Source: Echinarachnius parma (Eukaryota > Echinodermata > Echinoidea > Clypeasteroida > Echinarachniidae). Taken from it: DNA of 64,000 bases. Location: the NCBI GenBank assembly GCA_037951105.1, contig JBAMJV010007454.1, forward strand, positions 1 to 64,000. The letters run 5' to 3'. Shown here piece by piece: positions 1 to 64,000 of the stretch. Numbering within the stretch: position 1 is the first letter of the stretch; each line of letters starts with the position of its first letter. The notes beneath the pieces are model-generated. The model ran no database searches and was not told where the DNA came from. It worked only from the letters and a program-made list of their open reading frames with translations. The position numbers and the translations under genes were made by a program.

Positions 1-62
1 AAAAAAAAATTTATCAGGAAAAAAGAAAATCACTTCCATTTTGAGGTTTTCTCTTTCGTCTG

Positions 63-142
63 TTAACCTGTTCTTCACAATATATTGTAATCTCCTAAGA
101 GTTAATACAGGACTCGCCAGGTTTCCATAGCCAATGGGTTAA
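63..142. repeat. 80 bp TTAA-bounded mini-MITE (family B, GCAATC subtype)
   Basis: This is the first of about 20 copies in the window of a tiny element that starts TTAACC and ends GGGTTAA, with a core containing TTGTAATCTCC and CAGGTTTCCATAG. Full copies are close to 80 bp. A TTAA at each edge with CCC-type termini is what piggyBac-like transposons leave, so I infer a non-autonomous piggyBac-type MITE. It encodes nothing. Confidence 0.7.
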
Positions 143-290
143 AATAATAATTTGGGCATCAATTCACGTCAAATCGGATGAAAAACATTGCATTCTTAAT
201 TAATTTGTAAGCCTGAAAAACAAACCGCTGTCCTTGAAAAAATAGCTGAAATTGTACTCGACAACTTGTAATTCTTACAATTGAATTTCC

Positions 291-600
291 TCCTACTCCC
301 TTACTCCCCTCTTTCACCCTCCCTCTCTCTCTCCCCTTTTCTTTTCATCTCTTGGTCTATCTCTCCTTCTCTCCCTGTCTATCATGTTGTCTTCTCTTAA
401 TCTCTCTCCTCCTCTTTCTGTCTCCCCTTTCCTTTTTTCTCTTATTCTCCTCTTTCACCATCCCCCTCTCTCTCTCCCCTTTTTCTTTTCATCTCTTGTT
501 CTATCTCTCCTTCTCTCCCTTTCTATCCTGTTGTCTTCTCTTAATCTCTCTCTCCCTCTCTTTGTCTACCTTCTACTGCCTCTCTTGCTCTCTCTCGATC
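291..600. repeat. CT-rich low-complexity tract with an internal duplication
   Basis: A pyrimidine-rich stretch in which a block beginning CTCTCCCCTTTT and ending TCTTAATCTCTC occurs twice, about 143 bp apart. The open frames across it give only Ser/Leu/Phe-rich translations and are composition artefacts. Confidence 0.85.
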
Positions 601-947
601 CTCTCATTTTGAAGACTAAGTATGGAACTACATTGAGAAGATAGTTGACTGAAATACATGTACATCATAAAGGTACACTTTTGAATATCACTTCAATTCC
701 TCTGAGGTTCTTTATCATATTTTTGCTACATCTATTTCTATTCTTTGTAGCAAATTGCATTATTCTGAAAAAAAACAAAAAACATTTAATTGCTCTTTAT
801 ATATTATATTATATACATTTATACAGTTACATTCAAATTAAAATAACTATAAATTCGGTGAGAAGGGTATATTTTATTTTATTTTTGTTTGACATACTGT
901 AAAAATTAAATCTATGATGAGACAAGAAAGTCCTTCTTTGTCTCTGT
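601..947. other. AT-rich stretch, nothing recognised
   Basis: Single-copy-looking A+T-rich DNA with TATA-like runs. No coding bias, repeat or RNA gene was recognised. Confidence 0.5.
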
Positions 948-1320
948 TTTGTTGCTTCACATAATATGTCTCATAAAAATCAATCAAACAGAAAACACTC
1001 CTTATTCTCCTTGTGATTGCTTCACATAATATTTAAAATAGAAATCAATTTGCTTCACGTAATAATTCATACAAATAGGAATCAATCAATCAATCAAGGT
1101 TGCTTTTGTTTTGTTTTTTCCTTCACATATATTTAAAAATTGAAATGAATAAAACAGAAAAGTTTTTTTTTGTTGGTTTCACATGTAATTAAAATAGAAA
1201 ACCTATCAAACAGGAATGGTTTTCTTTTTGTTTGCTCCTTGCCACATTTAAAAAAAAAACTTAAAATAGAAATCAAATAGAGCGAAAGGCTCTTTCATCA
1301 TGGTTTTTTTTATAGCCACA
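948..1320. repeat. degenerate 60-80 bp tandem repeat
   Basis: Five or so diverged units share the pattern CTTCACATAATAT followed by AAAATAGAAATCAATCAAACAG. Units vary through T-run length changes. Non-coding. Confidence 0.55.
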
Positions 1321-1623
1321 TCTATGTATTTCAAATAGACATCTTAACACGAAGGTCACTCAAGTATCAATATTGTTTCGGTTTCGCATGAAAGAAAAAG
1401 ACGATAACCTCACGTTACATAAATGCACAAACCCTGCGCCAAGGTCTTTTAATAACCGGCATAGAGACGAAAATAAAACACAAAACACAAAATGGTCCGC
1501 ATACATTTCCCTCGTGGCTTTTTCTTTTCTTTCGGGGGTTATTATTATGACGATGGCCTTGCCTGTTAATCAAGCATGAATTATGGCTATGTATCCTGTA
1601 GCCTTGAGGAAATGATTCCATGC
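1321..1623 (+). other. non-repetitive island with a short frame ending in a hydrophobic segment
   Basis: Between two repeat arrays lies a stretch that I cannot match to any repeat in the window. It holds a 68-codon frame (1373-1579) whose last 25 or so residues form one plausible membrane-spanning helix after a basic, polar N-terminus. It has no clear splice donor and no supporting neighbour, so I do not call it a gene. Confidence 0.2.
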
Positions 1624-2696
1624 ATAATTCAGCTTTAGGAATAATGAATCGGCATCCCCTTTTTTAGCAGCGTCAAGTCAACGCACAACACAACACGGTC
1701 TGGTCTGCGAAGTGTTTCCTATGTGTTTCTCTTGCTCTCTCTGACTCTATATATATATTTTACACCCTAGCAATCTTCTCTGAACAGTCAGTCCCCCCCC
1801 CCCCTCCATTCTGTCTTCCTCCTTTACATTGAATATAAGTTACAATTATCATAATTTAGCTTTAGGAATAATGAATCAGCATCCCCTTTTTAGCGTTAAG
1901 TCAACACAACACAGTCTGGTCTGCAAAGTATTTCCTCTGTGTTTCTCTCGCTCTCTCTATACATATATTTTACACCCTAGCAATCTTCTCTTAACAGTCA
2001 GTCCCCCCCCCCTCCCCCCTTCCATTCTGTCTTCCTCCTTTATAATGTTCAAGAGGAAAGAAAGCTTTATAGGTAAAATAAGTTGTCCTCAATATATTAA
2101 GATGAATATAAGTTGCAATTTATCATAATTTAGCTTTTTAGGAATAATGATTGGCATCCCCTTTTTAGCGTCAACACAACACAACACGGTCTGGTCTGCG
2201 AAGTATTTCCTCTGCGTTTCTCTCTCTCTCTCTATATATATATTTTACACCCTAGCAATCATCTCTGAACAGTCAGTCCCCCCCCCCCCCCCACCCCTTC
2301 CATTCTGTCTTCATCCTTTCTATAATGTTCAAGAGGAAAGGAAGCTTTATAGGTAAAATAAGCTGTCCTCAATATTTAAGATGAATATAAGTTGCAATTA
2401 TCATAATTGAGCTTTTTAGGAATAATGATCGGCATCCCCCCCTTTTAGCGTCACGTCAACACAAAGTCTTCAAAGTATTTCCTATCTGTCTCTCTCTTTA
2501 CATATTTATTTTTCCCCCACCCTAGCAACCTTCGGCTGTGCAGTCAGTCCACCCCCCTCCCCCCTCCCCCCTCCCCCCTCCCCTCCCCTCCCCTCTATTC
2601 TTACTTTCTTCCTTCTATAAATGTTAAAGTGGAATGATACCTTTGGTGAAATAAATTGTTCTCAATATAAGAAGACGAATGTGATAACCATCAAAT
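1624..2696. repeat. tandem array, four units of about 227-281 bp
   Basis: Four units each begin near GCTTTAGGAATAATGA (about 1632, 1859, 2130, 2411), continue through CAACACAACACGGTCTGGTC and TACACCCTAGCAA, and end in a poly-C run followed by CCATTCTGTCTTC. Unit length changes mostly through the poly-C and CT segments. The fourth unit is the most diverged. Confidence 0.85.
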
Positions 2697-2889
2697 AAAT
2701 TTGAGCAAAATCAATATTGAAATACATGTATAAAGAAAGATTTTTTTCACACCTAAACAAATACACATATATATACAAAGCATGTAATTTTGTGTGCGGC
2801 TATATATTATATAATGCACTTATATATTTGTATACATGTACATATTTAGGTCTATGAAAACGCCCTGTGATATTTAGGCGAGATTTCAT

Positions 2890-3125
2890 AAAAATCTCTG
2901 AAACAATCAAAATAAACACTCACAAAACAACACACACAGGCGCGCATACACACCATTGTACTTCAAATGCTGCCACGTTACAGAACATATCGGTACTGCA
3001 TTTCTTTTCGGGATGTAAAATGCTACGCCAGCATTGTGATAGCATGGCCAGATTTCTGAATTACCTCTGAAACAATTGAAATAAACACTCACATAAACAC
3101 ACAAACAAACAAGCACGTACACACC
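2890..3125. repeat. two diverged units about 170 bp apart
   Basis: The block TCTGAAACAATCAAAATAAA with the following CA-rich ACACACCATT segment occurs at about 2897 and again at about 3067, so this looks like a two-unit minisatellite. Confidence 0.55.
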
Positions 3126-3155
3126 ATTAAAATTTAAATGTACTGCGAATGCAAA

Positions 3156-3338
3156 TACAGTAGTCTCAGCTTAATGGGGTAACATTTAAAGGGGTACTCC
3201 TGTTAAACGGGTAAGATTTGAACAAACATTTCTTATGTATCTTCAGGAAATTTCCACCACTTAAAGGGGTACTCCTGTTTATAAATGGGTTAAATATCCC
3301 TTGCAAAACACAACCCCATTTAAGCGGAGAGTACTGTA
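3156..3338. mobile_element. 183 bp TA-flanked MITE, pogo/Tc1-like termini
   Basis: The ends form a terminal inverted repeat: TACAGTAGTCTCAGCTTAAT on the left, and the reverse complement of TACAGTACTCTCCGCTTAAA on the right. TA at both edges plus CAGTA termini is the arrangement seen in Tc1/mariner/pogo elements. An internal AAAGGGGTACTCCTGTT motif is repeated. No coding capacity. Confidence 0.6.
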
Positions 3339-3734
3339 TTGCGAAAATACTGCACTATTCTTTTTTGCAATGTGAAATGCTACGCGACACGACACAACAC
3401 AACACACAAGGAAGAGATATTTTGGCAAGGCTCGCCTTACCTAGCTACATGTAGCTAGCATGCGCGAGTGATTGATTGATGTTTTTGCTTGCACAACGTC
3501 CAAACTCCCAAGGTCGGTGCAGTATCTGAAGGACACGAGACCTTACTCTGCCAGCCGGAGAGCCCTTTATATTCCCATCCCCGCGCCAGGTCACGTACGT
3601 AGGGATGTTTATTAAAGTCATCCATTTTAACTTTGTCAAGTTCAACTCCCCCGCCCCCCCCCCCCCCCCCCCCCTCCCAAATCACTTGGAGCTAGCTTTC
3701 ACATTTCCCTTGCATCTTGTGGTTGTTGTTGGGT
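3339..3734. other. no gene; short palindrome and 30 bp poly-C run
   Basis: Contains an ACACAAC-rich patch, the palindrome CTAGCTACATGTAGCTAG near 3432 and a C-rich run at about 3646-3676. Frames reading through the C-run give Pro or Gly tracts and are artefacts. Confidence 0.5.
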
Positions 3735-4018
3735 TTATGGTAGGTAACAGAAGAATGAAATGGGTTTCGATCGCTCAATTGTCTCCCTAATTATGGTGGT
3801 GATATTTATGATTGGATCAAAGTCATTCCAGGAACGCCTTTGGTGATCAATGTTCACTTTATTCACTAGGTAAACAGTTTTTTAAAATTTTTATAAAAGT
3901 GAAACTATCATACACCAATCAGAAGAATCGTACAATGATATCAAGTCTCAAATATTGAAGTCTGAAATTAAAATATCACTTTTGGAAAAAATTGTATGAA
4001 GATATTGGATCGCTTTAA
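3735..4018. repeat. dispersed repeat J, copy 1
   Basis: Shares an ordered series of blocks with 39938-40253: ACAGAAGAATGAA, GTCTCCCTAATTATGG, a TTCACT...TTTAT block, CAGAAGAATC.TACAAT, AATATCACTTT and GAAGATA.TGGATC. The two copies are heavily diverged. I cannot assign it to a transposon class. Confidence 0.5.
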
Positions 4019-4188
4019 TGCTGGTTTGGCTGTACTTTTTTGTTTTCGGTCATGGGACTGTACCACATGCCACCATTGCCACGTAAAGAGTTTTGTAAAT
4101 GATCTGTCAAAAAATTGCAGTGGCTGACTAAATGATATACTATTAGAAACAAGCTATAAAAACAGTGGTCGTGATAATGACAATATTG

Positions 4189-4398
4189 ACAGTGGTGGTG
4201 GTGGTGGTGGTGATGGTGGTGGTGGTGGTGGTGGTGGTGGTGATGGTGGTGGTGGTAGTTGTGTATGAGGTGGTGGTGGTGGTAGTGGTAGTTGTGTATG
4301 AGATGGTGGTGGTGGTGGTGGTGGTGTTGGTAGTTGTGTATGAGGTGGTGGTGGTGGTGGTGGTGGTGACGACGACGACGGTGATGATGATGACGATG
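4189..4398. repeat. (GTG)n/(GAT)n microsatellite
   Basis: Long imperfect GTG triplet array with inserts of AGTTGTGTATGAG repeated three times, grading into GAC and GAT triplets. The six-frame poly-His, poly-Thr and poly-Val translations are artefacts of the triplet repeat. Confidence 0.95.
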
Positions 4399-5324
4399 AT
4401 AATGATAATGTTTGTCATGCAACTGACTGTACGGCTTTCCAATACTTGCTTGGAACAGGTAGATATGTATAGAAAACATATATTGTGGAAATCTGATGTA
4501 CCAAAAAAAAACGGAAACATATTGCACGTCAACCAACTCCTTAAATAGTTTAGTGCCTAAATTGGATTACAAACTTGATTAATAATCACTTTTAGTATAT
4601 AATGAAAATATTTGTAATCAATACATTCTATCATGACCCATTTGAAAGAAGAGGGCAAAATTCACTGGATAAATCGAAGGTCTAGCTTTATTCTATGTAA
4701 CACTCCCTATAAGAATAGATTACCGAAGAACTAGCGCACCCCAGGGCCAGAGTATTGTGGAGAACATGAAATTAAACCGCTACCATCTGCTCAATGTACA
4801 CAAAAATAAATCTACGTTACGCTCGGTGTATTCGCAAATAGATCTACCTTATGCTCAGCGTATTAAAAATACATGCAAACAAGGGTGCATTCCTATTAAA
4901 GCAGTAAGCCACGCAAATAACCGCCCACAAATCTCGATCCTATTCATCCGGAAAAATCAATTTTCCCCGGTGCCGATCAAGCTGTTTGCAAAGCTGTTCA
5001 TGGAAAGAGAATAGATATCTACAAATTCATCTTACCAGCAACTTCTAGGTGTTTTTTTTCTTCCCTTTTCAATGGACTATGTTTAAAATTCAAGGTTATA
5101 TAGGAGTTACTTTTTTTCTGCTTCTAGAATCCCTTGGTAGTTGTTTTTATTTCCAGCGAAGGCCGATCAATAAAGATATCTCTCTTTCTTTTTTCCCTCC
5201 ATTTTCTGGTAAAACCTTCTTCCTTAAAAAAAAAAAAAATGTACAGGTAGACGGCACTGCACACACGTAGCCAGGATTTTCATTGATTTGTTTTTGTTTT
5301 AACTATAGTCAATACCTTTACAGG
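4399..5324. other. no gene or repeat recognised
   Basis: Mixed A+T-rich sequence. An 85-codon frame at 4757-5014 spans an imperfect internal duplication (AAATCTACGTTACGCTC and AGATCTACCTTATGCTC); I see no protein family in it. Confidence 0.4.
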
Positions 5325-5640
5325 AGTAAGTGCAAGAGAGAGAGAGAGAGAGAGAGAGCCAGGCAGGTAAAGCAAGAGTGAAAGGGAGAGATGGGAAAAG
5401 AGGAGAGAAAGGAAGATAAAAGGAGAGAAGGCAAAAGAAAAGGAGAGGGGGAGTAAATCAATGCTTTTTTTTTTTCAATCACCAACACTGAGGTAGAGGT
5501 AGAGAGAGAGAGAGAGGCATACAGAGATAGATAGAAGAAAAAAGGAGAGACAGGCAAAGAGAAGGAGAGGAGATAAAAGAAAAAGAAAGAAGGCTGAAGA
5601 GAAGGAGAGCGGGCGAGAGAGAGAGAGAGAGGAAGGGCTG
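5325..5640. repeat. GA-rich purine tract
   Basis: (GA)n with GGAGA and AAAGA variants, interrupted by ATCAATGCTTTTTTTTTTTC. It is followed at 5664 by GTCAATGCCCGATCA, a phrase that also follows the GA tract near 12560, so the two tracts may share an ancestral repeat. Confidence 0.85.
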
Positions 5641-6289
5641 AACAACAGCGGGCCAACAAAGTGAGTCAATGCCCGATCAAGGTCGCAGGATGAATAATAA
5701 AGCAGGGGAGAGGCTCACGCTAAGCGTGACCTTTTTGTTTAGCGGGTAGTTTGGTAATGAGTTTGCTTTAACCGATCATCTTCTGCCTGGAGAGCAGTCA
5801 AGGCTATGGAGATTCTTGTATTACATGCTCTTGAGTCTGACCAGACCATGGTCACTCATAAAAAAAAAATATATATATATATAAAAACAAATTAGAGCCT
5901 ACAACTTTACAAGAAGAAACAAATTGGAGCCTAAAGAATAAACAATAAGAGCATTAAAAAAGGGAAAGATGAATTGAAGCCTGAATTTTAAAAGGAGGGT
6001 CACTATTGACACACAAAGCCAAACAAGATCCACTTTGTGTAAAAATTAAAACAAAAATTTAAAAATAAGCAGCTTTTGTTTTGTATCGCGCATAACACGT
6101 TGCAAGGCACATCATTATGCGCTTGTATTATTATCCTGGTCGTTACTGCATGGTACAGTTCAAACCAGCACAAATATCTTGGGCAGCATCTCAACTCCTC
6201 AGGAAGCATACTACATGTATATAGCCAAGAGCAGCCATTTGATAGCACCCAGGCAAATTAACAACCGACCAAAAATATAAAAAGGGTTG
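5641..6289. other. no gene recognised
   Basis: Includes an AT-dinucleotide patch at about 5866-5883 and otherwise unique-looking DNA. No RNA gene or open frame of interest. Confidence 0.4.
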
Positions 6290-7690
6290 ATCCATTGAAG
6301 ATGATCTGACATGGTTAATCAACCCCTCTGAGTGCTGCTGTAAGTTAAATTCCAAGAATCCACTTTAAAATCCGGATCTTAAAACCAAGTTTAAATGAAC
6401 AATGTTATAACCTGTGCCTATTCATCGATTGCTGAACATTAATGCAGTCATTTTGCATGCTCTTACTATCAGCTGCCATGAATCCATTTTATCTGCATCT
6501 TAAACCAAGTTTACATGAATAATCTAACCTGAGCCTATTCCTCTATTGCTGGACATTGAAGCAATCCTTGGACTGTGCTTGCTCTTACTATCAGCTGTCA
6601 ACCCATAATGCTTTGCCAGTTAACTACTGCCTTGAACTCAAGAGGAGGCAATATTAATTACATCTATGACATTCCTTGATTGTTTGCTGGAGCACCCTGT
6701 AGCTACGCCCTTGACTGAGAGCAACTCGAAGAGAGTCAAATTGATGGACATTTATGCAGTCCTTGGGCTAACCCTAACTATCAGCCATCCTTCCAAATCA
6801 TATTGTCAGTTTATTGCTTGATGAAGGAGACAAATTTATTCATTATGTTTTGAGTTTTTGCTTGAGCACCCTGTCTGCAGCTATGTCCATGGATGACTAT
6901 GGATGACGACAGGCTATTGTGGGTCAAACTGCTGGACATTAATGCAGCCCTTGAGCTTGCTCTTACGCTCTGCTATCATCCCAGATTACTTTGCCTGTTA
7001 ATTTCCATGAATGTCCTTGAGGCAAAACCCAATTCTACAATGTCAGTCCCCTTTTGTTTTTGCTGGAGCACCCTGTAGCTATGTCCATGGATGAATACAT
7101 GCTATTATGGGTCAAATTGCTGGACATTAATGCAGCCCTTGAGCTGCTATTACTCTCAGCTTTCATCCCAGTTAATTTGTCCTTGAATGAGGACATCACT
7201 GGGGGGAAACCCAATCGTACAATGTCAGCTGGAGCACCCTGTAGCTACGTCCATGGATATTGACAGGCTATTGGGGGTCAAACTGCTGGACATTAATGCA
7301 GTCCTTGAGCTTGCTCTTATGCTCAGCTTTCATCCCAGAATACTTTGCCAGTTAATTTTCCCTTGAATGCCCTTGAACGAGGACATCACTATGGGGGAAA
7401 CCCAATTCTATAATGTCAGTCGTTGTTTTTGCTGGAAAACCCTGTAGCTACATGTATGTCCATGGATGATGACAGGCTATTGGGTGTCAAATCGGTGGAC
7501 ATTAATGCAGCTCTTGCACTTGTTATTTCAGCTCAGCTTTCATCTAAAATGAATTAAACAGCTAACTGCCTGGATATTAGCGGGGAGCTGCGTCCTTGAA
7601 TGGGCTAGCACACCTAGCTAAAGGGAATCAAATTGCAGGACATTGACGCAGCGAGGCCCTTGAGCTCCGGCAAACACTCAGATTTCATCC
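6290..7690. repeat. tandem array of about 165-200 bp units (six or more)
   Basis: Recurrent anchors are GGAGCACCCTGTAGCTA (about 6690, 6866, 7066, 7231, 7432), GCTGGACATTAATGCAG and CAGCTTTCATCCCA. Early units (6290-6650) are the most diverged. Frames of 61-69 codons run through some units only because the array is stop-poor. Confidence 0.85.
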
Positions 7691-7940
7691 CATATAACCC
7701 GCCTCTGCGGCGGCGGCAGGTAGTGGTGTGGTCTCACCGATGCATTAATTAGCCTTGATGGTCCATGGAGAAATTGTCCTCTTATCATCAGTTCTATCTT
7801 CACATACATTTGTAATCACACCATTTACACAGCCAAGCGTTATCGTATATCTTTGAAGAACTTGGAATACGGAGATCACGCTATCTAGTGAAAAAACAAA
7901 CACGTTGAAATGCGCCTTGAAATCAACAAATGAACATGCC

Positions 7941-8085
7941 TAATAAAGGGAATTAGTAACATGGTCCAAATCCTCAAAACTTACTTGGAACTCAAAAGAT
8001 ATTTACGACTGAAGTGTTCAGATATGAAATTGTCTACCTACTCAACCTAATTGTATATATCTATTTTTTAAAATCAATGATTTTG
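7941..8085. repeat. decayed family A MITE fragment
   Basis: Starts AAAGGGAATTAGTAAC, continues GGTCCAAATCCTCAAAA, and later has ATTTACGACTGAAGTGTTCAG, all in the order seen in the intact copy at 8489. The distal half is missing. Confidence 0.5.
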
Positions 8086-8488
8086 TCTCCTTGTTAGGAA
8101 ACTGGAAGGACATAATCGTTCAAAACCCATCTGCTGAAATATTACAACTTTATAGATAGACGAGCAGATAGACTGTTTACTAGGAAATCCTAAAACTAGA
8201 TATTTTTTAACTACATGCAATTTTTGATGAAGGGTTTTTACCAGTAAATTCAAAAAGTCTTTTTATAAACTTCTTTCCATTTCCCTTACACACCTATATC
8301 CATCCAGAGACGTCCTTACTTGGTCTCCTTGTAAGAAAAATGGGGAGGCCACAATCGTTCGATAGACATCTACTGAAATGTTCCAAATGTGTAGATTTTC
8401 ATCTGCCTACTTGAAAAACTTATAAACGTTCAACAGCAGTTCTGATGAAGGATTTTTGACATGTAAATAGGACTGTTTTATAAACCAC
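8086..8488. repeat. two 240 bp units
   Basis: The phrases TCTCCTTGT(T/A)AG, ATAATCGTTC/ACAATCGTTC, CATCT(G)CTGAAAT and TGATGAAGG(G/A)TTTTT recur with an offset of about 240 bp. A third partial unit lies past the next MITE at about 8990-9060, so the MITE at 8489 appears to sit inside this array. Confidence 0.55.
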
Positions 8489-8828
8489 TTAAAGGGATCT
8501 AGTATCATTGTCCAAATCCTCAAAATCCAATTGTTGTATTCGTATTAACAATAGAAGCATCGGACAGGTTTTCGGTTTTTTGATTTTTCCTTTCGTTAAA
8601 AATGTATTGATGATTGAAGTGTTCAGATGTTAAACTATCCACTGGATAGTCGTAACCATGTACAAAGTCAGTGCAATGAATATCACTTTGCATTTTTGCT
8701 CATTACTCGGCCATATAAACATCCATTTAACTTTGACATTTGTACACAATACCCAGTGGACATATCAGATAACAATCAACCATTCATCGCTTTCTGCACA
8801 TGATAACAAAAATACTAGATCCCTTTAT
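8489..8828 (+). mobile_element. family A MITE, T2/Kolobok-like, near-complete
   Basis: Begins TTAAAGGGATCTAGTATCAT and ends TACTAGATCCCTTTA, giving about 16 bp terminal inverted repeats. Internal landmarks used to recognise other copies: TTGTCCAAATCCTCAAAATC, GAAGTGTTCAGAT, CTATCCACTGGATAGT, TGTACAAAGTCAGTGCAATG and CAGTGGACATATCAGATAAC. Vertebrate T2-type MITEs, linked in the literature to Kolobok transposases, have TTAAAGGRR termini; the match is to that rule, not to a transposase. Non-coding. Confidence 0.75.
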
Positions 8829-9389
8829 TGTTTAAGACTATTGAATTGGGTATAAAACATGCAATCTCCATAGACCACAACCCAAGTATGAATAATTTCC
8901 CGACTAGTCCTGAGTGGGTTAAACGTCTTCACAAGGTCTCACTATCTTTATTCCATCACCATACAGTAGACAAAGATGCATCCCCAACCTGGCCTTCAGG
9001 TGATGAAACAGCGGAGGTCATACACGTTCGATTGTACCCATCTGCTCAAATATTTAGAACCCCCCCCCCCCCCCCCATTTTTAATAAATGAAATGAGGGC
9101 ATAGCTCCGTTCACTTTTCCAGAATTCCATTAATGGGAGGCAAGGTCACAGGTATATATATAAATAGGTATATATATATGAGTTATATCAAGTCGCAGAG
9201 AGGATATACCTGTTCCCCCGTGTAATAAATTCAACATCAAAGTGGGTTCCTTTCTGTGTTGATTAATTAGCTCTGGCCGTTTGATGTGAAGCGCCGTTGC
9301 CGCATTTCACCCGCAAAGGTCGTTCGGAGAGGTGTGTGTGGTGGCGTAACTAGTAGTACGAGAAACCAGGCTCTCTCTCTATTGGGGCA
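8829..9389. other. no gene; partial array unit, poly-C run
   Basis: Holds a third copy of the 240 bp unit (about 8985-9060), a poly-C run at about 9061-9076 and a TATATA patch at 9153-9178. Confidence 0.45.
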
Positions 9390-9925
9390 TACAGTCAAAC
9401 CTGTGCTAGTGGGGTCACCTCTGTGTAGCAACCACCTGTCTACAGTGACCACTAGTGCTGTATCCCATGGTCAATGTATACATGTATGTATCAACCTGTC
9501 TACAGAGGCTATCTCTGTATTGCAGCCACCTGTCTACAGTGACCACTAGTGCTGTATCCCATGGTCAATGTATACATGTGTCTATCAACCTGTATATAGA
9601 GGCCATCTATGTATAGCAGCCACCTGTCTACAGTGACCACTAATGTTGCATCGCATGGTCAATGAATACATGTGTCTATCAACCTGTATATAGAGGCCAT
9701 CTATGTATAGCAGCCACCTGTCTACAGTGACCACTAATGCTGTATCCCATGGTCAATGAATACATGTGTCTATCAACCTGTATATAGAGGCCATCTCTGT
9801 ATAGCAGCCACCTGTCTACAGTGACCACTAATGTTTTATCCCATGGTCAATGTATACATGTACATGTATGTATATCAACCTGTATATAGAGGCCATCTCC
9901 CTGTAGTGGTCACTTTGGCTGGATC
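9390..9925 (+). repeat. CAGTCAAACCTG element with an expanded core of about 97 bp units
   Basis: Starts TACAGTCAAACCTGTG, then repeats a unit of roughly 97 bp about five times: CACCTGTCTACAGTGACCAC, TATCCCATGGTCAATG, TACATGTGTCTATCAACCTG, TATATAGAGGCCATCT. It ends GTAGTGGTCACTTTGGCTGG, a decayed form of the opposite terminus. Related to 27381, 33982 and 55210. Confidence 0.75.
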
Positions 9926-10486
9926 TAACATTAAAATGGTGTTTTACTGTTCCCTTCAAGATTCTGAAATCCCCATGGATAGACTTTCTTCATGGCCTAC
10001 CAGGTACCTGTATGACCTGAAGGCAACATTTTTCTATAGATACTTGGGGTTAAGGGGGGAGGGGGGTATGGGCTTGTACCCAACTTACTTGCCCCCACAC
10101 CCCCCCCCCCCTCCTGCTTCCTCACAGCTCATGCTCTAGATGACGCACACCTTATTTGCAAGGACAACTTCAAAAACTGCTCAGCAGGCTTTGTGTGTTT
10201 TTTATCATTATTGAAATGCGCTTTCATCATGCATTATGCAGGACTCTAGTCCCACATCGTTGACGGTTAGTTTTCGAATCGTTAAAGGGGCTAGCTGACA
10301 ACAACATGATCAGTCAACCTAAGTACGTGTACCGACTACCAAGGCAAGAGAAATGGGGAAAGGGGGGGGGGGGGGTGGGGGGGGAATGAGAGAAATGCAG
10401 CGAACGAGAAGTAGATATCAATCATCCAATCATCTCTCCATTTTTGGGACTAGTTTTTGGTTCAGAACCTAATAATCATAATTACT
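9926..10486. other. no gene; poly-C and poly-G runs
   Basis: G/C homopolymer runs occur near 10050-10068, 10090-10112 and 10362-10384. Otherwise featureless. Confidence 0.45.
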
Positions 10487-10577
10487 TAACCCATAGCTTT
10501 CAGTTAGTTTCTTAGGGAACGTGGTGGCTCCTGCAATTACTCTATTGGGATTACAGAATCTAGCAGGGAACGAGTTT
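10487..10577. repeat. family B mini-MITE, diverged
   Basis: TTAACCCATAGC at the left, GAACGTGGTGGCTCC in the core and CAGGGAACGAGTT at the right, in reverse orientation relative to 63-142. Confidence 0.45.
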
Positions 10578-10642
10578 ACTTGATAAGACTATAAGAGTTT
10601 GGTCATCATCATATCGTATAGAACCATGTCACTTCTGGGATT

Positions 10643-10795
10643 CAATGCAGAAAGAGTTACAATCGATTGTAAAGTTGCAAATTAATTGCAAGTCAGATCA
10701 TGAGACTGAATGCGCAGATCTGATTGTGCATATGTGCATATGTGCAAATGTGCATATTTTCTGACTTGCGATTGATCGCAACTCTTTCTGCAATG
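10643..10795. mobile_element. 153 bp hairpin element (family N), copy 1
   Basis: CAATGCAGAAAGAGTTACAA on the left is mirrored by GCAACTCTTTCTGCAATG on the right, and TTGCAAGTCAGA by TCTGACTTGCGA inside. The loop holds a small GCATATGT repeat. A second diverged copy lies at 55922-56050. Confidence 0.6.
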
Positions 10796-10854
10796 AGGCT
10801 CTAGTTAGCTACTTCTGTTCAGACTTCAGAATCCTAAACTTGAAGTAATCCCGT

Positions 10855-10934
10855 AACCAATTGCCTGTGGGAACCTGGTGGGTTCTGTACTAACTCTACG
10901 GAGAGTGCAAAAATCTAGTTGGGAACATGCTAAG
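10855..10934. repeat. family B mini-MITE, diverged
   Basis: TAACCAATTGCCTGTGGGAACC through CTACGGAGAGTGCAAAAATCTAG matches the reverse orientation of the family. Confidence 0.5.
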
Positions 10935-10969
10935 GGGGCTTCCTAGGGTAAGATAACACTGGTAGGCTA

Positions 10970-11049
10970 TTAACCCGTTGCTTACGTGAACCGGGTGGGT
11001 TATGTGCAAAGTCTATGGGGATTTCAGAATCTCGAAGGGAGCAGGTTAA
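10970..11049. repeat. family B mini-MITE, full 80 bp (GAAATC subtype)
   Basis: TTAACCCGTTGCTTACGTGA at the left and GCAGGTTAA at the right, core TCTATGGGGATTTCAGAATC. Exactly 80 bp from TTAA to TTAA. Confidence 0.7.
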
Positions 11050-11161
11050 ACCAATGCTAACTATTAAACACAGGTAGCAAGCTGTCTATGAGGTGTGCAG
11101 GTGAACTAATTACTAAACTACATCAAGCCCACCAGGTTCCTGTGTGCAATTGGTTAAATCT

Positions 11162-11726
11162 TTAAAGGGCAATGAAACCCAAGCAAAATGTTGCTTTCAT
11201 AGTCTTGAAGAGATTAAGAAGAATAATCTCTGAAAGTTAGAGCATAATCGGGTAAAAAACAAGGAAACTACGGTTCTTTGAAGATGTCCATTTATTCCTA
11301 TGGGGAACTCAAATTGGCAACGCACTCTGATAAGTGTGTGGACAACTCCCCATATGTTTTGTACACAAATGTTCCCATTTTTACAGTTTTCTTCATAGTC
11401 ACATTTTTCCATTCCCCCAACTCATGATATGTTATGTATAAAAGCATTCTACAACACATATGTTGAACTTGAACGAAGGGTAAACATACATTTTGAGAAA
11501 ATTTAACAAAACTGAAATTTTGTGTACACAATGTATGGGGAGTTGTCCACAACTTTTCCAGAGTGCGTTGCCAATTTGAGTCACTCAAAGAAATACATGG
11601 CTCTTTTCAAAGAGCCATAGTTTTCTTATTTCTTGACCGATTGTGCTCAAATTTTCAGAGACTATTCATTATATTTAGTGTCTTATAGTGCATACAACAA
11701 TTTGTCTGGATTTCATTGTCCTTTAA
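11162..11726. mobile_element. 565 bp TTAA-bounded hairpin MITE
   Basis: TTAAAGGGCAATGAAA at 11162 is mirrored by TTTCATTGTCCTTTAA ending at 11726. Inside, CTCAAATTGGCAACGCACTC and GTGGACAACTCCCCATA are mirrored by GAGTGCGTTGCCAATTTGAG and TATGGGGAGTTGTCCAC, so much of the element folds back on itself. Minus-strand frames of 71 and 96 codons cross both arms and are not convincing proteins. Termini fit the TTAAAGGRR rule of T2/Kolobok-type MITEs. Confidence 0.75.
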
Positions 11727-11979
11727 GTAGTGCAGACAAAATAGGGACTTGAAACAACTCTATAGGAATTAAAATACAACAGACTAAGGACATCATTGGA
11801 AATTGAGATGGGAGGAGCTAGCTCGCCCCATACGAAATCAGCAGATTGGAAAAAGTCCATACGTGAGGACAACAATTGCAACAGTTTGTTTTTTCAAAAA
11901 ATGAGGAGGTATATTATAAACAGAAAAAAATACATGTAGCTATCACCCTGATTTCATTAACCCCCGATGATTATCAGCA

Positions 11980-12480
11980 CAGGGAGAAAACAATAACGAT
12001 TCGTCCCTGAAACATACTCGGGCTTATAATGAGCGGAATAGCATGAATAGAAAGTCGACAGCGAGAGAGGGAGAGAGAGGGGGTGAAACTCATGAAAGGA
12101 AGGTGGGCTGTTTGTTTTTTTACAAAAATGCAGTAGTAATTGAAAAATACATACATGTACATTAGCTGACAAAAACAAAATTGAGATTTCACTAGAGAAA
12201 ACAATGATATTTCACGCTTGGGATGTACTTGGAATTAACGAGCGTAATAGAATGAATAGAAAGTCGAAAAAAGAGAGAGGGGAAGAGAGGGGGGGGGGGG
12301 GGGGGGGGAGAGAGAGGATGAACAAAGGTGGGAAGTTCGTTTTAAAAAAAAACGAGGAAGTAACAGAAAAATACATACATGAAGAAAAAAAAACACTGAA
12401 ATTTCACTAGAGGAAACAATGATAGTTCGTCCCTGGAATGTACTTGGAATTAATGAGCGGAATACGATGAATAGAAAGTC

Positions 12481-12511
<31 letters not shown>

Positions 12512-12520
12512 CGAGGGTGG
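11980..12520. repeat. three units of about 215 bp, each ending in a GA tract
   Basis: Anchors AAACAATGATA(T/G)TTC, GTACTTGGAATTAA(C/T)GAGCG and GAATAGAAAGTCGA recur near 11990, 12200 and 12415, each followed by a GA or poly-G tract (12270-12312 and 12481-12510). Confidence 0.7.
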
Positions 12521-12749
12521 GCGGGCCGTGTGGCCTTGACGCCCTAGTGATCAGAGCAGAGTCAATGCCCGATCACAAACAAGTCTGACCTCAGACAAGG
12601 ACACACGCTAAGCTCGATATAGACGCAACGCAACGCTAAACTAAAGCGATCGAAGCCGAGCCAAAACCTGACCCAAATCCATGCTGATCTCCAGGAAACA
12701 GCGGCTCTTCAAATCATGGCCCTCATTTTGTTTTTGTCTTTTTTTCCGC

Positions 12750-13080
12750 GTGGTTGCTAAGTTTTCTCTTGTTTGCTTGCATGTTTGGTTTTATATCATC
12801 CTTGTTCTAACAGCCGCTAACACAAAAAAAATTAAATTGCTAAGTTGCCTCTTGTTTGTATGTTCAGTTTTATATCATCTTTGTTCTAACAGCAGCCAAC
12901 ACAACAAAACCATCAAATTTCTCTAAATAAAAAATAATTCTCTTTTTCACAGAAAAGAATCACCAATGATTACAATTTGTGCTTTCTCTTTGCAAAGTAA
13001 TCTCTTGTTTGTAACTATGTTCAGTTGATATTATCTCCGTTTCCAACAGCCTTCAACTTGATAAAAACGACACATAGAAA
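12750..13080. repeat. degenerate tandem repeat, three units
   Basis: TCTTGTTTGTATGTTCAGTT then TATATCATC.TTGTTCTAACAG recurs at about 12767, 12848 and 13000. Confidence 0.6.
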
Positions 13081-14276
13081 AACCCACATACATGTACATT
13101 CTCTCTTTCACAGAAGTGAATGGCAAATGCGACAATGTTTGCTATCTCATTATATTCTTTACTATTATGTACTTGCAGGCAAATTTTCTTTATGTAATTC
13201 TTTGACAAATTCACTTACCTGTATTAAAAAAACCATGGCAAAGGTGAAAGTTGAAACGCAGCATGAGCCAGCACAGATGGAGCAGAAGGAAGGAAAGGGG
13301 AGAAAATAAAAGAAGTTATATTAATGAGGGGATCATTTTTATTTTCAAGTGAAACAAATAAATACATTTACTATAACTTTAGCAAGATATGATGTGTTGT
13401 TAATTGCAATTATATGTGAGAGAGACAAATTTGTGTTTCTTAATTGCATCATTCATATTAATTGTAGTGAATAAACATCACAAACAATTTTACACGTGGT
13501 GAAATTCTATATCTAAAAAAAGTAAAAACGCATCAGTTATTCATATACAACAATAAATCTCATCTCAAATGTATTCAGGTATGCTGAATTTACACATTTA
13601 GGATGTGGTATTCCTTGAAAAAAAAAGTTTATTCATTTCAACAATTTTGCATGCTTTTCAACACCCATCAACTCAATTTGTTAGACTTTTCAAAAATTCA
13701 TACATGCTACACACACACAAAAATGACCAATTAAAATAATAAATCAACCTTTCAGGAAATGTCCCCATATTTTAATGGTCAAGGGGACAAAAGTAAAGAG
13801 AAAAGTCAATGTCCGATGCTTGACCTACTCTTCTCTTGGCTTCTCTGGCCGGGTCAACCCCCAGCCAAAAACCTAAATACCCTTAATTCTGCAACCCCCT
13901 CCTTTTAGCACAAAAAAAACAACCAAAAAACACCCCAAAACAAACTAAATAAAACACATACCCATATGGTTCTTGACACACCATTAACCCCACCCCTCCC
14001 TGGGTCTGTACATTCATATGCAGTCAATACACCACTTAAAACTAAACAGTTGGCAATGACTTTACCCTCTTGATCCAGGTCAGCCCCACCATGCAGCATT
14101 CTCGAGCCCAAACACCCAAATAACCCCTAAGACTCTGGTCTGACCCAGACCAGAGCCCAGAGACCACAAGCCAGACCTCATAGACCACAGGATCTAAATC
14201 CTTTCTGACAACCCCCCTCCCCCTCCCCATGCCTGACCCCATTTTGTTCTGGCTGTGAGATCAAGGCCAGAGAGCG
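13081..14276. other. no gene or repeat recognised
   Basis: A+T-rich to about 13790, then C-rich to 14276. Several 60-70 codon frames in the C-rich part have no recognisable motif. Confidence 0.4.
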
Positions 14277-14356
14277 TTAACACATTCGCTACAAGATTGT
14301 GCGATCCCCATAGGGTTAGTACAGGGGCTCGCCAGTTCCCTGTACTGTAGGCAATA
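14277..14356. repeat. family B mini-MITE, GCAATC subtype
   Basis: GTTAACACATTCGCTACAAG, GCGATCCCCATAGGGTTAGT, CAGGGGCTCGCCAGTTCCC, then GTAGGCAATAGG. Confidence 0.55.
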
Positions 14357-14464
14357 GGCTAGCGGATTCAAGGCCAGAGCAGATTCCTTGTCCTGCCTGC
14401 AGTTGAACTTGGCCTGGGACGAGTTGAGGGCAGGATTATGGAATGAGAGGGAGGTACGAGATAT

Positions 14465-14662
14465 GGGGGTGTTTCACAAAGATCCTAAGTTGAACATAAC
14501 TCTAAGTTGGACTTAACTATTATGGAAAGCCATTTGAATCAACATTGTATGCCTTTGAAAAAGGACATTTACAACAATTTTTCAAAGAAACTAATGGCTT
14601 TCCATACTTTCTACGTCCAACTTAGAGTAAAGTTCAACTTAGGATCTTTATGGAACACCCCC
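14465..14662. mobile_element. 198 bp foldback MITE (family D), complete
   Basis: GGGGGTGTTTCACAAAGATC and CTAAGTTGAACATAACTCTA on the left are mirrored by GAGTAAAGTTCAACTTAGGA and TCTTTATGGAACACCCCC on the right; AATGGCTTTCCATA sits near the apex on both sides. Other copies: 60496-60812 and the right half at 62831-63055. Confidence 0.8.
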
Positions 14663-15039
14663 CTGGAAATGTAAGGGACAAGTAAAGAGAGGGGGAACAG
14701 GAAAAGAGGGAAATTATTAAAGGATGGCTTGAATTTTCAACCATGTTTATTAACATTCGAAGAAGAATTTTGAGTTGCAACAGCGATGAAATTGGGGCAT
14801 TCAGAGGGAGTGTAAGGTAGAAAGGAAGTAAGGGGGTGTAGAGAGGGAGTAAGGGGGTACGGAATGGAGTGATATAGAGCAATAGGTAGAATTTGTACAG
14901 CAAAGATGGGATAGAGAGGGTATAAGGACATTAGAAAATTATAGTCACATTTCTATATGTATGTAGCAGAATATGAACTTTTAGGAGTGCACAAGTTCAG
15001 TTTCGGCAGTAGACTGTCTGGCAAGATACATATGGGCGA

Positions 15040-15550
15040 ATAGATTGAGGGAGGGTGAATTGGGGTGTAACAATATGAGACACAGAGCAGGAGAGTTAGG
15101 GACAGAGGAAATGGAGTCAGAGGGAAAGAGAGGGGGAGGGTGGAGAGAGGGGGGAGAGAGAGAGGGGAAGAGGGGAGAGGTGAAGAGAAAGGGAGATAGA
15201 GGAAGAGAGGTGAAAAAGGGAGACAGACGGGGGTGACAGGGAGGGGGGGGGGGGGGGGGGGACAGGGGGGGCATGAAGGGGTGGGAGAAAGAGAGGAATG
15301 AATATAAAGGGGGGGGGGGTGGAGAGAATGGTAGAAGGGGCTATAGAGGGAAGGGAGGAAGTATTAAATGATGTGAGAAAAAGAGACAATAAGAGAAAGG
15401 GGGACAGAGAAGGAAAGAAGAGAGAGATGGAAAGAGAAGGACAGACTGGTGAAGAAGATGAGAGCAGAAGAAGGAGAAAGAATCAGATCAATATAAAGGA
15501 AGAAAGAGAAAGAGAGGGAGCTAGAGGGGGAAAAAGGGAGGAACATAACT
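15040..15550. repeat. purine-rich GA/G tract
   Basis: GAGAGGGAGA-type low complexity with G-runs at about 15241-15261 and 15309-15321. Long frames of Arg/Glu/Lys on plus and Ser/Leu/Pro on minus are compositional. Confidence 0.9.
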
Positions 15551-15555
15551 CCCCT

Positions 15556-16440
15556 TGAACTTGATTTCCCCCCTTTTATATAGTTTAGACATGCTCAGTC
15601 AGAGAGGATATGGGTATGGGAACACAAATGGTGTTAGCAAACAAGAATGGAGAGAGAAACATGTTATAGTTAAGAATGGGGAAAGAAACGATAGAGGGGG
15701 GGGTGGGGGGGGGGAGGAGATGATCACGGAACACAGAAAGGGAGATAGAAATAGAGGGGGAGTCGCAACTGCACTTGAACTTAATTTTCCCTCATTTGTT
15801 TTGTTTTTCTTTTTAGTTGAGACAATTTGCTCAGTCAGACAGGATATGGGTACGGTACCAGTAATAGTGTGAATTGGGGCATACATATGGTGTTAGAAGA
15901 AGAAAAAAAGAAGAGAGATAGAGCTACAGGGGTGGGGGGGGGGGGGGGGAGAACGTAACTGCACTGGAACTGAATTTCCCCCTATTTTTTTATATTTTAG
16001 TTCAGACAAGCTCAGTGAGACAGGATATGGGTATGGGACCAGAAAGAGTGTGAATTGGGGCAAGAAAGACGGATAAATAAGAAAAGGGATAGAAAAGAGA
16101 GATAGAGAACTGCACTTTATTTATTATTTTTTTAGTTGAGACAAGCTCAGTCACATAATATGATGGGTACTGGACCAGAAAGAGAGTTAATTGGGGCGTA
16201 CACATGGTGTTAGCAAACAAGAATGTGGAGGGATGAAGGAACACGGAGAGAGGGGGATAGAAACAGAGGGGTAGTCAAGAGAACATAACTGCACTTGAAC
16301 TTGGATGTGCATGTTCTCCTATTTTCATTTTCATTTTCAGGCCAGACAAGCTTTATAGTCAAACAGGATATGTGTATAAGCCCTGAAAGAAGTGTGAATT
16401 GGGGCGTACACGCGGTGTTGGCAAAAGAGAATGAGGAGAC
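15556..16440. repeat. tandem array of about 140-230 bp units (five)
   Basis: Each unit has CTGCACTTGAACTT(A/G), an ATTT(C)CCC..TTTT block, TTTAG(T)TNNGACAAGCTCAGTCA, GGATATGGGTA..GACCAG and GTGAATTGGGGC, then a purine run. Anchors GATATGGGTA or equivalents fall at about 15607, 15843, 16024, 16160 and 16365. The T-run plus TTTAG before GACAAGCTC mimics a splice acceptor but recurs identically in each unit. Confidence 0.8.
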
Positions 16441-16679
16441 ATCAATTTAAGAAGAAAAGGGAAAGAGGGAAAGACAGTGAGAGAGAGAGAGAGAGAGAGT
16501 GGGAGAGAGAGGGCGAAAGAGGTAGAGAATGTGAGTGCTCTAAAACTTGAGCCAAGTGTAATGTTGGATTACTGCATTCAGATGTGCTCTGCCAACAACA
16601 ACAAACAAACTTAACCCAGTTATATAAGCCTGCCCTTGAACTGTAGCTACCAGTAAGTCTAGAATGTACAATTTCAGAG

Positions 16680-17534
16680 TTCACACTAACAAGGTAGAAA
16701 CTAATCTATAAATCTACCCATCAAGCACATTACAGTCAATATTATGTAAAAGGGGATTGAATGCAATTTCCAACAGAAAGATGGTCTCTACATGTATTTA
16801 AAACATACATAGATAGGCCTATAATTTACCCTGTGTACAAGACTGTCCAAATATGTATAGGGTTAAAGGTGCACCAGTAAAGTGTCAGATATTGCCCCAA
16901 AATTACATTTGAGACTTCAATCCTATACCAAAGTCATTGTAAGATATGTCCGAATGATGTGTGAAAGTTTTGTTGAAAAAGAACACTGCTTTTCTGGTTA
17001 AAAAAGCGAAAATTTGCATCAGCTTTTACAACTAATTACAGTATGACGTTTATGACCGTTTATAAACGCTCTTGAGCTGAATGATTATCAATGATAGATA
17101 TCGTCATACTAAAGGGGCATTTTAAATAATCTACGGTAACCCTATTTTATTATTTTCTTACCAAAATAGCCAAACAACATGGTAGAAGAGAAATGTGGAA
17201 GCTCAAATGAATTTTTTGTCGAGTTAGACACTTTACAGGTGCACCTTTAACCTTCATGCGGCAAAAATAAATATATAAACCCGCCATTAAACACATTACA
17301 AAAGATAAGTGGAAACAGAGATTGAATCTAATTTGTCCAGCAATAAGATGAGTCTCCATACAAAGGTAATTATCCTTAGTTACTCAGATACATGTACAAT
17401 TATACTAGAGGTAGCAGCATTCATGGAGTGGAAATAAATCCACATAATATGCCCATCAAACCATGTTTTTTTAAAAGATATATGTGGAAAATGAGTGGCC
17501 CTATGTAATGTAAATTTTCAGCAGTTTTTTACAT
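16680..17534. repeat. diverged 130-180 bp tandem repeat interrupted by a MITE
   Basis: CCCATCAAGCACATTACA..GGGATTGAATGCAATTTCCA (16716) recurs as CCATTAAACACATTACA..GATTGAATCTAATTTGTCCA (17283) and again as GCCCATCAAACCATG (17452). The first two units are separated by the insertion at 16863-17250. Confidence 0.5.
16863..17250. mobile_element. 388 bp TTAA-bounded MITE
   Basis: TTAAAGGTGCACCAGTAAAG at the left is mirrored by CTTTACAGGTGCACCTTTAA at the right, with GTGTC and GACAC next in. Ends obey TTAA plus AGG. It sits between two units of a tandem repeat. Frames in it are short. Confidence 0.8.
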
Positions 17535-18078
17535 TTAAAGGGGTAGTTTAGTTTTGGTAAGGCTGAACTTTAGTAGCCAAAACCTGCACAGTAACATTAT
17601 AAACTTATAGTTATAACTCCACCATGCTCGAAAGGTATACCAAATTACAAACGAATAAGTAAAAAGCCTGTTATCATTCAAAAAGAGCCATTAAAACACA
17701 AGAGGGCGCTTTTTTATAAGGCATATGTTTCAACCATTTTTCATACAAAATTATGCATGCGATGTTTTATTAATATAATGATTAAATAGCAAGATCATCA
17801 ACAACTATTTTTAAAACGCTTTTGAAAATTTTTTAAAAAGGGCAAGCATTTTTAAATTTTTTTCAAAAAATCATCTAATTATTTGGGCCCCAAATAATTA
17901 TAAGATCAGATATATTTATTGATATTTCAGCCGTTTCTGGGTCGATTTTGACCAAATAAAGTTTATTCTGCCATTAAAATTGCATGTTCTCTCAAATTCG
18001 ACACTCAGTTTTTCATTACCTCACAAAAAAATTGTGATGTGCAGCGCCCTCTCTACCAAAACTAAACTACCCCTTTAA
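17535..18078. mobile_element. 544 bp TTAA-bounded MITE
   Basis: TTAAAGGGGTAGTTTAGTTT and TTGGTA at the left are mirrored by TACCAAAACTAAACTACCCC TTTAA at the right. The interior includes AAGAGGGCGCTT and GCGCCCTCT as a second inverted pair and the palindrome AATTATTTGGGCCCCAAATA near 17877. Non-coding. Confidence 0.8.
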
Positions 18079-18209
18079 TGTAAGATACATGTAGCTCAGG
18101 TTAGTGACCCACGCCTCTGGAAGTTAGGGTCAAAGTTCAACAACCTGGTCTCATTGCATGATGGTCAAGGAATAATGACCACAGGAAAAAAGAAAAAAAA
18201 CTACAACTC

Positions 18210-18450
18210 ATCGGTTGAGAAAAATAAGGGCGCTAACTCACTATTTTCTTTTTAGGAGGTAATCACGTTTAAAGTTTGATAGCCATGTAGAAACCACGAT
18301 GCTCTCTTTTAAATTTTGTGGAATATTCCCAAAATTAGACATACTTTATCTGAAATATGTGCATCATGTAGAGGAGGCTCTGGCCTACACGATGGTGTGC
18401 GTAACTCTATTTAGCCAGAGATGCCTTAACGCCCTTCTCACTCTCACCCC
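18210..18450. mobile_element. family H MITE, copy 1
   Basis: GGTTGAG..AAGGGCGCTAACTCA at the left is mirrored by TTAACGCCCTTCTCACTCTC at the right. Middle landmarks: GTTTAAAGTTTG, GCC.TGTAGAAACC, AGAGG(A)GGCTCTGGCCTACA. Copies 2 and 3 lie at 57813 and 60146. Confidence 0.65.
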
Positions 18451-18712
18451 CACAAACTATAACAACAATACCTACTGGGCAGTTTGTTTTGTGTGGTCAA
18501 GCAGAAATGGCAATGGGAAAATTGTGATATGTGGAGGAATAAATGGTCAATGGACCTCCATGATATGGGTGACTGAGGGGAGGAAATGAGATCTTCTTAG
18601 CCCAAAACTGGGCTAAATGGGATCAAATTGCTGACAGAACTGGGGCAGAGAAGAAGGATATTGGAGCAATTGGACTTAGGCCACACACCTGGCTGGAATA
18701 ACTGACCTTAGC

Positions 18713-18959
18713 CAGCGGTGTAGCTAAGGGGGACACAGGGAAGAGGTGGGGGTTGACCCCCATGTGGTTATTATTGCCCCCTTCCAACACCCCCCTCCCT
18801 TCCTTGTCTGAAGAAAAAAAAATGACACTGCACATTCATAACACCATATTTTCTTTATTTGCTTTTGTTTCACACTGCCCCCCCTCCCTCCCCCTTATTA
18901 TTATGAATATTCACCCTCATCTTAGACCCCCTTCTTTGGGACCCTTGGCTATGCCTCTG
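18713..18959. mobile_element. 247 bp hAT-like MITE with near-perfect 8 bp duplication
   Basis: CAGCGGTGTAGCTAAGGG at the left and CCCTTGGCTATGCCTCTG at the right form imperfect terminal inverted repeats. The flanks are ACCTTAGC (18705-18712) and ACCTCAGC (18960-18967), an 8 bp duplication with one mismatch, as expected of hAT-type transposition. Confidence 0.65.
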
Positions 18960-19039
18960 ACCTCAGCACAAGGCTTAGGGGTGTTTGCAATGGTAGGGGG
19001 ATAGCAAAAACAAACAGCCCCTCTGAGTTTAGATGCTAA

Positions 19040-19700
19040 ATTTGGATTTAATAGTTTGATTTGAGGGCAAGTACTCCAAAATACCAAGTTTATGCAGTGG
19101 ACGGATATTCTGATCACTTTAGCCCCTAAATGACCACTGAATGACCACTGGATGACCTTAACTCTGGGACATGTTATGACTGACCCAAGCAGGTCAGCTA
19201 AGGACAAGGGTGCTGGGCTTGATGTAGTCTTGATTTGCAGAACAATATGAAACTGACATGTAAGTCCGAAAATGACTGCAAGAGGGCGGGAACCTCTTTA
19301 GCCCCATAATGGTCCAATACTTGACCCTACCTCGGGACATATTATGACTGACCCAAGCAGGAGATCAGCTTACTGGCAACAAGGGTGGGTTTGATGTAGT
19401 CTGGATTTGCAGAATGATAAGAGACCTATGTAACATTGTCCTCAAAATGAACCCCTTTTTAGCCCCTAAATGGTCCAGCACTTGACCCTAACTCAGGACA
19501 TGTTATGACTGCCCAAGCAGGTCACCTGGGGAAATGGCTGGATTTTATGTAGTCTTGGGTTTCAGAACCAATATGAAACTGAATTTTAAGTCCTATAATG
19601 AGGGAAGGGGGGAGAGGACCCCTTTAGCCTGCCCCTCAATGATATAATACTTGACCTTAGCTCGGGACATGTTATAAACGTCAGCTATGAAGTAGTAAAG
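19040..19700. repeat. tandem array of about 160-171 bp units (four)
   Basis: Anchors GGACATGTTATGACTGACCC at about 19168, 19337, 19497 and 19668, with TTTAGCCCCTAAATGGTCCA, GGTTTGATGTAGTCT and GCAGAACAATATGAAACTGA in each unit. Confidence 0.8.
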
Positions 19701-19881
19701 CTAAATTGTATGTACTCTGCAGAACAAATCCATGTTTTAATGCAATCTCTTTGTAAATTTACAATATATTTGAACAACAAAACAACCCCTTTAATTTAAA
19801 AGACCATCACAATCATCGCTTGACCCCTAGAAGTCTCGGTCCACTTATCAATTTTGAAACAAATTGCTCATGTACGATATG

Positions 19882-20240
19882 TATCACTGGCTGGAATGAT
19901 CCCCAGGGAGTGAAGATAGTGCACATGTGTTGCTATATTGAGCCGTGTATCCGATGACGAGGTAATACTAATAACATCACAAGCATCTTCCTGGAAGAAC
20001 AGTGCAAAGGCACCAGAAAGACTACATTAAAGCTTAGGTAAACAAAACTACATGTTTATCACTGGCTGGAATGATCCCCAGGGAGGGAAGATAGTGCACA
20101 TGTGTTGCTATATTGAGGTGTGTATCCGATGACGAGGTATAATACTAATAACATCACACGCATCTTCCTGGAAGAACAGTGCAAAAGCACCAGAAAGACT
20201 ACATTAAACCTTCTAGGTATAAACAAAACTACATGTTTTG
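19882..20240. repeat. direct duplication of about 175-184 bp carrying a SINE-body-like segment
   Basis: Two units (19882-20056 and 20057-20240) read TATCACTGGCTGGAATGATC, CCCAGGGAG, TGTATCCGATGACGAGGTA, GAACAGTGCAAA, CACCAGAAAGACTACATTAA, AACAAAACTACATG. The segment from GGCTGGAATG to GATGAC..GGTAATA also forms the front of the SINE-like insertion at 49752, so a retroposed body appears to have been duplicated. Confidence 0.75.
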
Positions 20241-20989
20241 AAGTTCTAAAGGTAATAACAAAATAAGTTTGTTTTAAAGTGCACTTTACTTCAAGTTCAA
20301 TCCAAGTTGTACTCTGATGAAACCAAAGCCACCATAAAAAAATCCCCGGTTTGAGTACCTACAGTACCTGTTGTTGCAACGAATGTTATTCTATGTTTGA
20401 TACCTTATTTCCTAAGATGTTATGTTTCCCCCATGAGTATGCATTATAGCCGGATAAACAAGGCAATAAAATGAGCCATCTCTCAAAAATAAAACCTACT
20501 AAAGCTCAATGTCAATTCACAGGGCAATGAAATAAGAAATGTTTTCATAAATACAGTACTAGTACTTATGTTTGAACTCAATCCACACTGGCAATAAAAT
20601 ATGTAACCCTTTCTTTCACTAGTAAACTTCTATTGTTGAATGATAGTCCCCCCAGATGTAGGGTACTTAAAAGGTGAAGTAAGGGATTTGCTCAATAAAA
20701 AAAAACACATGAATATTTCATCCATCGTAAATTACTTAAATACAAAAAGAAATATAATATGATATTATGATTATACATTACACTTCGTACTATTCTTGCA
20801 AGTTCAACAATATAAACTTTATATAATTGGTGAAATAAAATAATATTTGCACATAATTTTTTAATTTCCTGTTAGCCAATCATAATAACAATGGTTTTGA
20901 ATGTGACGAAAATGACCATAAGATTTGTTATTATATAAATACAAAGTAAATGGCCTTTTCATCTATCCTGGTGTGCTCTTAACATCAAA
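20241..20989. other. AT-rich, nothing recognised
   Basis: No repeat shared with the rest of the window and no credible frame. Confidence 0.4.
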
Positions 20990-22420
20990 GAAAGAGCACA
21001 ATATCCAAATTTGAAGCAGATCTTTATTAGAAGAAGAGGATCACTATTCACACACAGGGGGCTAGCCAAGTTCACCTGAAAACAGACTGTCGCTTGCAAG
21101 CGTGGCCTTGATAATTTGATGTACAAAAAAAAGTATAAATAACCATTCGTAATGAACAATATCTAAAGCCAACAAGGGGAATGAAATCCTCTGGGAGAAA
21201 CAGTCTGTTTAAGGAGGCTAGCCAAGTTCACCTAAAAACAGCCTGTCCTAGGAGACTAGGCAGAGGTGAACAGATTGCACAACATCAGACATGATGTGGC
21301 CTTGATGTATAACAAATAGTAACACAAAAAAACAGTTGGTAATGAACAAAATAAGCCAAGGGGAATGCAAACCTTAGGGAGAAACTGTCTGTTTATACAG
21401 GCTATAGTCAAGTTCACCTGAAAACAGCCTGCCCTTGGAGACAAGGAAAAAGTGTCAAGATTGCACAACGTCATGTGTATTTGCCTGCCAGTTTGGCCTT
21501 GATGAAGAAACAAAAATGGGCACAAACTCCAATCCCTAATGGACAATAAAAGAATACAAATCTCGGGGAGAAAATGTTTTAGGAGCATAGCCAAGTTCAC
21601 TGAGGAAGCAGGCTGTCCTTGGAGACTAGGCAGAGGTGCAAATGTTACATTTCATTTATATCATGGACGATAATTATAGACGATTAACACATTGAGTGCA
21701 CAAAACATTCCAGGAGAAACCATTTGTTTTAAGAGACTAGCTATTTAAAGTTCACACAGAAAACAGACTGTCCCTGGAGACTAGCCAGAGGTGTAAATGT
21801 TGCATAAATTTAATACACCATGGACAAAAAATGGTCGGTAAACACATTCCTGGAGAAACCGTCTGTTTTAGGAGACTAGCCAGCCAAGTTCACCCAGAAA
21901 TTGACTCAGAAAACAGGCTGTCCCCGGAGACTAGGCAGAAGTGTAAATGTTGCATTTACATCATGGACATAATACACATAATTACATGGATAATTTACGT
22001 GGATATTTACACATAATTATGTTTATATACACTTGTATCTTTGTATTTCTCCCATGCCCCCGTGAGGGGCCGTTTTTGAGAAATAAAAAAAATCGTTGTC
22101 ATTGTCATTGGACACTACGTCCAATTCTGTCTGCATTAGGAGACTAGCTAGCCAAGTTCACCCAGAAAACAGGCTGTCCCAGGAGACTAGGCAGAGGTGT
22201 AAAGGTTGCATAACATCATGTGTGTGTGTCTGGCCTGCACAGCTATGTACATACAAATGTACATGCATGCACGCATAACCTTGGCAATCTGAGAGATGTG
22301 AACAAACATGCTCCCTAATGGGTAATAACAACCAGGACGGATACAAACAATCCAGCTGTCAGCCTGTCTTGGGAGGCTATATTTAGTCGCAACCAAGGTC
22401 TCCGATTCTTTGAATACATT
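20990..22420. repeat. tandem array of about 135-270 bp units (seven)
   Basis: Anchors GCCAAGTTCACC(T/C)(A/G) at about 21065, 21222, 21409, 21590, 21748, 21884 and 22152, each followed by GAAAACAG.CTGTCC..GGAGACTAGGCAGAGGTG and preceded by GGAGAAAC.GTCTGTTT. Frames of 60-114 codons across it are by-products. Confidence 0.85.
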
Positions 22421-22754
22421 TTTATACATAATTCCCTTGGTAATACGGCAAGTGTTGTCTTGATTTCTTTTAAAAAGTCATTCTAATTATATATAGTCCA
22501 AGCAAGGTCTTTTATAGTCTTTAATTCACCCCAGGGAAATGGGCTTTGTAGAGCAGTGCTTATTTTTAGGCTACCTCTTTAGAATAGATGCTAACCCACA
22601 CAATGGGTGAGTTTTGATGGCAATTACAACATTTAAACATGACTTATAAATAGAAAGTTGAACTGTAAGAGAATAAATAGTGACTTTGAAAAAAAATCAG
22701 TTCAAAGTCTTTAGGAAAATGAACTGTTTGCCTTTTGCAAGCGGAACAGTTCAG
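22421..22754. other. no gene recognised
   Basis: Unique-looking A+T-rich sequence between a tandem array and the mini-MITE cluster. Confidence 0.4.
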
Positions 22755-22831
22755 TACACTGTTCCCTAAATATATTTTGCAATCCCAATTGAGTTATTAA
22801 GGGCTCACAGGGTTCCCATAGGCAATGGGTT
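22755..22831. repeat. family B mini-MITE, GCAATC subtype
   Basis: TTTTGCAATCCCAATTGAGT, GGGCTCACAGGGTTCCCATA, GGCAATGGGTTA; left terminus eroded. Confidence 0.6.
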
Positions 22832-22837
22832 ATTCTT

Positions 22838-22913
22838 GTTCCCTACTAGATATAGTGCAATCCCCATTGAGTAAATACAGGGCCCACCAGGTTCCCATAG
22901 GCCATGGGTTAAG
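22838..22913. repeat. family B mini-MITE, GCAATC subtype
   Basis: GTGCAATCCCCATTGAGTAA, GGGCCCACCAGGTTCCCATA, GGCCATGGGTTAA. Lies 7 bp from the preceding copy in the same orientation. Confidence 0.65.
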
Positions 22914-22979
22914 AAAAAATGTGAACAGATTCTAGTATTTCTCATCCTTTTTTATCTGCCCTGTACTTAATTCTAAAAA

Positions 22980-23061
22980 TTAACCCGTTCCCTACGAGTT
23001 TCTGAAATCTCCATAGACTTTGTACACAACCCCACTTGGTTCCCCGTAGTCAAGGGGTTAA
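22980..23061. repeat. family B mini-MITE, GAAATC subtype, full length
   Basis: TTAACCCGTTCCCTACGAGT, CTGAAATCTCCATAGACTTT, CAAGGGGTTAA; TTAA at both edges. Confidence 0.75.
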
Positions 23062-23953
23062 TGGGTTCAAAATCCTTCACTTAGAAACAAGAGTTTGAGG
23101 GGGTTGATCAACTATGATTGAGGATTTATAGATGAAATTGGATTTGCATTAATAGTGTGGTGCGAAGAGTTGCCAAGAAATTAGGACAAACGCAAGATTA
23201 ATTGGATAGAGAATTTATTCTTGCTAAGGTTCAATCAGCAATTTGCATTTGTGAGCTGCCCAGAGGTAAGGATAAACACAACACATATTGGATACTAAAT
23301 CCATTCTTGCTCAGGTTCACTCAGCCGATTCACAGAATAACAAAGTAAGGAGTCAACCCCAGCCCCCCAGCCCATGGGGGAAAAACTATGTATGCTGCCC
23401 TCTTAAGTTGAAGCCTATGTAGCCATAATTACAAACACCCTTATTTCCCCATTTCATTTGTATTGTGGGATTTATGATTATTCTTTGTAAATTATATTAT
23501 AAATACAGGAAGAAGCCGAAGCTGTATGTATTGGTCCATTTTTCACTTGTTGAATAAATCTAGATAACATTGTCCCAACAATTTTTCACAAATATGTATA
23601 GGTTGCTCCAATTAAAAAAAAAGTTTATTACACCATAATTACTACAATCTTCCCATTACAAAACGAAAGTGCTCAATGGTAACTGATCGAGTGGTTTTAA
23701 ATGATACCCGTTGAAGTGCCTTGTACTATCGAGTACCACTAATTTTATACAGTTTATTATTTTTGCGCGGGATGGTATCACATGTTAGTCCAAAAAGATG
23801 AATGAAAAGTTGTGTTCAGAATCGTATTAAAAATATATCAAACTCATTATGAAGTTGAACTAGCTACATGTATATTATACAATTAAATTTTTTTTTCTTG
23901 GATGTAATTTAGTTGAATGGTATTTCAAGGCTCTTTCAATGTGACATTTCATA
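23062..23953. other. no gene; a weak 95 bp duplication
   Basis: ATTCTTGCTAAGGTTCAATCAGC (about 23215) recurs as ATTCTTGCTCAGGTTCACTCAGC (about 23302). Nothing else recognised. Confidence 0.4.
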
Positions 23954-24425
23954 AATCCACTTTGACCTTTCGTAAATCCACTTTGACCTTTCGTAAAACC
24001 ACTTTGACCTTTCATTATGAATTATTATAGTCTGATATTTGCTAAGTACATAATTGCATGTATGCCTTTAATTATGTTCTTGATGGTTCTTTCAAGGTCT
24101 CTTTGAATGCTACATTTTATAGTAAATCCATTATTAATGAGGTTTCCAATTATTAATCATATTCTGATATTTGCTAAACATGTATATATACTTGCCTGTA
24201 TGTATGCCTTTAATTATATTATTGATTGTTATTTCATGGTCTCTTTGAATGCTACATTTTATAGTAAATCCATTATTAATGAGGTTTCCAATTATTAATC
24301 ATATTCTAATATTTGCTAAGGATATACTTCCTTGTATGCCTTTAATTACGTTCTTGATTGTTATTTCATGGTCTCTTTGTAATTATATGTGACATTTGTT
24401 ACATGCATTTATTATGCTTTATTCT
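23954..24425. repeat. composite tandem repeats: 22 bp units, then 131-143 bp units
   Basis: At 23954-24015 ATCCACTTTGACCTTTCGTAA repeats three times. From 24064 a larger unit containing GCCTTTAATTAT.TTCTTGAT, GGTCTCTTTGAATGCTACAT, GAGGTTTCCAATTATTAATC and TCTGATATTTGCTAA repeats at 24064, 24207 and 24338. Confidence 0.75.
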
Positions 24426-24429
24426 GAAT

Positions 24430-24890
24430 TATATTTTGATATTTGCAAAGTATATACTTGCCTGTATGTATGTTTATTCTGAATTATATTCTGATATTTT
24501 CAAAGTATATACTTGCCTGTATGTATGTTTATTCTGAATTATATTCTGATATTTGCAAAGTATATTCTTGCCTGTATGTATGTTTATTCTGAATTATATT
24601 CTGATATTTGCAAAGTATATACTTGCCTATATATGTATGTTTATTCTGAATTATATTCTGATATTTTCAAAGTATATACTTGCCTATATATGTATGTTTA
24701 TTCTGAATTATATTCTGATATTTGCAAAGTATATACTTGCCTGTATGTATGTTTATTCTGAATTATATTCTGATATTTGCAAAGTATATTCTTGCCTGTA
24801 TGTATGTTTATTCTGAATTATATTCTGATATTTGCAAAGTATATATTATTACTTGCCTGTATGTATGTTTATTCTGAATTATATGATATT
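24430..24890. repeat. 55 bp tandem repeat, eight to nine units
   Basis: The unit has ATTCTGATATTTGCAAAGTA, TATACTTGCCTGTATGTATG and TTTATTCTGAATTAT. Differences are single bases or short ATATAT insertions (24630, 24690, 24845). Because 55 is not a multiple of three, the unit reads in rotating frames and explains the YSELYSDICK-like repeated translations. It appears to have arisen from part of the preceding larger unit. Confidence 0.95.
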
Positions 24891-25173
24891 TGCATGTACT
24901 TGCCCGTATGTATGCATTTAATTATATTCTTGATTGTTCTTCCATGGTCCTTTGAATGTGACATTTGTTACATGCTTTCATCATGTTTTATGCTGAATTA
25001 TAGACTAATATTTGCAAAGTACATAATTGCTTGTATTCCCCCCAAGGCCATCGAATGTTTGCTATAGGTTTCGTGCTGCACGCATTATTTAACCATGAAA
25101 TTACATTTAATATTCGATGCAGCGGCTAAAACATTTTCTCTTCCTTTATCATATTGACGCTACAAATTAAAAA

Positions 25174-25655
25174 TTAAAGGGATCTAGTATTGAGTATATT
25201 GACATACTGTATATGTGCAAAAACTGACGATGGGTTGGTTAAATGTGTTATGTGGTCTTATACTTCCACTTTAATAATAATGTGTGAAAGTTCCAATGTG
25301 CTAATAAAAGCCAATGTAATAATGCTCAGAGGTCCGAGTGCTTTGAGACTTAACTGTAATAAAGCGCTATATACAAATTTACAATTATTATTATTATTAT
25401 ATGACTCGAGAAATTTGCAGTGCCGGGAATTTGCTTAATCATCGCCACAGGTTTGTATGCAATTGAAATGATCCTCAAAATGTGTCACCAATTAAATCAT
25501 TAATATCTCAATAACAAAGAGTACTTTTGAAAAGCCAAAGCTAGTTTCATACTTTGATCAAATAATAGTAAGGGGAAAAACAACCAGGCATGAATGAACC
25601 ACTAGATATGCAAGTGAGTTAAATCGATTGGGACAAAGTTACTAGCTCCCTTTAA
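25174..25655. mobile_element. family A-type MITE carrying a retroposon tail
   Basis: TTAAAGGGATCTAGTAT at the left and TTACTAGCTCCCTTTAA at the right form terminal inverted repeats with TTAA at the edges. Left-side interior resembles other A copies only weakly. The right side (AACAACCAGGCATGAATGAA, GCAAGTGAGTTAAATCGATT) matches the reverse complement of 61095-61190, defining a second subtype. Confidence 0.65.
25330..25401 (+). mobile_element. SINE or LINE 3' tail
   Basis: GTAATAAAGCGCTATATACA followed by AATTTACA and (ATT)n. The AAAGCGC..CTATATAAA form is also the end of the LINE remnant at 36205 and of the SINE-like unit at 49752, so this is the tail of a retroposed copy lying inside a MITE. 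Confidence 0.55.
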
Positions 25656-26777
25656 GAAGTAATTTAGCTTCTCTTCCAGGAACGCGTGGGCATCCATGTT
25701 TGACTTTAATTTGTTTCCACCGTTTCAATTCTTAATTGATGTTCTTTATGCTCCGCCACAATGGTTATTATCATGCAATCTAAATGTCAAATAAATAGTA
25801 TATAATTTGAAATTAGTTTCCCCTTTTATGCGATTTGTCAAACCATCAATCAAACCTAACGTAGGGAATATTCTAGCAGGACAATTTCATTCAGATCATA
25901 CGTAGGGAATTTCATTCAGACCTAACGTAGGGAATATTCTAGGACAATTTCATTCAGATCATGCTGGCCTCAAAACCATGATTAATTTGCATAGCGGGGT
26001 TGCAGCAAAAAAGCACAAATTATTTAAATCGAGAAACTATCAAATATTGTTTTACAAAAACTTCACAATGCACACACGAATGTGGATATTTGGGACAGTG
26101 TTTATAACAGTTGGGGAAATTATTTCTATGTAGCTATTGTAATTCCTATACTGGTTTAGGTTCAAGAAGGCAATGGGTTAAAACCATAATATATATATAT
26201 TTTTGAAGGTTTTCTTTATACCATCAATTTGCCCTAAAAGCACTGTTACTTTCTGCAACTTAGTTCATTTACTGATAATAATTAGGATGCTAAAACTATG
26301 AGATAATTGTTCCATATCAATATGCATTACAAATGGGTTCTTAGTGATTTTATAGCATACAACAGGCATTATAAGTCAACATACAAATACTTCCAAATTT
26401 GTGAAATAATTTAATCAGGATAAAGAATAACTAATAAATTGTCTATAATCCAAAAACGATTATACACATGTATTGCTACCATGAAACTGAAGGTAAGAAA
26501 ATATCATTAAAAACAATTTTCAGCACTTGATATTAAGGTCAGAGAACAAGGGAAAAATCCCCACTTATCATTGCACTGAAATACAACACTGCAAGGACAG
26601 CCTGGATATACTGGTAGTTTTCATGAAAGCTTCTATAGAATTGCATAAAATAATAACGGTAACAGATATAATTGACACATATCCCTTCATAATATATTCC
26701 AGTACACTGCATCAGGTATTACACAATTTATCACATCAAAGGGTCTGATATAGAAGACTAGAGCAGTGAAGACCTTC
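25656..26777. other. no gene; short duplication at 25855-25965
   Basis: AACCTAACGTAGGGAATATTCTAG, then ACAATTTCATTCAGATCAT, occurs twice about 60 bp apart. A family B scrap (GGCAATGGGTTAAAA) ends near 26182. The rest is A+T-rich. Confidence 0.45.
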
Positions 26778-27380
26778 CTAAGGTCTGGCGGGGGAGACTA
26801 GGGCGTACCTTGACGTTGAGTGAACGACCATGACCCCAGCCGAACACAGCGGGGTGGGCGGAGCCTCGGCAGCGGGCTGGCCCACCAATCTGAATAAGTT
26901 CCATAAATTGTCTTTGTAACTGTATGCCCCTCTCTCCGATACATATGGTACATGTACATTACATACAAACATGCATGTGCATTGGTAGCAGGAGCCAACG
27001 TGAATATGGTGACTATACACACTAGGTTTCGGGCAGGCAGTGTATAGCCCTTTGGTAGGAAGCAAGGAACTACGTACGTACGTATACATTTGAAGTTGTT
27101 CGACGGCAATCCACGGCGCTATCACGAGCAAAGGGGGCTATCATTGAGTAGTTCCGCACTTTGTTTCGCTATACACTCTGAATCAATACTGCATGTGCTC
27201 CGATACCCGCTTGCTCCTTATCTCCAACACACACTCCCCCATTTCACCCCCTCCCCACACATTTTACACGATATAATTAAAAACAACATATTTTATGAAG
27301 TCATCCACACTTTTCCTCTGTCCAATCAAATAATTCTATTGTTTTCATCTCAACATTGTTCCCTAAGCATACATAGCAAA
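26778..27380. other. slightly GC-richer stretch, no gene recognised
   Basis: Minus-strand frames of 117 and 103 codons overlap here (26778-27131) in different phases. Neither shows a domain or motif I know, so coding status is unsupported. Confidence 0.3.
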
Positions 27381-27939
27381 CAGTCAAGCCCTGTCTCAGT
27401 GGCCACCTGTCTATATAGCAGTTAACCTGCCTATATATTGACCACCAAAAGTGATCCCTTACAAGTAACATAGAAAACCGATGTCATTGAACCTGTCTTT
27501 AGAGGTCACCTGTCTACAGTGGCCACTTTTCTTGTTTCCCTTGGGTGGTCACTATATACACAAGTTAGACTATACAATGTTAAGGAACCTGTCTATAGAG
27601 GTTCACCTGTCTACAGTGGCCACTTTTCTTGTTTCCCTTGGGTGGTCACTATATACACACGTTAGACTGTATAATGTTAAGGAACCTGTCTATGGAGGTT
27701 CACCTGTCTACAGTGGCCACTTTTCTTGTTTCCCTTAGGTAGTCACTGTACACAGGTTTGACTGTATCATGGAACCTGTCTACAGTGGCCACTTTTCTTG
27801 TCTCCCTGGGTGGTCACTATATACACAAGTTAGACTGTACAATGTTAAAATATAAGGAACCTGTCTATAGAGGTTCACCTGTCTACAGTGGCCACTTTTC
27901 TTGTTTCCCTAGAGAGGTCACTATACACAGGTCTGACTG
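27381..27939 (+). repeat. CAGTCAAACCTG element with core units of about 108 bp
   Basis: Begins CAGTCAAGCCCTGTCTCAGT and ends ACACAGGTCTGACTGA, an imperfect inverted pair. Between them GGAACCTGTCTATAGAGGTT, CACCTGTCTACAGTGGCCAC, TTTTCTTGTTTCCCTTGGGT and GGTCACTATATACACA repeat four to five times. A different core unit from the 9390 copy was amplified. Confidence 0.75.
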
Positions 27940-28910
27940 ACATACATTTTTCACCATGATTTGCATTATCATATTCCCATTTTGTGTTAATAAGACTTTT
28001 ACAAATTAGACCTCTGTATTATACTAGGGTGCTTTGTAGTGTGGGATATGCAGGATTTACTGCCCATATCTGGGACGTTGATTTATGGGTGACCTCTTTC
28101 CCTCAAGGATGGACTGGACTGGTCCATTATCAGGCAGGGGGGTCAGGAGGGTCAGGTTCAAGATCAGCTGAGGGATATAGGTCCAAGGATATTATTGTCC
28201 TCAGGTGTTAAAGTGAAGGGGGGCTATCAAAGTCAATTTTTGAACTGCGTAGATAATCATGCTTACAGTTTGGGATCATTGTAGAAACCAAATCCAGCTC
28301 TCTTTTATTTTTTTATAACATATTCCTCAAATGAAACAGAGAAGGGAAGGGGAGACTCGAAGGGGCTTTTATACTTGTCTATGTGTTATCACTTGAAGCA
28401 GGGGGAAGCTGGGGGAGGGGGGCTTTATCTGTGAAGCAGGGCAGAGGGGGCTCTGTAGGCTTACTGTGAAGATGGATGAATATGGGGGTGCATGGGTGGC
28501 TTTGTAGGATAACAGTGAGATGGGGGGGGGGGGGGGGTGTACAGGGTTACTGCAAAGCAAGCGTAACTGAGCGTTCTATATACAGGGGGAACAGTTTTTT
28601 TCATCTTCATAGTATTAGTAGTTGCCATATTTTTAAAGAATATACATGTAGCTTTATGTGCTCTTTGTGAAACAGAAGGGAAACAGAGCGCTATTAGGTG
28701 TGAAGCTTTAGAGGATAACTATCAAAAGAAGAGGAGGGGGAGGGAGTTCAAGGATAACTGCAATAAGCCTCACCTCCCCATTCTGTTGGACGGTCATATA
28801 TCTTCCTTTTTTTTTTGGGGGGGGGGGGGGGTGAGACAGTACAAAATTACATCAAAGGAAACGACAGATGGTGCCAATAACACCCACTGCACATATTTAC
28901 GCCTCTATTA
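27940..28910. other. no gene; G-runs
   Basis: Purine-rich with G-runs at about 28523-28538 and 28818-28831. No family recognised. Confidence 0.4.
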
Positions 28911-28998
28911 TTAAAATACATCATGATCCATTAAATACAACATAATCCGTTAAAACACAATATGATCCATTAGTACCCAACCCGATCCATTAAAACTT
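28911..28998. repeat. tandem repeat of about 24 bp, four units
   Basis: Units of the form GATCCATTAAAACACAACAT recur at about 28925, 28947, 28967 and 28984 with substitutions. Confidence 0.65.
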
Positions 28999-29047
28999 TA
29001 CTGTATGCAATCAAGTACGAAAGTCAGCGCATCCTCAAAGGATTGAC

Positions 29048-29137
29048 TTAACTCCTTGAGTGCCAAGCTTGCATTTTGCGAGTTACAATACACACATATG
29101 CCATAGTGCATTAAAATCCCTGGCACGTTAAGAGTTG
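29048..29137. repeat. 90 bp hairpin-ended mini element
   Basis: TTAACTCCTTGAGTGCCA at the left is partly mirrored by TGGCACGTTAAGAGTTGA at the right. Confidence 0.4.
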
Positions 29138-29230
29138 ATAACCCGTTCAAGACGGGTCCTGAAAATACTGGGGCTGCGGTCTATAGAGTATGCATGTTAT
29201 ACCAAAATTACGTTGTCCTGAACGGGTTAA
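29138..29230. repeat. family C mini-MITE (CCCGTTCA termini)
   Basis: ATAACCCGTTCAAGACGGGT at the left and CTGAACGGGTTAA at the right, with GTCCTGAAAATACT in the core. A second group of about 92-96 bp with the same TTAA-CCC logic as family B but an unrelated core. Confidence 0.65.
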
Positions 29231-30026
29231 TTATCATACAACCACGGGCTTGTGATTTTTACGCCCGCTTTTAAGATAATCATAATCTCGATTAATTAAA
29301 TCATAACCTGATCGGGTAATGGAGTCGGAATACAGTTTTAAACATTACTCATTTATATATATGGCAATCACATCCAAGCAAGCTCGTGTGATTTAACACC
29401 CTCTTTTTTTCCTTCATCATGATGCAAATTATTCTGTGGAAGAAGGTTTTTGATTTTGTTTGTAATCACAATTTTAATTGGTGCGTGGGATAAAAGCCCC
29501 ATTATTCGCAGCTGCTGGATAAAAGGCTGTGCCCCATTTGGCAGTTTCAAATTATTGGTTGCGCTGTAATTGGTATGATTATTTATAGTTTTTGCGCTGC
29601 GATCGTTGGAACTATTCGTAGCGCTGCATTCGTTTTGATTATTTATTCGTTTTGATGCTACATTCGGTGTGATTCGACTGCCCACGTTACGCCTCGAGTG
29701 TGCTGCGACCCGACTTTTAAACGAGGCGGCGTCATTCGACAAACTTCTTTTATAGCACGCCCGGGGATAAGTACACTCGCTTCCAGATTTACGGTTGCCA
29801 TATATAGGCTCCCCCGATGAAAGTAAATATGCTACTATGATTATCCCGCCGCATCTGTGTCAGAAACAGTTAAAAACCCAGTGGGCTCAATTTCACAACA
29901 GGCTCTTAGCTATCTATGTTCGTGCGCAACCTTGAAATGACTTTGACATTTACGACCATCCAGCCCATCCCCCCCCCCCCCCCCATTGTTTCATCAAAGC
30001 ATCTTGAGACCTTGTCCTCTCTACCG
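29231..30026 (-). other. no confirmed gene; 124-codon minus-strand frame
   Basis: The frame at 29368-29742 reads an Asn/Ser-rich protein with an internal imperfect repeat (NNQNECSATNSS and NNHTNYSATNN), mirrored in the DNA as TTATTTATAGTTTTTGCGCTGC and a nearby variant. I recognise no family. It lies between short inverted copies of ATATATGGCAA (29356) and TTGCCATATAT (29795), which could be element ends. A poly-C run lies at about 29970-29984. Confidence 0.25.
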
Positions 30027-30331
30027 GAAAGACCACAGTGTAAAACACACTGTGTAGACTATGTGTATTGGAGCATTTTAACAGTGTGAACACTCATCAA
30101 ACTGCGAACACACTGTGAGCACACTGTGAAATTAATGTGATACACAGTGTAAGCACACTATTTTACACAGTTTAAGTACACTATTTTACACATTGTGGTG
30201 ACACTGCGCTCAGTGTGTTCACAGTGTGATCGCAGTGCATTCACAGTGTGATGAGTGGTCACACTGTTAAAACACTCCAATTTAACATAGTCTGCACAGT
30301 GTGTTCACACTGTGGGACACTGTGTTCTTTC
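30027..30331. mobile_element. 305 bp hairpin MITE built of CACAGTGT motifs
   Basis: GAAAGACCACAGTGT at the left is mirrored by ACACTGTGTTCTTTC at the right; further in, GACTATGTGTATTGGAGCAT mirrors AATTTAACATAGTC, and TTTTAACAGTGTGAACACTC mirrors GAGTGGTCACACTGTTAAAA. The middle holds many CACACTGTG and TTTACACA half-palindromes. Imperfect inverted repeats extend for about 80 bp each side. Confidence 0.75.
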
Positions 30332-30908
30332 AAGTTGGGCTAACTTTTGACGAAAACCATTACCGCCACCTGTCTGATCTGACACACAATTTTACAGGCA
30401 TTGTTCCACTTGTATACATCAGATAAATGCTACAAATTGCTTGATAATATCGATACTCCAGATTGTTTAACTTAGGAGCCTTTTATGTATTGGTTTAGGA
30501 CAATTGTCATATGTCTGTATATCCAATACAGAACGAACATACATGTATACCTAAGAGCCTTTCCCAAAATCGGGCCCTGGATCTCCCTAGGTAACATAAT
30601 TCTTATATAAGACATTGGGGGGGGGGGGGGCGGGGAAGGGGACTAGGTGGTGTTGCAGTCCCCGAAACATTTCAAAACACCAATATTTTTGGAAAAATTA
30701 CCTCATAATTAGGCCAAACCATCACAGTTGGGGTCAAAATCATCTCATGTTGGTGCTAAATCAGCCCACTTTCGGCAAAATATGTTTTACGTTATAGGAA
30801 TATAAAGCTGGTTCAACAGGACAGTTCCTATAAAGTAGCCCGTGACCATGCCACCACCTGGGTCACAGTATGAATTATGTCCCAGGATTAATAATCAGAT
30901 GATTGTTG
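30332..30908. other. no gene; G-run at 30617-30630
   Basis: Unique-looking, A+T-rich, with one G-run. No repeat recognised. Confidence 0.4.
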
Positions 30909-31227
30909 TTATCTGATATGTCCACTGGGTATTGTGTGAAAATGTTAAAGTTAAATGGACGTTATATGGCCGAGTAATGAGCAAAAATGCAAAGTGATAT
31001 CCAATAACACTCATTGCACCGACTTTGTACACGGTTACGACTATCCAGTGGATAGTTTAACATCTGAACACTTCAATAGTAAATATTTTTTTAAGGAAAG
31101 GGAAATTCGAAAAACAGTAACCTGTCCTATGCTTCTATTGTTAATACAAATACAACAAGGTATGAGGGAAGTGCTAGAATTCCAATTAGATTTTGAGGAT
31201 TTGGACAATGTTACTAGATCCCTTTAA
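30909..31227 (-). mobile_element. family A MITE, minus orientation, one end truncated
   Basis: Reads GTTATCTGATATGTCCACTG, GACTATCCAGTGGATAGT, CTATTGTTAATACAAATACA, ATTTTGAGGATTTGGACAAT and finishes GTTACTAGATCCCTTTAA. The TTAAAGGGATC end expected at the left is missing. A 90-codon frame runs through most of it (30955-31227) but is not a protein I recognise. Confidence 0.7.
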
Positions 31228-31680
31228 TACTAAGATGCTACTGCAGCTGGGTCTTCGTTCCTCCAAGTTCCTAGTATTCGCAGGGTATTATTGATGATTA
31301 AGACACGTTGCGGTGATAATACCAGGAAGGGCCGGGATGACTAAATATACGTCCTACATGTACCTCAAATTATCGTCACTGAAGGAGTGTGAGTGGAGTT
31401 TTCTGTCTTCTAAAATGGCAAATTTATTTGTTCTTCCGAGAAGTAACTTTCAGTTTTAATTTTGATTAAAAACAGGGAAATGATGCATAAAAATATGAGA
31501 TTCATTGAAAAATTCTGTTTTTATATTGACTTATGGGTGGGGGGAGAAAGGATTTCTTCCATTCTACCAACAATTATTTTAACCAGTAGGCCCTACCGAC
31601 CTTGCATAATTATGGGAAGCTTGAACAGTAGAATAAGAACAATCTTCAAACGTTAACTAGCATAACTAATTCAATGCATA
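31228..31680. other. no gene recognised
   Basis: No repeat or credible frame seen. Confidence 0.4.
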
Positions 31681-31840
31681 AACCTATTCCATACTAAAAA
31701 TGTGCAATCCCCATGGAGTTAATACAAAGTCCACCCGGTTCACGTAGGCAATGGGTTAAACTGTTCACTTCTACATTTTGCAATCCCCTTAGAGTTATTA
31801 AATACAGGGACCACCAGGTTGCCGTAGGCAATTGGCTAAC
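31681..31840. repeat. two head-to-tail family B mini-MITEs
   Basis: Copy one (to 31759) has GTGCAATCCCCATGGAGTTA and GTAGGCAATGGGTTAA; copy two (31761-31840) has TTTTGCAATCCCCTTAGAGT and GTAGGCAATTGGCTAA. Both GCAATC subtype, same orientation, 1 bp apart. Confidence 0.65.
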
Positions 31841-31980
31841 AAACAAAAACACGTAAACATAAAACATTACTGCAAACAGCAATTATTGCAATCAAATAAG
31901 TCTAATCCGCAGAAGTGAACTTGCTGGTAGCAATTTCATCCCTCAATGATTCTACATTAAAATAGTACGCATTCAATATG

Positions 31981-32060
31981 TTAACCCGTTGCTTACGGGA
32001 ACCGGGTGGTCTATGTACAAAGTCTATGGGGATTTTAGAATCTCGTAGTGAATGGGTTAA
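31981..32060. repeat. family B mini-MITE, GAAATC subtype, full 80 bp
   Basis: TTAACCCGTTGCTTACGGGA, GTCTATGGGGATTTTAGAAT, GAATGGGTTAA; opposite orientation to 22980-23061. Confidence 0.75.
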
Positions 32061-32083
32061 TACATGCAACTGTATGTATTCAC

Positions 32084-32179
32084 TTAAACCCATTCAGGAC
32101 CGATTGATTTTTCTATTACATGTATTCACCATCTAGACCCAAGCCCGAGTAATCTAGGGACCAGTCCTGAATAGGTTAA
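32084..32179. repeat. family C mini-MITE
   Basis: TTAAACCCATTCAGGACCGA at the left and CCAGTCCTGAATAGGTTAA at the right; TCAGGACC and GGACCAGTCCTGA are mirrored. Confidence 0.6.
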
Positions 32180-32663
32180 TAGACTAATTAATAACCTTCC
32201 CCTTTTCAACATCAAAATTGCATAATTATTTCTCTAATGATTCTGCTAGGATCGAAAGCTAACACCCTCGCTCAAATCATCTCTCATCGTAAACAAAATA
32301 CATGCATAGATCTGTGTTGTTGTTGTTGTTAATGCAGCCTCTGCAGATCCAGTAAGTAAAGAGAACACAACTACTATTTGTACAACTGATATGATAACAT
32401 TGTGTGCTTTTTCAATTCTACGGTCCCGTGCCCAGCGAAAAATAGCATTATACACCATCCATAAACCAAAATTCATGCATAGCCAATCAAGCATAGTAGT
32501 AAACGAAACACTGACACACACGGCTTAATGTGCGTGGCCTTGTTGATCAGTGTATGCGAAAACGATTCATGTACCTCCGGGATTTATGTCCCATTAGTTG
32601 CAACATTTGTATCGAATAACATTGGATAATATTGGAAAACAATTGAAAATTAAAAGTTACATG
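32180..32663. other. no gene; (GTT)n patch
   Basis: Includes TGATTCTGCTAGGATCGAAAGC (32239), a phrase that recurs in variant form at 42131 and 59305, perhaps the end of an unidentified dispersed repeat. No gene. Confidence 0.35.
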
Positions 32664-32742
32664 TTCCCTAAGGTTGAGTTTCTAAAATCCCCATAGACTT
32701 TGTACACAACCCACCCGGTTCCTGTAGTCAAGGAAAGGGTTT
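32664..32742. repeat. family B mini-MITE, GAAATC subtype
   Basis: GTTCCCTAAGGTTGAG, TTCTAAAATCCCCATAGACT, CACCCGGTTCCTGTAG; termini eroded. Confidence 0.6.
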
Positions 32743-32764
32743 TATATAAAAGTAATGTTTATTC

Positions 32765-32844
32765 TTAACTCATTGTGTACGGGAACCGGATGGGCTATGT
32801 ACAAAGTATATGGGGATTTCAGAATCTCGTAGTGAACAGGTTAA
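32765..32844. repeat. family B mini-MITE, GAAATC subtype, full 80 bp
   Basis: TTAACTCATTGTGTACGGGA, GTATATGGGGATTTCAGAAT, GTGAACAGGTTAA; inverted relative to the copy 22 bp upstream. Confidence 0.7.
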
Positions 32845-32982
32845 ATTTCCTAACTCAGTTTTGTTTACTGTTGTGTATACTGCATTGGTTCTTTATTAGC
32901 ACGGTCGAGCCACATTTTTGGGGGCAAAATATTTTGGCATTTTGTGCAATATATCTAGATGGCACCATAGAGTCATTAGAGG

Positions 32983-33222
32983 CAGGGGAAAAATTAATAT
33001 TTTTATTTTGGGGGCTCCCTATCTAATTTTATGGAAGTTTTTCAGGGGCTACAAATTTCCGGGGCTCTTTTTTCGAATTTGATGGGCTACTATTAAGCTC
33101 TAATGCTGTAAGTGATCAATGCCATTGATCCGGGATTGGCATTCGATCACGATCCAATCATGCCGATTTCGAAAAATGCACCAAAAAAATTTCGGGGGCC
33201 AATTCGCCCGCCGCCCCCATGT
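32983..33222 (-). mobile_element. GCCCCC-rich element F, decayed copy
   Basis: CAGGGGAAAAATTAATATTT, GGGGCTACAAATTTCCGGGG, GGGCTACTATTAAGCTCTAA and TTCGCCCGCCGCCCCC are the reverse complement, in order, of the intact element at 39300-39580. It is followed at 33236-33275 by a piece of family B (CAGGATCCACCAGGTTCCC), so it may also have landed in a family B copy. Confidence 0.6.
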
Positions 33223-33275
33223 ATTTTTTCCACGATTACAGGATCCACCAGGTTCCCTAAATAGGCATTTGGTAA

Positions 33276-33785
33276 ATAATAAAAATTTTCTAAAAACTGA
33301 TGCACTGTGTATGATGTACATTACATAAGCACAGCCATGACTATATACAAAGAGTTTTGTCTAGATATTAGGAGCTAAATAAAAACAAAATCGCATAAAA
33401 GGAGAGTTGACTCAAAACCAGATTGCATAGAAAGGTTGAATTAACAGGCGGGTTGTCTACAACGGGACTTGTATTCAAAAGGGCATAGCATTTTTGTCTA
33501 GATTCAGAAAGAGGCCGAGTTTGAGTTAGAAGGGAGAAATGTAAGAGAGAACGGGACGGGAATTGATTGAGGGGGACATGATTAGTCACGGCGGGACGGT
33601 ATCTCCCGCAACATGGAGTTAATACAGTGTGTCCTTGGCTTTGATAGGGAGTGTAGCGCAGGGCAATGACATCCAACGCAGGCCTAGTCTTCACCTCAGC
33701 ACCTCTTACAGTTTAAATAATAAGTTGATACAGTTTAAATAGTAAAATGACGCAAATATAATAAATTAAAGATTGTCATATATAT
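33276..33785. other. no gene recognised
   Basis: A 108-codon minus frame at 33368-33694 has no recognisable domain. Confidence 0.35.
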
Positions 33786-33953
33786 AATGTCATGCGTGGG
33801 GATGTACTGTATGCCATGGTTCACCATTTTACACTAGGCTAGTCTGTGCATTTTACGTGACACTATTATACCCAGTGTGTGTTATGCATTGTGTGCAAGG
33901 TCTTTGCAAGATAGCACCGCACAACTGACTAACAAATCTAAGCTACCTGTTAA
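33786..33953. repeat. family G repeat, copy 1 (decayed)
   Basis: GCGTGGGGATG, ACTAGGCTAGTCTGTGC, GTGTTATGCATTGTGTGCAA, GCAAGATAGCACCGC and GCTACCTGTTAA align in order with copies at 36614 and 59378. Confidence 0.6.
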
Positions 33954-33981
33954 ATGTAATTCTATATCCCTCTTCATATCC

Positions 33982-34180
33982 TACAGTCAAACCTGTGTAT
34001 ATGACCACCAAGGGGAAGTAAGAAAAGTGGCCACTGTAGACAGGTTCATTCCATTGTTTCTCCCTGCAGGGGATCAAGTTTATATGGCCACTATGGCAGG
34101 TTGGCTGCTATAGGCAGGTTGGCTGCTATAGGCAGGTTGGCTGCTATAGACAGGTGGCCACTAAAACAGGTTTGACTGTA
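33982..34180. mobile_element. 199 bp CAGTCAAACCTG MITE, both ends intact
   Basis: TACAGTCAAACCTGTG at the left and ACAGGTTTGACTGTA at the right form 14-15 bp terminal inverted repeats, with TA at both edges consistent with a Tc1/mariner-type duplication. The interior includes GGTTGGCTGCTATAGGCA-like units repeated three times. This copy shows the boundaries of the family whose cores are expanded at 9390 and 27381. Confidence 0.75.
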
Positions 34181-34199
34181 CATGTAAGTATTATATGAC

Positions 34200-34652
34200 A
34201 GCAAGTGTCTTTACCTCGGCACATTTTCTAGGTCGTACCATAGAGTCATTTAATCTAGAATTGATTAATATACATTTTCTAGTTTATACCCTACGGTGTG
34301 TAGCCTACTACAGTCAATTTAGTTCTTCCACTCACCTAGACGGGGGCTGAGGGCGATTTTGCCCCCTAATTTTCTTTTCAAAATTGCCCCCTGAAATCAG
34401 TAAGTAGCCCCTAAAATTACCATAGGGTATCATGTGAAATATTTTGTGATATCCATCAGATTGAAAAAGTAAGCCCCCTAAAATTGAAAATTAATTCCTT
34501 CATTGCCTAGAATAGACTAATGTACAAGAAAGTCTCCATCCCGCTTCATACATGTTTAACCCATACACTATGGAAACCTAGCGTTGCATACATGTAAATG
34601 TATAATTAACTCTATACAAAGAGAAATGCAATAACTCATAGGCAAGGGGTTA
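34200..34652. repeat. fragments of element F and a TTAACCC mini element
   Basis: 34337-34500 holds GCCCCCTAATTTT, GCCCCCTGAAAT, AGTAGCCCCTAAAAT and AAGCCCCCTAAAATTG, the same vocabulary as element F. At about 34557-34652 TTAACCCATACACTATGGAA and CATAGGCAAGGGGTTAA bound a diverged mini element. Confidence 0.45.
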
Positions 34653-35339
34653 ACGTAAGGAATAGGACAGTAATGCTTGCTCACATCAAATTGCGACATG
34701 TATCATGACAAAAGGTCTATTTTGCGAGACTACCGCGCCCCATCTACAATTCGTTGCGCAGCAGACTGGAATGAACTGTGCACACACAAACAAAATGCAA
34801 CAAAACAAAACCAAACAAAACAAAATGGCTGGGAGATTTAAACAAAAGCTAGAATAGGAGTGTGGGGGTGTCCATATGAGTTTTCAATTTCCAGAGTAAA
34901 TGCTTGCGCAGTCATGGCTGTTGTCATTTTCCTCTTGTTTATCGCTATTCGTTCAGCAACCTTTCACCAATTTTTCTTCCTTTCCGTTTCGGGTGGGATG
35001 ATTCCATCGTATTTGTGTTAATCCCAGGACAAATTGGGGCCTTTGAAGAATACAGTCGTTGCGACAAAGGGAATAAGATCCAAATAATTGATGCAGTTGA
35101 GTCTGGGAAAAAATGTTTCACATCACAGACACCCGACACGACACGACTGCCTGCACAAATCTGTTAAAGCTAATTAAACAACATTTTGGGGACGGGTATA
35201 GCCTCTCCGACAATACAACTCTCTCAACGTTTTGTTTCTACTGCCAACAATGTGAAAGAATATGACATAATAAATTATCTGTATTAAAGTCAAATAAAGC
35301 CAAGCTTTCGGACCTGTAGCACATCCTTTATCAGGGTAA
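34653..35339. other. no gene recognised
   Basis: An 87-codon plus frame at 34904-35167 has no recognisable domain. Confidence 0.35.
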
Positions 35340-35615
35340 AATGACAAATGACACAACTAAACATGGAACAATATAGAAAAAACGAGCACTGTGATCGTAA
35401 CATAAATCATCTGTGGTCTTGTGAAGACATGTTTAATGATCCAATTTATCAAAGTAAAAATCTGGATTTAAAGCCTCTATTAAATTGATCAAATGACACA
35501 ACTAAATAGACGGGGAAAAAGTTGCAACATGATCTGTGTACTTGAAGACATGATTGATGATCAGATATCAAAGTTAAAGTATGGATTTATGTCCTAAACA
35601 TTAAATTGATCAGCT
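35340..35615. repeat. two units of about 130 bp
   Basis: ATGACACAACTAAA, ATCTGTG..CTTG.GAAGACATG, TAATGATC and TATCAAAGT.AAA.T.TGGATTTA recur with a 120-140 bp offset. Confidence 0.55.
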
Positions 35616-35764
35616 CTCCGATTGTTATACCAAACGCTCACACGGTAATGACTATGTGGGACAATGCTTTAAATCACCCCGTGTTACTGCATCAGAATGG
35701 TCCTCATGTTATACACATTTTACAATGTAGATGATTTGAATATGTTTTTCAGGGTAATTTTGTG

Positions 35765-36031
35765 TAGGGCTCGACACTAGCACTTGCCCGCTTGCCCGGG
35801 GCAAGTAAAAATTGGTGTCGGGCAAGTAACATTTCATAAATTGTCTGGTTCGCTTGCCTGATTGGGCAACTAAATAATTGTTCAACTATGAGAGAACAAC
35901 GTTTATTTCTTACATCTAAATCTCATCAAGAAGAAAGAAGGCAAGTACATTTCATATTGGGGCAAGTAAACCTTCAAAATTTATGATTTTACTTGCCCGA
36001 AAGGGCCAGTAGAGAAAAGGGTTAGTGTGGA
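35765..36031. mobile_element. GCAAGTAA-rich element K
   Basis: TAGGGCTCGACACTAGCACT at the left and AAGGGTTAGTGTGGA at the right give weak inverted ends. The inside repeats CTTGCCCG and GGGCAAGTAA. A diverged relative with GGCCAGTGAAATG and GCCCGATCGGGCCACC wording lies at 36960-37285. No duplication was found, so class is unassigned. Confidence 0.4.
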
Positions 36032-36204
36032 TGCTTGATGTATGGATCGTCCCATCTCATTTCAATTAGCAATAGCACACATATTGTGGCTATGGTATTT
36101 CCAGCAATATACCAACATTTCTTTATCTTCATCTACCCATGTTTATACACAAACCAACCAACCGACCAGGTTTAATGGATCGTCCCAGTCTCATTTGGTA
36201 ATGA

Positions 36205-36420
36205 TAATTTATTTTTTTATATAGCGCATTTCCAATTTAAAAACTGATCAATGCGCTTTACAACCTCTCCAATAACCTATGTACAGCAAAAATAAATAAG
36301 TCTTCAAATTTCTTTAAAAGATATCTAATGTTGGGGACAATCTTAAATCAGCAGGCAAGCTGTTCCAAAATGTAGGGCCAGCAAAATAACAAAAAACTAT
36401 GCTCTCCACCCTCTCCACCC
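36205..36420 (-). pseudogene. LINE reverse-transcriptase C-terminal remnant plus 3' tail
   Basis: On the minus strand, from about 36420 to 36290, one frame reads ESIVFCYFAGPTFWNSLPAD, then LRLSPTLDIF, a stop, then RNLKTYLFLL. The pattern aGPxxWNSLPxxLRxxxtLxxFkxxLKTYLF is the well-known C-terminus of ORF2 in CR1/L2-type and related LINEs, where it follows the polymerase domain. One in-frame TAA interrupts it, and catalytic domains, endonuclease and the rest of ORF2 are absent. Downstream on the same strand is AAAGCGCATTGATCA..GCGCTATATAAAAAAATAAA, the 3' untranslated tail, which resembles the tails at 25330 and 49752. This is a 5'-truncated dead copy. Confidence 0.75.
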
Positions 36421-36613
36421 TATAAAATTGGTAGTAAAAGATGTATATCATGGCTACAGTATTTCGAGCGTTAACCAAGATTCTTCACACCCAACCCTCC
36501 GGGTGATGAATCGTTTCACAAACCAATCAACTATGGCCCATCCATCGATGCCATCTCACCTTAAAAACTGCACAAATATCTTTTACCGTCCATTGTACAA
36601 CCAGAATTTAAAG

Positions 36614-36778
36614 ATGGCCAAGCGTGGGGATGCTACGTGCACATCGGGGATCGCCATTTTGAACTCGGCTAGTTTGTGCGCACTGCATAACACTGAGCTA
36701 GTGTGCATTACGTACCGTGCGCAGGGCGTTCGCAAGGTAGCACCGCGCTTCTGATTTACCAACCCGAAGCGCCTTTAA
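36614..36778. repeat. family G repeat, copy 2
   Basis: AAGCGTGGGGATGCTACGTG, GATCGCCATTTTGAACTCGG, GTGCGCACTGCATAACACTG and GCGCCTTTAA. The TTAAAGG terminus seen in copy 3 is missing on the left. Confidence 0.65.
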
Positions 36779-37405
36779 ACTAATTATCTTCTAGGATATG
36801 TAATAATGTAATTTGCCCTTGAATTGATACATGGTCTTTCATGTTGATGTCCCAATGGGTAAAAATATATTTATTTCTTTTTTACACCGAACAACCCACT
36901 TTGAGTGATCCATCTTCCTATCCCAAGAGTAATGAGCCATGGATCTAGTCATGTTTAACCCTTTACACAAGGCTCCACACTCACTTTTTTTGGCGGTGGC
37001 CCTGTCTGGCCAGTGAAATGATTTCTTCCGTATTTCTGGTGGCCCGAATGAAATATTCACTGGACCAAAAATTATATTTCATATGTAAACTTTTTACTAT
37101 TCAAAATATCACTCTTCCTGATCAAGTCTGTGATTGAAATTGAAACATGAAATGGAAGAAAACAAAAATTGTCTAATTTTGTCCATGTCAGGTTAAAAAT
37201 CTGCTTGCCCGATCGGGCCACCAAAATATGTCTTTAATACATTTTTGCTGGCCCAAGGTGCAATTTCACTGGCCCCGGGCCAGTGCGACGTGCCATGGTT
37301 AACTCGCGTCGCAAAAATCGTAGAAATGGAACTGCTGGTATGTTCCTCAATTAACACAATAGGCAATTGTTCAATGACTTGTAGACGCTCGACTACTAAA
37401 GCCCC
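36779..37405. other. no gene; diverged element K relative
   Basis: GGTGGCCC and GGCCAGTGAAAT-type phrases at 36960-37285 echo element K. No reading frame of interest. Confidence 0.35.
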
Positions 37406-37747
37406 TGTCACATATCACCGGATAGCGTTAACGGACACCAGACGGAGAGCAAAGATATCAATCCGTTCGTCTCTGTTTGTATGCGTTTATTGTCAGTTTT
37501 TTTTATCTGGCGAATCAGTTCCTTGTCAGGCAATGTACGTTGTTCTATCTGGCGTAATGTTTTGTTCATGAAGCTATTAGATTTCGCAAATTTTCTATCG
37601 GTCGCGCACATGGGCGTCGATACTTACGTAATACCTATTCATCAGGGGGGATGAATGAATAGATCATCCCCCCCTGATGAATGGGTATCAATTACAGATC
37701 GACGCCCATGGTCGCGCATTTGTTACGCTATCTGGCGATATGTGACA
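37406..37747. mobile_element. TGTCACATATCGCC MITE split by a nested micro-element
   Basis: TGTCACATATCACCGGATAG, CGTTAAC at the left is mirrored by GTTACGCTATCTGGCGATAT, GTGACA at the right. TATCTGGCG occurs again inside. Removing the nested insertion and one duplicated 8-mer leaves about 232 bp. Confidence 0.65.
37609..37710. mobile_element. 102 bp palindromic micro-MITE with perfect 8 bp duplication, copy 1
   Basis: Starts CATGGGCGTCGAT and ends ATCGACGCCCATG, with CTATTCATCAGGGGGGATGA mirrored by TCATCCCCCCCTGATGAATG, so nearly the whole element is one hairpin. The flanking 8-mers are identical: GTCGCGCA at 37601-37608 and 37711-37718. This is the mark of hAT-type insertion. Confidence 0.85.
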
Positions 37748-39262
37748 ACCCCATCACCAAGCTTCCGGTCATTGAAGACGAATAATGGGGAATTAAAAAG
37801 CTTTTCAGAAAGAAACTGGGTTAGGTGTTCAAAATCATGAAACTGAATTTGGCACTCAGAGGGTTAATAATCAATATTAAAGTCAATAACCTCTTTGAAT
37901 ATTTCATTACCATTGAATTATTAATACATGTATGGCATACCAGGTTCCCAGGCATAGGCAATCGTGTTAACCCGTTCAAGACTGGTCTCGAAAATGCTCT
38001 GGCTGTATTAGTCGTATAAAGGAGAATGCCCGATATACCAACATCTATTAGTCTTGTATAGTGCTGTTGATCAGTCCCAATTATCATGTTCATTCAAGTG
38101 ACAAAAATACAGCGCATTTATGACAATAAATCATCTTCTAAAATACAGCAAATTCGTAAATGAATTATAGTTTTAGCATTTCTGACATGATTTTAATGGA
38201 ATTATGGTAACAAATTTACCTCGATTACGAAATTTCTGACAAGAATAGGACATTATTGATCTCGGTGACCGATCTTCAACACACACATCACCAAATATGA
38301 TTGTCATCGCGCCACTATTTTTGGCTATTTTCTGCAGACGAGCGATTATCATTGTGTACATGCAATAAATCGATGACTCCCGATACAATTTCATTTTCCA
38401 TTTGTATTACGTAGTTCAGGCGCAGCAGCGAAAAACCGCATACACGTGTTGTCAGATTAGGGCAGTATACTACATGTACATGTAAAAAAAGCATGTCTTG
38501 GTTTAGTTCAGATATGCAGTTGTATGTCGGATCACAATAGATTCGTGTAGAGTCAATACAGGGCCAGACATGCTCTCATCTTTGGGCAACAAGATAAAGA
38601 GTACTGAACAGAAATAAAAAGGATAATAATTTTCATGACCTTGAACTTCTGATATAGTTGCATTAATTTCTGAAATGGTCAAATGATTAATGGTCAGATA
38701 AATGGCGAGGATAGTAACACATGGTGCCATTGAAGACCACTGTTATACTGAATTTAGTTTAGTTTTACGAGCTTTGTTTGGTCAATTTTCGTTATTGTTT
38801 AGTTTTATGTGACCAGTCTTGTTTTGTCGCTCATTTGTTGTTGATTATATTTATGATCTTTGTTTGGTTTTCATGTTTATTTTTATTGGAGTGGTCTTGT
38901 TCTTGATCATTTTTTAAAAGCTTGATTGAGATTTTTCCCGTTTTGTTATTGTTATTATTAAAATAACTATATACTTATGGGCTTTGTTTAGGTTGTATTG
39001 GTAATTGATGGCTTTTAGTAAACGGTTTGGTAGATGACCACTGCACTAGTACAAGGGGTCAGCAGGATGTCAATAGTGTCCAGTTGCAGCTTTCGCCCTT
39101 GGGGCATACCCTTGACCATTGAGTCAGTTTTTAAAAATCTCACTGACCGATTCTCATCAAGCGACTGACACCTGACCGAGATAGCTGTGGCAGTGTTGAC
39201 CATAAATCCTGCTCAACTTATTAATTGCACCCCTTCTTGTTTTCCGCGAGGAGGACGAATCA
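37748..39262. other. no gene; family C fragment and a T-rich diverged repeat
   Basis: GTGTTAACCCGTTCAAGACT (37966) starts a family C copy that fades by about 38060. 38745-39000 is T-rich with TTTAGTTTTATGTGACCAGT-like phrases repeated loosely. Nothing coding recognised. Confidence 0.4.
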
Positions 39263-39628
39263 TTAAACCGTTCCCTTCTAGATTTTGCAATCCCCATAGC
39301 AGCGAAACAAATATACGGGGGCGGCGGGCGAATTCGCCCCCGAAACTAATGCCCAAAAGTAGCCCCCGAAAAAAAAAATATATAAAAATTTGTTTTGGAT
39401 TTTTGGGATTTTTTTTTTTGATTTTCTGTTTGGATCGTGATCAAATGCTTATAAGATGATCACTTTACAGCATTAGAGCTTAATAGTAGCCCCTGAAATT
39501 TGAAAAAGAGCCCGGAAATTCGTAGCCCCCGAAAGTTGGAAAAGTAGCCCCCAAAATGAAAATATTAATTTTTTCGCTGCCCCATAGGGTTAATACATTG
39601 CTCACCAGGTGTCTGTAGGCAATGGGTA
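39263..39628. repeat. family B mini-MITE split by a nested element
   Basis: The left half (39263-39299) is TTAAACCGTTCCCTTCTAGA, TTTTGCAATCCCCATAG; the right half (39581-39628) resumes CCCCATAGGGTTAATACATT, GCTCACCAGGTGTCTGTAGG. CCCCATAG is present on both sides of the insertion. Confidence 0.85.
39300..39580 (+). mobile_element. 281 bp hAT-like element F, intact ends, perfect 8 bp duplication
   Basis: CAGCGAAACAAATA at the left and ATTAATTTTTTCGCTG at the right give CAGCGAAA inverted ends. Flanks are CCCCATAG (39292-39299) and CCCCATAG (39581-39588). CAG-type ends plus an 8 bp duplication identify a non-autonomous hAT element. The interior is rich in GCCCCCGAAA blocks and has no coding capacity. 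Confidence 0.85.
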
Positions 39629-39937
39629 CATTTGGAATTACTCATAAAAAACATATTTAGGCAGTGTAAAATAACAAAATAAAATCACATAAAAAGAGTT
39701 TCAATATCTAACGTAATCATCTCCGAGTGATTCTGTTCAAGAACAGTACCATAACATAATTGGCAGACAGATGGGGGGGGGGGGGGGGTCCTGGTGGCTG
39801 CAGCCCCCAAATAAAACTCAATCATGCTATATTAGAGCTCAAATTGATTGATATCCATTTTCAAGAGGTATCAAACTCTCAGTTGACATACGATGTAAAT
39901 CTCTAAAAGCTTGTTTTCAAAATTCACATTTATATAA
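39629..39937. other. no gene; G-run at 39774-39788
   Basis: Nothing beyond the homopolymer run was recognised. Confidence 0.4.
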
Positions 39938-40253
39938 CAGATAACGGAAGAATGAAGTGGGTTCTGATTTGATTTATCAAATGTCTCCCTAATTATGGAG
40001 ATACAATGTATTTATAATCCAATCCAAAAGCATAATTTAATCGCAGTCAAAAACAATTTTCAATTTTTTTTTTTTTTTTTTGTGTTCACTAGTGGGCTTT
40101 ATTTATCAAATAAAACTACATGTGTCACACATCATTCAGAAGAATCTTACAATCATATTGCTATCTACATTTCAAGTCACTTACAGAAGATTTTTTTAAA
40201 CATCACTTTCTAATACGGAAAAACAACTTTGTGAAGATAGTGGATCACTTTAA
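39938..40253. repeat. dispersed repeat J, copy 2
   Basis: AACAGATAACGGAAGAATGA, GTCTCCCTAATTATGGAG and TTCAGAAGAATCTTACAATC, then GTGAAGATAGTGGATCACTT: the counterpart of 3735-4018. It runs directly into the family A MITE that follows. Confidence 0.5.
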
Positions 40254-40448
40254 AGGGACTTTACATTGTCCACGGGACCGTCAAAACCGTGTACATGTAC
40301 AAAGTCAGTGCAATGAGTTAGTGAGTATCAATTTGCATTTATGCTCATTACTGGACATATCTGGACATATCAGATAACAACAATATACATTGTATCTACC
40401 ACCCATGACTTTTCTGCACATGTCAACAAAGTTACTAGATCCCTTTAA
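40250..40448 (+). mobile_element. family A MITE, internally deleted (199 bp)
   Basis: TTAAAGGGACTTTACATTGT at the left, TTACTAGATCCCTTTAA at the right. It keeps TGTACAAAGTCAGTGCAATG and GGACATATCAGATAACAACA but lacks about 140 bp present in the copy at 8489. TTAA at both edges. Confidence 0.7.
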
Positions 40449-41284
40449 CTCTTTCTAAAATCATATGCCATGTTTCAAACAGACAGGGACAAGACACACA
40501 TGAATTAAGTCTCCAGTGATGAAATGCTTCCTGACTGCGAGGTTTCCAGATGATTAAAACACGACGCGGTGAATGATTCCAATTTCCGCACTAACGATCG
40601 GCGCGGTCAAGGTGTGAGGACGATTAAGTTCAACGGGGTGAGCACGAAAACAGATATATTATTAAACCCTCCGTCGACTCAAGTCATAGGATCAGATCTA
40701 TTGATTCGTTCCTCAAACCTCTGAATGTCATAATACCCATAGGATAACATATTTTGATTTGTCCCTTAATGTACATAACAGATGTTTGAATGAATTGCAC
40801 AGACGCTCAGCTCAGACTTCTGAGCTAGCTAAACTTACTTTCCATTCATTGTAATCATAAATTGATGTTGTCTATTACTTGTCTAAACAACTGGATAAAG
40901 TGGATTCTAAAAATGTAATTTGGCGCTCAGAGAGTTAAAGCTCTGGTAAACGGTGATATAGTGATAGCTAGGATCTGGCAAAGCCTGGCATATGAGACTA
41001 GTCAGGGCAGGGGAGGGGGTTGGCTAGGAGATCATCCCCCCCCCCCCCACTCCTCAAGATTCATGAAAACACTGATAATTATTCAAGCAAAAATCACTTC
41101 ATGGAAAGATATTTAAATCAACTAAATTAACCCTGATTAACCATTTCTGATGGTGAAATTGAAGATTTTGTTCAGGCATACGACCTGGCCCCCATCCCCC
41201 TTGAGAAGAAAAAAAAATGCCTGGATGCCCCGAATCTAGCTGTTGAGGGGTAGGGAATGGAAAAAAAGAGTTTTGACATACAAG
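40449..41284. other. no gene; poly-C run at 41036-41049
   Basis: No repeat or coding frame recognised. Confidence 0.4.
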
Positions 41285-41520
41285 TGTAAATTCTTGTAAT
41301 TGGCTTAATTTGTTTCAGGCCTATCATTCACTGGCAATACTTGTGAGGTTACCACTAAAGTTGGCAGAAGTTTTTGAGATAAATCACAGCAGATAAATGC
41401 TCATAACTCGCTTAAGTTGTTGCAGATTTATCACTCGCTAGCAAAACTTGGTGATTACAACTGGGGACGGCAGAAGGTTATGAGATAAAATATTTGTAAT
41501 TAGTTTAATTTCTGTTTATA
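41285..41520. repeat. two to three units of about 115 bp
   Basis: TAATTGGCTTAATTTGTTTC, ATCATTCACTGGCAATACTT and GTTGGCAGAAGTTTTTGAGATAAA recur as TAACTCGCTTAAGTTGTTGC, ATCACTCGCTAGCAAAACTT and GACGGCAGAAGGTTATGAGATAAA. Confidence 0.6.
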
Positions 41521-41807
41521 AGACCATCATGCTTTGGATTTCCTGATTACATTTCACAGGAGTCAAAATGTATTTGGTTATCGGCCGAGCAATCTTCCTT
41601 AACATGTTGCTTTACCTTCTGAACTCGAAGCACTATGTTGCTTTAGATTTACTTATTAAATATTAACAGATAAAACATTAAAAGATAACAACTAGAAACA
41701 TTTGGTAATAAATCACAGTGGCCCAAATCAACCGTGCTTCTCTTCACACACTGTTTAACCCCTGAACTTGTGCACTTGAAGCTTGGCCAACCCCTAAAGA
41801 AATCTAA

Positions 41808-41949
41808 GAGCTAGCGACAAGCTTAATAGGCAATCTCTGCTAAAATTAAGCTTGCGGACTATTCTCACACGCTAACGGGCACGCTGAAAAACTGTTGCAT
41901 GCTCACAATTTTAGCATAGATCGCCTATCAAGCTTGCCGCTAGCTAGCT
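41808..41949. mobile_element. 142 bp foldback element
   Basis: GAGCTAGCGACAAGCTTAAT, AGGCAATCTCTGCTAAAATT at the left is mirrored by AATTTTAGCATAGATCGCCT, ATCAAGCTTGCCGCTAGCTAGC at the right. The loop includes GCTAACGGGCACGCTG. No target duplication was found. Confidence 0.55.
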
Positions 41950-42273
41950 GCAAACTAGCCGCCATCTAGCCGCTAGCTTGCGACACACAAATATTTCTGG
42001 GAAATGCTTTCGGTGATGCATCCAATGCTATTGGAGCATGACAAGGTCACATGACCATCATGGGTCCCCGGGGGTGCAATGGGGCGGGGTTCTCAAGATA
42101 CTTCTTTATCTCTTTGTTTCACATCTCATGCTAGGATTGAAAGCTAGGCTCTATACGACTTTCATTTCATCGGCAAACTGATGCGGAAAACAAAATTAAG
42201 ATGCCGATCGACCTTCCACTGCATGAATGGCCATCCGTACACTTGATCTTCAAATACAACAAGATGCTTTGCA

Positions 42274-43483
42274 TTAACCCTATTAAGGCCGGGGGGGGGC
42301 CATAATGGCCCCCCCCTCCGGAATTTTTTTTATTGCTCCAAAACGCTGCAAGATGACGCGCCGCTGCTTGGTGACTTTTTTCTTTCGGGTCTTGCGCACG
42401 TTTTAAAACAAAAATTTCGAAAATCGGACCCTCCGTTACAAAGTCACGTGACCTTTTGTCTATGCATGTCAGCCCGAAAATCGCTAAATTTCGTGATTTG
42501 TGTACAAAACATATGGAAATATCAATTTTCATAAAATGAGGTGTATTATTAGATATTTGGTGTTGTTTACATTTTATATGTTGGTTTTGGGGTTCAAAAC
42601 AGTTAAATTATAGTTAGAAATAAAATAAACAACAAAAACAATAAAATACATAAGTTAAAAAAACAAAGAAATACATAAGAAATTAATAAAACAATAGAAA
42701 ACAAAAGGAAGAACCGGGCTCTTCCAATTTTTGTTGTTGTAGTATCATTCCAAATGCTCTAAAGAATATATGTGACCTTACACCACAAAACGACCGTTAT
42801 GTCGCCGATATAGATTCTCTGTTATTAGCTGAAATAGTCAAATTTGGTTAAAAATATGAAATTCAGGATTTTAGTATTTCCTGAATGACAGGATTCTAAT
42901 TTACTCTTTATGAAATTTTGATCATCAGAAATCATGTTTAAGTACGTTTTTTCATCAAATAAAAATGATCAGATTACAGCACTTGAATGGACGCCAGTCT
43001 TTGAAGTGGCCCGTTTCTCCCTTGTTTTAAAATTGCTTCAGCCATTTTCCACATCTTTGGCGCTCATTTTCAGAGGGTTTGCCTTGTCTGAATATGACAA
43101 ATTATATACCATTTTAAAGGTAATGAATTCTACTGTAATGTCATGTGAAAATCAGCACAATCATTTCCCCCGACTTATTGGTCGTTTTGTGGTGTGAGGT
43201 CACATATGTAGTGAAAACCAAAGTTTAATTATGAAGAATATATGATTTATGGGTAAAAATATGAATTTCATGACTTATTTGCATAAATTACCATAAATAT
43301 GCAAATTAATGAATTTTTCAAAATTTAAAAAAATTACCATTGTATTCTATACACTTCACTTATCACGCGTGCAAATTTTTACGGCGATCGGCCGCTCCGC
43401 GGCCGAGATCTTAGGGGGGGGGGCCATAATGGCCCCCCCCGGCCTGCTGAAGACCTCAAATAGCCCGGCCTTAATAGGGTTAA
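42274..43483. mobile_element. 1.2 kb TTAA-bounded element with CCCTATTAAGGCC ends
   Basis: TTAACCCTATTAAGGCCGGG at the left is mirrored by CCGGCCTTAATAGGGTTAA at the right. Just inside each end sits a G-run/C-run palindrome with the same centre (GGGGGGCCATAATGGCCCCCC, near 42291-42317 and 43414-43440). TTAA edges with CCC termini fit piggyBac-type transposition; no transposase frame is present. Another element is nested inside (42768-43207). Confidence 0.75.
42768..43207. mobile_element. 440 bp MITE nested in the 42274 element
   Basis: ATATGTGACCTTACACCACA, AAACGACC at the left is mirrored by GGTCGTTTTGTGGTGTGAGG, TCACATAT at the right, a nearly perfect 28 bp inverted repeat. An 87-codon frame (42934-43197) lies inside but has no recognised domain. 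Confidence 0.75.
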
Positions 43484-43699
43484 GGAACTTCCAACAAGAT
43501 ATCCAAACCCGATTCCATTTCTAGACTATGTTCACCTAATTCGTTGCAACAGATAAATAAAATGAAACCAGATGAATTATACGAGGGGGGTCTTGCGTCA
43601 ACGTCAACAGACATATACGAGGGGAATTTCCCCAAAGTGAGTGTAGAAGTAAAGATTTTTTTCTGCGAACGGCCGGCCGGGGAGCACATGTTTTAATGA

Positions 43700-43886
43700 T
43701 GTGACGGCGACCCATAGCCGCTTTGATGTAATTAAGCGTGCCATAGGCACGCGACGTTGATTTTTTAACATGGTTTCATTGAAAGCAACTTCTCGGCAGT
43801 TTTGTGTATTCTTTTTGTGTATCTTTTGAGAGGAACTCGGGAGAGTTTGGTGGTTATGAAGTTCCAATCATCATCAACTCATAACA
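43700..43886 (+). repeat. 5' LTR
   Basis: 187 bp, TGTGACGGCGACCCATAGCC to CATCATCAACTCATAACA. No obvious TATA box. Short for an LTR. Open frames crossing it have no gag or pol similarity. Confidence 0.9.
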
Positions 43887-43906
43887 TGGGGGCTTGTAGC
43901 CGGGAG
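43887..43906 (+). promoter_or_regulatory. primer binding site, proline-tRNA-like
   Basis: TGGGGGCTTGTAGCCGGGAG begins at the first base after the LTR. Its first eight bases equal the proline-tRNA primer site known from murine leukaemia virus, and the rest aligns with one substitution and a 2 bp insertion before CCGGGA. The tRNA identity is an inference; position and TGG start support primer-site function. Confidence 0.6.
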
Positions 43907-44225
43907 AATTTGCAGTTTTCTGTAAGTTTCGAGGTAGTATTGCCGGTTCTTTATGGTGTGTGCTGAAATTTATTTTGCCTGTTAATATCCCGCCGTACTC
44001 GTTCGGCGTTATCGTTTGCGCGCGATCTCCGCGCCGATGTTTCTGGGTCGCTGCGACGGTAGATTTGCCCGTGCAGTGTGTGTATAGTACGTGCTTAGTG
44101 AGTTTGTGTATACTTGGTTTAATTGTATACGGGTTGCACTGTGGGGGATAAAGTGCCAGGGATTCTAGTTTTGAATTAGGAGCATTTTGTTTGACAGTGT
44201 GAGTGCGAGCCACTGAGTTGTTACT

Positions 44226-46313
44226 ATGGCATTCGATATTGGGACATTTGTGACGTTTCCCAGGGTGGAAGACCTGCTTTTGTGCAGGAAGGTAGATTTG
44301 CTGGAGGTAGTAAGTCATTATGAGGTTGAGGGGGTGCATAGCGGCATGAGGAAAATGGAAATTCTGAATCGTACAGTAGAGTACTTGGTAGAGGAGGAGA
44401 TTTTGCCTGCCCAGGCGTTGCGTAGCATTTCTGCTAGGGTCAATTTCACTCAAGAAAGTGAGAGTGTGGAGGTAAAGTTGAAGGAGTTGGAGGTTGAAAA
44501 GGCAAAACTAGATTTGGAACGTGAAAAGGTTTCTCTTGCGAGGTCTAAGAGTGAATGGGAGAGAGAGCATGAGCAGTCTCGTCAAAAAGCAGCCTATTTT
44601 GATGTTACAAAGCATGTTCGTATGGTTCCTGTATTCGAGGAGGATGATGTTGATAGGTATTTCCGTCATTTCGAGCAGGTGGCCGAGAGCATGGAATGGC
44701 CGGTGTCAAAATGGCCGCATTTGCTGCAGTCGCAGTTGAAAGGTAAAGCGCGTGATGCCTATGCTGCGCTCTCGTTGGAGGAGGCTGGCGAGTATGTATC
44801 GGTGAAGCAAGCAGTACTTTGTGCGTATGAGCTCGTGCCGGAAGCCTACCGTCAAAGGTTTCGGAATGTGAGAAAAGAGGATTCTCAAACTTATCGGGAG
44901 TATGCAAATGTCAAGTCTGGTCTGTTTGATAGGTGGTCACAATCGGTTGGCGTTCATGACTTTGATGCATTGCGTGAGCTTGTGCTGCTCGAGGAATTCA
45001 AGCGAACGTTGCCAGCTGAAGTGCGCATGCATCTCGAGGAACACCAGGTGACACGGTTGTCACAGGCTGCAACGATGGCTGATGATTTTGTCCTCACTCA
45101 TAGGGTCATGGATAGGTCTGTACCACAAGGTGATCGATATCGACGTCAGATGGGTGGTAGTAGGGATGAAACAGATGGTGTAAGATTGGGTGAGTCTAAC
45201 AGTGAAGAGAGTCCTAAACAGTCACGTAGGTCATGGAAAATGTTGACTTGTTTTCATTGTGGTGTACAAGGTCACATACAGACTAATTGTCCAGATTTAC
45301 AGGGAAATAACACAGACAGAAAGAACACACACACAAACACAGATGAAAAGAACACACACACAAAGACGTTTCCTAATGGTCTAGTTAGGAGTGTTGGTGT
45401 TACACAGGTGAAGGTGCATGGTGAAAGTGTAGTCTTGTCTGCTGAACCTGTTGAACTTCAAAATCAGTATGGGCCTTTCATTTCAACAGGGTATGTGTGT
45501 TTGTTGGAGAGTGATGAGGCTCGCAAGGTCAAGGCGTTCAGGGACACTGGAGCTTCCCAGTCGTTGATTGTTGCAGATGTGTTGCCTTTCAGTGATGCTT
45601 CAGCCACTGGCTCTAGTGCGATTCTTCAGGGCATTGGCGGCAACATTTTGAGTGTGCCATTGCACAGCGTGGATGTGGGTTTGAACATCATTTCTGGGCC
45701 TGTTACTCTTGGGGTAGTGGAGAAACTGCCCATTCCAGGCGTGTCATTGATTGTCGGGAATGACATCGCTGGAGATCAGGTGATGGTTGGTTCAGGTGGT
45801 CTTGGAGATCCCGGTGCTGATATGGAGGGAAGTCTTCGCTATGCTAGAGGGATGAAGGTTGGGGCGACGGTGTTGAACAGCAACCATGATGACGTCGGGC
45901 AGCTGATGACAACCCAGGACGAGATGGTGTCTTCGGGTGTCGCAGACCGGTCCTCTGATGGCGAGCAGGCTAGACTGCATGATAGGCGGCGACGTGGGAA
46001 TCGGCGACGTGAGTATCATCGCATGCAGGAGACCTCTCTGCCCAGGGACTGTGCTGAAGCAGATGATCTGGAGGTACCTGGTGAGGTGTCTGATGGCAGG
46101 CATGTTCAGCCTGTCTTCCAGGAAAAGAGGGCCCTTGCTGGTGAGGCGGCGCACTCCGCTGTTGGCGAAGATCACGGTACGAAGGAGACTCCTCTCGATG
46201 GGTGGTGGGGGGATGTCCCTCCCCTTACCGCTGTTCGGCGACCAGGGTTTGGAACTGGAGCGATACGGCGTGCTAGACGTCGGCCGCGAAAGAAGCGCGG
46301 AGGTCGACGATGA
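44226..46313 (+). CDS. gag-pro: retrotransposon Gag-aspartic protease polyprotein, 695 aa
   Basis: Gag assembles the particle that packages element RNA; the protease would cut it. Residues 80-122 form a charged coiled coil. Residues 133-293 are a helical capsid domain of the SCAN-like Gag type, with the conserved MEWPVSKWPHLLQSQLKGKA run and EEFKRTLP later. A single CCHC zinc knuckle follows: C342, C345, H350, C355. The retropepsin active site is D440-T-G-A-S444, with the flap-side GIGG motif and the LIVGND motif ending at D513. After about residue 520 the sequence is low in recognisable motifs and ends in an Arg/Lys-rich tail (681-695). The ATG at 44226 has G at +4 and follows a 339 bp leader. 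The frame stops at TGA 46311-46313 with no pol after it. The C-terminal tail may be the junction of an internal deletion of pol. It is transposon, not host, coding sequence. Confidence 0.92.
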   Translation: MAFDIGTFVTFPRVEDLLLCRKVDLLEVVSHYEVEGVHSGMRKMEILNRTVEYLVEEEILPAQALRSISARVNFTQESESVEVKLKELEVEKAKLDLEREKVSLARSKSEWEREHEQSRQKAAYFDVTKHVRMVPVFEEDDVDRYFRHFEQVAESMEWPVSKWPHLLQSQLKGKARDAYAALSLEEAGEYVSVKQAVLCAYELVPEAYRQRFRNVRKEDSQTYREYANVKSGLFDRWSQSVGVHDFDALRELVLLEEFKRTLPAEVRMHLEEHQVTRLSQAATMADDFVLTHRVMDRSVPQGDRYRRQMGGSRDETDGVRLGESNSEESPKQSRRSWKMLTCFHCGVQGHIQTNCPDLQGNNTDRKNTHTNTDEKNTHTKTFPNGLVRSVGVTQVKVHGESVVLSAEPVELQNQYGPFISTGYVCLLESDEARKVKAFRDTGASQSLIVADVLPFSDASATGSSAILQGIGGNILSVPLHSVDVGLNIISGPVTLGVVEKLPIPGVSLIVGNDIAGDQVMVGSGGLGDPGADMEGSLRYARGMKVGATVLNSNHDDVGQLMTTQDEMVSSGVADRSSDGEQARLHDRRRRGNRRREYHRMQETSLPRDCAEADDLEVPGEVSDGRHVQPVFQEKRALAGEAAHSAVGEDHGTKETPLDGWWGDVPPLTAVRRPGFGTGAIRRARRRPRKKRGGRR

Positions 46314-47045
46314 CAGAACTTTTGGGGAAAGGACCACGTACATGTAGCGGCCTCTGCTCACCTTTGATTGTGACTAAAAGTAAAATGGACTCATGTGTTT
46401 TGGAAACATTTGGACGCTGAAATAACAACATGGACAAACTTTGAAATTTTTAGTAACTCAAATAGACATTTAATTCACATCAAATCGCAGTGAATATGGA
46501 ACTGAGCTTGCATTGGACTGTTAACATTGTTGTTTAAAAAGGAGAAGAACGTGCTCTTGAAATTTTAGTTAAGAAAGTAAACCAAAATTGATAATTAACA
46601 AGAATACATGATGATGTGTTTAATTGTTGACATTGAGAGTAAATTTGTTACACATTTTGTAAAAAAAAAGCATGTATTCTGCATTTATTTCATACACAGT
46701 TTACCGCTATTGTATATGTTTTTCCTACAGGTGTTCCTTGTTGGACCTAGTGACGGTACATTATGTATGTTGTTTTTGATATACTATGATCTCTGTTGTG
46801 TGTCAATCATACGTTTAATACTCAAAACATTCTTGGCATGATTGATTACTCAGTGAAAAATGCAAAGTTTTAGAAAGCTTTGGAAAAGAAATGCATTTTT
46901 ATTATGATATTAAGTTTAGATACATGTATGTGAAACAAAAACAAACCAGAAAAAGAGAGATACATACGGTAAGAGTCAAGAGAAACTTTGTGTTGTAAGA
47001 AATATAGTTTTGACATTGATATGAATAATGTAGTTATGTCAGTGT

Positions 47046-47205
47046 TTGGAATCCCTAACGCGCTAGCATTAACGTTAGTGTTTCCTAACGCGTTTTCTAA
47101 CGTGTTTACGTTAGCCTTAGAAATTTTTGGAATGCGTTTAACGAAAAAATGAAAACGTTAGTGTTTTCTAACGCGTTTGCGTTAGCGTTGGGAATTTTTG
47201 GCATG
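47046..47205 (+). repeat. TAACGCGTT/AACGTTAG palindromic repeat inside the LTR element
   Basis: Two related units of about 90-110 bp carry CTAACGCG, AACGTTAGTGTTT, TTTACGTTAGC and AATTTTTGG.ATG(C/T)GTT. Multiple self-complementary AACGTTAG and TAACGCGTTA cores would let the RNA fold. Function unknown; a packaging or dimerisation role is only a guess. Confidence 0.7.
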
Positions 47206-47610
47206 TGTTAAAAAAAAAAAAGAAAGAAAAAAAGTAGGCTTTCGAAGAAGTGATTTAATTGGAAAGTTTTTAAATTGTTATGAAAGGATGCTTGTGACAT
47301 AATGGCTCATGTGATACATGGTAAAGATAATATTTGGTATTGGTACAGGATTACAACTACTGTACATGTTTAGAATCTTGATATTTGTTTAGAATTAGAA
47401 ATGAGCAAAATGTGACCCATCGCATGCTTGGGCAAAGCCAGTAGGCTATTGTATAAATTTGTTTGTGATGAAAGTTTGAAAGTTTACGATATAGTTATTG
47501 ACAATGTGAAAATCATAGGGCTTAGTTTATATACATTCAGTTTCGTGTTTGTTTTATAATGCCAGGAGCAGGTTGAGGTCATTTATTTCTATTGTATAAA
47601 TGCCCTCTTT

Positions 47611-47621
47611 AAGGAGGGAAG
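47611..47621 (+). promoter_or_regulatory. polypurine tract
   Basis: AAGGAGGGAAG lies immediately 5' of the right LTR, the expected place and composition for the plus-strand primer of reverse transcription. Confidence 0.8.
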
Positions 47622-47808
47622 TGTGACGGCGACCCATAGCCGCTTTGATGTAATTAAGCGTGCCATAGGCACGCGACGTTGATTTTTTAACATGGTTTCA
47701 TTGAAAGCAACTTCTCGGCAGTTTTGTGTATTCTTTTTGTGTATCTTTTGAGAGGAACTCGGGAGAGTTTGGTGGTTATGAAGTTCCAATCATCATCAAC
47801 TCATAACA
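47622..47808 (+). repeat. 3' LTR
   Basis: 187 bp, base for base the same as the 5' copy on visual comparison, followed by ATGA. Confidence 0.9.
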
Positions 47809-47900
47809 ATGAGTCGAGCCATGTGCCTGTGAAACACATGTTGATAAACATCAAACAAAGTCTTAATTCTCTTTGAGTTAAAAGATGACAAGCGAACTTA

Positions 47901-48710
47901 TGTTGCTTTCAAGCTGAGGGTTTTTTCATCGGATGCGTCCGGACGCATCCGATGAAACGGCCAGCATGAATGCTACAGAGGTGAAAAAGCCGATAGAATA
48001 GGCGATGAAATGAAGAGAAATAGGCGATTAAATTCTCCTACTTTAGAGTAGGAGAAATTCTCTTTCTATCGGTGTCACTCCGATGAAACGGTCAGCTTGA
48101 AATGGTTCGGGTGAAAAATACCGATGAAAATGGTCAAAGGTCGTTCTTGTTCCGGCTAAAGGCTGTAACGCGTGCTTTTTTCGGAACACGGCATGCGATA
48201 ATATTATGCTGCGCCATAGCTAGCTCGTGTAAAGTGAACCTCGAGTATCGTGCACGTGTTTTCTGTTGACGTTTTGTTTACGTATAAATTGATTCGTTTT
48301 ATTTATTTATTTATTATTTATTAACGTTTTATTTCAACAGGGTTGCCCTTTCAGTTAAACAACTGATCTACCAAGGGGCCCCGTTTTACTTGTATGTTGC
48401 ATGAATATAAAGGTGAACATCGTTATAATAATATAAATTTTATTATAAAGCATATATTTATAAAACCAAATGATGAACAGAACAATATTTAAAACGGATC
48501 ACTAACAAATGTATTGAAAGTATAGGCTAGTGGCTTTTTTTTAATCAACAATTCTTCACTTCCGGCCGGTGAATGCAAAAGGCGATTAAATTCCCCTGCA
48601 CTATGAACGCTACAGAGGGGAAGTGGCGAGTTCCCCGTTGTTTACATAAGAAATTCCATCGGTCTTTTTCATCGGTATTTTCATCGGTAATGTAAGCTTG
48701 AAAATGGTAT
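47901..48710 (+). repeat. left arm of foldback element
   Basis: Contains a 34 bp perfect palindrome (47925-47958 region) centred on GGATGCGTCCGGACGCATCC, the palindrome CTCCTACTTTAGAGTAGGAG (near 48032), and many CATCGG/CCGATG copies near both edges. (TTTA)n lies near 48300. No protein-coding frame. Confidence 0.9.
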
Positions 48711-49417
48711 TAGATTGACTTTCAGCGAGTGCTTTCGATCTAGACTTGAGAGGAGCGTACCGATCATGGATTAAAAGGTCATCAACTCTTCAGAGAGAAC
48801 TTTTGATCTATTCTCTATATTTTGTCTTTCACCAAATTCGTTTACATTGTAATTAAAATATTCTATGCAAAACTTATACTGCAACATGAATATTGTTCTA
48901 GTCAGACAGCTGTTTGGAAAATTATAGCAAAATTTGCTTATTTAATAAGACACTTTGTGTTGGCTTCTCCCACTGCACCATTTCTCCTTCCGTTTCCTAT
49001 CCGACCAAAATGTGGCAAAACGGTCAGTATCTAGCAAATTTTGAGGTTCCGCGAGATTTTGCTTCATGCGATATGGAGCCAAATATAAGAATTAGAATAT
49101 AAGAACATAAATATAATTCTTTGTTGTGATAGGGCGGGCCACCAGTTTCAGCTTTCGGGCCAATAGAATTTGAAAGATCTTGTTTGTACTTTTTTTTGTA
49201 CCCGACCGCCTGGATCTACAAAACAAAAAAGTTAATTTCTAGCGTAGATTTGCAATTTAGGGATATTATATTACCAGATGACATGTACATCAGAACTATA
49301 CAAATGGTTCGCTACCCGATCAAAAGAAATGAATTAAAGGATGCATTATTCATCACATCCACACCCACTCCTTCTGTTTAAGTGAATAATTTAGAACTCT
49401 ATACAAGTCAGAAACTT

Positions 49418-49945
49418 TTAAAGGGATCTACATGTAGTAACTGTGCTGGCATGTGCAGAAAGTAATGAATGGTTGGTATATTGTGTTGTTCGTGATCTGA
49501 TATGTTCTTTTGAGAATTGTGTGAAACTTTCACGTTGAATGGTTGTTTTATGGCCAAGTAATGAGCGAAAATGCAAATGGATATTTTATTTGCTAACTCA
49601 TTGCATTGACTTTGTACACAGTTATGACTATCCAGTGGATAGTTAACAATCCGAACACTTCAATCGTAAATATCTTTCTAATGAAAGGGAAAATAAAAAA
49701 TAAAAAACCACTAGATTTCTAATGAAGTTTTGTGGATTTGGACATTGTTACAAGGATGCCTGTGGCTGGAATGCTCCCCAGGGAGTGGAAAACGTGCACT
49801 TTCTGTGAGCTGGATTGATTGCAGAATGTATCCGATGACCGGGGTAATAATATAATTGTAAAGCACTTACAGATGATTATCAATTGTGATAGGCGCTATA
49901 TAAATCGAGGATATTATTATTTTATTATTTACTGGATCCCTTTAA
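49418..49945 (-). mobile_element. family A MITE carrying a nested SINE-like insert
   Basis: TTAAAGGGATCTACATGTAG at the left, GGTTGGTATATTGTG, CCAAGTAATGAGCGAAAATG, GACTATCCAGTGGATAGTTA, TTTGTGGATTTGGACATTGT in order, then the insert, then ACTGGATCCCTTTAA. Confidence 0.7.
49752..49930 (+). mobile_element. SINE-like retroposon, 179 bp
   Basis: GCCTGTGGCTGGAATGCTCC, CCAGGGAG, GTATCCGATGACCGGGGTAA, then TGTAAAGCACTTACAGATGA, GGCGCTATATAAAT and an ATT-rich tail. It interrupts the right end of a family A MITE. Its body matches the duplicated units at 19882 and its tail resembles the LINE tail at 36205. I could not identify tRNA A and B boxes. Confidence 0.65.
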
Positions 49946-50258
49946 CAGCAAATAGGTGGGTGGCTGAACTGCAAAAAAAAAATGTAAATAAATCATCAGT
50001 TGTCAGTCATTAATACAAAATGAACATTTCACATGTCCCTATTTTCAAACAAACAAACAACCAATCTATAAAAATTATCTAAAAAGGTAAGGCCTAAGCT
50101 CGGAACAGCTGATAGATGTCATTAAAATAATAGACAATTAATTGTTGCTTCATTTATACATCATATAGTACTCCTCTTTGCTATATAGCTTTTCGGTGCA
50201 GGGACAATTAATGCCCGTAAGTGATTTGTAATCAGGCCGGGCGGTACATCAAAAGGTT

Positions 50259-50367
50259 CTTAACCCATTCAGGACTTATCCTGAAAATACTCTAGGAATG
50301 GGGGGCTTAATTATAAATGCAAAATGCATGTAATACCGAAAATCAAATAGCATTTAAAGGGTAAACC
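50259..50367. repeat. family C mini-MITE, diverged
   Basis: TTAACCCATTCAGGACTTAT, CCTGAAAATACTCTAGGAAT at the left; right end eroded near GGGTAAACCCATTCG. Confidence 0.5.
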
Positions 50368-50507
50368 CATTCGCCTACATGCAACTGGTATTCCTTTATA
50401 GTTATGGGAATATTATAATCTAGGAGAGAATACATTGATCGATTGACAAGACTATTTCATTTTGGTATCACATGCACTTTCCATATATCCCCCTGCTTAA
50501 TATTTTC

Positions 50508-50643
50508 AGTACCAGTTTCATAAAATAATTATTTCAATACAATTGTTGTAAATAGTATGGCAACAGCAAATCAGCATCAAGCGCTTAAAGCTGTTGCCAT
50601 GGTAGTTACAATAATTGGAAAAGTTTGTTTATGAAACAGGGCC
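50508..50643. mobile_element. 136 bp hairpin element
   Basis: CCAGTTTCATAAAATAATTA, ATTGTTGTAA..TATGGCAACAGC at the left is mirrored by GCTGTTGCCATGGTAGTTAC, AATAATTG..TTTATGAAACAGGG at the right. Confidence 0.6.
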
Positions 50644-50712
50644 TTATTTGAATGGGTTAATACACGGACTCAACAGTGAGCTGCTATACAACATCATTGA
50701 TGTTACAAACGG

Positions 50713-50804
50713 TTAACCCATTGAGGACTGGTCTCGAAAATGCTCGGGTTGGGAGCTAAGGAGAACAATATAGCGAGATCACTAATCAGTCCTGAATGGG
50801 ATAA
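50713..50804. repeat. family C mini-MITE
   Basis: TTAACCCATTGAGGACTGGT, CTCGAAAATGCTCGGGT at the left, CAGTCCTGAATGGGATAA at the right. Confidence 0.65.
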
Positions 50805-50889
50805 TGTTCAAAGAAAAAAATTGAAGTAAACACACCACGCAAAAAATACAATGACAATGCAGATAGCAAATTATTAATGGTTCTGTACA

Positions 50890-50952
50890 AGAAAAGGCAA
50901 ACCCAATAGAGTTAATACAGGACCCACTTAGGTTCCCGTAGGCAATAGGTTA
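50890..50952. repeat. family B mini-MITE, right part
   Basis: AAGGCAAACCCAATAGAGTT, AATACAGGACCCACTTAGGT and CCCGTAGGCAATAGGTTA. Confidence 0.55.
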
Positions 50953-51529
50953 CACACTGTAATATCCTGCTAATTGTAAAACCAAAAATAGAAAAGGGAA
51001 AACAACTGTGCGGATTTGAGCAAAACATCCTGAAACTTCTAAGTCCTGTTATTGTGTTCTAATCGGAGACATCTCCAGCCTGGTCTTTAATAGAGAATTG
51101 TGCTGCTATTTTGAAAAACACTTAATGGAATGTTGGCGTAGATCTAACAAAAAATACAATTAAATGTGTTGATACTGAGCATCCTATTTTTATGAGAGAT
51201 AATTGATTTTGTAATTAATTCTTGTACATTGTGTGTCTATTATTTAAAAAAATATGAAGTCTGCTTTATATGGTTATGGTATGATGATCAATGTTTGTTT
51301 CGTTACCTTAGTATCACCAATTTGTATAATTCTGGAAATACATAAATGAATTGAAGAAAACAAAACCAATAAACTTACCTATGGCCTTCAATTTACAAAC
51401 TAGAGTACATCATATTAAGATAAGTCTTTATTTTTCCCAATATAATTTTTCTTTTGCTTTAGTTTAGTTTTTAAAAATTGCTTTCCACATCATTCTTTAC
51501 ACCTTACTTTATGATCAACTTATATAGTT

Positions 51530-51608
51530 TGGACTGTTCCCTTTGAGATTATGAAATCCCCATAGACTTTATACATAGCCTATCCGGTTCCCGTAAGCAA
51601 GGGGTTAA
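51530..51608. repeat. family B mini-MITE, GAAATC subtype
   Basis: CTGTTCCCTTTGAGATTATG, AAATCCCCATAGACTTTATA, CGGTTCCCGTAAGCAAGGGG and TTAA. It ends 36 bp from the right arm of the foldback element. Confidence 0.65.
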
Positions 51609-51644
51609 TAAATTGTTTTCATCACCCTTTTTACTATCCCATTT

Positions 51645-52471
51645 ATACCATTTTCAAGCTTACATTACCGATGAAAATACCGATGAAAAAGACTGATGGA
51701 ATTTCTTATGTAAACAACGGGGAACTCGCAACTTCCCCTCTGTCGCGTTCATAATGCAGGGGAATTTAATCGCCTTTTGCATTCACCGGCCGGAAGTGAA
51801 GAATTGTTGATAAAAAAAGCCACTAGCCTATACTTTCAATAAAATTTGTTAGTGATCCATTTTAAATATTGTTCTGTTCGTCATTTGGTTTTATAAATAT
51901 ATGCTTTATAATAAATATATTATTATAACGATGTTCATGAATTGAATTTTTTTTAAACCTTTATATTCATGCAACATACAAGTAAAACGGGGCCCCTTGG
52001 TAGATCAGTTGTTTAACTGAAAGGGCAACCCTGTTGAAATAAAACGTTAATAAATAATAAATAAATAAATAAAACAAATCAATTTATACGTAAACAAAAC
52101 GTCAACAAAAAACACGTGCACAATACTCGAGGTTCACTTTACACGAGCTAGCTATGGCGCAGCATAATATTATCGCATGCCGTGTTCCGAAAAAAGCGCG
52201 CGTTACACTGCTTTAGCCGGAACAAGAACGACCTTTGACCATTTTCATCAGTATTTTTCACCCAAACCATTTCAAGCTGACCGTTTCATCGGAGTGACAC
52301 CGATAGAAAGAGAATTTCTCCTACTCTAAAGTAGGAGAATTTAATCGCCTATTTCTCTTCTTTTCATCGCCTATTCTATCGGCTTTTTCACCTCTGTAGC
52401 ATTCATGCTGGCCGTTTCATCGGATGCGTCCGGACGCATCCGATGAAAAAACCCTCAGCTTGAAAGCAACA
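51645..52471 (-). repeat. right arm of foldback element
   Basis: Reverse complement of 47901-48710 with scattered substitutions and small indels. The same two palindromes are preserved (near 52332 and 52432). Confidence 0.9.
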
Positions 52472-52985
52472 TTAGATGCGGCAAAAAAGCAACATCTCTG
52501 AATAATGAGGCAGAATAAACTGGGTCAGGTACGCACGCGTAACTGGACCTAATCTCTCGGGTTGCAAAATAATGGAACAGCCCAACGCTTCTGCTACGAC
52601 AAGAGAAGTAGTGTACCATAAATCAAGTAAATTTATTCTCTGCGGAGGCAAAAAGAGAATTTAACTGATACACTGCCGATGGTGCAAGTTAGCACCATGC
52701 AATACTCATCGTTTCTATAATGTATCACACTTGGTTTGCTGATGGTTATATAAAAAGATTGGAATAATAATTTTGGGACACAGATGGAGGTCACTGGTCA
52801 GAGACTGGACAAAAGGGTGCTGGAATAATAAATTGGTTGTTAAGCGGGTGGTCAACAGAAAGCCATCTGCCCGTTTGAAGTTGTGAAAAGGGACACCAAC
52901 AATGGAATAGTGACCAAAGCATGAACTTCATCCGTAAATTATATCATTCAATTATCATATATATTTGGAAATACTCCTGAATCGT
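52472..52985. other. no gene recognised
   Basis: Unique-looking sequence; no repeat or credible frame. Confidence 0.4.
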
Positions 52986-53325
52986 TTATACAGTATCAAA
53001 CAAATGTAAAAACCAATCAGGGAATTTAATTGTCAAAATCCAGAAAACAGGTTTCGGTCTTTGAATTTCGTTTAAAATATATTTACGATTGAAGTGTTCA
53101 GATTTTAATTATCCACTGGAAAGTTATAACTGTGTACAAAGTCAGGGCAATGAGTTAGAGAATATCACTTCGCATTTTCTCTCATTACTCGGCCATATAC
53201 CATCAATTTAATGTGAAATGTTCACACATTACTCAGTGGACATATCCGCTCATAAAAATACAAATTTTACAAACCATTCATCACTATAAAGCACATGTCA
53301 ATAAAGTTTCTAGATATCTATAATA
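52986..53325 (+). mobile_element. family A MITE, decayed
   Basis: TTTACGATTGAAGTGTTCAG, TATCCACTGGAAAGTTATAA, TGTACAAAGTCAGGGCAATG and ACTCAGTGGACATATCCGCT follow the order of the 8489 copy. It ends AAGTTTCTAGATATCTAT instead of the intact terminus. Confidence 0.6.
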
Positions 53326-53690
53326 CATATATTGTATGTTATCTAAAAAAGAAATATAACAGATTATGGAGAAGGATTGATAAAGAATGGAAACAAGGTT
53401 ATTGATTGACCCATATACTGTGCCATCAAAATTATTTGTAAATATTGACAAAATTATGACAAAGAAATATAAGCTATAATGAATTATGTAAAGCATACCC
53501 AGGTCCACAATTGCACATGTATACATTGTATATCTCACACATTTTATTCATGAGAAATGGCTTGAAACAAATATGAATGGTTGCAATAAAATACTGATTA
53601 AATAAATGACTCTAGTTATGGATTTTCCAAAAGATATGTCAATATGTATGGATCCATACAATGTGTGAGTAATACTCGAGGCTTGACATT

Positions 53691-53850
53691 AGCAGTGGCC
53701 CAGTAAGGAAAGAAAAATTTGAAAAACCAAAACCTGTCACACGCTTCTATTGTTGATACAAATACAACAAGGTATGAGGGAACTGCTAGAATTCCAATTG
53801 GATTTTGAAGATTTGGACAATGTGTTACTACTTGACAAGATCCCTTTAAA
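53691..53850 (-). mobile_element. family A MITE, half copy
   Basis: CTATTGTTGATACAAATACA, GAATTCCAATTGGATTTTGA, AGATTTGGACAATGTGTTAC and AAGATCCCTTTAA; an ACTTGAC insertion breaks the terminal repeat. Confidence 0.6.
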
Positions 53851-53989
53851 GTAAATGTATGCAAAATACTGCTGAAACTGCTTATCTACTATACTAATGC
53901 CTGTGTAATAAAATGAGAGTCAATAGAGGGTCTAAATTTTTTTTTATCCTAGCAGGATCTTCTTCAGATGCTAAACAAAAATAAAGAAA

Positions 53990-54190
53990 ATCAAAATATT
54001 GCTAATTTATTTGGGTTTTATGGTGATAAGACACATACATTGAAAATAAAATTTGAAATACTGCTACTTTATTTTGGTTTTACATACATCAAAATATAAT
54101 TTGAAATATTTCAAATTTATTTTGGATTTATGGTGATAAGACACATACATTGGAAATAAAAATTTGAAACACTGCAACTTTAGTTAGGTT
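53990..54190. repeat. two units of about 120 bp
   Basis: TTTATGGTGATAAGACACAT, ACATTG.AAATAAAA.TTTGAAA.ACTGC.ACTTTA recurs at about 54016 and 54130. Confidence 0.65.
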
Positions 54191-54443
54191 TAGTGATGAC
54201 AGATCACATATCGTATACTGGGACATCAATCAATGATGTTATAAAATATGTACCGACTCCCTACCAACTTCTGAGAAAAAGCAATACTGCTGAATGCCCT
54301 TGAACTAGATCCCTAGCAGGGTGTCACAACTGAGGCAAGAAGATGAAACACTTGTATTGCTGATGATAATGCAATGTACATCAGCACCCCTTTCAAACTG
54401 GAACACTTACGGGGGAGCCAAATGCTCTCAGGGAGACTTTCAA

Positions 54444-54612
54444 ACCTGACCACTTCAATCATAAATATCTTTATAATGAAAGAGACATTCAGAAAACCAA
54501 AACCCTTTTCCTTGTTCCTATTGGTATAACAAATACATATGTGAGAACTGCTTTATAGTTCTAGCTATTAGTTTTGTGGATTTTGACAATGTTTCTAGAT
54601 CACTCTATTAAA
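54444..54612 (-). mobile_element. family A MITE, half copy
   Basis: CACTTCAATCATAAATATCT, ACCAAAACCC, CTATTGGTATAACAAATACA, TTTTGTGGATTTTGACAATG and TTTCTAGATCACTCTATTAA. Confidence 0.55.
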
Positions 54613-55209
54613 CCCTTTGTCTAGGGGGAACCTGTGGCCGAGAGCACGATCATAACCCAGGACCAGCCCTATAGTTCCACTGACCTCTAGATATGCTTGT
54701 GAAATCATTTACAGTTGAATGAGTAAGGGCGGTGTATGTGTGCTCTGCTACGTTCTGTTGATTTGTGTGTTATTCTAGCATATTGACATCGGTGAGTTAG
54801 AGCCAATGATGCTAATTACCATGGTAAATGTCGCTGGTCCGTAATCGGGCCCCTGGGCCCTGGTGGGTCCTGGGTCAAAATCTAGAAGGGAACAGATCCA
54901 TGCATTCTTCATAGACCACAACCCAAGTATAAACAGGACCAGGCCTGAATAGACTAATGTTAGTTTTCAGCAAAACAAGTTCACTAGAAAGACCAAGGAG
55001 GTATGAGGTTACCTCCTTGGAAAGACCAACCTTTGATGTGAACCACTAAGACCTTGAACTAGCTCTGTGTAATCTTATCACAACTCGGGCCATAAGATGT
55101 GTAGCAGCACAGCATGCTATCAACTACAATACCACACCTTTCACATCGGTAACCTGACCCTCTAAATGTCACAGTCGACTATTAGTCGCAATACTCATAC
55201 GATTCTTAT
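54613..55209. other. no gene; scraps of families B and C, one palindrome
   Basis: GGTGGGTCCTGGGTCAAAAT, CTAGAAGGGAACAGAT (54860-54897) is a decayed family B piece; GACCAGGCCTGAATAGACTAA (54939) a family C end. CCAAGGAGGTATGAGGTTAC and CTCCTTGG near 54999-55019 make a short stem. No gene. Confidence 0.4.
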
Positions 55210-55390
55210 GCAGTCAAACCTGTCTTAATGGCCACCTGTCTATAGCAGCCAACCTGTCTATAGTGGCCACCAAACACATTCCCCTGCAGAGGAAAACAAT
55301 GGCATAAAACCCGTCTATAGAGGTCACTTGTTTACAATGGCCACTTTTCTTGTTTACCTCGGGTGGTCTCTATACATAGGTCCGACTGAA
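55210..55390. mobile_element. CAGTCAAACCTG MITE, 181 bp
   Basis: GCAGTCAAACCTGTCTTAAT at the left and ATACATAGGTCCGACTGAA at the right; TAGTGGCCACCAAACACATT inside. Right terminus carries several substitutions. Confidence 0.7.
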
Positions 55391-55583
55391 TTCTCTTTCG
55401 GTCTCAGGACATGACAGGGCAATAATCAAAGTTCAGTACCTTTAAAGATTTTCAGGGTTTTTATCAATTTCAATCAACGTTTTAATAGTAAACTATACAC
55501 TGTAAAACTCAAAAAGAAAATCTTGAGTACCACTTAAGAAATTCAATAACAAGTTCAATACAAATTATGTAATTACTAAACAT

Positions 55584-55664
55584 ATCAACCTGTTTCCTAC
55601 AAGATTTTGCAATCCCTATAGAGTTCAAACAGGACCCAACAGGTTCCAGTAAGCAATGGGTTTA
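55584..55664. repeat. family B mini-MITE, GCAATC subtype
   Basis: ATCAACCTGTTTCCTACAAG, TTTTGCAATCCCTATAGAGT, CAACAGGTTCCAGTAAGCAA, TGGGTTTA. Confidence 0.65.
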
Positions 55665-55921
55665 TAAGTGCATTTATAGTACATACGCCCCTGCAAACAA
55701 GGAATTAAGTTTTGAATTGCTGGGTTTCATACATTTATTTTCAAGTTCTATTCACCTTGTGAGTTCTATGACCTTTACAGCAAGAATTCCATGACTTTTC
55801 ACCAGGGTTTGTCAACAGGGTTCTTCGACTTCTTTCAGCACTTTTCTTAACTAAATTATTTCTAAACATGTGATTTATATTTCAATGCTGAAGAAATAAT
55901 TATACAATGAAATTCCAGGGT

Positions 55922-56050
55922 CCCGTTGCAGTAATTGCAAGTCAGATAATTTGCGCATTTGAACCAATCAGATGAGCTCATTTAGTCACATGATCGGACT
56001 TACAATTAATCGCAACGTTACAATCGATTGCATCTCTTTCTGCAACGGGG
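55922..56050. mobile_element. hairpin element N, copy 2
   Basis: CCCGTTGCAGTAATTGCAAG, TCAGATAATT at the left and CGCAACGTTACAATCGATTG, TCTCTTTCTGCAACGGGG at the right. Shares GCAAGTCAGAT, TTACAATCGATTG and CTCTTTCTGCAA with copy 1 at 10643. Confidence 0.6.
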
Positions 56051-56528
56051 CGTAGGACTCTCTATAACCTACATGAGTTTATTGTATAATTTCCCCCTGT
56101 CTTTCAAGGGCCTGGAAAACAAATAAAGTGAAATTCAGGCTGAATTTCCAGGCTATCCAGGTCCTGTGTAAATCATGATCGCGGTGTGAAAGGGTGCAGG
56201 TCTGACATACAGGACACTGAAGCCTTGTAATTTCACACTTTCCTTCACTCTCCCCTCTCTCTCTTCTCTCTCTTTCTGCCTCTAGATATGCAGCTGCGCC
56301 ACTAAACAAGTTCATTTAACCATTTCAATACTGCCCTACTTTCCTCCATACAGTTTTCCAGTGCACTTCTAGGTGTAAATCTTCACCTTGAATGATTATG
56401 GGGGTCAATAGCGAATTTTTGTCCCCTCTTTTTAAAAATTTGTTGTTTGTTTGACCTTGGCTATAGTATCAAGTTGAACTTCTCAGAACCCAGTAGGCAA
56501 GCAAGTTCTAGCGCAATTGAGTTCATTT
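56051..56528. other. no gene recognised
   Basis: A CT-rich patch at 56245-56285 and otherwise unique-looking sequence. Confidence 0.4.
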
Positions 56529-56700
56529 TAACCCATTCAGGATTGGATCTTTACAAATTCTCCACCTAGGATCTACGGAGAATGCATGTTGCCATGGGCG
56601 TAAATTTGTCATTGATACCTATTCATCAGGGGGGATGATCTATTCATTCATCCCCCCTGATGAATAGATCTACGCCCATGCATGTTGCAGTAAGGTATAA
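56529..56700. repeat. family C mini-MITE split by a nested micro-element
   Basis: TTAACCCATTCAGGATTGGA, TCTTTACAAATTCTCCACCT leads to GAATGCATGTTGC, is interrupted at 56593 and resumes CATGTTGCAGTAAGG. The following 56700-56870 carries a second similar segment (ATTCAGAATTGGTCC, GAGAATGCACATTGCAGCAA, AATGGGTTAA). Confidence 0.65.
56593..56680. mobile_element. 88 bp palindromic micro-MITE with perfect 8 bp duplication, copy 2
   Basis: Starts CATGGGCGTAAAT and ends ATCTACGCCCATG; the stem CTATTCATCAGGGGGGATGA pairs with TCATCCCCCCTGATGAATAG. CATGTTGC flanks both sides (56585-56592 and 56681-56688). Same family as 37609-37710. Confidence 0.85.
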
Positions 56701-56871
56701 AGATGGTCTTGAATTGGTTGAGCTTGAAATTAAATCCCTCCAAGCAAGCTTCAGCGCAATCAAGTTCATGTCACATTCAGAATTGGTCCCCCCAAAAAAC
56801 TCCCCCCCCCCCCCCCCCCAGGTCTATTTGGAGAATGCACATTGCAGCAATGTTGAATGGTCATAAATGGG

Positions 56872-56951
56872 TTAACCCGTTCACTACGAGATTCTGAAAT
56901 CCCCATAGACTTTGTACATGGCCCATACGGTTCCCGTAAGCAACGGGTTAA
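56872..56951. repeat. family B mini-MITE, best-preserved copy
   Basis: TTAACCCGTTCACTACGAGA, TTCTGAAATCCCCATAGACT, TTGTACATGGCCCATACGGT, TCCCGTAAGCAACGGGTTAA: 80 bp, with TTAACCCGTT mirrored by AACGGGTTAA. Confidence 0.8.
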
Positions 56952-56969
56952 GCTTGAATTGTTACTTCC

Positions 56970-57560
56970 CCCAAGCAAGAAATTAACCGATTGGATGAAG
57001 ATAGGAAATTGATAGGAAGTGATTTTCCTTATAGTGATTATGATGTTTGTTTTTATTATTTCAACCTTGAAATGAAGATATGAAAAGAAAACAAAATTGA
57101 TTTCCTTTATATAGTAATTTTTATGCTGTGGTTCGTTTTTATTATCCATTCTTTGAATGGATTTTGGAAATGAAGTGGTTTCCCTTATTGTTATGCTAAG
57201 TTATTTGCTACCCAATCGTTGAATGAAAGATGATTTCTTTTTATCCAAACTTTGAATGAAGATCGGAAATAAAGTGATCATTTCCCTTATAGTTATGTTT
57301 GATTATATTCATTATCAACTATTTGAATGAAGACAGGACATAAACCGATTTCCCTCATTAAGCTTTGGTTTTTTATCATCCTCCTATTTTAAAGATGAAA
57401 GCACACAAAACACAAAGTCATTTCCATTTCTGATTGCCTCCGAGGGTCAATGAATCGAGATCGGAAGTGAAGATTTAAGTAATGCCTACATTTAGTTATT
57501 CATCAGTTAACCTTTACGGATGAAGTTAAAAGAAATGCCATTTATGCAATAACTTCATTT
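56970..57560. repeat. degenerate 75-90 bp tandem repeat, about seven units
   Basis: TTGAATGAAGAT.GGAAAT.AAGTGATTTCCCTTATAGTTATG with a T-rich spacer recurs, with much divergence, to about 57560. Confidence 0.55.
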
Positions 57561-57812
57561 GATTTCATCATTTAACCTTTAAACAATTGCAAAGCACAAT
57601 TTTTTTTCTTTCTGCTACTGTCTAAACTTGAATATCAAGTCCCAAGTTGATTCTTGCAATATGGCACTCGGATAAATCATATTTGTTTCAAGCCCCAAGA
57701 GAAATTTCACTCTAAATCCTTTTTGAGAAAAAAAAGAGTAATTAATAACAAACTGAGATTAGCCATTAGCACCTGTCCACGGATGTTCCACTTTCATCCA
57801 ACCCCAATCAAA

Positions 57813-58330
57813 ACCGTTGGTTGAGTAAGAGAAGGTCGCTAAGTCACTTTCTGTACTTTTTGGGTACTAAATGATTTGTAGATAATTTATGCATGCATAT
57901 AGTTTGAATGCCATAAAGAAACCCTTATATAGCTCTTTTTTTATAATGAATATTCCCCAAATTAGTAGGGCTGAGTCAAACCGGATATGAGCCGAGTAAA
58001 AACGGACGGATATCGGATTTATCCGAAATGTAAAAAAAAAAACATGGAGCTTTGATTTTTGATACCTCGCCCATGGTTCAACCGATTTTTTATTTATTTA
58101 TTTTTTTCTTCGTATACCCGTATCTGAGAATTTGAATTCGGTATCCGACCTTCACGGTCGGATACCGAACGGATATTTGTTTGGACTCGGCCCTACAAAT
58201 TAGTGACAATTTTTTTCTGAAAATGTTGCATCACATACATGTACATGTAGAAGAGGCTCAGACCTACAAGATGGAATGCGTAACTCAATTTAGCCGAAAA
58301 TCAACTTAACGCCCTTCTCACTCTCACCTA
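57813..58330. mobile_element. family H MITE, copy 2, interrupted
   Basis: ACCGTTGGTTGAGTAAGAGA, AGGTCGCTAAGTCACTTTCT at the left; GAAGAGGCTCAGACCTACAA and CTTAACGCCCTTCTCACTCT at the right. The middle is split by the insertion at 57966. Confidence 0.7.
57966..58195. mobile_element. 230 bp hAT-like MITE nested in family H, perfect 8 bp duplication
   Basis: TAGGGCTGAGTCAAACC at the left is mirrored by TTTGGACTCGGCCCTA at the right. CAAATTAG flanks both sides (57958-57965 and 58196-58203). TAGGGC-type ends and 8 bp duplications are usual for hAT elements. The inside has CGGATA..GGATATCGGATTTATCCG and CGGTATCCGACC..GGTCGGATACCG palindromes. Confidence 0.85.
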
Positions 58331-58710
58331 AGGAAACATCTCTGGTCCAGCCATCTGATTCCGAGCGTAGGAATCGATATTAATCCCAATCGCATCAATC
58401 TCTATTTCCATTTAATTTCAATTATTCAAACTCGTCATTACAACGATAATAATGCATAGAAATCTCGTACAAAGAAACTCGTCTACCGACATTTGACAGT
58501 ATATAATTTGTCTTGCTTAATTATTGACAATCTGCTCAAAATCCTTCCTACTTTATACATTTATCAGTATCTATAATTCTTATTTGATTATCAAAGATTT
58601 GCTCAAAACCCTGATCACTGATGTATGCATATACTGTACATCACACAGGCAAAGTGCACATGGGGAATTGACATGATATATAACACATGTCACAATTTAA
58701 ATAAATGTTT
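58331..58710. other. no gene recognised
   Basis: A+T-rich, no repeat recognised. Confidence 0.4.
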
Positions 58711-58893
58711 AATGATTTAACAAACACCAACAAATTTAGGCAGATGTAATTTGGCAGAAAATGCGTACCCTCTGCAACCGATTATCTGCAGAAACGTCAA
58801 TAAATTTTCTTCCCTTATTTTTTCCTGTAAAACTTTTTCTGCCAAATAACATCTGCCTTGTAATAAAAATTTGTTGATATTTGTTAATCATTT
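58711..58893. mobile_element. 183 bp foldback MITE
   Basis: AATGATTTAACAAACACCAA, CAAATTTAGGCAGATGTAAT, TTGGCAGAAAA at the left is mirrored by TTTTTCTGCCAAATAACATC, TGCCTTGTAATAAAAATTTG, TTGATATTTGTTAATCATT at the right. Confidence 0.75.
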
Positions 58894-59030
58894 AAAAAAA
58901 GTTATTCATAATCTAGATTACAAATGTATGAGTCAATTTTAAAATATTTATTTTAGCATCTGTAGGGACACGTGGACACAGGATATTGAGTAGCTATGCA
59001 CATAATATGTCCATGTGTCTTTAAAGTGTA

Positions 59031-59265
59031 TGGGTGGAATTCACAAAGGAGGTTTGTAGGAGGTTTGTACAAACCATGGTTTGACCAATGTTTACATCTA
59101 TGGAATGCCATTTGTAAACTGATGGAGAAGGAATGTAAACTCCATACTTGTTAACAATATTGATTTACAATTTATGGTATGCGAGCAGCATTCCATAGAT
59201 GTAAACCATTGTCAAACCATGGTTTGTACAAACCTCCTGCAAACCTCCTTTGTGAATTCCACCCA
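59031..59265. mobile_element. 235 bp foldback MITE
   Basis: TGGGTGGAATTCACAAAGGA, GGTTTGTAGGAGGTTTGTAC, AAACCATGGTTTGACCAATG at the left is mirrored by CATTGTCAAACCATGGTTTG, TACAAACCTCCTGCAAACCT, CCTTTGTGAATTCCACCCA at the right. Arms are about 75 bp and nearly perfect. Confidence 0.8.
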
Positions 59266-59377
59266 TTATGTATACATGTTACTTTTGTCATTTTGACTCT
59301 GAAGAAGATTCTGCTAGGTTCGAAAACTTAGGCCCTCTTTTGACTCACACTCTTTAATTGTTTCAACATGACCTGTA

Positions 59378-59543
59378 TTAAAGGGCATCAAGCGTGGGGA
59401 TGCTACATAGCGGGTCGCCATTTTGAACTGGGTTAGTTTGCGCGCACTGCATGACACTGAGATAACGTGCATTACGCACCGTGCGCAACGCGCATGCAAG
59501 ATGGCGCCGCGCATCTCATTTGACGAATCTGAACTACCTTTAA
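59378..59543. mobile_element. family G MITE, copy 3, TTAA at both edges
   Basis: TTAAAGGGCATCAAGCGTGG, GGATGCTAC at the left and TGAACTACCTTTAA at the right; GGGTCGCCATTTTGAACTGG inside. Shows that family G ends obey TTAA plus AGG. Confidence 0.65.
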
Positions 59544-59559
59544 GTGGCAGTCGAATCAA

Positions 59560-59730
59560 CAGCCTTTTTTTCCGCCTTAATTTGTTAATAATTGTTTTAA
59601 TACAAATTATTAAAAATGCATTAAAAAAATCTAGATGTAAGTGGCAACAGCAACAGCCTTTTTTCCGCCTTAATTTGTTAATAATTGTTTTAATACAAAT
59701 TATTGAAAATGCATTTTAAAAATCTAGATC
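59560..59730. repeat. two units of about 90 bp
   Basis: CAACAGCCTTTTTTTCCGCC, TTAATTTGTTAATAATTGTT, TTAATACAAATTATTAAAAA, TGCATT..AAAAATCTAGAT occurs twice in tandem. Confidence 0.85.
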
Positions 59731-60145
59731 ATAGACATCATACATCAATATGTAACCCTGGCAGAAAAGGACGAAGCATGGGAATCGACTTATAATCCCC
59801 AAAACATCCAGCACAAACTTATTATCAGCGGAAACATCAGCGGCCTTTTCTGTCTAATTTTTGTCAAAATGTGTCCCGAGCGCATAAGTTTGCGTGACAT
59901 TCTCTCTTTTTTTCCCTCAAGGTGCGACAAACTGCCTCTGCAAATTGGCAACAACCAAGGTGCTTCCTAACCACAGAGTGCGTTCCAGTGCGTAATATCA
60001 TCACCATATTGGCTATTATGATGTATAAAAAGGCCTGCCAGAATTGGCATTTTCCCAATTTGTATGCTATGGAAGAGAGCACGGTAAATCTTGATAAAAA
60101 ATGGTACATAACATGAACTAGAATAAAATCCTAAAACTTGCGTAT

Positions 60146-60391
60146 CGTTGGTTGAGGAAGAGAAGGGCGCTAAGTCAGTTTTTTTTTTCTTCGGAGATAA
60201 TCATGTTTAAAGTTTGGGAGCCTTGTAGAAACTGATTTAAGCTCTGTTTTATTTGATGAATTTTCCCCAAATAAGAAACAATTATCATGTATGAAAATTT
60301 GTAATCATGCGCAGAGTTCTCTGACGTACAGGATGGTACACGGACCTCAATTAAGCCACAAATTTGACTTGATGCCCTTCTCACTCTCACA
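60146..60391. mobile_element. family H MITE, copy 3
   Basis: ATCGTTGGTTGAGGAAGAGA, AGGGCGCTAAGTCAG at the left, TTTAAAGTTTGGGAGCCTTG and GATGCCCTTCTCACTCTCAC at the right. Confidence 0.7.
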
Positions 60392-60495
60392 TGACGATAC
60401 GTATACGCTAAAATAAAACAGACACCATCTCCATCTGATTTCTCTCTCTCTATCTTTCCATCCTGGTCATTCATGTTTGCCTCAATACAGGACCT

Positions 60496-60812
60496 GGGGG
60501 TGTTTCACAAAGATCCTTAAAGTTGAACTTAACTCTAAGTTGGACCTAACTATTATGGAAAGCCATTTGTAGCCCTGGAATACAAACAAAAATCAAAAGC
60601 AAGAATGCAGGTATTTTAAACTTGAATAAATGTTACATCACCAACATGAAATCTCCTTGATACTAGAATATGTTATTATTATGATCTGAATCAACATTTG
60701 ATGGCTTTTAACAAAACTTTTAAAACAATTTTTAAAGAAACTAACAGCTTTCCATAAGATGTTAGTCTAACTTAGAGTTATTTTCAACTTAGGATCTTTG
60801 TGAAACACCCCC
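60496..60812. mobile_element. family D MITE, long form
   Basis: Same terminal arms as 14465-14662 (GGGGGTGTTTCACAAAGATC and GGATCTTTGTGAAACACCCC), but with about 110 bp more in the loop, including ACATGAAATCTCCTTGATAC. That loop is shared with 62831-63055, so a long subfamily exists. Confidence 0.75.
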
Positions 60813-61094
60813 CTGCTAGCTAGGTTCAAAAGCTCTGCTGCCATTTTTTGTACTGAAATAAATATAACATTTGATTACTTGAATCCCTTTATAGCGGATT
60901 TAACAGTTCACAGTATTTATTTTTTCTTCCTATTTTCCATCATCATCAATTAGCCAACGACAAAACTCTGAGGATTTCTGTGAATGACAAGTTTTGCACG
61001 AATGTGTGACGTGTGGGATAGGGAGTGGGGGCTTATCAATGCCGCACAGTCTTCCCAAACCACAAACCCAAGTTCAAAATCAGGGCTGCTTCGT
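60813..61094. other. no gene recognised
   Basis: A+T-rich, nothing identified. Confidence 0.4.
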
Positions 61095-61190
61095 TAAAGG
61101 GATCTAGCCAAGTTCTCTGTTTGAATCGATCAAACTCACTTTCATCTCTCATATTTAGTTCTTTCATGCCTGGTTGTTTTCCTCTGGCTC
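61095..61190. mobile_element. partial MITE, family A second subtype
   Basis: TTAAAGGGATCTAGCCAAGT, GAATCGATCAAACTCACTTT and TTTCATGCCTGGTTGTTTTC match the reverse complement of the right part of 25174-25655. Confidence 0.55.
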
Positions 61191-61196
61191 AGAATT

Positions 61197-61310
61197 TCTC
61201 TTTTTAATAATGAGATATTTATGATTTAAATTTGAACAAAAGTCCCAGGGCCTCTTTTTAATAATGAGATATTTATGATTAATTTTGAAGAAAAGTCCCA
61301 GGGGCCATTT
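61197..61310. repeat. 63 bp tandem duplication
   Basis: CTCTTTTTAATAATGAGATA, TTTATGATT, AAATTTGAACAAAAGTCCCA, GGG.CC occurs twice. Confidence 0.8.
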
Positions 61311-61316
61311 CAACTG

Positions 61317-61865
61317 TGTGCGAACTTATGGTAATGAGATTTCACATTGTATTTTGGCTCATCGCTCCGTTACATTCTATTAATTTACAAGGACATTTCA
61401 CATATCACTCATTCAGTGGCCATACATATCAGATCACAGAAAAAGTACATGTCAGTTTTTGTATTTTTTCAAGATATCTATTCACTGGATCCCCTTAAAA
61501 AACCACATTCAATTACATTTACAAGGACATTTCACGTAACACTCCGGTGGACATATCAGATCACAAAAATACACATTACATCAACCCTTTGTCAGTTTTT
61601 ACATTTGTCAACATATCTATTTTATACTGGATTCCTTTAAAAAGCACATTTACAAGGACATTTCACACATCACTTTAATAACCTCTTGCCTACCGGAACC
61701 GGGCGAGTTGTGTACAAACTCTATGGGAATTTCAGAATCTTGTATAGGGAACAGATTAATAGTGGACAAATCAGATCTCTGTAATACATATTTCATCAAA
61801 ACTATGTCAGTTTTTGCATCTGTCGCTCAACATACATGTATCTATTTTACTGGATCCCTTTAAAA
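61317..61865 (+). repeat. triplicated family A end
   Basis: Three tandem units (ending about 61499, 61640 and 61865) each carry TTTACAAGGACATTTCACA, GGACATATCAGATCACA, GTCAGTTTTTG..TTT and ACTGGATCCCTTTAA, the terminal third of a family A MITE. The third unit is split by the mini-MITE at 61676. Confidence 0.7.
61676..61759. repeat. family B mini-MITE inserted into a family A unit
   Basis: AATAACCTCTTGCCTACCGG, AACCGGGCGAGTTGTGTACA, TCTATGGGAATTTCAGAATC, GGGAACAGATTAA. It lies between CACATCACTTT and TAGTGGACAAATCAG, which are contiguous in the sister units. Confidence 0.7.
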
Positions 61866-61928
61866 AACACCCTGGGGGCTTTCTGAGTAATGGTTTGCAT
61901 GTTTTACCACAAACAAAGGGTTATACAG

Positions 61929-62218
61929 TATATGGGGTTCACACACAAAAATGTAATCGTATATATAGCTAATCAGGAGCTGACTAAAGAATCAGCTCCT
62001 GATTAGCTATACGACGGAAATTGTCGAAAATTGTGTGTCTGAACGCTACGAAATGATTAACGAAACGGGGGTTTGAGCATCGTTTCGTACGAGAGCTGAC
62101 TATAGAATCACGATCGTTTTGTGTGTGAACAGTTAATCATGATTCTTTATACGACATTTCGTTAGTCATGATTCTTTAGTCATGATTAAGGGATGAAAAT
62201 TTGTGTGTGTGACATATA
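61929..62218. mobile_element. foldback-rich segment with GTTCACACACAAAA ends
   Basis: GGTTCACACACAAAAATG at the left is mirrored by CGTTTTGTGTGTGAAC (62112-62128) and again by AAAATTTGTGTGTGTGAC at 62218. Inside is the stem TAGCTAATCAGGAGCTGA with TCAGCTCCTGATTAGCTA (61967-62010) and several TCATGATTCTTTA units. Class unknown. Confidence 0.55.
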
Positions 62219-62830
62219 TGCACATAATCAAACCACTGTACATCTATTTACATCTGTATCAATGAGTTTTAATTAAAGCCAAACAGAATTATACATGCAG
62301 ATGTACGTTAACAGAACAGTGCAATTAAAGAAACTACACAGAGTGAAAATAATAGAAAAATATTGAAAAGTGGATGCCTTTTTAAAGGGAGCTAGCTTGC
62401 TTGTTCTCGTTTGTGAAATAATATCATTATGTATCATCATAGCGTCAAACCCTGCTTTAGTTGACTAATTTTTAGCCAGCTTCTCTATATCTCTTATCAG
62501 TAATACTCACACAGGATGGTCTCCTTCTCCCATTGTAAAGCCGTCTAGACCCAATCCGCAAATTAGTAGTCAAGGTCAATGCTGCCATTTTTTGCGAAAC
62601 AAATCCCAAATTTGATTAGGTCGCTTTGAGGCAGCACAAACACAAAGCTGTATTAATGTACATGTACCTTTGACGGACGGAGGGAAACAGTGAGAATGTA
62701 ACTATCTTCTTGTGAAACATTCTCTCATTATTGAAAAGAGAAAAGTAAGATCTTCTTTGTCTGTTTCCTACTTAATTCCCTCAACCCCACCCCCTTTCCT
62801 TCTCCCTCGGCCAAGTACATAAAATATACT
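62219..62830. other. no gene; one TTAAAGGGAGCTAG scrap
   Basis: TTAAAGGGAGCTAGCTTG at 62383 is a lone family A-type terminus. Nothing else recognised. Confidence 0.4.
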
Positions 62831-63055
62831 CAAAAACAAAAATTCAAGTATTTTTAATAGACTTTTTATAAATATGACATTATAGAACATGAAATCTCCT
62901 TGATAATAGAAAATAATTAATGATTTGAATCAGCATGTTATGCTTTTTGAAAAAGGACTGTTACAATAAAAATCCAAGAAACTAGCAGCTTTCCATATTT
63001 TTAAAGTCCAACTTCAGAGTTAAGTTTAACTTAGGATCTTTGTGAAACACCCCCC
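62831..63055. mobile_element. family D MITE, right part of the long form
   Basis: ACATGAAATCTCCTTGATAA, TAGCAGCTTTCCATATTTTT, AGTCCAACTTCAGAGTTAAG and TTTGTGAAACACCCCC; the left arm is missing. Confidence 0.7.
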
Positions 63056-63780
63056 AGGCTTCTGAAGACAATGGTCCTATCGCTCATCCTTAATCAATCA
63101 GGTTACTCTGTATATTTTTAGCTTGGTTCTGTACACAGGGAGAGAGAGTTGGCTTATGGGATCTATCGGCTTAAAGACATCATCTCGCTTCGCTTCCCAT
63201 CAATGGCCTTGATGTCAAAATAGAATGTATCTTCTTTGTTACATTCCCCCGTTCTCATGACACTGTTCGTAAGTATAATTTAAAGGTACTTTTTTTTAAG
63301 GGCAAGTAATTGACAATGCCAGCTTGTAGAATCTATTGGAATATAACACTCTCATTCCCAAAGGCACATTACGGATGGAGAAACTTAATACTATAGCTCA
63401 TAGCTTGGTACTTAAAAGGATCTGAGAACTCGATGAATCAATCCCCCATCCCCCTATCCCCCGACCCTCCTTTGGCCTTGGAGAGCCAAGATTCGATAGT
63501 GACGCTAATTTGCCACTGCGTCCAGTAAATTGCCCCCGAGAGCCTGCGAACCTCAGCCAAGTCAAGCCTGAGCTGCCGTGCTGCCGCCGCAGCGGTGGCA
63601 ATGTGCGTTTTTTGGTTTTGTGATTTCGAGAGCGACCTTGGACGAACATATTCTTTACTCATCATGCCTCCCCCGCGCCACATTCGCGCTCCCGTGTGCG
63701 AGGGCCCGATTGCTCGATCAAGTTTCTCCTCGTTGGAGGTCATTGTAGTGAGCCTTGCCTCGTACAAGGCTCTTTCTCCA
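63056..63780. other. GC-richer stretch, no gene confirmed
   Basis: 63420-63770 has more G+C and CpG than its surroundings, with GCTGCCGTGCTGCCGCCGCA near 63571. Overlapping frames on both strands (63398-63649, 63438-63767 minus; 63595-63834 plus) show no domain. It could be the edge of a promoter or first exon outside the window, but nothing here proves it. Confidence 0.3.
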
Positions 63781-64000
63781 ACTGTAACACTTGAACATGG
63801 AAAGAGAAGGAGAGGAAGAGAAGCAAAGAAATAAGAAGAGAGATAGAAAGGATAGCATGAGAGATAGGAAGAGAGGAGGGGCTAGAAGAATCTTCAGGAT
63901 TAAAGGAGGCAGATTAACCAGAAGAAGAAGAAGAAGAGAGAGAGAGAGGCATTTAGTTCTTGAAAATGGAGGAAGAAAGGAAGAGAGAGGGATGGAGGAA
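63781..64000. repeat. GA-rich purine tract
   Basis: AGAGAGGAAGAG-type low complexity running to the window edge. Confidence 0.85.

What the first reader, a model, noticed from the sequence alone, without database searches (positions are those of the whole stretch)
43700..47808. Recent LTR retrotransposon that encodes Gag and protease but no polymerase or integrase
Seen: identical-looking 187 bp LTRs, 4-5 bp target duplication, primer site, purine tract, and an unbroken 695-codon frame with coiled coil, SCAN-like capsid, CCHC knuckle, DTGAS and LIVGND. Missing: any reverse transcriptase, RNase H or integrase. Known: in plants, TR-GAG elements keep only gag and move using partners. An animal element that keeps gag plus protease open while losing all of pol implies selection or very recent deletion. 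Inference: it supplies its own particle and borrows polymerase and integrase in trans.
Basis: partly seen in the sequence, partly recalled or inferred. Interest (0 to 1): 0.75.

Follow-up and report, generated by a model that had tools for sequence, protein, structure and literature searches.

The report
Echinoderm jumping gene borrowing its polymerase
A young mobile element in what is probably an echinoderm genome keeps its own shell-and-protease gene but has no copying enzyme, and it very likely moves by borrowing enzymes from a full-length relative found in the same genome.

Summary
In detail: an intact 4,109-bp LTR element with identical 187-bp LTRs, 4-bp target duplication, primer site, purine tract and one 695-codon Gag(SCAN)-CCHC-protease frame, without pol. 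It is not a private deletion: 17 further two-LTR copies were examined, in two subfamilies, none with pol in the fetched DNA. A candidate helper exists: a 6.7-kb Gmr1-like element (Gag-PR-IN-RT-RH, 1,585 codons) with ~96% identical LTRs and the same purine-tract junction. The two are mosaics: LTR, late leader and first ~95 gag codons nearly the same, capsid ~60% identical in DNA, and subfamily B shares the helper's 3' UTR. That suggests shared particles. N-terminal, capsid and nucleocapsid-protease parts show dN/dS 0.08-0.48 in three pairs across one split; an Arg-rich tail, absent from the helper, shows 0.80-0.90. The tail leads to two more pol-less classes encoding only a Gag-N-like domain plus tail, without capsid or protease. 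Of 98 exact junctions, 82 (84 with two assigned by proximity only) belong to the three pol-less classes and 9 have helper RT nearby. It resembles plant TR-GAGs, with a new satellite-protein variant. Trans-mobilisation is inferred, not assayed.

The parts
43696..43699 (.). 5' copy of 4-bp target duplication ATGA (3' copy 47809-47812)
   Evidence: 4-bp duplications in 18 of 18 two-LTR copies examined, the window included
43700..43886 (+). 5' LTR, 187 bp
   Evidence: identical to 3' LTR; about 96% identical to helper LTR
43887..43905 (+). primer binding site TGGGGGCTTGTAGCCGGGA (resembles a tRNA-Pro site; recalled, tRNA not identified)
43887..44225 (+). 5' untranslated leader; first 213 bases 82%, last 126 bases 98% identical to helper
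44226..46313 (+). single open frame, 695 aa, Gag-protease-tail
   Evidence: 22 of 69 rows cover residues 1-695 without a stop
44226..44600 (+). Gag N-terminal domain and coiled coil (residues 1-125; coil from a low-confidence model); codons 1-95 are 96% identical to helper DNA
44525..44545 (+). approximate mosaic breakpoint: identity to helper falls from ~96% to ~60%
44838..45101 (+). SCAN-like capsid domain (residues 205-292)
   Evidence: Pfam PF02023 E 5e-17; PDB 3lhr, zinc finger protein 24, E 2e-5
45246..45293 (+). CCHC zinc knuckle (residues 341-356)
45522..45764 (+). retropepsin-like protease (about residues 433-513; DTGAS, LIVGND)
   Evidence: weak Pfam hit (E 0.19); aligned to the corresponding helper region
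45786..46310 (+). Arg-rich C-terminal tail (residues 521-695), absent from helper, related to frames of two other pol-less classes
46314..47610 (+). 3' untranslated region; its first part is 96% identical to helper in the three subfamily B copies measured, 89% in the window
47611..47621 (+). polypurine tract aaggagggaag
   Evidence: 24-base PPT-LTR junction has 98 exact copies in the genome, control 0
47622..47808 (+). 3' LTR, 187 bp

Best explanation
The window holds a young copy of a propagating non-autonomous LTR retrotransposon family. It encodes Gag, protease and an extra basic tail, and is copied and integrated by the Pol of a full-length Gmr1-like Ty3/gypsy helper in the same genome. 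Shown: many copies share the pol-less architecture; a helper candidate with an intact frame and nearly the same LTR, PBS and PPT exists; sequence has been exchanged between helper and parasite lineages (direction not determined); the N-terminal, capsid and nucleocapsid-protease parts show fewer amino-acid changes than neutral between pol-less subfamilies. Inferred: the element's Gag and protease assemble particles (alone or mixed with helper Gag through the shared N-terminal domain) that take up its own RNA together with helper Gag-Pol; helper RT uses the shared PBS and PPT, helper IN uses the shared LTR ends, and template switching in mixed particles makes the mosaics.
For:: 40 LTR matches, 40 scored of 303 candidates; 18 two-LTR copies (window included), 18 of 18 with 4-bp target duplications; in 17 of 18 the two LTRs could be compared base by base and differ at 0-3 positions; by 5' flank, only L010 and L019 of the fetched copies share a site; 22 of 69 rows cover residues 1-695 without a stop (64 of 654 candidates scored); the tail end lies 1.0-1.5 kb from the PPT in 32 of 38 assigned class-1 copies, too short for pol; the other six (C481, C2767, C2798, C2896, C6277, C6613) are longer, two of them (C2798, C6613) were fetched and show no pol, and none of the six contigs is in the helper RT list (107 of 1,928 candidates scored); helper, two copies fetched, 1,585-codon frame, Gag-IN-RT-RH by Pfam, LTR pairs 100% identical, own 4-bp duplications. 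LTR 96.8%, codons 1-95 96.1%, codons 106-318 60.1% identical to helper; L024 (B) 3' UTR 96.3% to helper but 89.2% to the window, while window and L024 are 98.3% identical in codons 106-318., kappa-weighted dN/dS, window vs L024: N 0.08 (P 0.009), CA 0.25 (P 0.01), NC-PR 0.42 (P 0.02), tail 0.80 (P 0.27).
Against: No transcript, particle or new insertion was observed. dN/dS rests on few changes (6 N and 9 S in CA for window-L024) and on one deep split, so the three pairs tested are not independent; for L025-L009 the CA value is 0.44 with P 0.098. NC-PR alone cannot be told from the tail (Fisher P 0.25). The capsid-protease lineage may have been held by an unsampled or extinct autonomous element for most of its history. 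Genome-wide searches score only the best candidates.
Confidence: 0.87

Rival explanations
1. Free rider: the element is mobilised wholly by helper Gag-Pol and its own Gag-protease is a decaying leftover of no use.
For: Class-1 copies with broken frames exist: of the 20 class-1 sequences examined (window and 19 of the 20 loci), 7 lack a frame of at least 678 codons. The tail is close to neutral, and NC-PR alone does not differ significantly from it (P 0.25).
Against: dN/dS is 0.08-0.48 in N, CA and NC-PR in three pairs across subfamilies that were both already pol-less, and N+CA+NC-PR together differ from the tail of the same frame (28 S:22 N vs 20 S:38 N, Fisher P 0.03; N+CA alone P 0.02). Twenty-two of 69 rows are open over 695 codons, though young copies would be open without selection too.
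Confidence: 0.12
2. Recent internal deletion of the known helper: the family is just the helper minus pol.
For: Such deletions do occur: L039 is 97.7% identical to the helper up to the deletion and 100% after it, with helper element bases about 2694-6434 missing; another Gmr1-like family has an in-frame pol deletion (L040).
Against: The window is only 60% identical to the helper in DNA over codons 106-318, and it carries a 175-residue tail that the helper lacks.
Confidence: 0.03
3. Mutual division of labour: the helper has one fused Gag-Pol frame, and the pol-less elements act as its source of separate Gag, so the two together form a two-part retrotransposon.
For: The helper frame is a single 1,585-codon Gag-Pol. 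The N-terminal Gag domain is shared almost unchanged between the two. Class-1 copies outnumber RT-bearing helper copies at the shared junction, 38 to 9.
Against: No evidence that the helper needs extra Gag; single-frame elements can manage by proteolysis (recalled). Outnumbering also fits plain parasitism.
Confidence: 0.1

Closest known systems
TR-GAG elements of plants (e.g. AT5TE33540, PMC8704663, passages including one from the abstract)
   Same: LTR element, single gag frame, no pol, similar to a potentially autonomous relative in the same genome; the paper reports transposition of the Arabidopsis element.
   Different: Here the host is an animal (probably echinoderm), a protease region is kept, a basic tail is added, and the capsid-protease part has diverged far from the helper's while the ends have not.
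Gmr1-like Ty3/gypsy elements (Goodwin and Poulter 2002, title seen only as a reference; frog Gmr1 passages in PMC4131045)
   Same: Helper has integrase before RT and a SCAN-like capsid domain; the frog paper's passage says over 50% of Gmr elements carry SCAN.
   Different: The window element has no pol; no phylogeny was built here.
HAL1, half-L1 (PMC5753468, passage seen)
   Same: A non-autonomous animal retroelement that keeps only the structural protein (ORF1p) and arose several times.
   Different: Non-LTR, a different replication mechanism.
MaLR/THE1 with ERV-L; IAP deletion forms; VL30 (recalled)
   Same: Animal LTR elements moved by relatives' enzymes; MaLR carries gag-like sequence (recalled).
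   Different: Not Gmr1-like; no Gag-N plus tail satellites known to me.
Non-autonomous Troyka elements (PMC12440569, passages seen)
   Same: Non-autonomous LTR elements abundant in sea urchins (62 of 70 there).
   Different: Different lineage, CG...CG ends and 3-bp duplications; [quoted passage not shown]
Hepatitis delta virus as an analogy only (recalled)
   Same: A satellite that encodes an RNA-binding protein and borrows a helper's machinery, as proposed for classes 2 and 3.
   Different: Unrelated by sequence, replication and host.

Membership tests
TR-GAG (non-autonomous LTR element with gag only) | Two LTRs, PBS, PPT and target duplication | tested here: met
TR-GAG (non-autonomous LTR element with gag only) | One open frame with Gag, no RT, RNase H or IN | tested here: met
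TR-GAG (non-autonomous LTR element with gag only) | Frame encodes Gag only, no protease | tested here: not met
   a protease region aligned with the helper's and with DTGAS/LIVGND is kept (Pfam weak); hence 'TR-GAG-like', not a TR-GAG in the strict sense
TR-GAG (non-autonomous LTR element with gag only) | Multi-copy family with a related full-length partner in the same genome | tested here: met
TR-GAG (non-autonomous LTR element with gag only) | Plant host | tested here: not met
   mitochondrial contig carries COX1 (Pfam, with 12 in-frame TGA), tRNA-Arg, and frames read by eye as ND4L and COX2, in that order, the echinoderm order (order and the two names recalled)
Gmr1-like Ty3/gypsy (the helper) | Integrase upstream of RT-RNase H | tested here: met
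   Pfam on three overlapping pieces of L029: H2C2 and rve in the middle piece, RVT_1 and RNase H in the last
Gmr1-like Ty3/gypsy (the helper) | SCAN-like capsid | tested here: met
   E 4e-17
Gmr1-like Ty3/gypsy (the helper) | RT/IN phylogenetic placement in the Gmr1 clade | not tested
   no Gmr1 reference sequences were fetched
Helper-dependent (trans-mobilised) element | Shares helper's LTR ends, PBS and PPT | tested here: met
   the primer site varies at a few bases among copies
Helper-dependent (trans-mobilised) element | New insertions made with helper enzymes | not testable with these tools
   needs expression or population data

The most novel reading that the evidence does not exclude
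This lineage has evolved satellites with a dedicated accessory protein. Besides the window's Gag-protease-tail class, two classes (about 510 and 388 aa) encode only a Gag-N-like domain joined to an Arg-rich tail, with no capsid, knuckle, protease or pol. The N-terminal domain would bind helper or partner Gag and the basic tail would bind the satellite's own RNA, so the protein works as an adaptor that smuggles satellite RNA into helper particles, a retrotransposon counterpart of a delta-type satellite.
Probability: 0.22. Interest if true: 0.82.

Novelty: new variant of a known kind. Interest (0 to 1): 0.62.

Why it matters
It gives an animal LTR system in which a helper and several grades of parasite coexist in one genome, with open frames, identical LTRs and visible sequence exchange between them. 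That makes testable why a parasite keeps gag and protease when the helper already makes them (cis-preference, co-assembly or supply of Gag). It also raises a new question: what a capsid-less Gag-N plus tail protein, kept open in dozens of satellite copies, does.

Tried and rejected
Rejected: private deletion (many copies); simple pol deletion of the present helper (divergent capsid-protease and tail); pol hidden in the longer copies L019, L020 and L021 (no helper-like pol); tail as a remnant of helper pol (no helper match above chance); tail as a frame open only by chance (in the three class 1 vs B or class 2 comparisons the coding frame has 0-1 stop columns against 3-16 in the two other forward frames). 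Against a protein role for the tail: dN/dS is 0.70-0.88 in that frame, one reverse frame has 2-4 stop columns and dN/dS 0.69-0.75, another reverse frame only 1-2 stop columns, and in the rough class 2 vs class 3 comparison no frame is favoured. So protein-level constraint on the tail is weak.

Led nowhere: the 1,520-codon Gmr1-like family in L032 as helper of class 2 (no LTR match to the window, the helper or class 2); structure of the N-terminal domain (single-sequence model, pLDDT 70, no PDB match at E<=0.001); Pfam for the tail and N domains (nothing above cut-off); paper searches for a gag-only animal LTR element: 'gag-only' with 'ltr retrotransposon' 0 papers, 'non-autonomous', 'ltr retrotransposon', 'echinoderm', 'gag' 7 papers, of which passages of two were read. 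These do not show absence from print. Class 2's own target duplication in L031 is imperfect (CCAT and CCGT) and its primer site starts two bases after the LTR. Four junctions (C4971, C5170, C6781 twice) were not assigned. In the coordinate lists one class-1 locus (C8855) was put among class 2; it has no junction, so the junction counts are unchanged, and the locus counts given here are corrected.
Full report
What is there. The window carries a complete LTR element on the + strand at 43700-47808. The LTRs are 187 bp and identical, flanked by ATGA on both sides. One frame, 44226-46313, encodes 695 aa with a SCAN domain (E 5e-17), a CCHC knuckle just below its cut-off and a retropepsin-like region that Pfam finds only weakly (E 0.19). 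The best solved relative is the SCAN domain of zinc finger protein 24 (3lhr, E 2e-5). One search lists five frames of 130 codons or more in the window; three others overlap the element and none was pursued.

It is a family. The LTR finds 40 matches, with 40 of 303 candidates scored, in the 1.2-Gb assembly. Of 20 loci fetched, 17 hold two LTRs; with the window that makes 18, and 18 of 18 have a 4-bp target duplication. By 5' flank only L010 and L019 share a site, so 17 independent insertions are seen. LTR pairs differ at 0 (10 copies), 1 (5), 2 (1) or 3 (1) bases; L026 was not scored because its two LTR matches differ by one base in length. Fifteen of the 18 are 4.0-4.6 kb long; the three longer ones (L019, L020, L021) are interrupted by extra DNA. 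A tblastn search of the window element and the fetched parts of the 20 loci with the helper protein gives no match starting beyond residue 560 at E<=1e-3; L022 holds 5,000 N and L025 501 N, and L022, L023 and L028 show only one LTR in the fetched stretch. Two subfamilies exist: A (window, L010-L014, L019, L021, L022, L025) and B (L009, L015-L018, L020, L024, L026, L027 and the diverged L028). L023 belongs to class 3 below. Frames of at least 678 codons from the MAFDIG start are intact in 13 of the 20 class-1 sequences examined; in the genome-wide protein search, 22 of 69 rows cover residues 1-695 without a stop (64 of 654 candidates scored).

The helper. The same protein search shows 10 rows at 61-63% identity, eight of them at 62% over residues 1-520; four of the 10 lie in frames of 1,587 codons. 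Two copies were fetched. L029 holds an element of 6,740 bp at 1079-7818 with 186-bp LTRs identical to each other, and a frame of 1,585 codons. Pfam on pieces gives SCAN, CCHC, integrase zinc and core domains, then RT and RNase H; its protease is inferred from position and motif. Integrase before RT plus SCAN is the Gmr1-like arrangement; clade membership was not tested by a tree. L030 is a second copy with 4 residue differences and its own duplication. The RT-RNase H piece finds 10 loci at 99-100% (one of them only over residues 80-387; 107 of 1,928 candidates scored).

Mosaic structure. Against L029 the window is 96.8% identical in the LTR, 82% in the first 213 bases of the leader, 98.4% in the rest of the leader and 96.1% in codons 1-95, then 60.1% in codons 106-318. 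Over residues 1-519 the proteins are 60% identical, with residues 1-60 identical. In the first 600 bases of the 3' UTR compared, three subfamily B copies (L009, L018, L024) are 96.0-96.3% identical to the helper, while L009 and L024 are 89% identical to the window, as is the helper; yet window and L024 are 98.3% identical in codons 106-318. The direction of exchange is not determined. The simplest reading is that helper and parasite RNAs meet in one particle and exchange ends by template switching, which is indirect evidence for trans-mobilisation.

Selection. Nei-Gojobori counts between the window (A) and L024 (B) give dN/dS 0.05 (N), 0.18 (CA), 0.31 (NC-PR) and 0.62 (tail). With a transition bias taken from the 3' UTR (kappa 3.8) the values are 0.08, 0.25, 0.42 and 0.80, with binomial P 0.009, 0.010, 0.022 and 0.27. 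The two other pairs give N 0.13 and 0.20, CA 0.34 and 0.44, NC-PR 0.46 and 0.48, tail 0.84 and 0.90; for L025-L009 the CA value has P 0.098. All pairs cross the same split and are not independent. N, CA and NC-PR together differ from the tail (P 0.03), N+CA do (P 0.02), NC-PR alone does not (P 0.25). Because A and B share the pol-less, tailed architecture, this selection acted after pol was lost. Against the helper, synonymous sites are saturated in capsid and protease while dN is 0.39-0.51.

The tail and two further classes. Residues 521-695 have no helper match above chance and no Pfam match. A genome search with the tail (query from residue 520) gives 103 matches from 116 candidates, all scored. 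Leaving out five rows that are second pieces of a locus, I read 51 loci as this family (70% identity or more) and 47 as another group at 44-55% identity, 39 of these 47 in frames of 372-526 codons. One of the latter, L031, is a 3.8-kb element with identical 182-bp LTRs, about 72% identical to the window LTR, an identical 25-base PPT stretch, and a 510-aa frame made of a Gag-N-like domain (27% identity) joined straight to the tail. Its N domain finds 45 loci at 80-100% identity and no close full-length relative (best about 30%; 130 candidates, all scored). Five class-2 frames were read: the N domain is constrained between their two subgroups (0.34-0.44, P 0.002-0.018); the tail is not, except in L031-L033 (0.34 and 0.50, P 0.03 and 0.045). 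A third class, L037 and L038, has LTRs 91-93% identical to those of window and helper, about 94% identity over the last 350 bases, and a 388-aa frame of another Gag-N-like domain plus a tail related to class 2's (intact in L038, broken in L037); seven loci are complete at 97-100%.

Census. The 24-base junction of purine tract and LTR occurs exactly 98 times, reversed control 0. By distance (up to 9 kb) to tail hits or helper RT hits, 38 are class 1, 35 class 2, 9 have helper RT and 16 are unassigned. Of the 16, nine lie by class-3 hits, C12093 is a pol-deleted helper, C3893 lies 12 kb beyond a class-1 frame and C7880 by a decayed class-2 match; the last two are assigned by proximity only. That gives 82 junctions in pol-less classes (84 with those two), 9 with helper RT, 1 pol-deleted helper and 4 unknown. 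Of the 9 helper loci only two were fetched, and some show shorter frames. Two class-2 assignments are at 6.5 and 8.2 kb and so are weaker.

Host. A mitochondrial contig shows COX1 by Pfam, tRNA-Arg by ARAGORN, and two frames that I read by eye as ND4L and COX2, in that order on one strand. From memory this is the echinoderm order, so the host is most likely an echinoderm; the species is not known.

How it most likely works. Helper Gag-Pol provides RT, RNase H and IN. The window-type element provides its own Gag and protease, whose N-terminal domain matches the helper's and could let the two co-assemble. Selection on its Gag suggests that its own protein serves its own RNA; a pure free rider would lose it. 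The basic tail may add RNA binding, but its sequence is weakly constrained, so only composition or an open frame may matter. The steps from particle to insertion are inferred.

Known or new. Non-autonomous LTR elements with a gag frame are known in plants as TR-GAGs, one with reported transposition (PMC8704663, passages including one from the abstract), and HAL1 is a structural-protein-only derivative of L1 (PMC5753468, passage). Sea urchins are noted for many non-autonomous Troyka elements (PMC12440569, passages). The present case differs in lineage, in keeping a protease region, in the deep divergence of the core against near-identical ends, and in the tail shared with capsid-less satellites. 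In the listings I saw no title or abstract start describing such Gag-N plus tail elements; most subscription papers are missing from that library, and Repbase was not searched.

Noticed in passing
L031 290-4090 and 44 further loci by N domain: LTR element whose only frame (510 aa) is a Gag-N-like domain joined to an Arg-rich tail, without capsid or protease; five such frames were read.
   Followed up: partly
L038 1272-2438 and L037: Third pol-less class, 388-aa Gag-N-like plus tail frame, with LTR and 3' end nearly those of the helper; the frame is broken in L037.
   Followed up: partly
L039 305-2419: Helper copy with pol deleted (helper element about 2694-6434), leaving a 704-codon gag-pro frame: shows how such elements can arise.
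   Followed up: yes
L040 1243-3537: Another Gmr1-like family with an in-frame loss of most of IN and RT (764-codon frame matching helper Gag-PR, the IN start and the end of RNase H); long frames with a similar start at C9610 and C8308 were not opened.
   Followed up: partly
L009-L027, bases after the 5' LTR: Primer sites vary among copies with nearly identical LTRs (TGGGGGCTTGTAGCCGGGA, TGGGGGCTTGTCCGGGA, TGGGGGCCAGTCCGGGA and TGGGGGCTGGTAGCCGGAAG types), suggesting priming by different tRNAs or recombination.
   Followed up: no
C10743:11011-13101 and 18432-20522: Two class-1 frames 7.4 kb apart in one orientation on one contig, possibly a tandem or segmental copy.
   Followed up: no
window 47040-47225: Tandem repeats around 'taacgcgttt' in the 3' UTR (63-bp self matches); this zone differs in length between copies and helper.
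   Followed up: no
window 4015-4536: Simple-repeat stretch giving a His-rich frame on the minus strand.
   Followed up: no
L021 3.6-kb insert in the 3' UTR: Repeat-rich insert with a retroelement-like fragment on the opposite strand (read by eye as an integrase C-terminus).
   Followed up: no
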